Shown in pieces: positions 1-40,590 of a stretch of 40,590 nucleotides of DNA. This DNA is from a virus: IMG/VR virus record IMGVR_UViG_3300035698_003720, positions 1 through 40,590 of that record, one strand, 5' to 3'. A program made the translations under genes and the position numbers. Within the stretch, counting starts at the first letter, position 1; every line of letters starts with the position of its first letter. A model generated the notes under the pieces. That model was not told the origin of the DNA. It did not search any database and saw nothing but the letters and a program-made list of their open reading frames with translations.

Positions 1-26
1 ATGCTTTGTCAGGAGGCACTGAATGA
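1..26 (+). CDS. 3' end of small Cys-rich protein gene (partial)
   Basis: These bases encode the last residues ALSGGTE and a TGA stop. They are identical to the end of the complete gene at 39960-40163, so this is that gene's 3' end seen again at the left edge. Its stop overlaps the ATG of the metallophosphoesterase gene, exactly as at the right end of the window. Confidence 0.7.
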
Positions 27-453
27 ACATCGCGCCAGTGCAGGAGATCACGCTCAAGAGCAGCAACGATTACATAGACCTGTGGAACATCGCTGACGTG
101 CATCTCGGCTCGGCACTGTGTGACGAGGCCCTGCTTGCGCGCGTCATCAAGGCCATTCAGAAAGACCCGCACGCGCGCTGGATCGGGTGCGGCGATTACT
201 GCGAGTGCATCACACCGCACGATAAGCGGCGCTTCGACCCGAGGACGCTCGCGCCCTGGATCGAGATGGACGACCTGCGGCAAGTGGTCTATCGTCAGGT
301 GGACGAGTGCTGCAAGCGGTTCAAGCCGATTGCGTCAAAGTGCCTCGGCATTGCGGCAGGCAACCATGACGATGAGGCGACAAAGCACTATGGCATTCCC
401 ACCGCCTCGGCATTCGCCGCCGCCATGAAGGCACCCTACCTCGATTACTATGG
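1..453 (+). repeat. Terminal near-repeat, left copy
   Basis: Positions 1-453 match 40138-40590 with 24 mismatches and no gaps. The first 105 and last 79 bases are identical; all mismatches lie between 106 and 374. This fixes a unit length of 40,137 bases if the molecule is circular or permuted. Confidence 0.85.
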
Positions 454-895
454 CGCGGTCCCGCTGCGGCTGAGGCGCAAGGGGGCGTCCCATCAGGGCA
501 CCATCAAGTGCGACGGCATCGTGGACCACGGGCACGGCGGCAGCGCCACACCGGGCGGGAAGATCAACGTGTTATCGCGCGCCTGCGCGCGCCATGTCGG
601 TATCTCGTGGGTCTTCATGGGCCACTTGCATACGAAGCTGCACCACAACCAGGTGCGCGTGGGCCTCAACCGACCCGGCAACCACACGCGCGAAGAGGTG
701 ACGCTGGGCGTGATGTCGGGCGCATTCTACAAGAGCTTCATGAAAGACACCCCGAGCTACGCTGAAGTGAAAGGCTATGACGCGGCCAGCCTCGGCCCGC
801 TCGCGGCACGTATCAGCATAGCGCGCGTGGTTGACAGGGCGAACGGCGGCGACACGGAAGAGGCGTCCGTCAAGCTGATTGACCCAGACTATTGA
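23..895 (+). CDS. Calcineurin-like metallophosphoesterase
   Basis: A 290-residue protein with the full motif set of the calcineurin-like phosphoesterase fold: D25-x-H27, G57-D58, G113-N-H-D116, H169-G-H171 and G200-H-L-H203. These residues normally bind two metal ions and hydrolyse phosphodiesters or phosphomonoesters. The start follows AGGAGG with 5-6 bases spacing and overlaps the upstream stop. A diverged second copy of its first 143 codons lies at 40160-40590. Phage members of this family are often linked to DNA processing, but nothing here identifies the substrate. Confidence 0.85.
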   Translation: MNIAPVQEITLKSSNDYIDLWNIADVHLGSALCDEALLARVIKAIQKDPHARWIGCGDYCECITPHDKRRFDPRTLAPWIEMDDLRQVVYRQVDECCKRFKPIASKCLGIAAGNHDDEATKHYGIPTASAFAAAMKAPYLDYYGAVPLRLRRKGASHQGTIKCDGIVDHGHGGSATPGGKINVLSRACARHVGISWVFMGHLHTKLHHNQVRVGLNRPGNHTREEVTLGVMSGAFYKSFMKDTPSYAEVKGYDAASLGPLAARISIARVVDRANGGDTEEASVKLIDPDY

Positions 896-902
896 GGGCA
901 CC

Positions 903-1124
903 ATGGACAGCCGCGTGATCCGCACCAAGCACAGCGCAAGGATTGACACGCACACCGCCGCCATGCTGGCCGACTGGTTGCAGATGCTCGTTGACCGCGT
1001 AGACCGTGGCGGCAAGGACGGACCCGCGCCAGCCGGGCACCCCGCCCCGGCGCTATCCGAAGCGTGGACTGTGTGCCAAGCCGCGTCCCTGTTCGGCACG
1101 TACCGGCGCAGGACCACCACATGA
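903..1124 (+). CDS. Hypothetical protein, 73 aa
   Basis: A 73-residue basic protein that I do not recognise. It begins seven bases after the phosphoesterase stop, with GAGGG just upstream. An in-frame ATG at 879 would overlap the upstream gene and has no better ribosome site. Its stop overlaps the next start (ATGA), which supports translation as part of the same operon. No domain or membrane segment is visible. Confidence 0.5.
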   Translation: MDSRVIRTKHSARIDTHTAAMLADWLQMLVDRVDRGGKDGPAPAGHPAPALSEAWTVCQAASLFGTYRRRTTT

Positions 1125-1312
1125 GGGTAACACGGAAGACCGTCGAGCGCGTCCGCATCACCGGGCGCATGGCCGAGCAGCACAAGGCGATCCGCTACTG
1201 CCACAAGCACGGGTTCATCACCATACGGTCCGGCGCGTACCCGCTACGGCGGCAGCACCGGCTCGACCTGACGCGGTTCCTGGTTACAGCCGAGCGTGAG
1301 GTGTCGCCCTAA
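1121..1312 (+). CDS. Hypothetical basic protein, 63 aa
   Basis: A 63-residue, Arg-rich protein starting at the ATGA overlap with the preceding gene. Basic residues are spread along its whole length, so it may bind nucleic acid, but no known motif is visible. It is the last gene before the promoter-bearing intergenic region and may close the operon that runs through the genome junction. Confidence 0.5.
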   Translation: MRVTRKTVERVRITGRMAEQHKAIRYCHKHGFITIRSGAYPLRRQHRLDLTRFLVTAEREVSP

Positions 1313-1511
1313 CACCCCCCTAACACGCATTCTAAGCCGATCTGAGGCCATCGCGCCCACGCGGGGCGTAAATTTGTGCGCCCCCACGCGCACGGGCCTT
1401 ATAGCGCACCTATAAGCACCGCGAGCACCCGCCGCATTTGGTACGCTACCCGCCGCAACACCCTTGATATTTGGCACGCCAAAGTATTTCTCGGATTCCC
1501 GCGATTATCTC
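1313..1511 (+). other. Intergenic region with several inverted repeats
   Basis: No convincing gene lies here. Hairpins are visible: GCGCCC/GGGCGT near 1349-1365, GTGCG/CGCAC near 1375-1394, and a perfect 7-bp stem CTTATAG/CTATAAG at 1398-1416 with loop CGCAC. That loop could also pair with the upstream GTGCG. A palindrome TTTGGC-AC-GCCAAA at 1470-1483 lies just before the first early promoter and looks like a protein-binding site. Termination of the upstream operon and regulation of the downstream one are both possible. Confidence 0.45.
1470..1483. promoter_or_regulatory. Palindrome, candidate operator
   Basis: A perfect 6-bp dyad TTTGGC-AC-GCCAAA lies 28 bases upstream of the -35 box at 1512. 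It is absent from the second copy of this promoter, because the duplicated block starts at 1481/2460. The location suits an activator or repressor site. The protein that would bind it is unknown. Confidence 0.4.
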
Positions 1512-1540
1512 TTGACACGGGTATAGCCGTGGGATATAAT
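1512..1540 (+). promoter_or_regulatory. Consensus sigma-70 promoter P1 (early)
   Basis: TTGACA at 1512-1517, a 17-bp spacer and TATAAT at 1535-1540 match the bacterial housekeeping consensus exactly. The expected start point, seven bases after the -10 box, falls at 1547, which is the A of an ATG. The dyad CACGG-N6-CCGTG at 1516-1531 covers the spacer, so a bound protein there should block RNA polymerase. Confidence 0.85.
1516..1531. promoter_or_regulatory. CACGG-N6-CCGTG operator 1
   Basis: A perfect 5-bp dyad with a 6-bp centre (GTATAG) sits between the -35 and -10 boxes of P1. The same dyad with the same spacing occurs at 2495-2510 and 3020-3035 in two more promoters, with a different centre in the third. 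This points to one shared regulator. The HTH protein at 2819-3019 is the obvious but untested candidate. Confidence 0.6.
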
Positions 1541-1624
1541 ACACACATGAAGAATGAAGCACACAACCTGAGCCCTGTAGCAAAACGGGACACGCGTATC
1601 ATACTGGAACACGGGGGCCGAGAG

Positions 1625-1837
1625 ATGAACCGGATCAAGATCACAACCACGCGGGTGTCTTACAACCCGCCCGTCTACCGCGCCGAGGCAACCGACAGCC
1701 GAACCGGGAAGCACCTCACTGACTCCTACGGCTACACGCGGAGCAAGGCGCGGAACGCGACCGTGCGCAACTCCAAAAACGCAGAATGCACAGAGGGGTG
1801 CGGCTGTTACCTTCGATGCTGCGCGTGCGAGGGCTGA
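1625..1837 (+). CDS. Small Cys-rich hypothetical protein
   Basis: A 70-residue protein, basic in the middle, with a Cys-rich end (CTEGCGCYLRCCACEG) that could bind metal. I do not recognise it. The reading frame extends upstream without a stop to an ATG at 1547, which is the predicted transcription start. A leaderless form of 96 residues starting MKNEAHN is therefore possible. The start at 1625 has only a weak purine run before it. Confidence 0.5.
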   Translation: MNRIKITTTRVSYNPPVYRAEATDSRTGKHLTDSYGYTRSKARNATVRNSKNAECTEGCGCYLRCCACEG

Positions 1838-1865
1838 CACATGAAGAATGAAGCACACAACAAGG
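1838..1865 (+). repeat. Third copy of the MKNEAHN leader repeat
   Basis: 28 bases here are identical to 2523-2550, covering the ATG, the MKNEAHN codons and the following AAGG. No promoter accompanies this copy. It sits between two small genes and is in frame with the downstream one. Confidence 0.75.
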
Positions 1866-1873
1866 AGACCGAG

Positions 1874-2116
1874 ATGAGCAAGGCGATGGAGACGGCCACG
1901 CAGATCATTGATAGCCTCACCGGATACGCCCGCAACGAGGCCCGCGCATGGGAGAAGGCCGACACCTGCCGCATCTACTTTGGCCGCAAGTACATAACCA
2001 TCACGCAGGACGGGGCCGTGGACTACGACACATCCGACAGCCCTTACGGCGTGCTTGAGCTGGTTCGCGATGAGATGGACGTCACAGTGGTCAACGCCCC
2101 GTCGTACTGGGCATAA
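1874..2116 (+). CDS. Hypothetical protein, 80 aa
   Basis: An 80-residue acidic protein with no family I recognise. The chosen ATG at 1874 follows AAGGAG with six bases spacing. The frame is open upstream to the ATG at 1841, which would add MKNEAHNKETE and has GAGGG seven bases before it, so both starts are credible. It is the second gene in the P1 transcript. Confidence 0.6.
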   Translation: MSKAMETATQIIDSLTGYARNEARAWEKADTCRIYFGRKYITITQDGAVDYDTSDSPYGVLELVRDEMDVTVVNAPSYWA

Positions 2117-2132
2117 CACAAGGGAGATGGGC

Positions 2133-2411
2133 ATGAAGTACGCATGGGAAGTGCAGCACACGGGCGGGCCATTTGCCGGAGCCGGGCCGCAAGCCGACGA
2201 CTGGCGCAGATTATCGCGGCACGAGACATTCACCGCAGCGGCCAAGCGCTGGACGCAGGAGCGGCGCGAGATGAGCGAGGCGTGCGGCCAAGGTGGGTGG
2301 AGCAATCATTTCCGCGTGGTTGAGGTCGCGACCGGGCGCTGGGTTGACAACCAGTGCCTCTCATATAAAGACCACTGGGACGAGCCGCAGATATGGATGG
2401 AAGGCGCATGA
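2133..2411 (+). CDS. Hypothetical protein, 92 aa
   Basis: A 92-residue protein rich in Trp and charged residues, starting after AGGGAG. The middle (residues 27-60) looks helical and the end is acidic with several Trp residues. I do not recognise the family. Its TGA overlaps the ATG of the truncated HTH copy at 2408, the same junction as between the genes at 2574 and 2819. Confidence 0.6.
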   Translation: MKYAWEVQHTGGPFAGAGPQADDWRRLSRHETFTAAAKRWTQERREMSEACGQGGWSNHFRVVEVATGRWVDNQCLSYKDHWDEPQIWMEGA

Positions 2412-2494
2412 CCGGCCACAAACTCCGCATCATCCGCACCGCGTGCGGCATGACCCATCAAAGTATTTCTGTTATTCCCCCGATTATCTCTTGA
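2408..2494 (+). pseudogene. Truncated copy of the XRE-type HTH gene
   Basis: The first 50 bases closely match the start of the intact HTH gene at 2819; both encode MTGH-x-LRIIRT-x-CGMT. After codon 18 the sequence switches abruptly into the duplicated promoter cassette, giving an unrelated tail and a TGA that lies inside the -35 box at 2491. At 28 residues it cannot form a complete HTH fold. It looks like debris from the recombination that placed the second promoter here. Confidence 0.75.
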
Positions 2495-2546
2495 CACGGG
2501 TATAGCCGTGGGATATAATACACACATGAAGAATGAAGCACACAAC
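2460..2546 (+). repeat. Duplicated promoter cassette, copy 2
   Basis: Copy 2 of the 87-base block at 1481-1567, with four mismatches near its left end and an identical remainder. Its left border interrupts the HTH copy at 2408. The right border runs into AAGGGACGC, different from copy 1. Confidence 0.85.
2491..2519 (+). promoter_or_regulatory. Consensus sigma-70 promoter P2 (early)
   Basis: TTGACA at 2491-2496, 17 bp, TATAAT at 2514-2519, with the dyad CACGG-N6-CCGTG at 2495-2510. The predicted start point is 2526, again the A of the MKNEAHN ATG. The TGA stop of the truncated HTH copy is part of the -35 box. Confidence 0.85.
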
Positions 2547-2573
2547 AAGGGACGCAGAGAAAAGGAGACAGAG

Positions 2574-2822
2574 ATGAAAGACGCAAAGGCAATCGGCGCG
2601 GAGATGGCCCGCGTGTTGCAGCACGTGCTCGACATGGAAGATGACTCATACCTCAGCGGCCACCCCGAATGGGAAGCCATCGCAGATGAGGCGCGTGCCG
2701 CGTTGAGTGACCGCGCCGGATTCGTTGGCCCCCAGTGCTACAACTGCGCCCACCACCCCAACGAATGCGCCGAGTGCGTCGCCGCGTGGAAGGCCGACAA
2801 CACAATGGCCCATGCCCAATGA
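2574..2822 (+). CDS. Small Cys-rich protein, putative zinc ribbon
   Basis: An 82-residue protein with a helical first half and a C-terminal cluster C-x2-C-x6-C-x2-C followed by Trp, suggesting a small zinc-binding module. The chosen start follows AAGGAG with six to seven bases spacing. The frame is open to the leaderless ATG at 2526, adding MKNEAHN and linker. Its stop overlaps the start of the HTH gene (ATGA), so the two are probably coupled. Confidence 0.6.
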   Translation: MKDAKAIGAEMARVLQHVLDMEDDSYLSGHPEWEAIADEARAALSDRAGFVGPQCYNCAHHPNECAECVAAWKADNTMAHAQ

Positions 2823-3019
2823 CCGGCCACGAGCTACGCATCATCCGCACCGAGTGCGGCATGACCCAGCGCGCGCTCGGCCTGCGCCTCGGGCTGTCAC
2901 CGATCAGCGCGCAGGTCGCGGTGTGCCGGTGGGAGACTGGCGCACGCCGCATCACGCCACCGACCGCGACGGCAGTGCTGCTCATTGTCGGCCCTGAGAA
3001 TCGAGAAAGTAATGCTTGA
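2819..3019 (+). CDS. XRE/Cro-type HTH regulator, 66 aa
   Basis: A 66-residue protein with the look of a Cro/C1-type domain: ELRIIR, then MTQRALGLRLGLS as helix 2 and turn, then CRWETGARRI where the W-E-x-G signature of phage repressors is expected, ending in a hydrophobic helix. A few extra residues separate the recognition helix from the turn. It is the only regulator-like gene seen. Its stop TGA lies inside the -35 box of promoter P3, so it could autoregulate through the nearby CACGG-N6-CCGTG sites. That link is inference. Confidence 0.7.
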   Translation: MTGHELRIIRTECGMTQRALGLRLGLSPISAQVAVCRWETGARRITPPTATAVLLIVGPENRESNA

Positions 3020-3044
3020 CACGGCGCAATCCGTGATGTAATAT
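3016..3044 (+). promoter_or_regulatory. Sigma-70 promoter P3 with operator dyad
   Basis: TTGACA at 3016-3021, 17 bp, TAATAT at 3039-3044. The dyad CACGG-CGCAAT-CCGTG at 3020-3035 keeps the arms seen in P1 and P2 but has a different centre, which argues that the arms are what is selected. The predicted start is near 3051. The upstream HTH gene's stop is within the -35 box. Confidence 0.8.
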
Positions 3045-3090
3045 GTACGTGTAGCGAATGGACAATTTTGGTTCCGCCAAGGAGATGGAG

Positions 3091-3264
3091 ATGAGAGACT
3101 CGAACGCAAAGCCGTGCGAGCGATGTGGAGACAGGCGCGTAATCAAGAGGCGTGACCTGCCCGTGGATTCACTTGAGCGCGAGTGCGGGAACCCCCGCTG
3201 TAAGCTCGTATGGCTTGAGCCCGCGCCCAAAGACGACGCCGCGCCGCGTCGCGCCACCGAGTAG
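3091..3264 (+). CDS. Small zinc-ribbon-like protein
   Basis: A 57-residue protein with C-x2-C (CERC) and a second pair C-x4-C (CGNPRC), typical of a short zinc ribbon. The ATG at 3091 follows AAGGAG by six bases. An in-frame ATG at 3058, seven bases after the predicted transcription start, would add 11 residues, echoing the layout at P1 and P2. Function unknown. Confidence 0.6.
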   Translation: MRDSNAKPCERCGDRRVIKRRDLPVDSLERECGNPRCKLVWLEPAPKDDAAPRRATE

Positions 3265-3267
3265 GCA

Positions 3268-3384
3268 ATGACCAAGGACACCCGCCAACCTAGAACAGAC
3301 CATGCAAGCCGGGCCACAGCGCAGCCTATCACCTTGGCGGGTGTCCAGCGCGTGGCTCGGCTTGTGCATTTTGGAGATGAGTAA
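3268..3384 (+). CDS. Possible 38-aa ORF overlapping a structured RNA
   Basis: An ATG-to-TAA frame of 38 residues runs through the interleaved inverted repeats described next, and its TAA overlaps the ATG of the next gene (TAATG). It has no clear ribosome site. A comparable small frame (11846-11956) runs through the second such RNA and also ends at a gene start. It may be a translated leader or only a by-product of the RNA. Confidence 0.25.
   Translation: MTKDTRQPRTDHASRATAQPITLAGVQRVARLVHFGDE
3276..3364 (+). ncRNA. Candidate C4-like interleaved RNA element 1
   Basis: Two complementary pairs are interleaved. Stem 1 is a perfect 13 bp pairing of GGACACCCGCCAA (3276-3288) with 3334-3346. Stem 2 pairs CAAGCCGGGCCAC (3305-3317) with 3352-3364 over 13 bp with one G-U pair. 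The order a'-b'-a-b can fold as an H-type pseudoknot, or work as an antisense region and its target, as in P1 C4 RNA. A TTTT follows at 3369-3372. No promoter lies directly upstream, so it would be carved from the P3 transcript. The gene at 3384 would be the controlled gene. Confidence 0.6.
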
Positions 3385-3698
3385 TGGGTACATGCCTTGC
3401 GCCCGATGACCTTGATGTGGGGATGTTTGTTACGGTCCACCACTGGACGAAGCCCCAAGCGGCCCCGTCGATGGATGGGTTCATATGGGGTACCGCGACC
3501 ATCGAGACGTGTGATTCCACGTCGGGCTCATACTGCGGGGAGCCGCTGAAGGTAGAGGCAATCAACCTTCCATACCTGCGCTGCTCCCGGCCCGAGTCCG
3601 GCGACGGGCGGCACATAAGGCTGGACGTGCGAGAACTTACGTTGATGCGCTCGGACGAGTCAATGCAGATACCCAACACAGTGGAGGCTACGCAATGA
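3384..3698 (+). CDS. Hypothetical protein, 104 aa
   Basis: A 104-residue protein, probably mostly beta strand, with three Cys residues and no recognised family. It starts at a TAATG overlap with the small frame inside the structured RNA, with GGAG about ten bases upstream. If the RNA element regulates translation, this is the first gene affected. Confidence 0.6.
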   Translation: MGTCLAPDDLDVGMFVTVHHWTKPQAAPSMDGFIWGTATIETCDSTSGSYCGEPLKVEAINLPYLRCSRPESGDGRHIRLDVRELTLMRSDESMQIPNTVEATQ

Positions 3699-3928
3699 CC
3701 ATGCAGAACGACACAGCCGCAGGCGTGGCCGAGGCGTACGCTGCCAACCGCCGCGCGATGTTCAAGCGCAGGCTCGTGACCATCAAGTCACGCCACCTCG
3801 CGCTGCACGGCGTGGACCCGGACGCGCACTCTAGCGCGTGCGATTGCGAGCGCTGTAACCGTACGCCGCCGGAGTGGCGCGAACCTGACTGGCGGGCGGG
3901 CGACTTCGTTGAGGAGGAATTGACATGA
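3695..3928 (+). CDS. Hypothetical protein, 77 aa
   Basis: A 77-residue protein starting in an ATGA overlap. The first half is basic and helical; the second carries C-x-C-x2-C (CDCERC) followed by a Trp-rich acidic tail. A small metal site is possible. No family recognised. Confidence 0.6.
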   Translation: MTMQNDTAAGVAEAYAANRRAMFKRRLVTIKSRHLALHGVDPDAHSSACDCERCNRTPPEWREPDWRAGDFVEEELT

Positions 3929-4254
3929 GCGATGCAAAGCACACGCCGGGGCCGTGGAAGTGGTGGGACGAATCCTGCGACAGGCCAAAGGGTTACGACG
4001 TGGCAAAACTTCTGAGCGAGAAGGCGAGGGTCTGTATACTCACCATGTACGGCGGCGCGGGAAAAGATGCGCTTGGCACAGGCACCATAGGCAGGGCCAA
4101 CGCGCGCCTCATAGCCGCCGCGCCGGATCTGCTGGAAGCGTGCGCGGCGTTCGTCGAGGCACACGAGAGGTCGGGTCAGCTTGAGAAGACAGACGTTGCG
4201 CTGCGTTTGGCCCGCGCCGCAATCGCCAAGGCCACCGGGGCGGACGCGTCATGA
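3925..4254 (+). CDS. Conserved phage protein (HTPGPWK...ARLIAAAPDLLEA type)
   Basis: This 109-residue protein begins with HTPGPWKWW and contains NARLIAAAPDLLEACAAFVEA, a pattern I know from many phage and prophage proteins of unknown function. The C-terminal half is helical. The start overlaps the previous stop (ATGA), after AGGAGG. Family membership is fairly sure, the role is not known. Confidence 0.75.
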   Translation: MSDAKHTPGPWKWWDESCDRPKGYDVAKLLSEKARVCILTMYGGAGKDALGTGTIGRANARLIAAAPDLLEACAAFVEAHERSGQLEKTDVALRLARAAIAKATGADAS

Positions 4255-4463
4255 CCGACACACACGGGGCCATGACCCACAAGGGCAGCAAGCGGGCCGA
4301 GACTAGCAGCCCGCAAGTCAACGCAGACCTAATCAAGCTGTGCGACCAGCTTATAGCGCTGCACGAGATCATCACAGACCAACGGCGCGACCTCACGCTG
4401 ATTGACCTGCGAGTGACCGCGATGGAGAAGGCGCAGCGTAAGGAGTGCAAGTGCGATGAGTGA
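4251..4463 (+). CDS. Hypothetical coiled-coil-like protein, 70 aa
   Basis: A 70-residue protein with a regular hydrophobic pattern from residue 25 to 60 (LIKLCDQLIALHEII onward) that suggests a coiled coil, ending in a Cys-x-Cys (ECKCDE). It starts in an ATGA overlap and overlaps the next gene by eight bases. Function unknown. Confidence 0.55.
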   Translation: MTDTHGAMTHKGSKRAETSSPQVNADLIKLCDQLIALHEIITDQRRDLTLIDLRVTAMEKAQRKECKCDE

Positions 4464-4620
4464 CGCCATGGACGACACATACGCTGAACATGCCGACGAG
4501 CTGACGCAGCACCAGCGATGGGAAGACGAGGAACGGCGCGAGCGAATGCGCCACGGTGCGCGCAACGTGTGGCGCACGGAACGGATGAACTCTAAGAAGA
4601 CGGAGGTGGACGATGAGTGA
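4456..4620 (+). CDS. Hypothetical charged protein, 54 aa
   Basis: A 54-residue, very hydrophilic protein rich in Glu and Arg. It sits between two real genes with overlaps at both ends (eight bases each), and the downstream part carries GGAGG for the next gene. It shares the start GATGAGTGACG with the next gene, a sign of small duplications at gene junctions. Confidence 0.45.
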   Translation: MSDAMDDTYAEHADELTQHQRWEDEERRERMRHGARNVWRTERMNSKKTEVDDE

Positions 4621-4819
4621 CGAGACCGGGTGCGTGTGCGTGGCAGCCATTGACCTTAGCAGGCCGTGGTGTCTCAATAGCACCAAGACGCCCTGCGGTG
4701 CCTTGCAATTTTGCACGAGAGACAAGGGCCACACGGGAGACCACGTATCGTGCGGCGTGCCACCCCGTCACAGGATCCACGCGTGGCCGAACACAGACAA
4801 GGAGACGAGCGATGAGTAA
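4613..4819 (+). CDS. Small Cys/His-rich protein, 68 aa
   Basis: A 68-residue protein with Cys residues at CVC, WCL, PCG, FCT and CGV and with a KGHTGDHV motif, which could form a small zinc-bound fold. GGAGG lies about six bases before the ATG. No family recognised. It lies directly upstream of the recombination gene. Confidence 0.6.
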   Translation: MSDETGCVCVAAIDLSRPWCLNSTKTPCGALQFCTRDKGHTGDHVSCGVPPRHRIHAWPNTDKETSDE

Positions 4820-5825
4820 CGAGATATACGACGCGCTCTGCGCGCCGTTCGCACCGGGCGAGGTGAAGGAACGCAAGGGGCCGGGCGGAATCTCCCTCAG
4901 CTACGTTGACGCCCGCGCAGTTGAGCGCCGCCTGGACGACGTGTTTGGCGTGTTCGGCTGGCAGGACTCCTATCGCCGCGTTGGCGAGCACGACTGGATA
5001 TGCGCGCTGAGTGTACGCGTGGCCAACGACGACATCGAGTGTAGCGACTGGATCACGAAAGAGGCCGCGTCAGACGATAGCGACATTGAGCCGACGAAGG
5101 GCGGGCAGAGCGGCGCGTTCAAACGCGCAGCCGCCCACGGCTACGGCATCGGGCGGTATCTGTATGATGGAGGGAGCGTCACCACTGAGCGCGCATCGAC
5201 GGGTGCGCGTGGCAAGGCTGGAGCAACTAACTCTGTGCCTGCTGGTTCGAGTCCAGCCAGTGGTGGCGACCCGCTCTGCCCCGAGTGCGGCGGCGCGATG
5301 TGGGATAACAGGGACCGCAACGGGCCCGACTGGAAGTGCAAGGCCGGGACCTGGGACGCGGCGACCAAGACAGAGGGCGGCTGCCTTTGCACGATCAGCA
5401 ATGATACAGACAGGGTGGCCGACCCACTGTGCCCAGTGTGCGGTGGTACTATGTGGGACAATAGGAGCAAGGGCGGGCCAGACTGGACATGCAGAAAGCG
5501 CACATGGGACAAGGAGACAGAGACCGCTGGCGGGTGCCCTGGCGCAATCAGGGACCACGAGAAGCGCCCGCTGGCCGAGAGCGACGTGGGCGCGGAACCC
5601 ATGCCGAAGGACCACCCACTACGCAAGGATATACCGGCCCTGCTCGCGTCTCGCGGGTTCAAGAAAGACTCGCGGGAATTCATGGACCTGCAAATGAGGT
5701 ACGGCGGGTCGTGGGCCGCTATGACAGAGGCGCAGGGCAAGTCGCTGCTTGCCGAGCTTGAGGCGATGAAGCCAGCCGCAGACGCCGGGCTGGACGCGAT
5801 TGACGATGACGATATCCCTTTTTGA
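4812..5825 (+). CDS. Rad52-type single-strand annealing protein with zinc ribbons
   Basis: A 337-residue protein. Residues 1 to about 125 match the Rad52-like phage recombinase fold: GISLSYVDARAVERRLDDVF, W-x-D, and the SDIEPTKGGQSGAFKRAAAH-YGIGRYLY-like core. Residues about 153-195 and 203-245 are two similar zinc ribbons, each starting DPLCP-x-CGG-x-MWDNR. A helical region follows, and the end is IDDDDIPF, much like the acidic tip of bacterial SSB that recruits repair proteins. It should anneal single-stranded DNA during phage recombination. The start at 4812 follows AAGGAG. The order of domains is unusual. Confidence 0.8.
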   Translation: MSNEIYDALCAPFAPGEVKERKGPGGISLSYVDARAVERRLDDVFGVFGWQDSYRRVGEHDWICALSVRVANDDIECSDWITKEAASDDSDIEPTKGGQSGAFKRAAAHGYGIGRYLYDGGSVTTERASTGARGKAGATNSVPAGSSPASGGDPLCPECGGAMWDNRDRNGPDWKCKAGTWDAATKTEGGCLCTISNDTDRVADPLCPVCGGTMWDNRSKGGPDWTCRKRTWDKETETAGGCPGAIRDHEKRPLAESDVGAEPMPKDHPLRKDIPALLASRGFKKDSREFMDLQMRYGGSWAAMTEAQGKSLLAELEAMKPAADAGLDAIDDDDIPF

Positions 5826-5838
5826 GCGGAGGTGAACG

Positions 5839-6288
5839 ATGGACATTGAGAAAGCAGTTGACGCGGTCATGGCAGAGCTGGCCCGCACCCAGGAGTTTGC
5901 AGACGCCCGCCGCCCGATCCGGCGCGGGCTTGAGAATGCGCTCGCGGCAGAGCAACCGCCGCCCGCCAAGGTCGAGGCGGGGGCGGTGGTCATGAGAACT
6001 GGGGTTGGCGTCGAACCAGTGACGGTACTTACTGTTTTCAACGACTTTGCCAGAACCACCACTGGGACGATGCATGCAGTGGGGGCGCTGTCAGTCGTCA
6101 CGCCCGCCACCATCGGGCCCGGCGATACCGTGATGCACAGCGAGTGCGGCGTGGGGGTGGCATTTCACGGGTCCAGCGGGGATACGAGAATTGTGTGGGC
6201 CGCCGATATCATGCCCGCCCCCGTATCAGACTACGACCGCGCAGACCTGACCATCCTGCTCAAGGCACCAAAGCAAGGAGACGAGTAA
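5839..6288 (+). CDS. Hypothetical protein, 149 aa
   Basis: A 149-residue protein with a helical N-terminal 40 residues and a beta-rich rest. It starts 13 bases after the annealing protein with GGAGG upstream. Position between the annealing protein and a Gp157-like protein suggests a role in recombination, but no motif supports it. Confidence 0.65.
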   Translation: MDIEKAVDAVMAELARTQEFADARRPIRRGLENALAAEQPPPAKVEAGAVVMRTGVGVEPVTVLTVFNDFARTTTGTMHAVGALSVVTPATIGPGDTVMHSECGVGVAFHGSSGDTRIVWAADIMPAPVSDYDRADLTILLKAPKQGDE

Positions 6289-6785
6289 TGGGACTGCAAC
6301 TATACGCAATCGGTGACGAGATTGCCGCCATACTCAATGGCGTTGACCCCAAGACCGGCGAGATCTCAGAGGACGCATACGAGCAACTGGACGCGCTCGA
6401 GATGGCGTGGGCGGTCAAGGTCGAGCGCGTGGCCATGGCGATCCGCACGCGCACGGCAGAGGCCGACGCCATCAAGGACGAGGCGGACCGGCTGGTGAGG
6501 TCCGCCCGTGCGTGTGCGAACGACGCAATGGGCCTCACGGGCTACCTCAAGGTGCAGATGATCCGCCGCGATACGCGAGAGGTCAAGGGCGAAGTGCTCA
6601 AGATCAAGCTCGCCAAGAAGCCCGCGCGCGTGGAAGTGGTCAACGAGGCGGCCATCCCCGCCGGGTTCTGGTCTGAGCCATCGCCGGTCGTGTCCAAGTC
6701 GGCCATCAAGGACGCGCTCAAGGCTGGCGAAACCGTACCGGGCGCGCGCCTGGTCACTGACGACGTGCGTGTGAGCATCAGATAG
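6288..6785 (+). CDS. Gp157-like phage protein
   Basis: A 165-residue protein resembling the siphovirus Gp157 family: short N-terminal LYAIGDEIAAIL, a long central coiled coil (residues 35-95), then a YLKVQM...KLAKKPARVEVVNEAAIPAGFW ending typical of the family. Members often sit beside single-strand annealing proteins, as here. The start at 6288 follows AAGGAGACGAG and overlaps the previous stop. Confidence 0.75.
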   Translation: MGLQLYAIGDEIAAILNGVDPKTGEISEDAYEQLDALEMAWAVKVERVAMAIRTRTAEADAIKDEADRLVRSARACANDAMGLTGYLKVQMIRRDTREVKGEVLKIKLAKKPARVEVVNEAAIPAGFWSEPSPVVSKSAIKDALKAGETVPGARLVTDDVRVSIR

Positions 6786-6795
6786 GAGACGAGAC

Positions 6796-6969
6796 ATGGC
6801 CGATTGCGAGGATTGCAAGATGCTGCGGGCGCTATTGAAGTCGGCCACGGCGGAGAGGGTTCGCTTTCGTGGCCTGTTTACCGTGGCGCGCGCCAAAGCC
6901 GAACGGCTCGCGGCTGAGATCGAACGACTCAAGGGCTTGACAGGAAGATCAAAAGGAGACGAGACATGA
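6796..6969 (+). CDS. Small helical protein, 57 aa
   Basis: A 57-residue protein with an N-terminal CEDC and a strongly helical, basic remainder. It starts after AGGAGACGAGAC, the same 15-base ribosome-site block (including ATG) that precedes the next gene at 6966, and its stop overlaps that next ATG. It fills what would otherwise be a 180-base gap. Confidence 0.6.
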   Translation: MADCEDCKMLRALLKSATAERVRFRGLFTVARAKAERLAAEIERLKGLTGRSKGDET

Positions 6970-7406
6970 GCGCAATGCATCCAGCGGCAAGCGTGACCGC
7001 GCTGTGCCACGAGCAGGCAGACGCGCGCAGGCGCAAGGACATTGACCGCGCAAAGGAGGTCGGCTATGGCGAGACCATCGGCACGCTAGAGGGCGCGCTG
7101 ACGGCCACGCGTGAGGAGCGCAAGACGGTCACGCGCCAACTCGCCATGGCACAGAAGCGTGCGGAGATGATGGAGGCGATTGCCACATATTTCGGCCCAC
7201 TATCATCACCCAGGCATAGTGCGGTTACATCCATCGAGCACTACGGCGTGGACGCGCTGGCGTCGTGCGAGGAATGCGGCGGGCCCGCGCATATGTGGGG
7301 CGACCATGAGTGTCTGCTCTGCGGGCACGAACAGCCGCGCGATGACATCGACGCGCACGGGCCGGAAGTGCCGAGCGAGATGACGCGCAGGCAGGCCAGC
7401 ACATGA
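6966..7406 (+). CDS. Coiled-coil protein with zinc ribbon, 146 aa
   Basis: The first 75 residues form a charged helical segment with heptad-like spacing; residues 99-121 hold C-x2-C and C-x2-C pairs (CEECGG, CLLCGH) that form a zinc ribbon. I cannot assign a function. It overlaps both neighbours by four bases. Confidence 0.65.
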   Translation: MSAMHPAASVTALCHEQADARRRKDIDRAKEVGYGETIGTLEGALTATREERKTVTRQLAMAQKRAEMMEAIATYFGPLSSPRHSAVTSIEHYGVDALASCEECGGPAHMWGDHECLLCGHEQPRDDIDAHGPEVPSEMTRRQAST

Positions 7407-7900
7407 ACGAGCCACGATTCAAGCCGTGCCCGCACTGCGGCGCAACTGAAGACACGATCATCGGTGGCCCGCCAGAGCGGTCGCGCGAGAACGCGGCAGA
7501 ACTCGCGCGCTTGGCCGCAAACGCGACTGGGCCGAGGGCGAGGGTAGGTGTGCGTGTCGCGCTCAAGCCCGTGGCACTCGCCGCCAGCATACTCGCGCAC
7601 GCGGCGACGGCGGACGCGTTCCACGGCGAGCCCGCGCTGCACATCATGAAGATGCGCGAAGCCGCCGTGGTGCACTGCCGCGCGTGCGATTCATTCGGCC
7701 CGCTCGTCACGCTGTCACCGGAGAATCACAGAATGCAAGGGCCGGTATCCGTATACGCGCTCTTGGCGTGGGACAAGCGGCCCGCCGAAGACCGGCTGAA
7801 CAGGCGCGTGGACGCGTTGGAGAAGCAGAGGCAGAAGCGCAACGCCCGCGTCAGGGCGTTGAGCAAGGCGCTCACAAGGGCGAAGGAGGGCAAGGAATGA
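7403..7900 (+). CDS. Lar-like zinc protein, 165 aa
   Basis: The start KPCPHCGATED, the later VHCRACDSFGP and the AWDKR near residue 130 match the pattern of Lar-type restriction-alleviation proteins, which are short zinc proteins in phages. Here an Ala-rich stretch of about 70 residues is inserted between the two Cys pairs and a basic coiled coil is added at the end. Known Lar modulates host type I restriction; whether this enlarged form does is uncertain. Confidence 0.6.
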   Translation: MNEPRFKPCPHCGATEDTIIGGPPERSRENAAELARLAANATGPRARVGVRVALKPVALAASILAHAATADAFHGEPALHIMKMREAAVVHCRACDSFGPLVTLSPENHRMQGPVSVYALLAWDKRPAEDRLNRRVDALEKQRQKRNARVRALSKALTRAKEGKE

Positions 7901-8109
7901 CTGCGCTCGACAGACGGCCCAACGATATCGCGTACCAGTTCGAGAGGGACGACCAGCGCCGGTGTGCGCAGCTTGACGCGTATAGCATGGCGCAGGACAA
8001 GGTCATGTTGCTCACGTCGCAACTGCACGACGTCATGAACGAGCGTGACGTGATGGTTGACATGTTCGCTGAGGCGCGGCGCGCGGCGCTTCAAGCAAGG
8101 GAGATGTGA
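7897..8109 (+). CDS. Hypothetical helical protein, 70 aa
   Basis: A 70-residue protein that is almost wholly helical with many charged residues and several Met. It starts in an ATGA overlap after AAGGAGGGCAAGG and its stop overlaps the next start. No family recognised. Confidence 0.6.
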   Translation: MTALDRRPNDIAYQFERDDQRRCAQLDAYSMAQDKVMLLTSQLHDVMNERDVMVDMFAEARRAALQAREM

Positions 8110-8504
8110 TGGGTGCGACATATCTGCACGAACTGACTGAGACGATGGAATGCGTGACTTGCTACAAGTGCGGCTGCCTCTTCGCCATGCCGGAGCACGT
8201 GGTGACGGCGCTGCGGCGAAGCCATGACAACTTCTACTGCCCCAATGGGCACGGCCAGGCCTTCCTAACCAGGAGCACCGAGCAGGATCTGCGTGATGAC
8301 CTCCGGCGGCGCGACGCCCAACTCACGTCCACACGCGACCAGTTGGACGCCTCAGAACGCAGCAAGCGCGCATATCGCGGCCACCTCACGCGCACTAAGA
8401 ACCGTATCGCCAATGGCGTGTGCCCGTGCTGCCAGCGGCACTTCAAGGATGTCCACCGCCACATGTCCAGACAACATCCGGGCTATGCCGGGGGCGACCA
8501 ATGA
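8109..8504 (+). CDS. Two-ended zinc-finger protein, 131 aa
   Basis: The N-terminal 50 residues contain C-x2-C pairs (CVTCYKCG and a later YCPNGHG), the middle is a helical linker (60-95), and the end has CPCC-x11-H-x3-H, close to a C2H2 zinc finger. Similar proteins occur in many phages without known function. ATG at 8109 is preferred over GTG at 8106, following AGGGAG. Confidence 0.7.
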   Translation: MGATYLHELTETMECVTCYKCGCLFAMPEHVVTALRRSHDNFYCPNGHGQAFLTRSTEQDLRDDLRRRDAQLTSTRDQLDASERSKRAYRGHLTRTKNRIANGVCPCCQRHFKDVHRHMSRQHPGYAGGDQ

Positions 8505-8791
8505 CGATAATCACCGGACGATCACACGCCGCGAAGATCGGCAACAGCACGAGATTGCAGCGCGTGCTGCGCTACCTGCTCGACGGGCAGAAGCATACCA
8601 CCATGGACATCGTGCGGGCGCTCAATCGGTGCGCGCCCCACAGCGACATCCACGAGCTGCGGTGTAACGGCGTCGAGATAGAACGCGAGCAGTGGTGGTT
8701 CGCCGGTCGGCCCGTGCACGCGTACTGGATTCCAGAGCACGCGCTCGCGTCGGCCAGGGCAATGCTGCACGCGTGCGGGGGTGACGCGTGA
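8501..8791 (+). CDS. Winged-helix-like phage protein, 96 aa
   Basis: The central part, RLQRVLRYLLDGQKHTTMDIVRALN...DIHELRCNGVEIE, reads as a winged-helix fold of a kind often found in phage genomes: helix, helix-turn-helix, then an ELR-x-NG-x-I-E strand. It probably binds nucleic acid. It lies directly before the helicase gene, overlapping it by four bases. Confidence 0.65.
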   Translation: MTIITGRSHAAKIGNSTRLQRVLRYLLDGQKHTTMDIVRALNRCAPHSDIHELRCNGVEIEREQWWFAGRPVHAYWIPEHALASARAMLHACGGDA

Positions 8792-10179
8792 CATACAGCA
8801 ACTTCCTCAGTGGCAAGTCTCAGCTTGCGGGTCAATTTGGCTTTGACCCGGTGTGGATGCCCGACTCGCTGTATCCGTTCCAGCGTGCGCTTACCGAGTG
8901 GGCCACACAGAAGGGGCGCGCGGCAATCTTCGCAGACTGCGGGCTCGGCAAGACCCCCATTCAGCTCGTGTGGGCAGAGAACGTGGCCAGATATTCCGGG
9001 GGGCGCGTGTTGATTCTCGCCCCGCTGGCCGTGGCCTTCCAGACAGTCAGGGAGGGCGACAAGTTCGGCGTCGATGTTGTGCACCGGCGCGACGGCATCA
9101 AGCGCGGTGATCGGATCGTAGTTACAAACTACGAACGGCTGCACCACTTTAGCCCGGATGATTTTGAGGGCGTGGTGTGTGACGAGTCAAGCATCCTCAA
9201 GAATTTCGATGGCGAGACCCGCAAGTCCATTACAGACTTCATGCGCACCAGGCGATACCGGCTACTGTGCACGGCGACCGCCGCGCCGAACGACTTTGAC
9301 GAGCTAGGCACGTCGTCAGAGTGCCTTGGCGATCTTGGGTGCCGTGACATGCTCACGCGATTCTTCACGAACAATGGCGCGTTCATATCCCGCACAGGTG
9401 GCACCGCTGGCCGGTTCTGGAACGCCGCCATGAAGGCCAGCGTGTACATGCTTCGCCCGCACGCGGAGCACGACTTCTGGCGGTGGGTATGCTCGTGGGC
9501 GCGCGCAGTGCGCAAGCCGTCAGACCTTGGCTTTGATGATGGCGACTTCATTCTGCCTCCCATGAACATCAACCAACACACCGTGAAGGCGTCAACCCCG
9601 AGGGCCGGATACATGTTTGACCTTCCTGCCGTGGGGCTACGGGAGCAGCGGTCAGACCTCAGGCGCACGATTGACGAGCGTTGTGACATGGCGGCAGCGC
9701 TAATCAATGCACACGACCGGCCTGCGCTTGCGTGGTGCAACCTCAACGGCGAGGGCGACCTGCTCACAAAGTCAATCCCCGGTGCCGTGCAGGTGTCTGG
9801 CCGAGACACAGAGGAACACAAAGAGGAATCGTTTTCGCGCTTTGTGGCGGGCGACATTCGGGTGATAGTGACCAAGCCGCGCATCGGTGGGTTCGGCCTG
9901 AACTTCCAGCACTGTGCCCATCAAACCTACTTCCCATCCCATAGCTACGAGCAATACTACCAGTGTGTTCGGCGGTCGTGGCGATTCGGGCAGACGCGTC
10001 CCGTCACAGTTGACATGATTACCACCGATGGACAGTCTGACGTATTGGCCAACTTGCACCGGAAGTCTGCGCAGGCCGAGGTCATGTTTGACAAGCTCGT
10101 GGAGATGATGTGGAAGGAACTTCACATCGAGCAGGACAACCCATACACCAGCAAAGAGGAGGTGCCGCAATGGCTGTAA
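8788..10179 (+). CDS. SNF2/DEAD-type superfamily II helicase
   Basis: A 463-residue ATPase. Walker A is GLGKT at 52-56, motif II is CDESS at 131-135, motif III is TATAAPND at about 162-169, and motif VI is RRSWRFGQTRPV near residue 397. The Q-R-x2-R-x-GQ style of motif VI and the TATP-like motif III fit SNF2-family phage helicases. It probably remodels or unwinds DNA during replication or recombination. GTG/ATG choice: the ATGA-like overlap at 8788 fits the operon. Confidence 0.85.
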   Translation: MTYSNFLSGKSQLAGQFGFDPVWMPDSLYPFQRALTEWATQKGRAAIFADCGLGKTPIQLVWAENVARYSGGRVLILAPLAVAFQTVREGDKFGVDVVHRRDGIKRGDRIVVTNYERLHHFSPDDFEGVVCDESSILKNFDGETRKSITDFMRTRRYRLLCTATAAPNDFDELGTSSECLGDLGCRDMLTRFFTNNGAFISRTGGTAGRFWNAAMKASVYMLRPHAEHDFWRWVCSWARAVRKPSDLGFDDGDFILPPMNINQHTVKASTPRAGYMFDLPAVGLREQRSDLRRTIDERCDMAAALINAHDRPALAWCNLNGEGDLLTKSIPGAVQVSGRDTEEHKEESFSRFVAGDIRVIVTKPRIGGFGLNFQHCAHQTYFPSHSYEQYYQCVRRSWRFGQTRPVTVDMITTDGQSDVLANLHRKSAQAEVMFDKLVEMMWKELHIEQDNPYTSKEEVPQWL

Positions 10180-11174
10180 AGGAACAGACAATAACCCCGC
10201 GATACGCTCTATACAACGGCGACTGTATTGACGTGATGGGGTCTCTCCCAGACGACTCGGTTGACATGTCAGTCTATAGCCCGCCGTTCTGCGGGCTGTA
10301 CAACTACAGCAGCGCGCCGGGCGACCTGAGCAACTGCCGCAGCTATCAGGAGTTCTTCGTGCATTACGGGTACGTCATCGCAGAGGTGGCGCGGTTGACG
10401 AAGCCGGGCCGGGTATCTGCGGTTCACGTAATGGACGTGCCCGGGCGCGGCAACGGCGAGACCGCAAAGATGGGGTGTGGGGCCAACGTCGGGACCGGGC
10501 TGATCGACTTCCCCGGTGACGTAATCAGGGCGCACGAGGCGCAGGGTTTCGTGTTCGCCGGTCGCCGTGCCATCTGGAAAGAGCCGCTCGGCGTACGCAA
10601 CAGGACAATGGCCAAGGGGCTGGCACACAAGCAGATCGTGGACGATAGCACCCTGTGTGACGTGGCGAGCGCCGACTACCTTCTCATGTTCCGCAACAAA
10701 GGCGACAACACAGTGCCAGTGACCCACCCGGTAGGGCTGCTGGCATACGCAGGCGAGCGCGGCATTCCCGGCGACCTGCACCAATACAAAGAGTACAGCG
10801 GCAAGCAGACCGCGAACAGGTACAGTCATTGGATCTGGCGACAGTACGCGTCAAGCGTATGGGACGACGTGCGCCTTGACCGCGTGCTGCCCTACAAGCA
10901 AAGCCGTGACGCAGATGACGAGAGGCACGTCCACCCGCTGCAACTGGACGTCATTGAGCGCGCGTGCGTGTTGTGGAGTAACGAGGGAGAGACGGTCCTA
11001 ACGCCATTCATGGGCGTGGGCTCTGAGGTGTTCGGCGCTGTGGAAAACGGTCGGCGCGCTATCGGCATCGAGTTGAAGCCAGCGTACTACAACCAAGCGG
11101 TGCGCAACATGGCCGCCATCGGGCAAATCAAAGAGACGCCGCACCTGTTCGCGGCGCAATCGGAGGGCGAATAA
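10170..11174 (+). CDS. DNA methyltransferase (N4-cytosine/N6-adenine type)
   Basis: A 334-residue enzyme. The catalytic motif IV SPPF (37-40) comes first and the SAM-binding motif FMGVGS (about 279-284) comes near the end followed by IGIEL, the order of beta-class amino-methyltransferases. SPPF allows N4-cytosine or N6-adenine specificity. No partner nuclease is nearby, so it probably protects phage DNA. It overlaps the helicase gene by ten bases. Confidence 0.85.
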   Translation: MAVKEQTITPRYALYNGDCIDVMGSLPDDSVDMSVYSPPFCGLYNYSSAPGDLSNCRSYQEFFVHYGYVIAEVARLTKPGRVSAVHVMDVPGRGNGETAKMGCGANVGTGLIDFPGDVIRAHEAQGFVFAGRRAIWKEPLGVRNRTMAKGLAHKQIVDDSTLCDVASADYLLMFRNKGDNTVPVTHPVGLLAYAGERGIPGDLHQYKEYSGKQTANRYSHWIWRQYASSVWDDVRLDRVLPYKQSRDADDERHVHPLQLDVIERACVLWSNEGETVLTPFMGVGSEVFGAVENGRRAIGIELKPAYYNQAVRNMAAIGQIKETPHLFAAQSEGE

Positions 11175-11416
11175 TGACCGAGCACGAAGCATACGCGGCC
11201 ATCATGGCCGAACTATCACGCGCGCGCAACAAGTTCCCCGTGTGGCCAGCCGACCATATCCACGCCGCTGGCATCGTGTGCGAGGAATCCGGCGAGCTGA
11301 TACAGGCCACGCTTGACGACCATTACATTGACCCGTGCCCCGAGAAGATGCGCGATGAGGCTATCCAGGTGGGCGCAATGGCGATCCGTTTCCTTGTTGA
11401 TGGAGGTGTGACATGA
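11174..11416 (+). CDS. MazG-like nucleotide pyrophosphohydrolase
   Basis: An 80-residue protein with VCEESGELIQA (residues 35-45) and a second helix RDEAIQVGAMAIRFL (60-74), the two metal-binding helices of the MazG-like all-alpha pyrophosphatase fold. Such proteins hydrolyse nucleoside triphosphates and may tune nucleotide pools in the infected cell. The acidic set in the second helix is thinner than in classical MazG. Confidence 0.7.
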   Translation: MTEHEAYAAIMAELSRARNKFPVWPADHIHAAGIVCEESGELIQATLDDHYIDPCPEKMRDEAIQVGAMAIRFLVDGGVT

Positions 11417-11574
11417 TGACATCATTGATTATCGCGCTCGTGGTTGCGGCGCTCGCCGTTGGGCTCGCGGTCGCGTTCGGCCCGTTCCTCGTGTTCCGCA
11501 AGCTGTGCAAGTGGTTCAACTCTGAGCGCCGCCACGATTGCGGGTGCCAGTGCGACGGCACGCGGAAGGGATAG
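11413..11574 (+). CDS. Small single-pass membrane protein with CGCQC tail
   Basis: A 53-residue protein with one hydrophobic segment (residues 4-28) followed by a basic stretch and a Cys-rich end (CGCQC). It starts in an ATGATG overlap with the MazG-like gene. It may be an N-terminally anchored inner-membrane protein. Function unknown. Confidence 0.6.
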   Translation: MMTSLIIALVVAALAVGLAVAFGPFLVFRKLCKWFNSERRHDCGCQCDGTRKG

Positions 11575-11576
11575 CC

Positions 11577-11795
11577 ATGGACGGCCAGCATACAAAGCCG
11601 CGCCCGCTTGACGAGCACGGCGAGTGGTGGCACGCGTGCATCGTGGTGGGCCTGCCGCTCACGCTGTTGGCGCTCATGGCGCTATACGCCACGCAAGGGC
11701 TCTGGCGGCGTCCGTGGGCGCTGTTCGTGGGCCTGTGGCCCGATAGCAAGAGCCCGCGCGCAAAGCACCGCAGGCGGCACGGAAGGGTGACTTGA
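11577..11795 (+). CDS. Small membrane protein, 72 aa
   Basis: A 72-residue protein with one clear hydrophobic segment (about 21-42) and a second weaker one (43-53), ending in a very basic tail (KSPRAKHRRRHGRV). The stop TGA falls inside the -35 box of the next promoter, so the operon ends exactly where P4 starts. Confidence 0.6.
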   Translation: MDGQHTKPRPLDEHGEWWHACIVVGLPLTLLALMALYATQGLWRRPWALFVGLWPDSKSPRAKHRRRHGRVT

Positions 11796-11820
11796 TATGG
11801 GCGGCGGCATGTGGTACAAT
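11792..11820 (+). promoter_or_regulatory. Sigma-70 promoter P4 for the structured RNA and replication genes
   Basis: TTGATA at 11792-11797, a 17-bp spacer and TACAAT at 11815-11820. The predicted start is near 11827, one base before the first arm of the RNA element. It lacks the CACGG-N6-CCGTG operator of the early promoters, so it may be constitutive, as expected for an immunity RNA. Confidence 0.8.
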
Positions 11821-11827
11821 GATAAGC

Positions 11828-11936
11828 GTAATACAGGACAGGCCCATGCACACACATCACAAACAATCAGCCGCGCCGGTGAACACGATACCCACCCCAC
11901 GGGCTATCCTGTATTACACATCGGTAGCGGCTGATT
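11828..11936 (+). ncRNA. Candidate C4-like interleaved RNA element 2
   Basis: Stem 1 pairs 11828-11845 with 11901-11917: 11 perfect pairs, a mismatch, then five more pairs around a bulge. Stem 2 pairs AATCAGCCGC (11865-11874) with GCGGCTGATT (11927-11936), ten perfect pairs, followed by TTTT. The pairs are interleaved (a'-b'-a-b), so all four arms together give a pseudoknot; alternatively a'-b' is an antisense RNA acting on a-b, as in P1 C4 and P4 CI RNA. The element starts at the predicted transcription start and ends ten bases before the ribosome site of the next gene. Confidence 0.7.
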
Positions 11937-11956
11937 TTCTATGTCGGGAGATATGA
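11846..11956 (+). CDS. Possible 36-aa leader ORF inside the structured RNA
   Basis: An ATG-to-TGA frame of 36 residues crosses the RNA element and ends in a TGATG overlap with the next gene. It has no ribosome site of its own that I can see. Like the frame at 3268-3384, it encodes V-A at the last arm (SVAADF here, RVARLV there). This hints that the two elements are related or that the frame is translated to control coupling. Confidence 0.3.
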   Translation: MHTHHKQSAAPVNTIPTPRAILYYTSVAADFLCREI

Positions 11957-12246
11957 TGAACGACATGGACCGATACGGCAGCGCAGGGCACATTCTTGCC
12001 GGAATCATAGACAAGCGGAAGAACAATCGTGGCATTACCACCGAGGAGGCAGATTGGATACTGAGAAGGCTGCGCGGCGCGCTCGATGCGTATCGCGGGT
12101 GGCACGCGCGGTGCACCGGCATGACCCGAGTTGGTGAAAGGTGTATGCTTCCTTCCGACGCCCCGTATGACATCGACATGGATGGGTTCGTGCTGGGACA
12201 GAGTGACCGCTGCGAGCTTCACAAGGAACCCGTGGACCATGAATAA
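11956..12246 (+). CDS. Hypothetical protein, 96 aa
   Basis: A 96-residue protein, helical in the first half, with Cys residues at C54, C64 and C86 and His near the end that could bind metal. I chose the ATG at 11956, five bases after GGGAG; 11941 and 11953 are too close to or before that site. It is the first gene after the RNA element and overlaps the replication gene by eight bases, so it may be the regulated leader gene of the replication operon. Confidence 0.6.
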   Translation: MNDMDRYGSAGHILAGIIDKRKNNRGITTEEADWILRRLRGALDAYRGWHARCTGMTRVGERCMLPSDAPYDIDMDGFVLGQSDRCELHKEPVDHE

Positions 12247-13048
12247 GTCGCCAGCCTACCAGTTCTATCCTGATAAATGGGATAGCCACACGCGCCACCT
12301 CAGCGATTCGGCCTACCGCGTCTACCATCAGATGCTCAACTGGATGTGGCAGCACGCGCCGGACCAGTGCTCCATGCCGACCGCGCCAGCGGCCATCTCT
12401 ATCATGCTGGCGACCACGCGAACCACCGTTGAAGCAGCCTTGGGTGAGATACAGAACGAGCACATGAAGCTGCTCCAGGAATCCGGCGGCAAGTACGTGT
12501 CTGTCGGGCTGAAGAAAGAAGCGAGAAAACAGGCGGAGTGGCGTGCCAAATCGAGTCGCGGCGGCAAGGCACCACGTAACCCTAAGCCAGACAAGGGAGA
12601 TACGGGCGAACCACCCTTGAACGACCCTTCAACCAAAGGGGTAAGCAAAGGCGAACCAAAAGGGAACACTCTATCTCTGTCTCTATCTCCGTCTCTATCT
12701 CCATCTCTTGAAGAGAAAGAGAGAGAAGGCGCGCGCTCGATCTCTCCTGATCTCAAGCAAGCGTTCTTCGAGATAAGCACGAGCATGAGCGTGCTGGGCG
12801 GTTGGCTTGACACGTACCCTCGTGACGGGGCCGTGCTCTACGCGATCCGCAAGGCGCTCGCTCGTGGCAACAAGGCACCGGCCTATGTGAGCGGGATACT
12901 CAAGGGCATGGCGCGGGACGGGTACGCCGAGATGGACCGCGACGGGGGTGGCGAGGAGATCGACCCGGTAGCCATGGCGGAACGGCTGAGGCTTGCCGAG
13001 ATACGAGAGGATAAGTTCGCGGAATCTCAGAGAAAGGGAAAACGATGA
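12239..13048 (+). CDS. DUF1376-type replication protein
   Basis: A 269-residue protein. Residues 1-95 match the DUF1376 winged-helix domain of phage replication initiators: AYQFYPDKWDS, a YRVYHQMLNWMW helix and a later KYVSVGLKKEARKQAEWRAKSS. A low-complexity linker (about 100-160) includes a Ser-Leu-Pro repeat encoded by 12-bp iterons. The C-terminal part (165-269) is helical and may contact the helicase or loader. The layout recalls lambda O, where the origin lies within the initiator gene. The start overlaps the preceding gene. Confidence 0.75.
   Translation: MNKSPAYQFYPDKWDSHTRHLSDSAYRVYHQMLNWMWQHAPDQCSMPTAPAAISIMLATTRTTVEAALGEIQNEHMKLLQESGGKYVSVGLKKEARKQAEWRAKSSRGGKAPRNPKPDKGDTGEPPLNDPSTKGVSKGEPKGNTLSLSLSPSLSPSLEEKEREGARSISPDLKQAFFEISTSMSVLGGWLDTYPRDGAVLYAIRKALARGNKAPAYVSGILKGMARDGYAEMDRDGGGEEIDPVAMAERLRLAEIREDKFAESQRKGKR
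12669..12704 (+). repeat. Three 12-bp iterons, candidate replication origin
   Basis: Three tandem units read CTCTATCTCTGT, CTCTATCTCCGT and CTCTATCTCCAT, differing at two positions. They are followed at once by a purine-rich run (GAAGAGAAAGAGAGAG) complementary in character, giving a sharp pyrimidine/purine strand switch. Lying in the linker region of the putative initiator gene, they could be its binding sites. They may also be only a low-complexity coding repeat. Confidence 0.45.
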
Positions 13049-13275
13049 GTGGCATACTAACCGACGAGCGAGTACGATACATAGAAACAAGGTCGCAAGG
13101 CCCGTGGGGAATATCAGCATACGAGGTTGGCGAACTGTTTTCCCACATCCACGCGCTCAAGGCCGAGGTCGTGCGGATGACGGGTAGGCTTGAGGGTGCC
13201 GAGAGCCACCTCTTCGCGCTCCTGGATGAGGCCGACGAGTATGCCGCAGAATTGGCAGAGAGGGATAGCCAGTGA
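13045..13275 (+). CDS. Hypothetical helical protein, 76 aa
   Basis: A 76-residue acidic protein with a likely coiled coil from residue 25 to 74. It overlaps both the replication protein and the next gene by four bases, so it belongs to the replication operon. No family recognised. Confidence 0.6.
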   Translation: MSGILTDERVRYIETRSQGPWGISAYEVGELFSHIHALKAEVVRMTGRLEGAESHLFALLDEADEYAAELAERDSQ

Positions 13276-13835
13276 CACACGACGAATTCACCGCAGTCTT
13301 CAGGACGTTCCAGAACCACTGGTCGTCCAACTTCGATAGCCACGCGTGCGAAGACCTGTGGCTCGGGCATCGCAAGCTCTGGCAGTACATGCCCGAAGCG
13401 GTGTTCGCTGCGGCGGCGCGGCGCGTGAAGGACGAGCACGCGCAACGGCCAGCAATCGGGGCGTTCGCGGTGGAGGCCGGGCGCAAGTGGGACATACCTG
13501 ACGAGCAGGGCGTGCAGCCCCAGACAAGCAGCGACGTGCGATGGCCCGACGATATGCGCGATGCGTTCTACCGGATGCTTGACTACATTCGCCCAGGCGC
13601 GCACTCGCGGCAACAGAAGCGCGACGTGATAGCCGCTACCGCTGCCGAGTTCAAGCGGCGCGGCGTGCAGCATGACGCTGACGCGTTCCAGAAGATGATA
13701 GCCGAGCAGGACGAGTTCGAGGCGATGGATAAGGCGCGCGGCGGCGGGCCGCGTGGGACGATGGCCACTGGCGCGGCGGCGGTCGGCCCGTTCAATGGCG
13801 GCGTGGTGGACGATTTCCCGATAGGAGGCGAGTGA
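13272..13835 (+). CDS. Possible helicase loader (G39P-like), 187 aa
   Basis: The N-terminal 75 residues (EFTAVFRTFQNHW...LWLGHRKLWQYMPEAVFAAAARRVKDEH...PAIGAFAVEA) resemble the phage G39P-type loader domain, a helical bundle that loads replicative helicase. The rest is helical, ending in an acidic tail with Gly-rich linker. The position right after the DUF1376 gene supports a loader role. Sequence support alone is modest. Confidence 0.5.
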   Translation: MTHDEFTAVFRTFQNHWSSNFDSHACEDLWLGHRKLWQYMPEAVFAAAARRVKDEHAQRPAIGAFAVEAGRKWDIPDEQGVQPQTSSDVRWPDDMRDAFYRMLDYIRPGAHSRQQKRDVIAATAAEFKRRGVQHDADAFQKMIAEQDEFEAMDKARGGGPRGTMATGAAAVGPFNGGVVDDFPIGGE

Positions 13836-13981
13836 TGAGCAAGGACACACGCATCGAAAGCATCGGGAGAAAGATGGGCCTGCACAGGCAGGGCCGCAGA
13901 TGGCTTGAGGCGTTCGTGCTCGCGGTTGTGGCTTTGGTGGCCGTGGCCGTGGCTCTTGTGCTCTGGGCAATTGCGACATGA
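13835..13981 (+). CDS. Small tail-anchored membrane protein, 48 aa
   Basis: A 48-residue protein with a basic N-terminal half and one hydrophobic segment at residues 25-46 close to the C terminus, so it is probably tail-anchored. It starts in a TGATG overlap after AGGAGG. Function unknown. Confidence 0.55.
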   Translation: MSKDTRIESIGRKMGLHRQGRRWLEAFVLAVVALVAVAVALVLWAIAT

Positions 13982-13995
13982 CAAGGAGGCAGACC

Positions 13996-14061
13996 ATGAA
14001 GACGATTGAGCTTACGCTACCGTACCCGCCCACGGTCAACCACTACTGGGGCCAGCCATGA
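13996..14061 (+). pseudogene. RusA resolvase remnant, 21 codons
   Basis: The reading frame MKTIELTLPYPPTVNHYWGQP with an AGGAGG ribosome site reproduces the typical N terminus of RusA Holliday-junction resolvases, where LPYPPSVNHYW is characteristic. It stops after 21 residues, and the stop overlaps the ATG of a VRR-NUC nuclease gene. The catalytic part of RusA is missing, so this looks like a leftover after replacement by a different nuclease. Confidence 0.7.
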
Positions 14062-14363
14062 GCCACAGCACAGAGGTATCCACCATCAGGCGCGCTGTTG
14101 AGCTAATTGGGGGAGTGTGCAACGTGCTGCACCAGGTCGGCAGGCTGTCGGGCTCGCCAGGCATACCCGACCTGTACATCCACCTGCCACGCCATAAGCT
14201 ATCGTTCTGGATGGAGGTCAAGGTAGGGCGTGACGTGCTGCGCCGGACCCAAAGGGAGTTCATCGCACGTGAGGGTAAGTGCGGGCGAACGGTCGTGGTG
14301 GGCGATCTGTCAGACCTGGCCGACCACCTTCAGGGCCACGGCGTACCAATGGGCGTGACATGA
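14058..14363 (+). CDS. VRR-NUC domain nuclease
   Basis: A 101-residue protein with the VRR-NUC core: G35-I-P-D38, then WMEVKVGRDVLRRTQREF with E53, K55 and Q65, and a closing VVVGDLSDL. These are the metal-binding and catalytic residues of this nuclease family, which includes structure-specific enzymes able to cut Holliday junctions. It overlaps the RusA remnant by four bases and probably supplies branch resolution before packaging. Confidence 0.8.
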   Translation: MSHSTEVSTIRRAVELIGGVCNVLHQVGRLSGSPGIPDLYIHLPRHKLSFWMEVKVGRDVLRRTQREFIAREGKCGRTVVVGDLSDLADHLQGHGVPMGVT

Positions 14364-14434
14364 GCCTGCGCGTGGTGCGTATGCCCGTGGTGAAGGGCGG
14401 CAAACTCGTGGTGACAATATCGGAGGTGGAGTGA
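14360..14434 (+). CDS. Possible 24-aa ORF
   Basis: A 24-residue frame beginning in an ATGA overlap with the nuclease gene and ending two bases before the next ATG. It fills the space between two genes, with GGAGGTGGAG near its end as the likely ribosome site of the next gene. It may be a small peptide or the remnant of a deleted gene. Confidence 0.3.
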   Translation: MSLRVVRMPVVKGGKLVVTISEVE

Positions 14435-14435
14435 T

Positions 14436-14582
14436 ATGTGGCGAAACTTTGTGGTGGGCGCTATCATCGGCGGCATCGTCGGGGCACCGGAATACCACGT
14501 CAATCAGTGGCAATACTGGGCACTTGGGGCCCCGGCCTTTGCGGTAATCCTGATCCTTATGGGCAGATGGAGGACGAGATGA
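14436..14582 (+). CDS. Small membrane protein, 48 aa
   Basis: A 48-residue protein with two hydrophobic segments, residues 5-17 (a Gly-rich VVGAIIGGIVG) and 28-42, and a basic end. It starts after GGAGG and overlaps the next gene by four bases. It resembles small phage membrane proteins, but no function can be given. Confidence 0.55.
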   Translation: MWRNFVVGAIIGGIVGAPEYHVNQWQYWALGAPAFAVILILMGRWRTR

Positions 14583-14857
14583 AGCCACACGAGGGCATTC
14601 TTGTGCTGATTATCATGGGTTTTATTGTTGTGATGTTGGTCCAAACGCCACGCCGCGCAGAGGCCAATCTTCATGCCGAACCTGGCACGTACCAACTCGG
14701 CACGCTGTCACAGCCCGACGGCACGCACGCCACGGTTGTGATTGATACGCGAACGGGCACGATCCGCGTGGTTGAAGACCTGGCGGGCTGCGCGATTGTC
14801 GAGCCGGGCAAGTATGAGCGCGTGGAGATCGGGCCGCTGACAAAGGAGGGCGAATAA
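14579..14857 (+). CDS. Membrane-anchored protein, 92 aa
   Basis: An N-terminal hydrophobic segment (residues 6-21) with few charges before it suggests a signal anchor, with residues 25-92 outside the membrane and mostly beta strand. It ends in PLTKEGE; the next gene ends in PLTKEDE, and the DNA at both ends (CCGCTGACAAAGGAGG) is shared. Function unknown. Confidence 0.6.
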   Translation: MKPHEGILVLIIMGFIVVMLVQTPRRAEANLHAEPGTYQLGTLSQPDGTHATVVIDTRTGTIRVVEDLAGCAIVEPGKYERVEIGPLTKEGE

Positions 14858-15243
14858 TGGCAAACTGCTATTGGTGCTACTGGGGCTGGCCGAAGCCCAT
14901 CCGTGACATCTACGACGACGCGCTGACGAAGCTGGGTGGTGACGATCAATGGCTGGTGTGGGGGGCGGCTCACGTCGTGTGGAGCGACGAGAACTGGGAC
15001 GATTACAATGTGGGGTATGCGCTGGGCGTGCTATCGACTGGCGCATACTACTACCCACCCGGTGACTACACCTTGACGGAGGGCGAGATGGCCGCCGTAA
15101 CGGAGTCGCTCAATCGGCTATTGCACGTGGATGATGAGTTCAAGGAAGCGCCTGACGCGTACTATGACGACGATAACCACCCCGAGAAGTACCCGCCGCC
15201 CGCGCACTGGGAGTGTGAGCCGCTGACAAAGGAGGACGAGTGA
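14857..15243 (+). CDS. Hypothetical Trp/Tyr-rich protein, 128 aa
   Basis: A 128-residue acidic protein unusually rich in Trp and Tyr (CYWCYWGW at the start). No family recognised. Its 3' end repeats the 3' end of the gene before it, including the ribosome site for the next gene. Confidence 0.6.
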   Translation: MANCYWCYWGWPKPIRDIYDDALTKLGGDDQWLVWGAAHVVWSDENWDDYNVGYALGVLSTGAYYYPPGDYTLTEGEMAAVTESLNRLLHVDDEFKEAPDAYYDDDNHPEKYPPPAHWECEPLTKEDE

Positions 15244-15518
15244 TGGGTGACAAGCTGACCGCCGCAGAGGTGGCGAGACACGCCAAGGAGTGCCCTAGGG
15301 AGCGGTATGTTGCGGCCTGTCCTCTCCGCGCCCACATCGCGGCGCAGGGCGAGGAGATTTCGCGGCTATGGCTTGAGGCGTCTGCCGCTGACGTACAGAA
15401 AGACCGCGAAGAAGAACGCGCAGACAAGGCAGAGGCCGAGGTCAAGCGGCTGGCGAAGCTAGTAGAGGCGGCTGAAGCCGTGATCGCCCAGCCGGGTGTG
15501 CGAGAAAGAGGAGGATAG
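15243..15518 (+). CDS. Coiled-coil protein, 91 aa
   Basis: A 91-residue protein with Cys-x-Cys-spaced residues early (AKECPRERYVAACPL) and a long charged coiled coil (30-80). It begins MGDKLTAAE, while the next gene begins MSDKLTDEE from nearly the same DNA, so the two starts are related. ATG at 15243 is preferred over GTG at 15240. Confidence 0.55.
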   Translation: MGDKLTAAEVARHAKECPRERYVAACPLRAHIAAQGEEISRLWLEASAADVQKDREEERADKAEAEVKRLAKLVEAAEAVIAQPGVRERGG

Positions 15519-15520
15519 CC

Positions 15521-15739
15521 ATGAGTGACAAGCTGACCGACGAGGAGTTGGCGCACATGCTTGCGGAGCTTCGCGAACGCGCAGAGAAGGCAGGGGCTGA
15601 TGTTGAGCGGCTACGGAAGATATTAGACGTGCAAATCAAGTCCGTGGTGGAGCACGTTGAAGCCCTCCGCGAATTGGAAGGGAAGCTGAACATCAAGCCC
15701 GACCAACTTGACACGGTAAGAATTACCGCCCCAACTTGA
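15521..15739 (+). CDS. Coiled-coil protein, 72 aa
   Basis: A 72-residue, almost fully helical protein. Its last codons overlap the late-promoter region: the coding sequence includes one operator and the TGA stop lies in the -35 box at 15736. The last gene of the early/middle block. Confidence 0.55.
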   Translation: MSDKLTDEELAHMLAELRERAEKAGADVERLRKILDVQIKSVVEHVEALRELEGKLNIKPDQLDTVRITAPT

Positions 15740-15748
15740 CACGGTAAG
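15703..15748 (+). repeat. 18-bp direct repeat with operator dyads
   Basis: CCAACTTGACACGGTAAG occurs at 15703-15720 and again, identical, at 15731-15748, 28 bases apart. In the first copy it continues into the dyad CGGTAA-GAA-TTACCG (15714-15728); in the second into the imperfect CGGTAA-GGC-TTACAG. Only the second has a -10 box. This looks like a duplicated operator controlling the late promoter. Confidence 0.7.
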
Positions 15749-15764
15749 GCTTACAGTGTAAGAT
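15736..15764 (+). promoter_or_regulatory. Sigma-70 promoter P5 for packaging and structural genes
   Basis: TTGACA at 15736-15741, 17 bp, TAAGAT at 15759-15764, predicted start near 15771. It precedes terminase, so it should drive the late genes. The two GGTAA dyads differ from the early CACGG-N6-CCGTG dyad, which suggests separate control of early and late transcription. The upstream gene's stop is in the -35 box. Confidence 0.75.
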
Positions 15765-15815
15765 GGATGGCGTGACACTACACACGACAAGCCATAAAGA
15801 GTGCTCACATCATGT

Positions 15816-15858
15816 GCCCTACACGGCCAACACCGTGCGGGGCGCGTGTCTTTACACG
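15816..15858 (+). promoter_or_regulatory. Hairpins in the leader of the terminase operon
   Basis: GCCCTACACGG (15816-15826) pairs with CCGTGCGGGGC (15833-15843) over ten of eleven positions with a 6-base loop. A second small hairpin, CGTGT/ACACG with loop CTTT, follows at 15845-15858. They stand in the untranslated leader just before the small terminase gene and could affect message stability or translation. There is no U-run, so termination is less likely. Confidence 0.5.
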
Positions 15859-15867
15859 GGATGAGTG

Positions 15868-16215
15868 ATGGCTAAGGCAGGCAGGCCACCCAAGACGTTC
15901 ACGAAGGCACAAGAGAAGACCATCGCAGACCTTGCGCTGGACAACTGCAACACCCGCACGATAGCTGAGGCAATCGGGGCAGACAAGGACACGCTACTGC
16001 GCCATTACGGGCCACTAATCAAGAAAAAGCGCGCAGAGCACCGCATCATGGTCCGGCAGATGCAGAGCAGGCTACTCAGGCAAGGCGACAAGACCATGGC
16101 CGTGTGGCTCGGCAAGAACGCGCTAGGGCAGACTGACAAGGCCGAGATCAGCGGGAACGCCGCGCAGCCGTTGCGGCTGGTAATCGAGCTGGCAGAAGCA
16201 CCGGGAGGCGAGTGA
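15868..16215 (+). CDS. terS: Terminase small subunit
   Basis: A 115-residue protein directly before the large terminase. It begins AKAGRPPKTFTKAQ and has an HTH (NTRTIAEAIGADKDTLLRHYGPLI), as in small terminase subunits that bind the packaging site, followed by a helical oligomerisation region. ATG at 15868 is preferred; GTG at 15865 is also in frame. Confidence 0.75.
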   Translation: MAKAGRPPKTFTKAQEKTIADLALDNCNTRTIAEAIGADKDTLLRHYGPLIKKKRAEHRIMVRQMQSRLLRQGDKTMAVWLGKNALGQTDKAEISGNAAQPLRLVIELAEAPGGE

Positions 16216-17594
16216 TCGTATCTGACGCCCACACAATCACGGCTAAGGTGCTCCCCAAGCAGATGCAGTTCCTATCTGCCAAGGGCACCACGGACCCCGA
16301 CGGCAAGGTGGCCGAGTCGGGCTATAGCGGCGCGTTCGGGGGCGGCAAGACACGTGCCGTGTGTATCAAGGCCGTCATGCGCGCGTCGCATCCAGGGGCA
16401 CGCGAGGGGCTTACGCGCAAGACGTTCAGCGCGCTCAGGTCGTCCACACTGCGCACACTGCTTGAAGCAGACGGAAGCAACCCGCCCGTACTGCCGCCCG
16501 GCACGTACACGCACCACATGGGCGAGCACCGCATCAAACTCAATGGCGGGGGCGAAATCTACTACTTCGGGTGCGACAACACAGAGGCGGTCAAGAGCCT
16601 GAACCTATCCGGATGCGGCATTGACGAGGCCACAGAGCTTGACGAGGCCGAGTATATCACGCTGATCGGGCGCGTGCGCCTTGTGACCAAGGCCGGGCTT
16701 GAACTGTACTGGGCCACGAATCCAGGCGGCAAGAGCCACTTCCTGTACAAGCGATTCCACATGGGCAAGCGCGTACGCCCCGCACACATCACGCTCATCG
16801 AGACCAATAGCGCTGAGAACTTCTTCTTGCCCGGCGCGTACCTCGCCACGCTGGACGACTTCACGGGCGCGTTCAAGAGCCGGTTTGTGGAGGGCAAGTG
16901 GGGCAATTTCGAGGGCATGGTGTACGAGCTGTGGAACCGTGCCATCCACATCAGCGATAAGCCCAGCGCGGGCTACGCGTATGCCGCGGTGGATGACGGG
17001 TTTACCAACCCGTTCGCGGTTGTCGTTGCCCACCTGACAGGCGAGGAAGACTTGCACGTCTTCGGCGAGGCGTACCGCTCCAAGCTGATGCAAGACGAGA
17101 AGGTTGACATCTGCAAGCGCATGGCAGAGCAGCACGACATCCTCACGTTCTACGCTGACCCGTCCGCTGCCGGGCTCATCCAGGCGCTCCGCAACGCGGG
17201 GCTGGACTGCCAGAAGGCCGATAATGACGTGCTCAAAGGCATCGGCAAGGTGCAGCGCAGGCTCGCGGTCAACAAGACGCTGGGTCGTGCGCGCCTCACC
17301 GTATCGCCCGCGTGCGAGCATCTGCTTGACGAGATCGAGGGCTATGCGTGGGAGTCCGGCAAGGATAAGCCCGTCAAGACCAACGACCACCTCATGGACG
17401 CCCTACGCTACCTCGTGGCGAGCATTGACCGGGCCGGGCTGGCCGAGTACGAAGCGCCCGACGAGTCAGTGGCGCAGCGGGCCGCAGACACGGCACGCGT
17501 GCACGCTGGCGCCGTGGTCATGGCACGTGTGCCTGACGACGCCGTGCAGGGCGAAGAGTGGATGAGCGCGGACAATGAAGCGTTGTGGGATTAG
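16212..17594 (+). CDS. terL: Terminase large subunit
   Basis: A 460-residue packaging motor. The ATPase has Walker A GGGKT at 43-47 and Walker B CGIDEATE at 135-142; the nuclease half has AAVDDGFTNPFAVV (about 256-269), a FYADPS motif and a final NDHLMDALRYL, giving the RNase H-like acidic set. The start is GTG at 16212 in a GTGA overlap with terS. This is the surest marker of a tailed phage. Confidence 0.92.
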   Translation: MIVSDAHTITAKVLPKQMQFLSAKGTTDPDGKVAESGYSGAFGGGKTRAVCIKAVMRASHPGAREGLTRKTFSALRSSTLRTLLEADGSNPPVLPPGTYTHHMGEHRIKLNGGGEIYYFGCDNTEAVKSLNLSGCGIDEATELDEAEYITLIGRVRLVTKAGLELYWATNPGGKSHFLYKRFHMGKRVRPAHITLIETNSAENFFLPGAYLATLDDFTGAFKSRFVEGKWGNFEGMVYELWNRAIHISDKPSAGYAYAAVDDGFTNPFAVVVAHLTGEEDLHVFGEAYRSKLMQDEKVDICKRMAEQHDILTFYADPSAAGLIQALRNAGLDCQKADNDVLKGIGKVQRRLAVNKTLGRARLTVSPACEHLLDEIEGYAWESGKDKPVKTNDHLMDALRYLVASIDRAGLAEYEAPDESVAQRAADTARVHAGAVVMARVPDDAVQGEEWMSADNEALWD

Positions 17595-17612
17595 CTTATT
17601 GGGAGATGAGCG

Positions 17613-17786
17613 ATGAGCGACGAGGGTGGTGGCGTGTTTGCCGACTTGCTGGACCGGGTTTGGTATTGCGGGTATTGCGGCGTGTTGCATACCGGCCCCA
17701 CCCCGAGCGATGACTGGCCGGGATGCGGGTGTGACAGAGAGATGGCAGCCCGCGCAGCCGATGCCGTCAAGGCGGGGGGCAAGTGA
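17613..17786 (+). CDS. Small zinc-ribbon-like protein, 57 aa
   Basis: A 57-residue protein with YCGYCG and CGC pairs that fit a zinc ribbon. It starts after GGGAG and overlaps the next start (GTGATG). It and the next two genes form an insertion of small genes between terminase and portal. Confidence 0.55.
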   Translation: MSDEGGGVFADLLDRVWYCGYCGVLHTGPTPSDDWPGCGCDREMAARAADAVKAGGK

Positions 17787-18013
17787 TGAGTGACGCCAGC
17801 GAACGGATAAAGGCCGACCCTAGCCTCGTGTGCGCTATGTGCGGCGGACATGGCCGCGTGCTGATTGAGGAAGAGCCGCGCGATATGCACCGCGCGTTCA
17901 GGACGATTGACTGCCCCATGGGATGCGCGAAGCGGGCCATGAAGGGCGGAGACCACATGCGCAAGTACGAGTTCGCGTGGCCCGATCACGCGTTTGAGAA
18001 GGCGGGTGAGTGA
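17786..18013 (+). CDS. Small Cys-rich protein, 75 aa
   Basis: A 75-residue protein with CAMCGGHGRV and, 25 residues later, CPMGC: the C-x2-CG-G-x-G style of a DnaJ-type zinc module. Function unknown. ATG at 17786 is chosen over the in-frame GTG at 17783. Confidence 0.6.
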   Translation: MSDASERIKADPSLVCAMCGGHGRVLIEEEPRDMHRAFRTIDCPMGCAKRAMKGGDHMRKYEFAWPDHAFEKAGE

Positions 18014-18258
18014 TGGGCGATGACAGGCGTCTCAGGATGAAGGTGTTGCGTATATGCGACGACATGATCCCGCACCTGTTGACAGTGCCAAAGGTCACGA
18101 GCGACATACCGAGCGACATGGAATGCATAGGTGCAGTCGTAGAGCCGAACGGGGTGGTTGCCTATCGGGTCACGTCGCGTGAGTGGCCCGTTGTGGAAAA
18201 CTACGCGCCGCTTGAGGCGTTCCAGCCCGTGTTTGCGGCCTTGCCGAAAGAGGAATAG
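18013..18258 (+). CDS. Hypothetical protein, 81 aa
   Basis: An 81-residue mixed alpha/beta protein between terminase and portal, ending immediately before the portal ATG. No family recognised. Confidence 0.6.
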   Translation: MGDDRRLRMKVLRICDDMIPHLLTVPKVTSDIPSDMECIGAVVEPNGVVAYRVTSREWPVVENYAPLEAFQPVFAALPKEE

Positions 18259-20403
18259 ATGGGACTACTGACAAGAGCAATCAACGCGATCCGCGGCGGC
18301 ACGAAGGCACCCGACCTGTCGTCCTTCGGCATCGTGGCCCCCGACGGTACACGCGAGCTGACACAGCCGACCAACGCCGCGCAACTGCTCAAGATGTACC
18401 GCGAGTGGGTGTATAGCGCCGCCAACCTCAACGCCATGGGCGTATCGTCCGTGCCGCTGCGGCTGTACGTCGTGCGCCGTGACACGCGCAAGATGCTATA
18501 CAACACCATGCCCGTGGGCGGGGCACAGCGCAAGCACATGAAGGCCCAGGAGGGGCTGCAGCGCTGGATGGTGGACGATGCCGAGGTGGAGCTTGTGCTT
18601 GATCACCCATTCTACGGTCTGTGGGATGACGGCAACGCGCACCTCACGGGCTCACAACTCAAGCGCGTCATTGTGACACAGATGGACCTCACCGGCGACA
18701 GCTTCAACCTGATGCCCGGCGCGGGTGACGGGATGCCGTTGGGCTTGATACCGCTGGCCCCGCACACCATGTACATCGAGGTGGACACGGAGACTCACGA
18801 GATAACCGCGTACATCCAGAAGGTCGGCACGGTCGAGCGGCGATACGCACCCCACGAGATCGTGCACTTCAAGCATCCTGACCCGACGAATATGTACTAC
18901 GGATACGCCCCGCTGGAGGCCGTTAGCCTTGCCGCAACGCTGTATCACGACTTCAACCTGTACGAACACGCGCTCATGGAGAACGGGGCTGTGCCTGGGC
19001 TCATGGTCACGGCGACGGAGGGCATCACGGAGCCCCAGCGAAAGATCGTCGAGCGCAAGATCAATCAGCGTGTGGGCGGCAAGAGCAACGCGGGCAAGAC
19101 GCTCGTGCACGGTGGCGCGCTCAAGATCGACCGTATCGGCCTGACGCAGAAGGAAATGAGCTTTGAGCAGGGCCGCGTGCTCTCACGCAAGGAAATCCTC
19201 GCAGCGTTCAGCGTGCCTGAAGAGCTTGTTATCCCCGACAACAGCAACCGCGCCACGAGCGCCAACGCTGAGGACCGACACGCGCGCTACGCCATCCTGC
19301 CGCGGCTCACGCTCATGCAGGACCAGGTGAACAAGGACGTGCTGCCGCTATTCGATGGCGATAGCACCATCTTCGCCGCCTTTGACAACCCGATCCCGAG
19401 CGATAACGAGTTCAACCTGAAGCGCGCTGTGGTCATGGTCGGCACGTCGGACATCTTCCGCATTGACGAGGCGCGCAAGGCCGCTGGTGAAGACCCGCTG
19501 GAAGTGGGCGGCGATGAGTTCATCACGCAGGCCAGCGCGCCCGACCCGTTCGCACCCGCGCCTGAGCCGGAAGAACCCGTAGAGCGCGCTGTAAATGCCG
19601 TGAGAGCCAAGCAGACCATCGTGCCGGGCAATCCCGGCATACGCATGGAGAAGGGCCTAAGCGCCGCGCTGCGCGCATACTTCGCGGAGCAGGAGACGTG
19701 GACTCAGGAGAAGGGCGAGGTTGACGACGCGCTGTGGCATGACACGTGGGACGCTGAACTGACTGAGATCGTGTCACCGTTCCTCATTGACGGGCTCACA
19801 CGCGGCGCAACCGAGGGACTGAGGCGCATCGGGCTGATTGGCAAGGGCGTCAAGGGCACCAAGGCCGAAGACATCAGCATCGCGTTTGACCTTGAGTCGC
19901 CCGAGGTCATCGAGTTCGTGGAGGACTACACGTTCCGCTTCGCCCAGAGCGTGAACGCGGGCACGCAAGAGACGTTGCGCGAGGTGTTTACGCTGGCGGC
20001 GTCCGAGGGTCACAATATGGCGACCGTGGCCGATAGCGTAGAGGCCGCGTTCGGAAGTATGGCGCGCTACCGTAGCGTGATGATTGCGCGCACAGAGACG
20101 GCACGCTCGCAGATGGCCGGGCAGACAGAGGCGTGGGCGAATAGCGGCGTGGTTGAGGCTATCTACTGGGACGCTGAGGTTGACGCGTGCCCGTATTGCA
20201 TGGCGCTTGAGGCGCGGTTCGGCGTCAACTCGGGCTCGCCCATCAAGCTCGGCGCGAACTTCGTTGACCAGGGCGCTGGCATCGACGCGGTAGACGCCGA
20301 TGGTAAGACCACTACGCTATCAACGGATTACAGCGCGATCCCGTACCCGCCCGCGCATCCGCATTGCCGGTGCGATACACGCGCAGTGATAAGCGAGGAC
20401 TGA
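18259..20403 (+). CDS. Portal protein fused to a MuF-type domain
   Basis: A 714-residue protein. The first 420 or so residues match HK97-type portal proteins (the dodecameric ring through which DNA enters), including the central LTQKEMSFEQGRVLSRKEILAAFSVPEEL region. After a Pro/Glu-rich linker near residue 430, the C-terminal part ends with SRSVMIARTETARSQ-like helix, CPYC at about 643 and HPHCRC at about 700, the signature of the Mu gpF/SPP1 gp7 minor head family. These are usually two proteins; here they are one open frame. Confidence 0.85.
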   Translation: MGLLTRAINAIRGGTKAPDLSSFGIVAPDGTRELTQPTNAAQLLKMYREWVYSAANLNAMGVSSVPLRLYVVRRDTRKMLYNTMPVGGAQRKHMKAQEGLQRWMVDDAEVELVLDHPFYGLWDDGNAHLTGSQLKRVIVTQMDLTGDSFNLMPGAGDGMPLGLIPLAPHTMYIEVDTETHEITAYIQKVGTVERRYAPHEIVHFKHPDPTNMYYGYAPLEAVSLAATLYHDFNLYEHALMENGAVPGLMVTATEGITEPQRKIVERKINQRVGGKSNAGKTLVHGGALKIDRIGLTQKEMSFEQGRVLSRKEILAAFSVPEELVIPDNSNRATSANAEDRHARYAILPRLTLMQDQVNKDVLPLFDGDSTIFAAFDNPIPSDNEFNLKRAVVMVGTSDIFRIDEARKAAGEDPLEVGGDEFITQASAPDPFAPAPEPEEPVERAVNAVRAKQTIVPGNPGIRMEKGLSAALRAYFAEQETWTQEKGEVDDALWHDTWDAELTEIVSPFLIDGLTRGATEGLRRIGLIGKGVKGTKAEDISIAFDLESPEVIEFVEDYTFRFAQSVNAGTQETLREVFTLAASEGHNMATVADSVEAAFGSMARYRSVMIARTETARSQMAGQTEAWANSGVVEAIYWDAEVDACPYCMALEARFGVNSGSPIKLGANFVDQGAGIDAVDADGKTTTLSTDYSAIPYPPAHPHCRCDTRAVISED

Positions 20404-20404
20404 T

Positions 20405-20683
20405 ATGGAGATGGCAGAACGCGAGAATGACGGCCCGTGCATCGGTGGCCCGCTCGAAGGCCATGGACGCCGCCATTCCGGCACAGGCACAGTTATGATC
20501 CTCGCTGATATAGACACGATCAACGGCGGGCTGCGCCACGTCAGATATGAGCGGACAAAGTACATGCTCGACGCGACCCGCGAGGTGTGTGTGTGGCTAT
20601 ACGAGGGCCTGAAGCCTTCGGCCAAGTCCACCGTCGCGCTCGTCGAGCGCGCGTTCGGGGAGGCCGACCATGCCGTTCATTGA
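20405..20683 (+). CDS. Hypothetical protein, 92 aa
   Basis: A 92-residue protein starting one base after the portal stop. It begins with a Gly/His-rich region and ends in a helix. It overlaps the next gene by 14 bases. No family recognised; location in the head operon is the only hint. Confidence 0.55.
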   Translation: MEMAERENDGPCIGGPLEGHGRRHSGTGTVMILADIDTINGGLRHVRYERTKYMLDATREVCVWLYEGLKPSAKSTVALVERAFGEADHAVH

Positions 20684-20954
20684 GATACCGACGTCCGGCG
20701 ACTGCTCGGCAGATAAGGCGCGCGCTATAGGGCAGGCGCTCGGCATGCTGTTCAAGCGCAAGGCTGGCCGCACACACACGCCGCCGCCCACGCGCGTGCA
20801 CGAGGACGAGAAGAAAGCGGCAGACAAGGCCGCGTGCCGTGGCAAGCCGTGCGAGGATTGCACGTGCGATGACGCAGAAGTTATCCACAATGTTTCCACA
20901 ACGCAAGATACGCCCGGCCCTGACGCCGCGCGCAAAGGGAAGGGTAACGAATGA
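20670..20954 (+). CDS. Hypothetical protein, 94 aa
   Basis: A 94-residue hydrophilic protein with a short Cys cluster (CRGKPCEDCTCDD) near residue 65. It has GGGGAGG before the start and overlaps both neighbours. No family recognised. Confidence 0.55.
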   Translation: MPFIEIPTSGDCSADKARAIGQALGMLFKRKAGRTHTPPPTRVHEDEKKAADKAACRGKPCEDCTCDDAEVIHNVSTTQDTPGPDAARKGKGNE

Positions 20955-21226
20955 TTGAAGCCAAGATGCCCAAGATGAAGAGTGATGGTATGCCTAGTTC
21001 GTGTGGATGCCCCACCTGTAGCGCGTTGGCCAAGGCGTTTGACTTTGCCCCAGACGCAACTATCACGATACAGAGAAGCATAATCGACGGGGACGTGGTC
21101 TTTCGCGCCATAGCGCGCAGCGGTTCCCAGGAGAAACTCGTTACACTCGGCCCGTGGGCGTGCATGGCGATTGGTGCCACGGAATACTGGGAAGCCGAGT
21201 GCAAAACAGAAACCGAAGGGAACTAA
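20951..21226 (+). CDS. Hypothetical protein, 91 aa
   Basis: A 91-residue protein with CGCPTC early and a beta-rich remainder. It lies directly before the prohead protease and ends a single base before that gene's leader. No family recognised. Confidence 0.55.
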   Translation: MIEAKMPKMKSDGMPSSCGCPTCSALAKAFDFAPDATITIQRSIIDGDVVFRAIARSGSQEKLVTLGPWACMAIGATEYWEAECKTETEGN

Positions 21227-21227
21227 C

Positions 21228-22253
21228 ATGAGCACTGAGATCAAGCGGCTGACGTTCGTGGGTAAGGTTGACGACATCGACCGCGACGAGCGCACGATTG
21301 TCGCCACCATCAGTACAGACCAGAAGGACCGCGACAACGAGGTGGTGCTCCCTATGGGTATCGCCCTTGAGAACTTCCGCAAGAACCCGGTCGTGCTCTA
21401 CGGCCACGAGTACGGGTCGCTGCCGATTGGCAAGAACCTGTGGACCAAGGTGACAAAGAACGCGCTGATTGCCAAGACGAAGTTTGCCCCGACCGAAGAG
21501 GGGCTGAAGGTGTTTGAGCTGTACGCTGGTGGCTATCTGAGCGCGTTCAGCATCGGGTTCATTCCAGACCAAACCGCCTCACGCAGGCCCACGGAGTCAG
21601 ACATCAAGTCGCGTCCAGACTGGGCTGGCGTCAACATGATATTCGCCGAGACGGACTTGCTTGAATACAGCTCGGTCGCCGTGCCATCAAACGCTGGCGC
21701 GCTGCGGCTCGCGGCGAGCAAGGGGCTCAAGATTCCCGAGTGCATGACCGTCGAGGCCATCGACAAGGAGCTGGCCGATGGCGATACCGTCGAGGGTGCC
21801 ATGGATATCTGGGGCGAAGACGAACCCGAGCCCATCGCTGACCCCGTCGAGCCGAAGGCATACGAGCGCGACATCCTCAAGCGCGCCGCGGGCGTGCACA
21901 TCGCCGTCAAGGCGGGCATCCCTGATACGCAGCCGCTGTACTTCACCGCAGAGGCCGATGGCGAGCCCATGGCGCTTGCTGACGCGGACGGCACGGTGTG
22001 GGCGTACCTGTACGACGAGGCCGCGTGGCCCATCGGCAAGGCGCGCGTTGACGCTGAGTCGCGCGGGTGCCGGGAGTTGATGGTTGCCGCGCCCAACGTG
22101 ACCAAGCTGGATCCCATCGCGCCAGCGGCCCCGGTGAAGCCGAAGCGCATTGAGCCCATCGAGCTCAGCGCGCCGAAGATCAAGGTGCTGTGCACTGACG
22201 AAGATGTGAAGCATGAAGCAGAAGCGCGGCGACGTGGCCGCGTGACGTTATAG
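21228..22253 (+). CDS. Prohead protease (HK97 family) with C-terminal extension
   Basis: A 341-residue protein. Residues 1-165 match the HK97 gp4 serine protease fold with catalytic H60 (LYGHEYGSLPIGK) and S108 (SAFSIGF). It cleaves capsid precursors during head maturation. About 175 further residues follow, rich in Pro and acidic patches, which exceed the usual protease length and could serve as a scaffold. The start at 21228 follows GAAGGGAAC. Confidence 0.85.
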   Translation: MSTEIKRLTFVGKVDDIDRDERTIVATISTDQKDRDNEVVLPMGIALENFRKNPVVLYGHEYGSLPIGKNLWTKVTKNALIAKTKFAPTEEGLKVFELYAGGYLSAFSIGFIPDQTASRRPTESDIKSRPDWAGVNMIFAETDLLEYSSVAVPSNAGALRLAASKGLKIPECMTVEAIDKELADGDTVEGAMDIWGEDEPEPIADPVEPKAYERDILKRAAGVHIAVKAGIPDTQPLYFTAEADGEPMALADADGTVWAYLYDEAAWPIGKARVDAESRGCRELMVAAPNVTKLDPIAPAAPVKPKRIEPIELSAPKIKVLCTDEDVKHEAEARRRGRVTL

Positions 22254-22364
22254 AGAGACCGGGCGCGTGTCCGGCAAAGCCGCATTGACTCGCTAGTGAC
22301 AAGTTGACGGAGCCGTGGCGCGCAAGTGACCCGGCAGTCTGACGAAGCATGGAAGCGTAGCGGT
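22254..22364 (+). other. Untranslated stretch before the capsid gene
   Basis: About 110 bases without a gene. I see a small hairpin CGGC-AAA-GCCG and a dyad ACGG-AG-CCGT, but no good promoter and no U-run. It is one of the larger gaps in the head operon, so mRNA processing or regulation is possible. Confidence 0.35.
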
Positions 22365-22398
22365 GCCAAACCAGCAACTAAAGGACCGCTGGTATGGC
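22365..22398 (+). promoter_or_regulatory. Hairpin covering the start codon of the capsid gene
   Basis: GCCA-A-ACCAGC (22365-22375) pairs with GCTGGT-A-TGGC (22388-22398): ten pairs around one A-A mismatch, with a 12-base loop that contains the AAAGGA ribosome site. The ATG at 22394-22396 is inside the stem. Capsid translation could be limited by this fold until a ribosome or a factor opens it. Confidence 0.55.
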
Positions 22399-23722
22399 AG
22401 ATCAGAAACAAGTCAGACTCACCGAGGCGTATGACTGTGGGGACGAGACGTACCCCGCCGGCACATTCCTTGAGATCGACGAACGGCTTGCCAAGAGTCT
22501 CGTTGACGACCAGATCGCTGAGTACAAGACGCCCGAAGAGGCGCGCGACGAGGAAGACGCCGAGATCGAACGCAAGCAGAAGCTCGCACGCCAGAAGGAA
22601 CGCGAGAAGTCGTTCAAGTCCGTCAAAGTCGTGGGCGACCGCAAGGCGCTCGACACAAGGGGCGGGTTCAAAAGCTTCGGCCACTATCTCAAGTCCGTTG
22701 CTGTCGCTGGCATGCCTGACCGCCACGAGAGCAAGGAACTGAGCGACTGGCGCAGGTACGCGAAGACCACCCTGAGCACGGTTGCCATCGAAGGCGACGA
22801 CTCGCAGGGTGGCTATCTCGTGCCCGAAGAGTTCAGCAACGCGATCATGCAGACCGCGCTTGAGGCCAGCATCGTTCGCCCGCGTGCGACGTTCATGCCG
22901 ATGGGCACGAACCGCCTCGCGGTCAATGCCGTGGTTGACGAAGACCACAGTAGCAATTACTTTGGGGGCATCACGCTTTACCGGCCCGGTGAAGCGGAGC
23001 AGAAGACGCGCAGTAAGCCGCACTTCCGCCAGATCGTGCTCTCACTGCACAAGCTGGTGGGAATGGTTGCCGTTAGCGACGAGATGATTGAGGATTCGCC
23101 TCAGTCCATGGAGCCGCTGATGACCAACCTCTTCGGCCAGGCTATCGCGTTCCACGAAGATGAAGATTTCCTCTTCGGCACTGGCATCAACCAGCCTCTC
23201 GGCGCGCTCGTTGCGGGTTGTACCATCGCGCAGGATGCTGAGGTTGGCCAGCTGGCCGATACCGTGGTCTATGAGAACATCATCAAGATGTGGAGCCGCT
23301 TGCACCCGTCGTGCATGAACAAGGCCGTATGGCTCTGCAACAATGACGTCCTTCCTCAGCTCTACCAGATGAGCCTCGCAGTCGGAACCGGCGGCAACGC
23401 CGTGTTCATGCCTGCCGGTGGCGCGTCGGCCTCGCCGTATGCGACGCTGATGGGCCGTCCGCTCATCCCCACCGAGAAGTGTGCGACCGTTGGCGACCGG
23501 GGCGACATCGCGCTTTGCGATTTCTCGCAGTACCTCGTCGGTGGCAAGGCCGCTGGCGGCGCTCCCAAGGTCTCCAGCTCGCAGCACCTCTACTTCGACT
23601 ACGACACGACCTGCTTCCGCATCGTGAGTCGTACTGACGCCCAACCATGGTGGCGCGTTGCCATGACCCCGCTCAAGAGTGCGTTCACTCTGAGCCCGTT
23701 CATTGTCCTGGAAGCCAGGTAG
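22394..23722 (+). CDS. Major capsid protein (HK97 fold)
   Basis: A 442-residue protein. Residues 1-80 are charged and helical, as in the delta/scaffold segment removed by the prohead protease. The rest resembles HK97 gp5: SQGGYLVPEEFSNAIMQTALEASIVRPRATFMPM, the E-loop region, then VSDEMIEDSPQS and FHEDEDFLFGTGINQPLGAL. These are typical of the family and fix the assignment. It is preceded by the protease, as expected. The start is within a hairpin. Confidence 0.9.
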   Translation: MADQKQVRLTEAYDCGDETYPAGTFLEIDERLAKSLVDDQIAEYKTPEEARDEEDAEIERKQKLARQKEREKSFKSVKVVGDRKALDTRGGFKSFGHYLKSVAVAGMPDRHESKELSDWRRYAKTTLSTVAIEGDDSQGGYLVPEEFSNAIMQTALEASIVRPRATFMPMGTNRLAVNAVVDEDHSSNYFGGITLYRPGEAEQKTRSKPHFRQIVLSLHKLVGMVAVSDEMIEDSPQSMEPLMTNLFGQAIAFHEDEDFLFGTGINQPLGALVAGCTIAQDAEVGQLADTVVYENIIKMWSRLHPSCMNKAVWLCNNDVLPQLYQMSLAVGTGGNAVFMPAGGASASPYATLMGRPLIPTEKCATVGDRGDIALCDFSQYLVGGKAAGGAPKVSSSQHLYFDYDTTCFRIVSRTDAQPWWRVAMTPLKSAFTLSPFIVLEAR

Positions 23723-23737
23723 AAAGGGAGTGACATC

Positions 23738-24205
23738 ATGGGTACCGTGAACAAGATTTCGGAAAACTACAAGGTCTTGGTCTACTACGAAGACGACGGT
23801 AGCGCTGGCGTTCAGCTTCCTGCTGACGCTCAGACGGCCACGGACAACAACCCCGCTGGCTGGATCGACTTCCGCGACTACGAGAAGGGGATGGCGATTT
23901 ACTTCACCATCGACGGCGCGAGCAACGCCTCCCTCCTCCGCATCATCAGCAACACCACCTCGGCTGGCGCGGGCACTGACCACGCCGTGACCGGCACGAC
24001 CATCACCACCCCGGCGAACATCAACGCCGCGTTGGAGACCGCTATGGTCGAGTGGACCGCCTCGGACATCACCGACGGTGATCGTTACGTCACCTTCGAT
24101 ATGAACCAGGCCGCCGCGCAGACGTGTTGCGTGGTGTTCATTCTCGAGAATCGCCGCGCGAAGACCACCGGACTCACGGTGGCGACGGATACCACGGCGA
24201 CGTAG
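23738..24205 (+). CDS. Structural protein downstream of capsid, 155 aa
   Basis: A 155-residue, Thr/Ala/Gly-rich, beta-type protein with GGGAG before its ATG. Composition and position suggest a capsid decoration or related structural protein, but I do not recognise the family. A terminator-like hairpin follows. Confidence 0.55.
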   Translation: MGTVNKISENYKVLVYYEDDGSAGVQLPADAQTATDNNPAGWIDFRDYEKGMAIYFTIDGASNASLLRIISNTTSAGAGTDHAVTGTTITTPANINAALETAMVEWTASDITDGDRYVTFDMNQAAAQTCCVVFILENRRAKTTGLTVATDTTAT

Positions 24206-24219
24206 CAGTGTGTCCTCTT

Positions 24220-24271
24220 GGGCGGGCGGGTGGTGCCACCACTCATCTCCCGCTCGCTCGGGGGGGCTTTT
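24220..24271 (+). terminator. Terminator-like hairpin after the capsid genes
   Basis: GGGCGGGCGGG (24220-24230) pairs with CCCGCTCGCTC (24249-24259) over 11 positions including two G-U pairs, with GTGGT/ACCAC forming inside the loop. A G-run and TTTT (24268-24271) follow. It lacks a tight U-run directly after the stem, so it probably only reduces read-through, giving more capsid than downstream mRNA. Confidence 0.5.
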
Positions 24272-24286
24272 ACAGGAGGAGTGGAG

Positions 24287-24469
24287 ATGACAGATGTCGA
24301 AATTCGTAAAGCCGTATTACATAGGCTCTGCCAGTTTGACAACTTGAAGGACCGGGTTGCGTTTATCGTGCGGCTGACAAAGGGATTCTGCCGCGAATGC
24401 GGCGTGATGAACATTGATACCGACCTCCCGGTCTGTTGGGGCTGCTCTGAGCCGAGCAGGGAGGCATGA
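24287..24469 (+). CDS. Small zinc-ribbon protein, 60 aa
   Basis: A 60-residue protein with a helical first half and C-x2-C pairs (FCRECG and VCWGCS). It starts at 24287 after AGGAGG with seven bases spacing; upstream in-frame starts lie in the hairpin. Its stop overlaps the next ATG. Confidence 0.6.
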   Translation: MTDVEIRKAVLHRLCQFDNLKDRVAFIVRLTKGFCRECGVMNIDTDLPVCWGCSEPSREA

Positions 24470-24645
24470 TGCACACGGAAGTACCGCACAACGCACCTGG
24501 CGCGCAGCGCAAGCCGCACCAGTGCATCTGTTGTTTCCTCATGGTCGCGGCGTATGAGTACGACCACGAGAACGGGCTGTGCGGGGTCTGTCATGACGCG
24601 TTGATTCACTTGGAGGTGAGCGATGATTATCAAGTTCGTGGTTGA
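24466..24645 (+). CDS. Small Cys-rich protein, 59 aa
   Basis: A 59-residue protein with CICC and, about 18 residues later, CGVC: again a zinc-ribbon pattern. It overlaps the preceding gene by four bases and the next by 23 bases. The long downstream overlap is unusual for this genome, but both frames have good ribosome sites. Confidence 0.5.
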   Translation: MMHTEVPHNAPGAQRKPHQCICCFLMVAAYEYDHENGLCGVCHDALIHLEVSDDYQVRG

Positions 24646-24910
24646 CCACCCGAGCGGTCACAAGTTGGGCGAGATCGTGGAGCAGTATGACAACGCCGTA
24701 TGCCGCAGGCTCGTGGATATCGGCGTAGCGGTGCCCGCCACAATGGCGGACATCGAGGAAGACATCAAGTCGAGAATGGCAGAGGAGGCCGCGAAGGCCC
24801 CAGAGAAGCCGCAGAAGGACAAGCAGGTACGCCGCAGGCGTGCCAAGACCGCCCCTAAGAAGGGCAAGACCATCGGCGGGGCTATGACGCAAACCCCGTC
24901 GGCTCAGTAA
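24623..24910 (+). CDS. Hypothetical protein with basic tail, 95 aa
   Basis: Residues 1-45 (FVVDHPSGHKLGEIVE onward to VDIGVAVPA) look like a small phage head protein seen near connectors. The rest is charged, with a Lys/Arg-rich segment (KQVRRRRAKTAPKKGKT). Start follows GGAGG. Family uncertain. Confidence 0.6.
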   Translation: MIIKFVVDHPSGHKLGEIVEQYDNAVCRRLVDIGVAVPATMADIEEDIKSRMAEEAAKAPEKPQKDKQVRRRRAKTAPKKGKTIGGAMTQTPSAQ

Positions 24911-24923
24911 GGAGTCGGTGGCT

Positions 24924-25652
24924 ATGCCAGTGACAAGTATCAAATGCGAGTGGCGCAGCGGATTGCAGCGCTTCTATGACCGCAGCACGTTCGAGACCGT
25001 GAACGTACACGCGCCCTGTCAGTTCCGCGAAGACTTCCTCGGCACCGCTACGCTGCTCGACGGCACGACCATTTGGAGCGTCGTTGACGTTGCGGGCGGC
25101 GTGATTGCACGCGTGGCCGATGGCGTGAACGGCAAGGTAAGTGTCGTCTCGTCAGCGGTCAACGAGGCCCAGGACGCGGTTCTCTACTGGGGCGACGAGC
25201 GCGCCATCAACGTCAAGGCGGGCTGCATCTTCGAGACGATTGTGAACGTCAGCGTGCTCCCGACCCTCGCAACCGAGATCGTGTGGGGCGTCGCGGGCGA
25301 CCACAACGTAGACAATGACACCATCACCGAGAACGCATGGTTCAAGCTCGATGGCTCAGGCGCGCTCGTGGTTGAGACCGAAGACACGACCAACACGAAC
25401 GCCGACGTGGCTACCGGCATCACGATTGTTCCCGGCACGGAGTACGTCTGCCGCATCGACACGACCGTGCTTAGTGACGTCAAGTTCTACGTTCAGGGCG
25501 CGGGCGTCGGCACTGCTACCACGTTCGACATGAGCAACCTCTCGGATGTCGAGGGCGTCATGCAGCCTTACGTCAGCGTTGACAAGGGCGTGGCCGTAAG
25601 CGTCGGCAGCATCATCGTGGACAAGGTTGACGCGTACTGGAAGCGCGGCTAA
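24924..25652 (+). CDS. Putative head decoration protein, beta-rich, 242 aa
   Basis: A 242-residue protein with alternating hydrophobic strands and no charged helices, reminiscent of the lectin-like jelly-roll phage proteins found near capsid genes. ATG at 24924 (AAGGAG nine bases before) is chosen over GTG at 24918. Located between capsid and connector genes. Function inferred from position only. Confidence 0.55.
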   Translation: MPVTSIKCEWRSGLQRFYDRSTFETVNVHAPCQFREDFLGTATLLDGTTIWSVVDVAGGVIARVADGVNGKVSVVSSAVNEAQDAVLYWGDERAINVKAGCIFETIVNVSVLPTLATEIVWGVAGDHNVDNDTITENAWFKLDGSGALVVETEDTTNTNADVATGITIVPGTEYVCRIDTTVLSDVKFYVQGAGVGTATTFDMSNLSDVEGVMQPYVSVDKGVAVSVGSIIVDKVDAYWKRG

Positions 25653-25663
25653 GGGAGTCTGAC

Positions 25664-26029
25664 ATGGCGCGAACACTACAGACCTCTCAGGGCTATACAT
25701 ACGTGGTCTCGCAGGTCGCCATCAACGCGGCCAAGAACGGCACACGCGACCTCGTAGCGGCTGGCGGGGCGGGCACCCAACTGTGGGTGCTCGGCCTCAT
25801 GGCGGGCACGGACGCGGACGGCACTGCGTCGTTCATCGACTCAACGCCGACCACGCACACTGGCCTCATCCCGTTGCTGGCCGCTGGCGCTAATAGCGTC
25901 GTGCTGCCGACAGTCACGGACCCCGACTACGCATGGATCAAGTGCGCAACCAACACAAAGCTACAGGTCACGCTGTCAGTGAACAGCGACCTCGACGGCG
26001 TGCTCATTATCGCAACCGTTACCCTGTAA
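25664..26029 (+). CDS. Hypothetical structural protein, 121 aa
   Basis: A 121-residue beta-type protein rich in Thr, Val and Ala, ending LIIATVTL. It may be a trimeric decoration or spike-like component. The next protein has a similar make-up and length, but I see no clear sequence similarity. Confidence 0.55.
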   Translation: MARTLQTSQGYTYVVSQVAINAAKNGTRDLVAAGGAGTQLWVLGLMAGTDADGTASFIDSTPTTHTGLIPLLAAGANSVVLPTVTDPDYAWIKCATNTKLQVTLSVNSDLDGVLIIATVTL

Positions 26030-26038
26030 GGATAAGTC

Positions 26039-26380
26039 ATGGCGGCAAGCATATTCACAGGCCGGGCGACGGGCGGGGGTGCATTGGCTAGCACGTTTAC
26101 GCCGTCGTCTGCCACGGGCGGGCAGCACCAGTTGCGTGAGGTGCGGCTACACCTTAGCGCCGCGTCTGCCACGGAGGAAAACTTCACGATCACGATTGAC
26201 TCCAACGCCGGGGCCGCCTATGACCTACTCCTTTTCAGACAGGACATGGACGAATGGACTGACGTGCACGAGACGTACAACCCGCCCGTCATCCTACAGC
26301 CCGGCGATAGTCTCGTGTGCGCGTGGCCGAACACCGACCAGCGCACGTATGGGCTTGAGCTTATCTGGGAGGGCATCTAA
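26039..26380 (+). CDS. Hypothetical structural protein, 113 aa
   Basis: A 113-residue beta-type protein that begins AASIFTGRATGGGALASTF and contains LREVRLHLSAASATEENFTITID and ILQPGDSLVCAW, a pattern I associate with small virion proteins of a jelly-roll kind. Its stop abuts the next ATG. Confidence 0.55.
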   Translation: MAASIFTGRATGGGALASTFTPSSATGGQHQLREVRLHLSAASATEENFTITIDSNAGAAYDLLLFRQDMDEWTDVHETYNPPVILQPGDSLVCAWPNTDQRTYGLELIWEGI

Positions 26381-26901
26381 TGCCGCGCTGGCTGAATGGG
26401 CGGGACGCTGACTCCGCGACCATCGCGCATATTGACCACGAGGCCACGGAGATTGCACATCACCTCCACACCCGAGAGCGGTGGCTTGGGCTGGCCGCTG
26501 CGGCAGAGGGCGTGGCTGCATATGCCGTCCCGGTGGGCGACGCTGGCACGTTCGGCGCGTGGACAGAGATACTCGCCGTTGGTGATACGCCGGTCATCGA
26601 TGGGAGCACGAAGTTTGACCCGCACCGCATCCTCCTGTTCGGCCTGCCGAAGAACAAGGAGCTGCTGCTCATGCAGTTCGCGTGGGGCGCAAGCGGGGCC
26701 GCTGGCTACGGCGACGGCGACTATACAGAGGTGTACGACTTCCCGCAGAAGCCCGCAGACGGCAAGGCTGTCCCGCTGAATATAGTCTTTCCACGGCTCG
26801 ACTCTGGCGCGCTGCTATGGTGCCGCGCGCTACAGGACACGGCAGACGCCGTAGACGGGACCGTTGACTTCTTTATGGGCCTCCACGAGTACGAGGTATA
26901 G
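26380..26901 (+). CDS. Hypothetical structural protein, 173 aa
   Basis: A 173-residue protein with a helical N-terminal 45 residues and a beta-rich remainder. It overlaps the preceding stop by one base. Fourth in a run of unknown virion-type genes. No family recognised. Confidence 0.55.
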   Translation: MPRWLNGRDADSATIAHIDHEATEIAHHLHTRERWLGLAAAAEGVAAYAVPVGDAGTFGAWTEILAVGDTPVIDGSTKFDPHRILLFGLPKNKELLLMQFAWGASGAAGYGDGDYTEVYDFPQKPADGKAVPLNIVFPRLDSGALLWCRALQDTADAVDGTVDFFMGLHEYEV

Positions 26902-27765
26902 ATGGCAGCGACACTGGACACATACGCGCTCTGCACGCTCGACTATGTCAAGTCGTTCATCAGCCCCACGCCGACCGGCGCAGATGACGCGCTCATCAAC
27001 AGCATCAACGCGGCCACTAGCATGATCGAGGAAGCTATCGGCGGGCGGCGTATCGTTGCGCGTCAGTACCAGCGGTGGGTGAACGGCAGCGGTGCGCGTG
27101 AACTCGTGTTGCCGCAGTGGCCCGTCATCACCGTGCAGCGTGTGACCATTGGCGACCTTGAAGGCATCAACGTTCGCAACACCGACGCGCTGGGCGCTAG
27201 CGAGGCGTATGCCGCGTTCGACGGGACCGACCTCACGCTCACCATCATCGGCGGGACCAACGCCGGGGCCGACACGTTAGCGGCCGCAACGTATGCAACG
27301 CTGACTACGCTTGTGGCTGCCGTGAACGCGCTCGGGAAGGGCTGGGCTGCCAATGTGGCCGCAGGGCGCGGAACGTCTGCAACGGCGTCCATGCGCACCA
27401 CGGGTAACGTGTACTGCTACGAGAACTGGACGCAGCTATACATCCCAGACGAGGCCGAGTATGAATACCGCACCGACTTTGACCGCGACAACCCCGCCAT
27501 GCTCATCACGCCTGGCCGCTGGCCTAACGGCGCACTGAACATCTACGTGGACTACACGGCTGGCTACGCCACCGTGCCGTATGCGCTGCAACAGGCGTGC
27601 GCGCAGGTGGCGGCTAAGATTTGGTATGGCGGGCAGCGTGACGGCTCGCTCAAGAGCGAGAAGCTTGGCGACTACTCGTGGACAGCCGCAGACGGTGGCG
27701 GTGGCGCGTTGATCGACGATGGTATCAGGCGCATGATTGCGCCGTTCATGGAACTCTTGCCGTAG
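26902..27765 (+). CDS. Head-tail connector (gp6-like) with insertion
   Basis: A 287-residue protein. The first 75 residues (LDYVKSFISPTPTGADDALINSINAATSMIEEAIGGR) and the end (VPYALQQACAQVAAKIWYGGQRDGSLKSEKLGDYSW) match the helical phage connector family that docks on the portal. Between them lies about 100 residues of unrelated, beta-rich sequence, so this member is larger than usual. The insertion may face the outside of the neck. Confidence 0.75.
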   Translation: MAATLDTYALCTLDYVKSFISPTPTGADDALINSINAATSMIEEAIGGRRIVARQYQRWVNGSGARELVLPQWPVITVQRVTIGDLEGINVRNTDALGASEAYAAFDGTDLTLTIIGGTNAGADTLAAATYATLTTLVAAVNALGKGWAANVAAGRGTSATASMRTTGNVYCYENWTQLYIPDEAEYEYRTDFDRDNPAMLITPGRWPNGALNIYVDYTAGYATVPYALQQACAQVAAKIWYGGQRDGSLKSEKLGDYSWTAADGGGGALIDDGIRRMIAPFMELLP

Positions 27766-27775
27766 GAGACTCACG

Positions 27776-28285
27776 ATGGCCGACACACTCAGCAGCACGA
27801 TCACGCTGAAGCTCAGGGGAAACTATGTCAACGACCTTGACCTGACAGACGTGACCGACCCGCTGGACCTGGACTGGTCTGACTCGCTCGCCGATGGCGT
27901 TGGCCTCGACCAGGCCGACATCCGTTGGCACGACCAGCGCACGCTTGCCGCGACCAGCGAAGACCTTGACCTTGCCGGTACGCTCGTGAGCAACCTCGAT
28001 GGTAGCGCGGTCACGTTCGTCAAGATCAAGGGTATCGCCATCCGCAACCTGTCCGTGGTCGCTGGCGAGAGCCTGGCCGTGGGCGGCGCTGCGGCCAACC
28101 AGTTCATCAACTGGGTCGGGAACTCAAGCGACATCATCAACATCGGCCCGGACGGCAGATTCTTTCTGTGGAACCCGAGCCTCGCGGGCTATGCCGTAAC
28201 TGCCGCCACTGGCGACCTTCTCAAGATCGACTCGGGCGCGGCCACACTGTCCTATGACATCGTACTTTGGGGAACCACGGCGTGA
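27776..28285 (+). CDS. Hypothetical structural protein, 169 aa
   Basis: A 169-residue beta-type protein rich in Asp, Leu and Thr, placed between two connector genes. It starts after AGGAGACTCACG. It may be a neck or decoration protein. No family recognised. Confidence 0.55.
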   Translation: MADTLSSTITLKLRGNYVNDLDLTDVTDPLDLDWSDSLADGVGLDQADIRWHDQRTLAATSEDLDLAGTLVSNLDGSAVTFVKIKGIAIRNLSVVAGESLAVGGAAANQFINWVGNSSDIINIGPDGRFFLWNPSLAGYAVTAATGDLLKIDSGAATLSYDIVLWGTTA

Positions 28286-28608
28286 GTGTTGCGAGCCTCT
28301 GCATTCACAGCATAACGGTACAGCAGAACCTGCAAGTCAGTGACGGTGCGGGCGGCAACAAGGACGTGTGGAGCGACCTGTACAGCGGCGTCGCAGCGCG
28401 GCTCAATCCGCTCTCTGCAATCGAGCAAGCCAAGTGGCTCGGGCTACCCGTGATTGCTACGCACAAGGTCTACATCGCAGACGCGAGCCTGGACGTTCAC
28501 GAGGGCCATCAAATCCTCTACGGGTCGCGTGTGTTCAACGTGCTCGGCGTGCGGAACATTGATGAGTGGTCGAAGTTCCTGACGGTCGATGTGTTCGAGG
28601 TGCGGTGA
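28282..28608 (+). CDS. Head-tail adaptor/stopper protein
   Basis: A 108-residue protein that resembles SPP1 gp16-like head completion proteins: VQQNLQVSDGAGGNKDVWSDL, then VAARLNPLSAIEQ and VFEVR at the end. It should seal the connector after packaging. The start is GTG at 28282, overlapping the preceding stop (GTGA). Confidence 0.7.
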   Translation: MSVASLCIHSITVQQNLQVSDGAGGNKDVWSDLYSGVAARLNPLSAIEQAKWLGLPVIATHKVYIADASLDVHEGHQILYGSRVFNVLGVRNIDEWSKFLTVDVFEVR

Positions 28609-28970
28609 TGGCAGGCAAGCTCAAATGGCACGGCGACGCGTTCGAGCGCAAGCTACGCGCGCACATGGCCAAGCAGTTGAGCAAGGCTGCTATCGTCGTG
28701 CAGAACCGGGCGAAGGATAACGTGGCGACTGGCGGCGAATCTGGGCTGCACCGCATCACAGGCACGCTCATGCGGAGCATCAAGCAGAGCGTTGACGCGC
28801 GCGAACTTACAGCGACCGTGGGCAGCAACCTAGTCTATGCGCGCATCCACGAGCTGGGCGGCGTAGCCGGTCGCGGGTCACACATCCCCGCCCGCCCGTA
28901 CCTGCGGCCCGCGCTGGACGTGAACATGCAGCGCATTGAGAGAATCCTTACTAAGCCGATGAGAGGCTAG
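28608..28970 (+). CDS. HK97 gp10-like head-tail/tail completion protein
   Basis: A 120-residue protein: a basic helix (FERKLRAHMAKQLSKAAIVVQNRAKDN), then GLHRITGTLMRSI, VGSNLVYARIHELGG and PARPYLRPALD. These are the hallmarks of the HK97 gp10 family of joining proteins. Start overlaps the preceding stop (TGATG). Confidence 0.85.
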   Translation: MAGKLKWHGDAFERKLRAHMAKQLSKAAIVVQNRAKDNVATGGESGLHRITGTLMRSIKQSVDARELTATVGSNLVYARIHELGGVAGRGSHIPARPYLRPALDVNMQRIERILTKPMRG

Positions 28971-29408
28971 ATGCCAGCTAACGACATATTCAGGGCGATG
29001 TACCAACGATACGCGCTGTTCCGTGGTGCGGAAGACGCATACACGCTCACGGGCGGCACGGCCTCGGCGGCCGGTGGCGACGGGCGCATGTACAGGACCA
29101 TCGCAAAGCCGAAGGCCGACCGCCCATACATCGTCATGAGCGCGGTGGGCGGAACCCTGTTCTGGATGTTCGGCAACAAGCAGATCGAACGCCAGCGCGT
29201 GCAGCTCATGGTGATTGCAGACCATGACGATGACGCGCGGCCAGCGGGCGCCATATGGGATTCGCTCGTAAAGAGATTCGAGAACGCAGACTTGCTATTC
29301 ACCGACGGCACACACATCGTCATGCGGCGTGAGTCCATGCCGATTGAGACCGTTGACACTGACGTCGTCCAACTGAGCGGCGACTGGTTCTTAGAGCAAC
29401 AGACTTAG
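28971..29408 (+). CDS. Tail terminator-like protein, 145 aa
   Basis: A 145-residue protein positioned where the tail terminator usually lies, with RPYIVMSAVGG, a long central IERQRVQLMVIAD strand and ending QLSGDWFLEQQT. The pattern fits tail completion proteins that cap the tail tube. Assigned by order and fold-like pattern. Confidence 0.6.
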   Translation: MPANDIFRAMYQRYALFRGAEDAYTLTGGTASAAGGDGRMYRTIAKPKADRPYIVMSAVGGTLFWMFGNKQIERQRVQLMVIADHDDDARPAGAIWDSLVKRFENADLLFTDGTHIVMRRESMPIETVDTDVVQLSGDWFLEQQT

Positions 29409-29419
29409 GAGAGACTGAC

Positions 29420-29788
29420 ATGGCAGCGATTGCAGGGAAGCTCGGGAACGTCGTGTTTGCGGCTGGCTACGACGACAACCCGTTCCAATGGCAGATCAGC
29501 TCGGCGGCCGAGATTCTGGACACTACCCCGTTCAGCCCGGCGTCCAACTTCATGACCAACACTACGGGCCTGCTCTCGTGGAGCGGCAGCTACCAGGCGT
29601 GGCTCGATGACACCGTGGCGCTGCCCACTGCGGGCGACTCTGGCGCGGCCACTCTCACGGCGCACACTGGCCGCACGTATGCGGGCACAATCACCGTGAG
29701 CGAGTACGACGTCAACGTGTCCACGGACGGCGCGAGCCGCGTGGCTACCGTGACGTTCACCGGGACCGGCGTACTCACCGGCGCATAG
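29420..29788 (+). CDS. Major tail tube protein, copy 1
   Basis: A 122-residue beta protein. It contains WQISSAAEILDTTPF, GLLSWSGSYQAW and VNVSTDGASRVATVTFTGTG, which fit a siphovirus tail-tube subunit. A second gene directly downstream encodes a protein identical at 96 of 122 positions by my count. The start follows GGAGAGACTGAC. Confidence 0.75.
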   Translation: MAAIAGKLGNVVFAAGYDDNPFQWQISSAAEILDTTPFSPASNFMTNTTGLLSWSGSYQAWLDDTVALPTAGDSGAATLTAHTGRTYAGTITVSEYDVNVSTDGASRVATVTFTGTGVLTGA

Positions 29789-29803
29789 ACACAGGAGACA
29801 GAC

Positions 29804-30172
29804 ATGGCTGCAATTTCTGGCAAGACCGGCAACGTGGCGCTGGTGGGCGGGTACGTAGACAACCCGTTCCAGTGGCAAATCTCTAGCGCCGCCGAGATAC
29901 TTGACACCACGCCATTCACACCGGCGTCGGACTTCATGACCAACACGACCGGCTTGCTCTCGTGGACCGGGAGTTATCAGGCATGGATCGACGGGACGAC
30001 CCCGCTGCCGACCGCTGGCACGGCTGGCGCGGTGACGCTTACGTCATCAGCCCTGCGCACATACACGGGCAACGTGATCGTGAGCGAGTACGATGTCAAC
30101 GTATCGACGGACGGCGCTAGCCGCGTGGCTACCGTGACGTTCTCAGGCACAGGCGTTCTCACTGGCGCGTAG
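29804..30172 (+). CDS. Major tail tube protein, copy 2
   Basis: A 122-residue tail-tube-like protein, a tandem duplicate of the preceding gene. Differences cluster at residues 5-18 and 62-91; the core strands and the last 30 residues are nearly unchanged. Two tube subunits might mix, or one may serve a different part of the tail. Confidence 0.75.
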   Translation: MAAISGKTGNVALVGGYVDNPFQWQISSAAEILDTTPFTPASDFMTNTTGLLSWTGSYQAWIDGTTPLPTAGTAGAVTLTSSALRTYTGNVIVSEYDVNVSTDGASRVATVTFSGTGVLTGA

Positions 30173-30191
30173 ACCTCAAAGGAGATGGGCT

Positions 30192-30752
30192 ATGTCAGAC
30201 GACCTTAGCGCGAAGACCTTTCCGCTGGATCTGGGCGGTGAGGCGTACGAGTGCGCGCACGTTACGGCGGCGATCCGCGCAGCCGCGCGGGAGCATATCC
30301 GCTCGGAACGAATCAAGGCAGTACAGGCCGCATGCCGTGGATACACGGCAGACGTTATGGCCAAGACCATAGCCACCACGGCGTCAATTCCGGTGGGCGA
30401 CTCGGAACTCTACGGATTCTACAACACCGAAGAGGGCATGACGTTCAACATCTGGCAGGGGTTGCGTGCTGGCGGAAATCCATCGTTCACACTTGACCAC
30501 GTGACGAACCTGCTAGAGCCGGAACTGCTCGCGGTGTACTCGTCACAGCAGTACCAGTTGAGCGGGTACGTGTCTGCCGAAGACGATGGCGCGCTGGGCG
30601 CACCACCTGACTATGATAAAGAGATTGCGACCGTCGTACGGTATTACGGAATCTCTCTCTCGGAGGCCGAATCGCTCACGCCGTTGCGCATAAAACGGCT
30701 ATATAGTCTCATCCAACCCGTAGCAAAGTACCTGGGCGAAACGAATGGCTAA
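30192..30752 (+). CDS. Tail assembly chaperone candidate, 186 aa
   Basis: A 186-residue protein between tail tube and tape measure, the usual position of the tail assembly chaperone. It starts with a beta-like LDLGGEAYECAHVT and is then helical. I see no slippery heptamer for the -1 frameshift that many phages use here; it overlaps the tape-measure start by eight bases. Assignment is by position. Confidence 0.6.
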   Translation: MSDDLSAKTFPLDLGGEAYECAHVTAAIRAAAREHIRSERIKAVQAACRGYTADVMAKTIATTASIPVGDSELYGFYNTEEGMTFNIWQGLRAGGNPSFTLDHVTNLLEPELLAVYSSQQYQLSGYVSAEDDGALGAPPDYDKEIATVVRYYGISLSEAESLTPLRIKRLYSLIQPVAKYLGETNG

Positions 30753-32013
30753 ACTTGCAGAAGCGGTAGTAGAAATCCGCGCTGACAACAAGCGGCTGAG
30801 GAAAGACCTTGCCAAGGCGCATAAGCAGGCGAAGTCCTTCTCGTCCAAGATGAAGAAGACTCTTGCCATCGGCGGCGCGGCGATTGTGGCCGGGCTCGGG
30901 CTACGCAAGCTCGGCGGGTTCATGGCGGAGAACATCCGCCTCGCTGGCGCGCAAGAGGATGCAGACCTCCGACTTGCCGCCGCGCTCAAGAACGTGGGCG
31001 CGTTTTCCCGTGAGTCGTTTGAAGACCTGAAGAAGTTCGCGTCCGGCATCCAGCAGGTTACGACGTTCGGCGACGAAGCCGTGGAGGGCATGCTCGCGCT
31101 CGGCATCACGCTCGGCAAGGTAACTGGCGAGCAGCTAAAGCAAACGACAATCGCCGCTATCGGGTTGGCGGAAGTTATTGATTCAGACGTGAAGACGAGC
31201 ATGATGCTCATGGCCCGCGCAATGCAGGGGCAGTTCACGCTGTTCACCCGCTACGGAATCGACCTCACGAAGCTGAACACCGCACAGGAGAAACAGGCCG
31301 AACTACTCCGGCTCGGCGCTGAGGGCTTCAAGATTCAGGCGGAGCGTGCGAAGGGCACCTCTGGCAGAATCACGCAGTTCGGGAACGCATGGGGCGACGC
31401 GCGTGAGCGCATGGGCGCGGCGTTCATCCAGGGCGCGCGCCTCAACGAGATGCTCGTTGACGTGAATAAGAACGCGGGCAATACACAGGGGCTAGAGGAT
31501 TTGGCGGGCGCGTTGGGCGTGGTTGTGGGCTGGCTATCAAAGGCATCCTCGCATACCGCGAAGCTGATGAGAGACCTTGGTACGCTTATCGGGATGAGAC
31601 CGGTGGAAACGCTGTCAAAGATATTCCCCGCGCTGTATATTCTGAAGTTTTTCCAGAAGAGTAAAACACCAGAGCAGCAGCACGCCGCAGACGTAGCACT
31701 AAACCGCCAGCTCGAAATCAACGCCGGGCGAGACCCAGGCCCAGAGAATGCGCTGACGCCGAAGGCGCGCGCGGGTGCGCGCAACCGACCAGTACCAGCA
31801 AGGCCGACGCGGTCCACTCCGAATTACGGCGTCTTGCGCGCCGGACACGCTGGCCCCGTCGCCCCCGTCGGCCCCACCCCAAATTACGGCATCTTGCGCG
31901 CCGGACATGACGGCCCCAACGGGGGGATCGTGAAGATACTAGAGAAAATCGCCCGCAGTAACGTGTCGATTGACCAGAAGACTAGGGTTGGGCAACCACC
32001 AATATTGCCATAG
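30745..32013 (+). CDS. Short tape measure protein
   Basis: A 422-residue protein with a coiled-coil start, a hydrophobic segment (residues 39-60), a central helical region typical of tape measures (TTFGDEAVEGMLALGITLGK, TSMMLMARAMQGQFTLFTRYGIDL) and a Pro-rich end with the repeated motif TPNYG-x-LRAGH. Tape-measure length sets tail length; at the usual 0.15 nm per residue this predicts a tail near 60 nm, short for a siphovirus. Confidence 0.8.
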   Translation: MAKLAEAVVEIRADNKRLRKDLAKAHKQAKSFSSKMKKTLAIGGAAIVAGLGLRKLGGFMAENIRLAGAQEDADLRLAAALKNVGAFSRESFEDLKKFASGIQQVTTFGDEAVEGMLALGITLGKVTGEQLKQTTIAAIGLAEVIDSDVKTSMMLMARAMQGQFTLFTRYGIDLTKLNTAQEKQAELLRLGAEGFKIQAERAKGTSGRITQFGNAWGDARERMGAAFIQGARLNEMLVDVNKNAGNTQGLEDLAGALGVVVGWLSKASSHTAKLMRDLGTLIGMRPVETLSKIFPALYILKFFQKSKTPEQQHAADVALNRQLEINAGRDPGPENALTPKARAGARNRPVPARPTRSTPNYGVLRAGHAGPVAPVGPTPNYGILRAGHDGPNGGIVKILEKIARSNVSIDQKTRVGQPPILP

Positions 32014-32023
32014 GAGATGATCG

Positions 32024-32857
32024 ATGGCCGTTAGACCCGTAGCGAGCCCGCTAGAAGAGGCCACGCACGACGCTGACGCGGCGTCGTATACGCTGACGAC
32101 ATCGTATCACGTTGACGGGACGCCCCAGACCGCCATAGGCACACCGTGGGGCCCGCTGCCCTCGGGGATACCAGGCACGATCGACGTGCCGCACACCGAC
32201 GGCTCCACCACGGTCAAGTTGATTGCAGTCAACCGAATCGCGTCACGGTACAAGGTCGCAGAGGACTTGATTGAGAACATGACGGCCATATCTGTGACGT
32301 ACTTGGGCCACTACGCTGCGCAGTTCCAGGCAGATGCGTCCACCGAAACAACGTCAGAGCATATACTCATGTCTCTTGACGACACCCCCGTCGGCATCAA
32401 CGAGGGCAATGGCGCAACGATACTCGTACCAGAGACGGTGATGAGCATACGCGAGGTCATCCCTAGCAATGACGCTGACCTGGAGGCGAAGATTTACCAA
32501 CGCAGCCCGACGATCACCGGGACGGTCAACGAGTCGGGATGGAACCCGGCTACGGTGGGCCTCAGCTTCACGCGCGGCACGTGGCTTTACTTGGGCGCAA
32601 GGCCGACGCGGTTGCAGGACGGCGCGTTTGAGCTGCACCACTCGTTCTTGGGTAGCAAGATTCAGTTCCTTGTTACAGACAGCCCAGAGGATGGGATAGG
32701 CTACGTGCGGTGGTCCTACACGAAGGACCAGCCCATCACCGTGGACGGGAGCGACCGCAAACAGCTCCTACTCAATGGTGATGAGGTCGCGTCAAAGACA
32801 TATCAGGTCGCCGGGTCAAACATCGACCGGCCAGAGTTTGACGAGCTAGGGTTATAG
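32024..32857 (+). CDS. Putative distal tail protein, 277 aa
   Basis: A 277-residue beta-rich protein directly after the tape measure, where distal tail or baseplate proteins lie. No sequence signature seen. Its last base overlaps the start of the next gene. Confidence 0.55.
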
Positions 32858-35244
32858 TGCCAACGCTGCCGCCGAGAAAACACAGAGGTTCAACGCTAAC
32901 GTCTGGCGACGTCAACGCGCTATCCAACGCCGGGCGGCGTGCGCTCACCGTGCGCGGGTCTGGGCTGGACGTGCGTGCGGGTGATGACGGGGTGAGCATA
33001 TCGGCGCAGCCCACTGTGGCCACGTTCCCCAACGGCGTCGCGGCCCAGTACGACGGCCCGCTCCTCGCGCTCGACCTGTACGGGCTCGTGTTCGTGTACG
33101 GCGGGCTGGCCGTGGGCATCGGCGGCGAGCCGATTGCTAAGTGTATCGTGCCGCAATACCACGGGCACGGACAGGTCGGTGCCGCGCAGGCCGGGGCGGC
33201 AGATGGCGACATCATCAACGTGCAGACGCAGGGCTATGGCAAGGTGCTGTATTACCCCGCGACTATCCCGCCGCGCGTGCGCGGTATCGCACCGCTCAGG
33301 CTTGGGACGTACCCCGGCAGCCAAGTGGCGCGCTATGATGACCTTGGCCCCATGCGATTCATCGCAGACCTCGGCACCATTGACGAGGGCCCGCCCGCGT
33401 CAGGCATCCACGTCGCGCTCGTGGAGTTCACAGGCGTTCGCGGCGGGATGGTCTCTGCCGAACCGCACTATGATACTGTGTGTGCGCCAGCCTGCGGTAA
33501 TACAGTGTTCGGGTCATATCACACGGTGGTATTCGACTCGACCTATTTTGATATCACGCCGCATTTCTTCGCACCAACCTGCCAGAACTTCGCAGTATCC
33601 ATCAACCACGCGACGTTCAATGACTGGGACGATTGCGGGTATAATACGGTCAACCTGTCCTCGCCTATCACCATCACCAACACGTCGGGTGACTCGTACC
33701 AAGTCACGACGATAACGTCAACCGGAAACCTGTGCTTCCAGGACCACCCCACCGGGTCTGTGCAATTCCGTGCGAGCCTATCGGACGCAGGCGACGGCAT
33801 TCTGTTGGTCGGCGAGCCGTGCATGACGTGCTACTTTGCCGCGACCCCGACCCCGAGCCCGTCGCCCACGCCCACGCCAGAGACCACAGGGACAACGCCC
33901 ACGCCCAGTCCGACCGTGACGCCCGCCACGAGCGCGGCGACCCCGACGCCCGATCCGACCCCGACGCCAGAGACTTCGGACGCGACTCCGACGCCCACGC
34001 CGGAGACCACTGGATCAACGCCCACTCCCACGCCGGAAACGACGGGGAGTACGCCCACCCCCACGCCCACGCCCGTCACTACCGGGATTACCCCGACGCC
34101 CTCGCCCACAGTGACCCCGGCAACGACCGGCTCAACGCCCACGCCCTCGCCCACACCCACACCCTCTGACGTCGAGGCGTGCCAGACAGAGGCGGACGAC
34201 TGCACGTGTTGCGGCACCCTGACCACCGGCACGATGCGGCTCCGCTTCTACTATCCTGACCGCGAGGCGGGCAACGTGTACGCGGAATGGGAGCACGACT
34301 TTGTGGGCATCGACATCTGCGCGTGGTCAGGCGACATGGACCTCACGCTTGACCTGTGCCCCGTGTGCGATCTCAGCGGGCTCACCTTGCACGTAGACCC
34401 GCTCCCGTTCGAGGGCGCGGACACCCCGACATGCTGGCGGCTGACGGTTACGGGCGGCGCGTGCGAGAACGTCCCGTGCTTCGGGATCAGGAACGGCATT
34501 CAGCGACTCCACCAGATTGACGGCGACCCGTGCGTGTGGGGCAATACGATACTTGACTCAGGCATCCCGAGCGGGTGGTGGGACTTGGAAATCATATCGT
34601 GCGCAGCCGTTACGCCGCCCCCGACACCCACCCCGACTCCGACTCCCACGCCGACGCCGACACCCACCCCGACTCCGACTCCCACGCCGACGCCGACCGC
34701 GTGCGCTGACGACTTCGACAGGTCAGACGAGACACCGCCCGCCGGCTGGACGACATACGCGCCGTTCTGGGCGACCACAGTTGTCAACGACTTTGAGATT
34801 GACACTAACCAGGTGCGCAGATACGGCGACGCGGCCAGCACAGCGTCGTGGCGATTCATGATTATGAACTGCGATATGTCGTCCACGAATCACGAGGTCA
34901 CGTTGGGGTCTTCTGGCGCGGTTCCGATCACCGAGGGGTGGTGGGGGCTCGCCACAAGGTGGGAAGACCAAAACAACTGGTACGACTCGTATCTACGTCG
35001 CAGCGGGGGCAACCAAGGCATTGCAAAGAACGTTGCGGGGACGCGCACAGACCTGGGTAATTGGGCAACGTCAACCGGGACATTCCAATTCAAGGCAGAC
35101 GGAACCACGCTTACCGCGTGGGGCAATAGGTCGGCTGTGGACGGCAGCCTGACAGCGGGAGTGCGGGGGGGAATACTCAACGAGGTCTCGACCACTGCCG
35201 GTAACTACTTGTCCCATGACGACTACAGCGGGGATGCGGTCTAA
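32857..35244 (+). CDS. Tail-tip protein with Pro-Thr linkers and lectin-like C terminus
   Basis: A 795-residue protein starting with GTG. Residues 1-325 look like a tail protein. A Pro-Thr-rich linker (about 328-438) leads into a Cys-rich domain (about 439-585, with CTCCGTL and CPVCDL), a second Pro-Thr linker (about 587-614) leads into a C-terminal domain (about 616-795) that begins [19 protein letters not shown], a pattern of concanavalin-like domains. It should be a host-recognition protein. Such Pro-Thr linkers are common in secreted multi-domain glycan-binding enzymes. Confidence 0.7.
33841..34170 (+). repeat. Long Pro-Thr-rich coding repeat
   Basis: About 110 codons of T-P-T-P units with interspersed ETTGS/ATSAA-type breaks. 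The DNA is a degenerate ACGCCCACGCC-type repeat, varied at many positions, so it has had time to diverge. It encodes a flexible linker in the tail-tip protein. Confidence 0.7.
34624..34695 (+). repeat. 36-bp exact tandem duplication in tail-tip gene
   Basis: A 36-base unit of Pro-Thr codons occurs twice back to back (34624-34659 and 34660-34695) with no difference. Exactness suggests a recent event. Because 36 is a multiple of three, unit gain or loss would only change linker length and keep the frame. Confidence 0.75.
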
Positions 35245-35906
35245 TGGCTAAAATGGTGATGATACACATGCCGCACGTCTTCGCGTACGGCGGGTGGCGT
35301 CTTGGCGTGCCGATGGACACAGACGCGATGGACCGCGCGCAGGCTAAGTCCATGGACGGATACGACGACCCGGCGAACGCTGACCCGTGGGTGCCGGGCG
35401 AATACCTCGTGGAGTGCGGCATAGCAGACTACGGAGCAGAGCGTGACGAGACCGCGCGCGCGCAGAACTTCGGTGACTATATCTTCGTCATGGTCTCAGA
35501 GGGCGACGTATCAAAGTGCACAACCCGCGTCGATGAATCGGTGGTGCCAGAGGTGGAAAAGATGAACCGCCGCCACTGGCTAGCGCACGCGCACGAAGAC
35601 GGAAACGCGGACGCCTTCTTTGATGGCGAGTCCACCGCCGCTGACGCGGCGAGGCGCAGCGATGTCAAGCGCGTTCTGATCCAAGCCGCAGCACGCGGAC
35701 TAGACCCCATCGCGGCCGAGAAGATTAGACAGCGCAACGACCTGCCGCGTGACGGTGTTGAGCGTGACCGCGCAGACGGCGGCATCCACGACGCCGCGAC
35801 GAAGTGGGCGATGCGCGCCATGAATATTGATGAGCCGACCGCAAGGGAGATGGTCAAGCAACGAATGGCGCAAATGGAGATTGAGAATGTGCGCGTGGAC
35901 AGATGA
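35244..35906 (+). CDS. Hypothetical protein, 220 aa
   Basis: A 220-residue acidic protein with an N-terminal beta region (HMPHVFAYGGWRLGVPM) and a helical remainder. It starts in a one-base overlap with the tail-tip gene, so it is probably a virion protein or a partner of the next gene. No family recognised. Confidence 0.55.
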   Translation: MAKMVMIHMPHVFAYGGWRLGVPMDTDAMDRAQAKSMDGYDDPANADPWVPGEYLVECGIADYGAERDETARAQNFGDYIFVMVSEGDVSKCTTRVDESVVPEVEKMNRRHWLAHAHEDGNADAFFDGESTAADAARRSDVKRVLIQAAARGLDPIAAEKIRQRNDLPRDGVERDRADGGIHDAATKWAMRAMNIDEPTAREMVKQRMAQMEIENVRVDR

Positions 35907-37698
35907 GATAGGCAAGCCCGCCACAGCGCCAACACCCGCACCAACGGGCGGCGACATCAGCGTCATGGTGCTGAGGCGCAAGGGGTATATCAAAGAGTTC
36001 ACAGAGGGGCTCATGACGTCGCTTAGGGCAAGTGGCGTGCGTGTCACGGAAGTCATAATTGACAAGGACTGGGCACCCGTATTCGCCGCGATGGAGGCGG
36101 GCAAGCCTGACGTGCTCCTGCGGTGGGAGGAGCACGGGTGCCTGTTCGTGAGCAAGGCGTGGCGCAAGATCGTCACGCGGTGCTATGACATGGGCGTGGT
36201 CCCGCTCTCCATTGACCTCGGGTATTTCGCGCATTACGATAGCCTGATGATTGACCGCTACATGCCGAACGGCGACAGCGAGATAGCATCGCGTTGGCAA
36301 GATATGCCCACGGCGTACACCTTTGACGGTGCGCCGGAATACGTGACCAAGTTCCGCGATGACATGATGCTGTACTGGGACATCGCCGGACGCGTCGGCC
36401 CGCCCGACGGACTCGCCGAGGGGTACGTGGCGCTCTTCCTCCAGTTCAGCGCATCACTCACGCGCGGCCCGTTCCGTACCCGCGATATGCAGGCGTGGTG
36501 TGAACTCGTGTGCGGCAAGCTGCATGAGGCTGGCCACAAGGTTATCATCAAGGCGAGCCCGGTGGGTCCGTTCCCTAACGTGCCCGGCGTGGCCGTGCTC
36601 ACCGGCAAGCCCGGCGAACGCAACGACATCCTCAACGCGCGTATCATCCGACACGCCAAGTACAGCGTCACCATCGCCAGCAGCGTATCCAATGCGCACA
36701 CCATCTACGGCGCGCCACTGGTCATGACCGGCCGCAGTTGGTTCCACGGGCTCGGGGTGTTCCACGAACCCGAGACGCTGAATGGGCTCAAGCGGTGCCC
36801 GGCCCCGAGCAAGGAGAACCGGGCGCGGTGGGTGAACTGGTGGCTGCAAACCCAGTTCCAACTACCGCAGGCGGGGGAGAAGATACGCGAGGCGCTTGCG
36901 CGCGCCAGGTCATCGGACCACGCGGGCGGCGCGTATGACTACGCGGCCATGTATGCCGCCGTGCATGCCGAGCGCGATCTATACGCGCACAAGTGGCCGC
37001 GGAATGACCACGTGCTCGCTGCCGTCAAGAAGACCGGCGCAAAGAGCGTGCTTGATGTCGGGTGTGGGGTGGGGCACCTTGTCACAGACCTGAAGGCCGC
37101 TGGCGTATCGGCGCACGGGTGCGATGTTGCCAAGCCGGGCGGGCTGCTCATCCCTGACGACTTCACGCAGGCGTCCGTGTTGGCATTGCCGTTCAAGGAC
37201 AAGTCATTCGATTGCGTGGCCTGCATGGATGTGATAGAGCACATGACTCCGAACGACGTACAGCCCGCGCTCAAAGAAATCAGACGCGTCGCAAAGGGCC
37301 GGGCCATATTCACTGTTGGGGCGTGCAAGTCTGGGACCCCGCCGCCCGGTGGTTGGCCCGCGCTACATCAGACCGTCATGTCATTCAGCAAGTGGCAGGC
37401 CGCGATCCGCAAGGCCGGGTTCGTGATTCGGCACACTGAATACAGGGCCGCGACGGATAACCTCATCGTGTGCGACGCCCACGCGCCAGCGCCGAAGCCA
37501 GCGCGCGGTATGCCGCCATGCTCACAGCGCGGCGATGTCGTGTCGCAAGTTCAGTGCACGTCGGGCTGCGCGAAGGGCACGATGCTCAACGTGTTCGCGT
37601 GCAGCGATGGCGTGACTGGACAATCAGAGCAAGGCCCCACCCATTACGACTGCCGCAAGTGCGGTGGCGTGCTGAGCACGGAAGGCGATGGACGGTGA
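35887..37698 (+). CDS. Glycosyltransferase-like/SAM methyltransferase fusion
   Basis: A 603-residue protein. The first 335 residues resemble a GT-B-type transferase, with KVIIKASPVGPFPNVPGV and YGAPLVMTGRSWFHGLGVF recalling capsule polysaccharide (Kps-like) enzymes. Next is a class I methyltransferase with SVLDVGCGVGHLV (motif I, about 389-395) and CVACMDVIEHM. The end has several Cys pairs (CTSGC and CRKCGG), a possible zinc ribbon. It may modify phage tail or host surface glycans. The start at 35887 follows GGAGATTGAG and overlaps the preceding gene by 20 bases. Confidence 0.65.
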   Translation: MCAWTDEIGKPATAPTPAPTGGDISVMVLRRKGYIKEFTEGLMTSLRASGVRVTEVIIDKDWAPVFAAMEAGKPDVLLRWEEHGCLFVSKAWRKIVTRCYDMGVVPLSIDLGYFAHYDSLMIDRYMPNGDSEIASRWQDMPTAYTFDGAPEYVTKFRDDMMLYWDIAGRVGPPDGLAEGYVALFLQFSASLTRGPFRTRDMQAWCELVCGKLHEAGHKVIIKASPVGPFPNVPGVAVLTGKPGERNDILNARIIRHAKYSVTIASSVSNAHTIYGAPLVMTGRSWFHGLGVFHEPETLNGLKRCPAPSKENRARWVNWWLQTQFQLPQAGEKIREALARARSSDHAGGAYDYAAMYAAVHAERDLYAHKWPRNDHVLAAVKKTGAKSVLDVGCGVGHLVTDLKAAGVSAHGCDVAKPGGLLIPDDFTQASVLALPFKDKSFDCVACMDVIEHMTPNDVQPALKEIRRVAKGRAIFTVGACKSGTPPPGGWPALHQTVMSFSKWQAAIRKAGFVIRHTEYRAATDNLIVCDAHAPAPKPARGMPPCSQRGDVVSQVQCTSGCAKGTMLNVFACSDGVTGQSEQGPTHYDCRKCGGVLSTEGDGR

Positions 37699-37952
37699 CC
37701 AGCGAGATAGTGACCGGCGCTCGCGCCGCCGTAGACGCGGCCGCTGGCGCGGTGAGCGAGTACGTCAAGGACAGGACGATCTCCGCGCTCTTCTCGCAAG
37801 ACGCGGAACCAGTGCATGGCCTGGAGGCCCGCAAGCGCGGGCTGATGGCGATGATAGACCAATACGAGAGACTGCGCGCCACGCTCGGGCGCGAAACACA
37901 GAGGCTAAACAGTCGGACCAAGCGATTCACCGAGAGGGAGCACCATGAGTAA
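37695..37952 (+). CDS. Hypothetical coiled-coil protein, 85 aa
   Basis: An 85-residue helical protein starting with GTG in a GTGA overlap, then overlapping the next gene by eight bases. It has an Ala-rich first part and a basic coiled coil after residue 45. First gene of a cluster of small, partly membrane proteins that may include the lysis genes. Confidence 0.55.
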   Translation: MTSEIVTGARAAVDAAAGAVSEYVKDRTISALFSQDAEPVHGLEARKRGLMAMIDQYERLRATLGRETQRLNSRTKRFTEREHHE

Positions 37953-38241
37953 GGCTGGCAACGACGCCCTAGAGGCACAGAAGCGGAAGCACAACCACAC
38001 CATAGAGAAACTCGCAAAGCTCAATCCGATTCTCTGCCCCGAGCCCACGGCGTTGCGCGGCGTGCTGGACGGCCTGTGCTCATTGCTCGAAATGGACGTT
38101 ATCCGCATCGAGCGTGAGCAGTCTAGCGACGAGAAGGCCGACGAAATCCGGCGCGGCGTCTTGACACGGGTGATTTTTTGGGGTATTAGAATAGGGGCGA
38201 CGGCGGCGCTGGCCGCCGCAAGCCTGTACTTCATCACGTAG
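37945..38241 (+). CDS. C-terminally membrane-anchored protein, 98 aa
   Basis: A 98-residue protein, charged and helical up to residue 75, with one hydrophobic segment at the C terminus (FWGIRIGATAALAAASLYFI). This tail-anchor plan occurs in some phage lysis accessory proteins, but the assignment is only suggestive. Confidence 0.55.
   Translation: MSKAGNDALEAQKRKHNHTIEKLAKLNPILCPEPTALRGVLDGLCSLLEMDVIRIEREQSSDEKADEIRRGVLTRVIFWGIRIGATAALAAASLYFIT
38161..38189 (+). promoter_or_regulatory. Possible internal promoter before lysis genes
   Basis: TTGACA at 38161-38166, 17 bp, TATTAG at 38184-38189, inside the coding region for the tail anchor. The -35 continues as CACGGGT, like the early promoters, but only half the dyad is present. 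The -10 is weak, so the confidence is low. Confidence 0.3.
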
Positions 38242-38251
38242 GAGCGTGGCG

Positions 38252-38470
38252 ATGGCGTGCAAGCCCGCAACCGAACTGGTGTTCTGCGTATCGTGCGGTG
38301 GGAAGCTTCATCACACGCCCGCCGGCTACATCGACCATGCGTGCTCTGATAGATCAGTGGCGGCGAAGGAGGGGGCGAACACCCGCGCGTGGGAGCCAAT
38401 CATCATAACGCACAGCGTCGGCCAACGGCTGATAGACGGCAACAATCTACTCGATATGGGAGGCGACTGA
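38252..38470 (+). CDS. Small zinc-ribbon protein, 72 aa
   Basis: A 72-residue protein with CVSCGGKLHHTPAGYIDHAC, one C-x2-C pair, two His and one more Cys, a likely zinc module. AGGAG precedes the start and its stop overlaps the holin-like start. Function unknown. Confidence 0.6.
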   Translation: MACKPATELVFCVSCGGKLHHTPAGYIDHACSDRSVAAKEGANTRAWEPIIITHSVGQRLIDGNNLLDMGGD

Positions 38471-38649
38471 TGAACAAGGTACGCGAGTTTCTCAAGGGCA
38501 AGAAAACTTACTGTGTCGCCATCGCCGCGATCATCTGCGCGGAACTCACGCGGCGCGGCATCGTGATTCCCGAGGAGGCGTGGGCCGTCATGGGCGCGCT
38601 CGGGCTGGCGTTCGTACGCGCGGGGGTGGACAAGATCAAGGCCGAGTAG
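38470..38649 (+). CDS. Holin-like protein, 59 aa
   Basis: A 59-residue protein with two hydrophobic segments (about 13-25 and 39-51) separated by a turn, beginning FLKGKKTYCVAIAAIICAEL and ending GLAFVRAGVDKIKAE. This matches the plan of small two-segment phage holins. Start overlaps the preceding stop. It would form membrane lesions that time lysis, but no endolysin is recognised nearby. Confidence 0.65.
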   Translation: MNKVREFLKGKKTYCVAIAAIICAELTRRGIVIPEEAWAVMGALGLAFVRAGVDKIKAE

Positions 38650-38673
38650 TCTGCCTGAATTGGAGGTCGTGAT

Positions 38674-38949
38674 ATGCTATTGTGGATAACGCTCGGCTCC
38701 GTGTGGTACGTGGCGTGTGGCGTGTTGGCTTACGGGCTGTCATTGGCTCACTTCCAGCGTGAATTTCCCACACTTGCTCCGCTCGCCTACGCTGACGACC
38801 GCCGATTCTCTTGGCTTTTCGCCGCGCTGGGCCCGATGGGCCTTCTTGCGGTGCTAGTTGCCCAATGGAGCACTTGCGCCGGGCCGGGCCGCTACGGGTT
38901 CATGTACCGCAACCCACACAAAGGAGACGTGAAAGGAGATGCGACATGA
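38674..38949 (+). CDS. Two-segment membrane protein, 91 aa
   Basis: A 91-residue protein with hydrophobic segments at about 3-24 and 47-64. It starts after GGAGG with six bases spacing. It could be a second holin or an antiholin partner of the gene at 38470. No family recognised. Confidence 0.55.
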   Translation: MLLWITLGSVWYVACGVLAYGLSLAHFQREFPTLAPLAYADDRRFSWLFAALGPMGLLAVLVAQWSTCAGPGRYGFMYRNPHKGDVKGDAT

Positions 38950-39305
38950 TCGACCCAGTAACCATCATCGCAATCGCTGAGGCCCTGCGGCGGCTCATCA
39001 TTGTCATTGGCCCGTTCGTGATGAAGCACCCGTGGCGGTGGGACGCTGGCGTTGCCGTGCGCGGGCTCATCGACATCATGTCCGACCCCGACCTCGTCGC
39101 CGCTATCAAGGCGCACAAGCCGGGCTGCCGCGTGCTTGAGTGGATCGAGCTGAACGGCGATTCAGCCATCGCCGCCGCCGATGCCGCCACGCGCCTGCAC
39201 GGCGACATCAAGCGTACGCTCTACATCGCTGACCGCGTGGCCAAGGAGTTCGTAGAACGCGCGGAACGGGTGCGCCTGCAAGACCTCGAAGAACACGATT
39301 CGTGA
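38946..39305 (+). CDS. Hypothetical protein with hydrophobic N terminus, 119 aa
   Basis: A 119-residue protein starting MIDPVTIIAIAEALRRLIIVIGPFVM, a hydrophobic helix that is membrane-like but carries charges. The rest is helical. Start follows AAGGAGATGCGAC. Its stop overlaps the SPFH gene. Function unknown. Confidence 0.55.
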   Translation: MIDPVTIIAIAEALRRLIIVIGPFVMKHPWRWDAGVAVRGLIDIMSDPDLVAAIKAHKPGCRVLEWIELNGDSAIAAADAATRLHGDIKRTLYIADRVAKEFVERAERVRLQDLEEHDS

Positions 39306-39871
39306 TGAGCGCATTCCAATGGCTCAATACGATTATCGAGAAGGTGCTGCGGTTCTTGCCGCGCCTTGAGATAGTCCGCTCGACGTATGGCGGCGTTGCC
39401 TTCGTGCGCGGCAAGCCGCGCGAGATCAGGGGCGGCAGGTTGTGCCTCTATTGGCCGCTCTGGACCGAGATTGAGACCTACCCAATTGTGCGGCAGACCG
39501 TCAACCTCCCCGCCCAGGTGCTCACCACCGCAGATTCACCACCCAAGGCGCTCGTCATTTCCGGCGTTGTGATCTATGATATCGGCAACGTCGAGGCGGC
39601 ACTGACCAAGGTGCACGACCTTGAGGATAGCCTTACCGACTTCGCCCTTATCGCCATCAGAGAAGCTGTAGTGGGGCACACGCTCGCGCAGTTGCTGGCC
39701 AAGGGCGGGGGGCTGGACGATGACGTCCGCAAGGCGCTTGTGGCGCGGGTGAAATATCTCGGAGTCCGCGTCATCGGAGTGTGCATCACCGACCTAGCGC
39801 CGTGCATGGTGATCCAGTCAATCGGCTGCGACGCGGAAAGATACGTCCCGATCAACGGGGGCGATGAATGA
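39305..39871 (+). CDS. SPFH/band-7 domain protein
   Basis: A 188-residue protein that reads like a stomatin/prohibitin (SPFH) domain: GVAFVRGKPREI, LCLYWPLWTEIETYPIVRQTVNLPAQVLTTADSPPKALVISGVVIYDI, then ALIAIREAVVGHTLAQLL and VRVIGVCITDLAP. It is short and lacks a clear membrane segment, so it may act in the cytoplasm or associate with the membrane peripherally. It sits after the membrane-protein cluster, hinting at a role in the host membrane. ATG at 39305 is chosen over GTG at 39302. Confidence 0.7.
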   Translation: MSAFQWLNTIIEKVLRFLPRLEIVRSTYGGVAFVRGKPREIRGGRLCLYWPLWTEIETYPIVRQTVNLPAQVLTTADSPPKALVISGVVIYDIGNVEAALTKVHDLEDSLTDFALIAIREAVVGHTLAQLLAKGGGLDDDVRKALVARVKYLGVRVIGVCITDLAPCMVIQSIGCDAERYVPINGGDE

Positions 39872-39957
39872 AAGGGCATGGCACTGCGCGCGATGCCGCA
39901 CTGGAGACGCTGGCGGAACGCGTGGGGCTCATGCTGTTGGCTCTAACAGGAGATTAG
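39868..39957 (+). CDS. Possible 29-aa ORF
   Basis: A 29-residue frame starting in an ATGA overlap with the SPFH gene and ending three bases before the next ATG. An AAGGG purine run is inside the frame and does not help its start. Its 3' part contains the ribosome site of the next gene. Short but compatible with the tight gene packing. Confidence 0.35.
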   Translation: MKGHGTARDAALETLAERVGLMLLALTGD

Positions 39958-39959
39958 CG

Positions 39960-40163
39960 ATGAGGGACACATGCAGCGCGTGCGCACACTGGGAAGCAAC
40001 CACTGACGGCGAGGGCCACTGCTATGCCGCCCCTCCTGTGCCGGTGTTCGACGGTGGCGCGGAGGAGATTATCAGTTTCCGCCCATGCGTTGCCGACAGT
40101 GACCGAGCGTGCGGCGCGTTCAAGGCGCGCGGGAGCGATGCTTTGTCAGGAGGCACTGAATGA
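39960..40163 (+). CDS. Small Cys-rich protein, 67 aa
   Basis: A 67-residue protein with CSACAHW, GHCYAAP, PCVADSDRACGAF: several Cys that could bind metal. The start follows AGGAG with seven bases spacing. Its stop overlaps the next ATG. The final 26 bases recur at positions 1-26 of this window. Confidence 0.6.
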   Translation: MRDTCSACAHWEATTDGEGHCYAAPPVPVFDGGAEEIISFRPCVADSDRACGAFKARGSDALSGGTE

Positions 40164-40590
40164 ACATCGCGCCAGTGCAGGAGATCACGCTCAAGAGCAG
40201 CAACGATTACATAGACCTGTGGAACATCGCTGACGTGCATCTGGGCTCCGCGCTCTGTGACGAGGCCCTACTGGCACGCGTCATCAAGGCCATGCAGCGA
40301 GACAAGCACGCGCGCTGGATCGGGTGCGGCGACTACTGCGAGTGCATCACCCCGCACGATAAGCGGCGCTTCGACCCGAGGACGCTCGCGCCCTGGATCG
40401 AAATGGACGACCTGCGGCAAGTGGTCTATCGTCAGGTGGACGAGTGCTGCAAGCGGTTCAAGCCCATCGCGTCAAAGTGTTTAGGCATCGCGGCTGGCAA
40501 CCACGACGATCAGGCGACAAAGCACTATGGCATTCCCACCGCCTCGGCATTCGCCGCCGCCATGAAGGCACCCTACCTCGATTACTATGG
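40138..40590 (+). repeat. Terminal near-repeat, right copy
   Basis: The right copy of the 453-base near-repeat; see the left copy at 1-453. It contains the end of the Cys-rich gene and the start of the metallophosphoesterase gene. Confidence 0.85.
40160..40590 (+). CDS. Metallophosphoesterase, second (partial) copy
   Basis: This is the first 143 codons of the gene at 23-895, cut by the window edge. It keeps the D-x-H, GD and GNHD motifs. Compared with the copy at the left, 24 bases differ in the shared 453-base overlap, and four residues change, so most changes are silent. It may be the same locus in a mixed population or a genuine tandem paralogue. Confidence 0.7.
   Translation, partial: MNIAPVQEITLKSSNDYIDLWNIADVHLGSALCDEALLARVIKAMQRDKHARWIGCGDYCECITPHDKRRFDPRTLAPWIEMDDLRQVVYRQVDECCKRFKPIASKCLGIAAGNHDDQATKHYGIPTASAFAAAMKAPYLDYY

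Follow-up and report, generated by a model that had tools for sequence, protein, structure and literature searches.

A phage leader with two crossing RNA helices is a candidate cis-acting control of coupled replication genes

RNase P processing yields C4, a trans-acting RNA of about 77 nt. IncI/IncB-type plasmids such as ColIb-P9 control repZ/repA through a leader peptide combined with a pseudoknot, and in the alpha operon the S4 site illustrates how a pseudoknot placed where translation begins can govern an operon by way of coupling. The mechanism of C4 has been described in P1 (PMC5320573), I-complex plasmids make their initiator only when a leader peptide is translated (PMC10286972), and the ribosome site of MS2 is transiently accessible before folding (PMC6733600). 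Here we describe a leader in the virus record IMGVR_UViG_3300035698_003720, whose 40,590 bases (62% G+C, with all accepted genes on the + strand) are the window analyzed here. A sequence-only reading of this window had described the leader as a C4-like RNA switch in front of a replication operon. By analogy, the logic of the control proposed here most nearly resembles the leader-peptide control of the I-complex and the transient access of MS2.

We confirmed that the promoter and the two crossing arm pairs proposed by that reading are real, and we detected ribosome sites and overlapping frames directly downstream or within the arms (Table 1). The promoter-like sequence TTGATA-17-TACAAT, from which transcription had been proposed to start at about 11827, is present with a TG before the -10 box and, by our own scoring, is the third-best forward promoter match across the 40.6-kb window. 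It lies directly 3' of the upstream gene, the stop of which overlaps its -35 box. Promoter scoring near the leader revealed no evident antisense promoter, the best minus-strand site scoring at background. The coordinates and complementarity of both arm pairs were reproduced, and from about +1 the arms follow one another in the crossing order a', b', a, b. The a':a helix consists of 11 perfect pairs followed by a C.A mismatch and a bulged G, for 16 pairs in total (-23.2 kcal/mol). The b arms had been described as a core of 10 pairs, which is present and perfect but too short: the full helix of 11865-11881 with 11919-11936 reaches 17 pairs with A11926 bulged (-27.3 kcal/mol), and once b is extended to 11919, arms a and b are separated by one nucleotide rather than ten.

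Table 1. Positions of the leader elements and of the genes and repeats that follow them in the window.
Feature	Position	Strand	Description
Sigma-70 type promoter	11792-11820	+	TTGATA-17-TACAAT with extended -10 (TG); sequence match, inferred start ~11827
Arm a'	11828-11845	+	transcript 5' end; holds the AGGA ribosome site of the leader frame (11835-11838)
Leader reading frame, 36 aa	11846-11956	+	MHTHHKQSAAPVNTIPTPRAILYYTSVAADFLCREI; stop overlaps next start (TGATG)
Arm b'	11865-11881	+	core 11865-11874, extension 11875-11881
Arm a	11901-11917	+	pairs with a'
Arm b	11919-11936	+	core 11927-11936; A11926 bulged; pairs with b'
Predicted hairpin, 9 bp with 14-nt loop	11938-11969	+	loop carries GGAG (11947-11950) and the start codon of the 11956 gene
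Gene of unknown function, 96 aa	11956-12246	+	starts at the leader-frame stop
DnaD/primosomal helicase-loader-like gene, 269 aa	12239-13048	+	overlaps the 96-aa gene by 8 bases
Tandem repeats of 11-, 11- and 12-base units	12608-12708	+	sequence repeats inside the loader gene

The leader frame opens with ATG seven bases downstream of the AGGA within a', and its stop (11954-11956) overlaps the ATG at 11956 in the sequence TGATG (11954-11958), so that the small frame does end exactly at the next start, as first reported. Overlapping or abutting junctions of this kind are common in this phage (23 of the 45 listed). In its codon use the leader frame does not resemble a gene: its GC3 of 0.53, versus 0.77, is lower than in 99% of real gene segments, though base pairing also constrains these codons, and a protein family scan of its product returned no family match. 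Because of this codon use, translation of the frame, rather than its peptide, would matter. The replication gene is the second gene after the leader frame: its DnaD-like, loader-like product matches PHROG 9327 (E=1.4e-9) and PHROG 186, with weak DUF1376 and DnaB_2 matches under the Pfam cut-offs. The 11956 gene itself has no assigned function; its 96-aa product had no match in Pfam, PHROG, or NCBIfam and no significant relative among phages or viral contigs. The three short tandem-repeat sets within the loader gene are a candidate replication origin.

The leader shares with C4 of P1/P7 (RF01695) a single promoter region, two arm pairs per transcript, and targets shortly before a ribosome site. 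Arm b ends nine bases before the GGGAG of the next gene, whose coupling to the regulated gene would be through overlap only. The Rfam search that the sequence-only reading had proposed as a check was run with P1 as the positive control for both the C4 (RF01695) and c4-a1b1 models. The C4 model recovered P1 at 68.8 bits (E=3.6e-13), and c4-a1b1 was also found there, but neither model matched the leader at the gathering threshold or at E values up to 10. A relaxed Rfam search returned mir-26 alone, far under its cut-off, and nothing relevant. The arms of P1 are nested in the order b', a', a2, b2 (at 280, 294, 324, and 353 of sequence L142), in contrast to the crossing order of the leader, and the supposed small RNA part at 11827-11900 folds at -8.4 kcal/mol, compared with -41.1 kcal/mol for the compact P1 C4. 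Because the covariance model, the arm order, and the fold energy all disagree, we ruled out that the leader belongs to C4, and the C4-like identity first claimed for it is not supported. A trans-acting RNA of the C4 type, whose 5' part carrying a' and b' would be cut off and base-pair with arms a and b on other copies, blocking the replication genes as immunity or copy control, would fit the P1-like plan of a promoter and short arms whose partners lie close in front of a ribosome site, and the geometry allows two helices to join separate molecules; the same three differences, together with the lack of a known processing site, nonetheless make this explanation improbable. Arm order and fold should be checked before complementary arms in front of a ribosome site are labeled C4.

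Folding predictions for the growing transcript suggest a different role for the arms. When only nested folds are allowed, which leaves a pseudoknot with both helices outside the calculation, the ribosome site of the leader frame is predicted to be open up to about 11908, shut by a:a' at transcript ends 11912-11930 (accessibility falling from ~0.6 to 0.17), and reopened from 11932, when b:b' displaces a:a'. In longer transcripts, downstream pairing is predicted to cover this site partly, leaving the final state of the leader uncertain. The two crossing helices could also coexist because their arms do not overlap, and we estimate from helix rise and linker length that the 19-base linker between a' and b' would be sufficient for a pseudoknot, which is a candidate structure here. 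The hairpin at the start of the 11956 gene is predicted in both constrained folds of 11827-12000, and the predicted fold at that gene's ribosome site is the same whichever of a:a' or b:b' forms, which counts against the control proposed below.

We propose, with a probability of roughly 45%, that the leader acts in cis: pairing of a with a' would hide the ribosome site that serves the leader frame and, through the proposed coupling of that frame to the genes behind it, would limit replication output. Transcription would begin at about 11827, and while the first ~75 bases were being made, the ribosome site inside a' would be open and usable. Synthesis of arm a would then allow a:a' to shut the site, and synthesis of arm b would allow b:b' to form, which would take the place of a:a' or interlock with it in a pseudoknot. 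Any ribosomes that translate the leader frame would melt both helices, halt at the overlapping stop and start, and re-initiate on the 11956 gene, whose own overlap with the helicase-loader gene would pass translation on. Output of the replication gene may then reflect a race between ribosome loading and folding of the leader, possibly tuned by a factor that favors one fold. The earlier interpretation is partly supported: RNA structure gating replication is plausible, the suggested alternative of a pseudoknot switch fits best, and the C4 component does not hold.

Among described systems, the repZ/repA leaders of IncI/IncB plasmids are similar in having a short frame before a replication gene that ends at the next start, in a pseudoknot that the two predicted crossing helices may form here, and in that making the replication protein would require the leader to be translated (PMC10286972). 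They differ in that the plasmid gene encodes a RepZ/RepA-type initiator, whereas the phage leader is followed by the 96-aa protein and a DnaD/DUF1376-like loader, has much longer helices, and has no evident antisense promoter. The leader of the MS2 maturation gene resembles the predicted behavior of the phage leader in that its ribosome site is open while the RNA is being made, until sequence farther along masks it (PMC6733600), but it is a cloverleaf in an RNA phage, whereas the window comes from a DNA phage and has a leader frame and two crossing helices. The pseudoknots of ribosomal-protein leaders (S4, alpha operon) differ in being bound by protein; the phage leader is unrelated to them in sequence and shape, and no protein is known to bind it. 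If the proposed control is real, a leader that folds on itself, and neither a repressor nor an antisense RNA, would set how much helicase loader this DNA phage makes, as a phage counterpart of plasmid copy-number leaders.

Long complementary arms can also arise without any function. Perfect crossing stems summing to 21 pairs, as found here, were reached in none of 3000 dinucleotide shuffles of the leader, for which the largest sum was 18, and at up to three mismatches the only other copy of the a' sequence in the window is its partner, against an expectation of 0.05 matches. Under a third-order Markov model of the window, one comparable crossing case arose in 2 Mb, while 2.29 Mb of phage DNA (partly self-overlapping) contained three distinct cases with a sum of at least 21, including the leader itself (11828-11936). 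The leader as a whole folds with z=-3.3. Since comparable pairs are uncommon but not unique genome-wide, the weight of the arms lies in their exact placement: they take up the sequence from a promoter that ranks among the top three forward matches to the ribosome site that follows it. Crossing stems with a sum of at least 19 do turn up at a rate of a few per Mb in phage DNA, and no conservation is on record for the arms, but the shuffles and this precise placement make chance a very unlikely explanation. We found no homologous leader, and hence no covariation, in viral contigs, bacterial genomes, or phage or plasmid collections, and 28 exact matches to the arm pattern in viral contigs were read as chance because of their low similarity and mostly coding-like context. 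Relatives recovered through the DnaD-like protein, portal, terminase, methyltransferase, 96-aa protein, or shared promoter sequence carried neither the leader nor the 96-aa gene or loader; terminase relatives were found at about 45%, and bacterial genomes searched by terminase gave no match.

The fold may instead be a shape recognized by a protein. Such a translational operator, in which a phage or host protein (for example, a product of the operon that shuts off its own synthesis) binds the crossing fold or the hairpin in a manner comparable to ribosomal-protein leaders, is possible though unlikely: the loop that presents the ribosome site and start codon of the 11956 gene and the 96-aa protein encoded directly after the leader would both suit it, but the leader has no known protein partner, the 96-aa protein is not linked to RNA binding, and two helices of 16-17 bp exceed what most protein sites need. 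Because a' begins at the inferred +1, the 5' end of the transcript would be double-stranded, and the a:a' helix might therefore serve simply to shield it from decay with the remainder incidental; the second crossing helix and the ribosome site inside a' would go unexplained, however, and we regard a role in mRNA stability as very unlikely. We give equally little credence to the arms as a DNA element, a set of paired inverted sites for a DNA-binding protein that would loop the promoter or act at an origin. The arm centers lie 73 and 62 bp apart by their coordinates, near whole helical turns, just 3' of the start site and with the candidate origin repeats nearby, but the arms are not palindromic, a search of the window for a DNA-operator family of the arms found no likely further copy, and the evident operators of this phage (CACGG-N6-CCGTG) look quite different. 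A retron, which also has paired 5' and 3' arms, was dropped as there was no reverse transcriptase among the scanned proteins.

The absence of an integrase or full-length repressor had been taken to fit RNA-based control. We likewise found no integrase among the proteins scanned, a subset of the ORFs, but the argument from a missing repressor is weakened because the window encodes a 66-aa HTH_3 protein and carries palindromes inside three other promoters. This HTH_3/XRE-type protein (2819-3019), assigned by PHROG as a transcriptional regulator, is a candidate repressor of these sites, and a truncated near-copy of the 5' end of its gene is found at 2408-2457. Exact CACGG-N6-CCGTG palindromes lie between the -35 and -10 boxes of strong promoters at 1512-1540, 2491-2519, and 3016-3044, and on this sequence evidence they are likely operators. 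A fourth exact copy is located at 15822-15837, 3' of a promoter at 15736, and with up to one mismatch there are 13 matches in the window versus 3.9 expected. The 11792 promoter contains no such palindrome. Two of the palindrome-bearing regions, 1480-1567 and 2459-2546, are a duplicated 88-base segment of promoter plus start (95% identity) with the start codon at the inferred transcription start, a leaderless arrangement, and a third partial copy at 1837 lacks the promoter.

Crossing helices also occur at the starts of other phage genes, and in two instances the gene encodes a Zn-ribbon-like protein. In phage sequence L108 (253-351), crossing helices of 11 and 14 pairs lie inside a 49-aa frame that stops just short of the following gene; in L138 (815-887) they directly follow the start codon of a helicase; and in L133/L134 (11185-11278) the start codon is inside an arm. 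Across the 2.29 Mb of phage DNA, 7 of 18 crossing cases were near gene starts, a weak excess over the base rate of 18.5%, and searches for homologues of the best of these other cases found none. It seems doubtful that two long crossing helices at a short upstream frame coupled into early or replication genes form a leader kind, as yet undescribed, that recurs in unrelated phages.

Upstream of the leader, a helicase and DNA methyltransferase pair (8788-11174) is common to more than 400 viral contigs and to Synechococcus phage S-H1, without its neighbors; the leader and the genes after it were absent from the best 80 of these viral contigs. The two ends of the window (1-453 and 40138-40590) repeat in exact register without gaps at 94.7% identity, which suggests that the genome is complete and two variants of it were assembled together, or else that its ends are genuinely duplicated. 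Farther downstream, at 29411-30174, two adjacent 122-aa genes are tandem duplicates with a 384-base period and are 74-84% identical.
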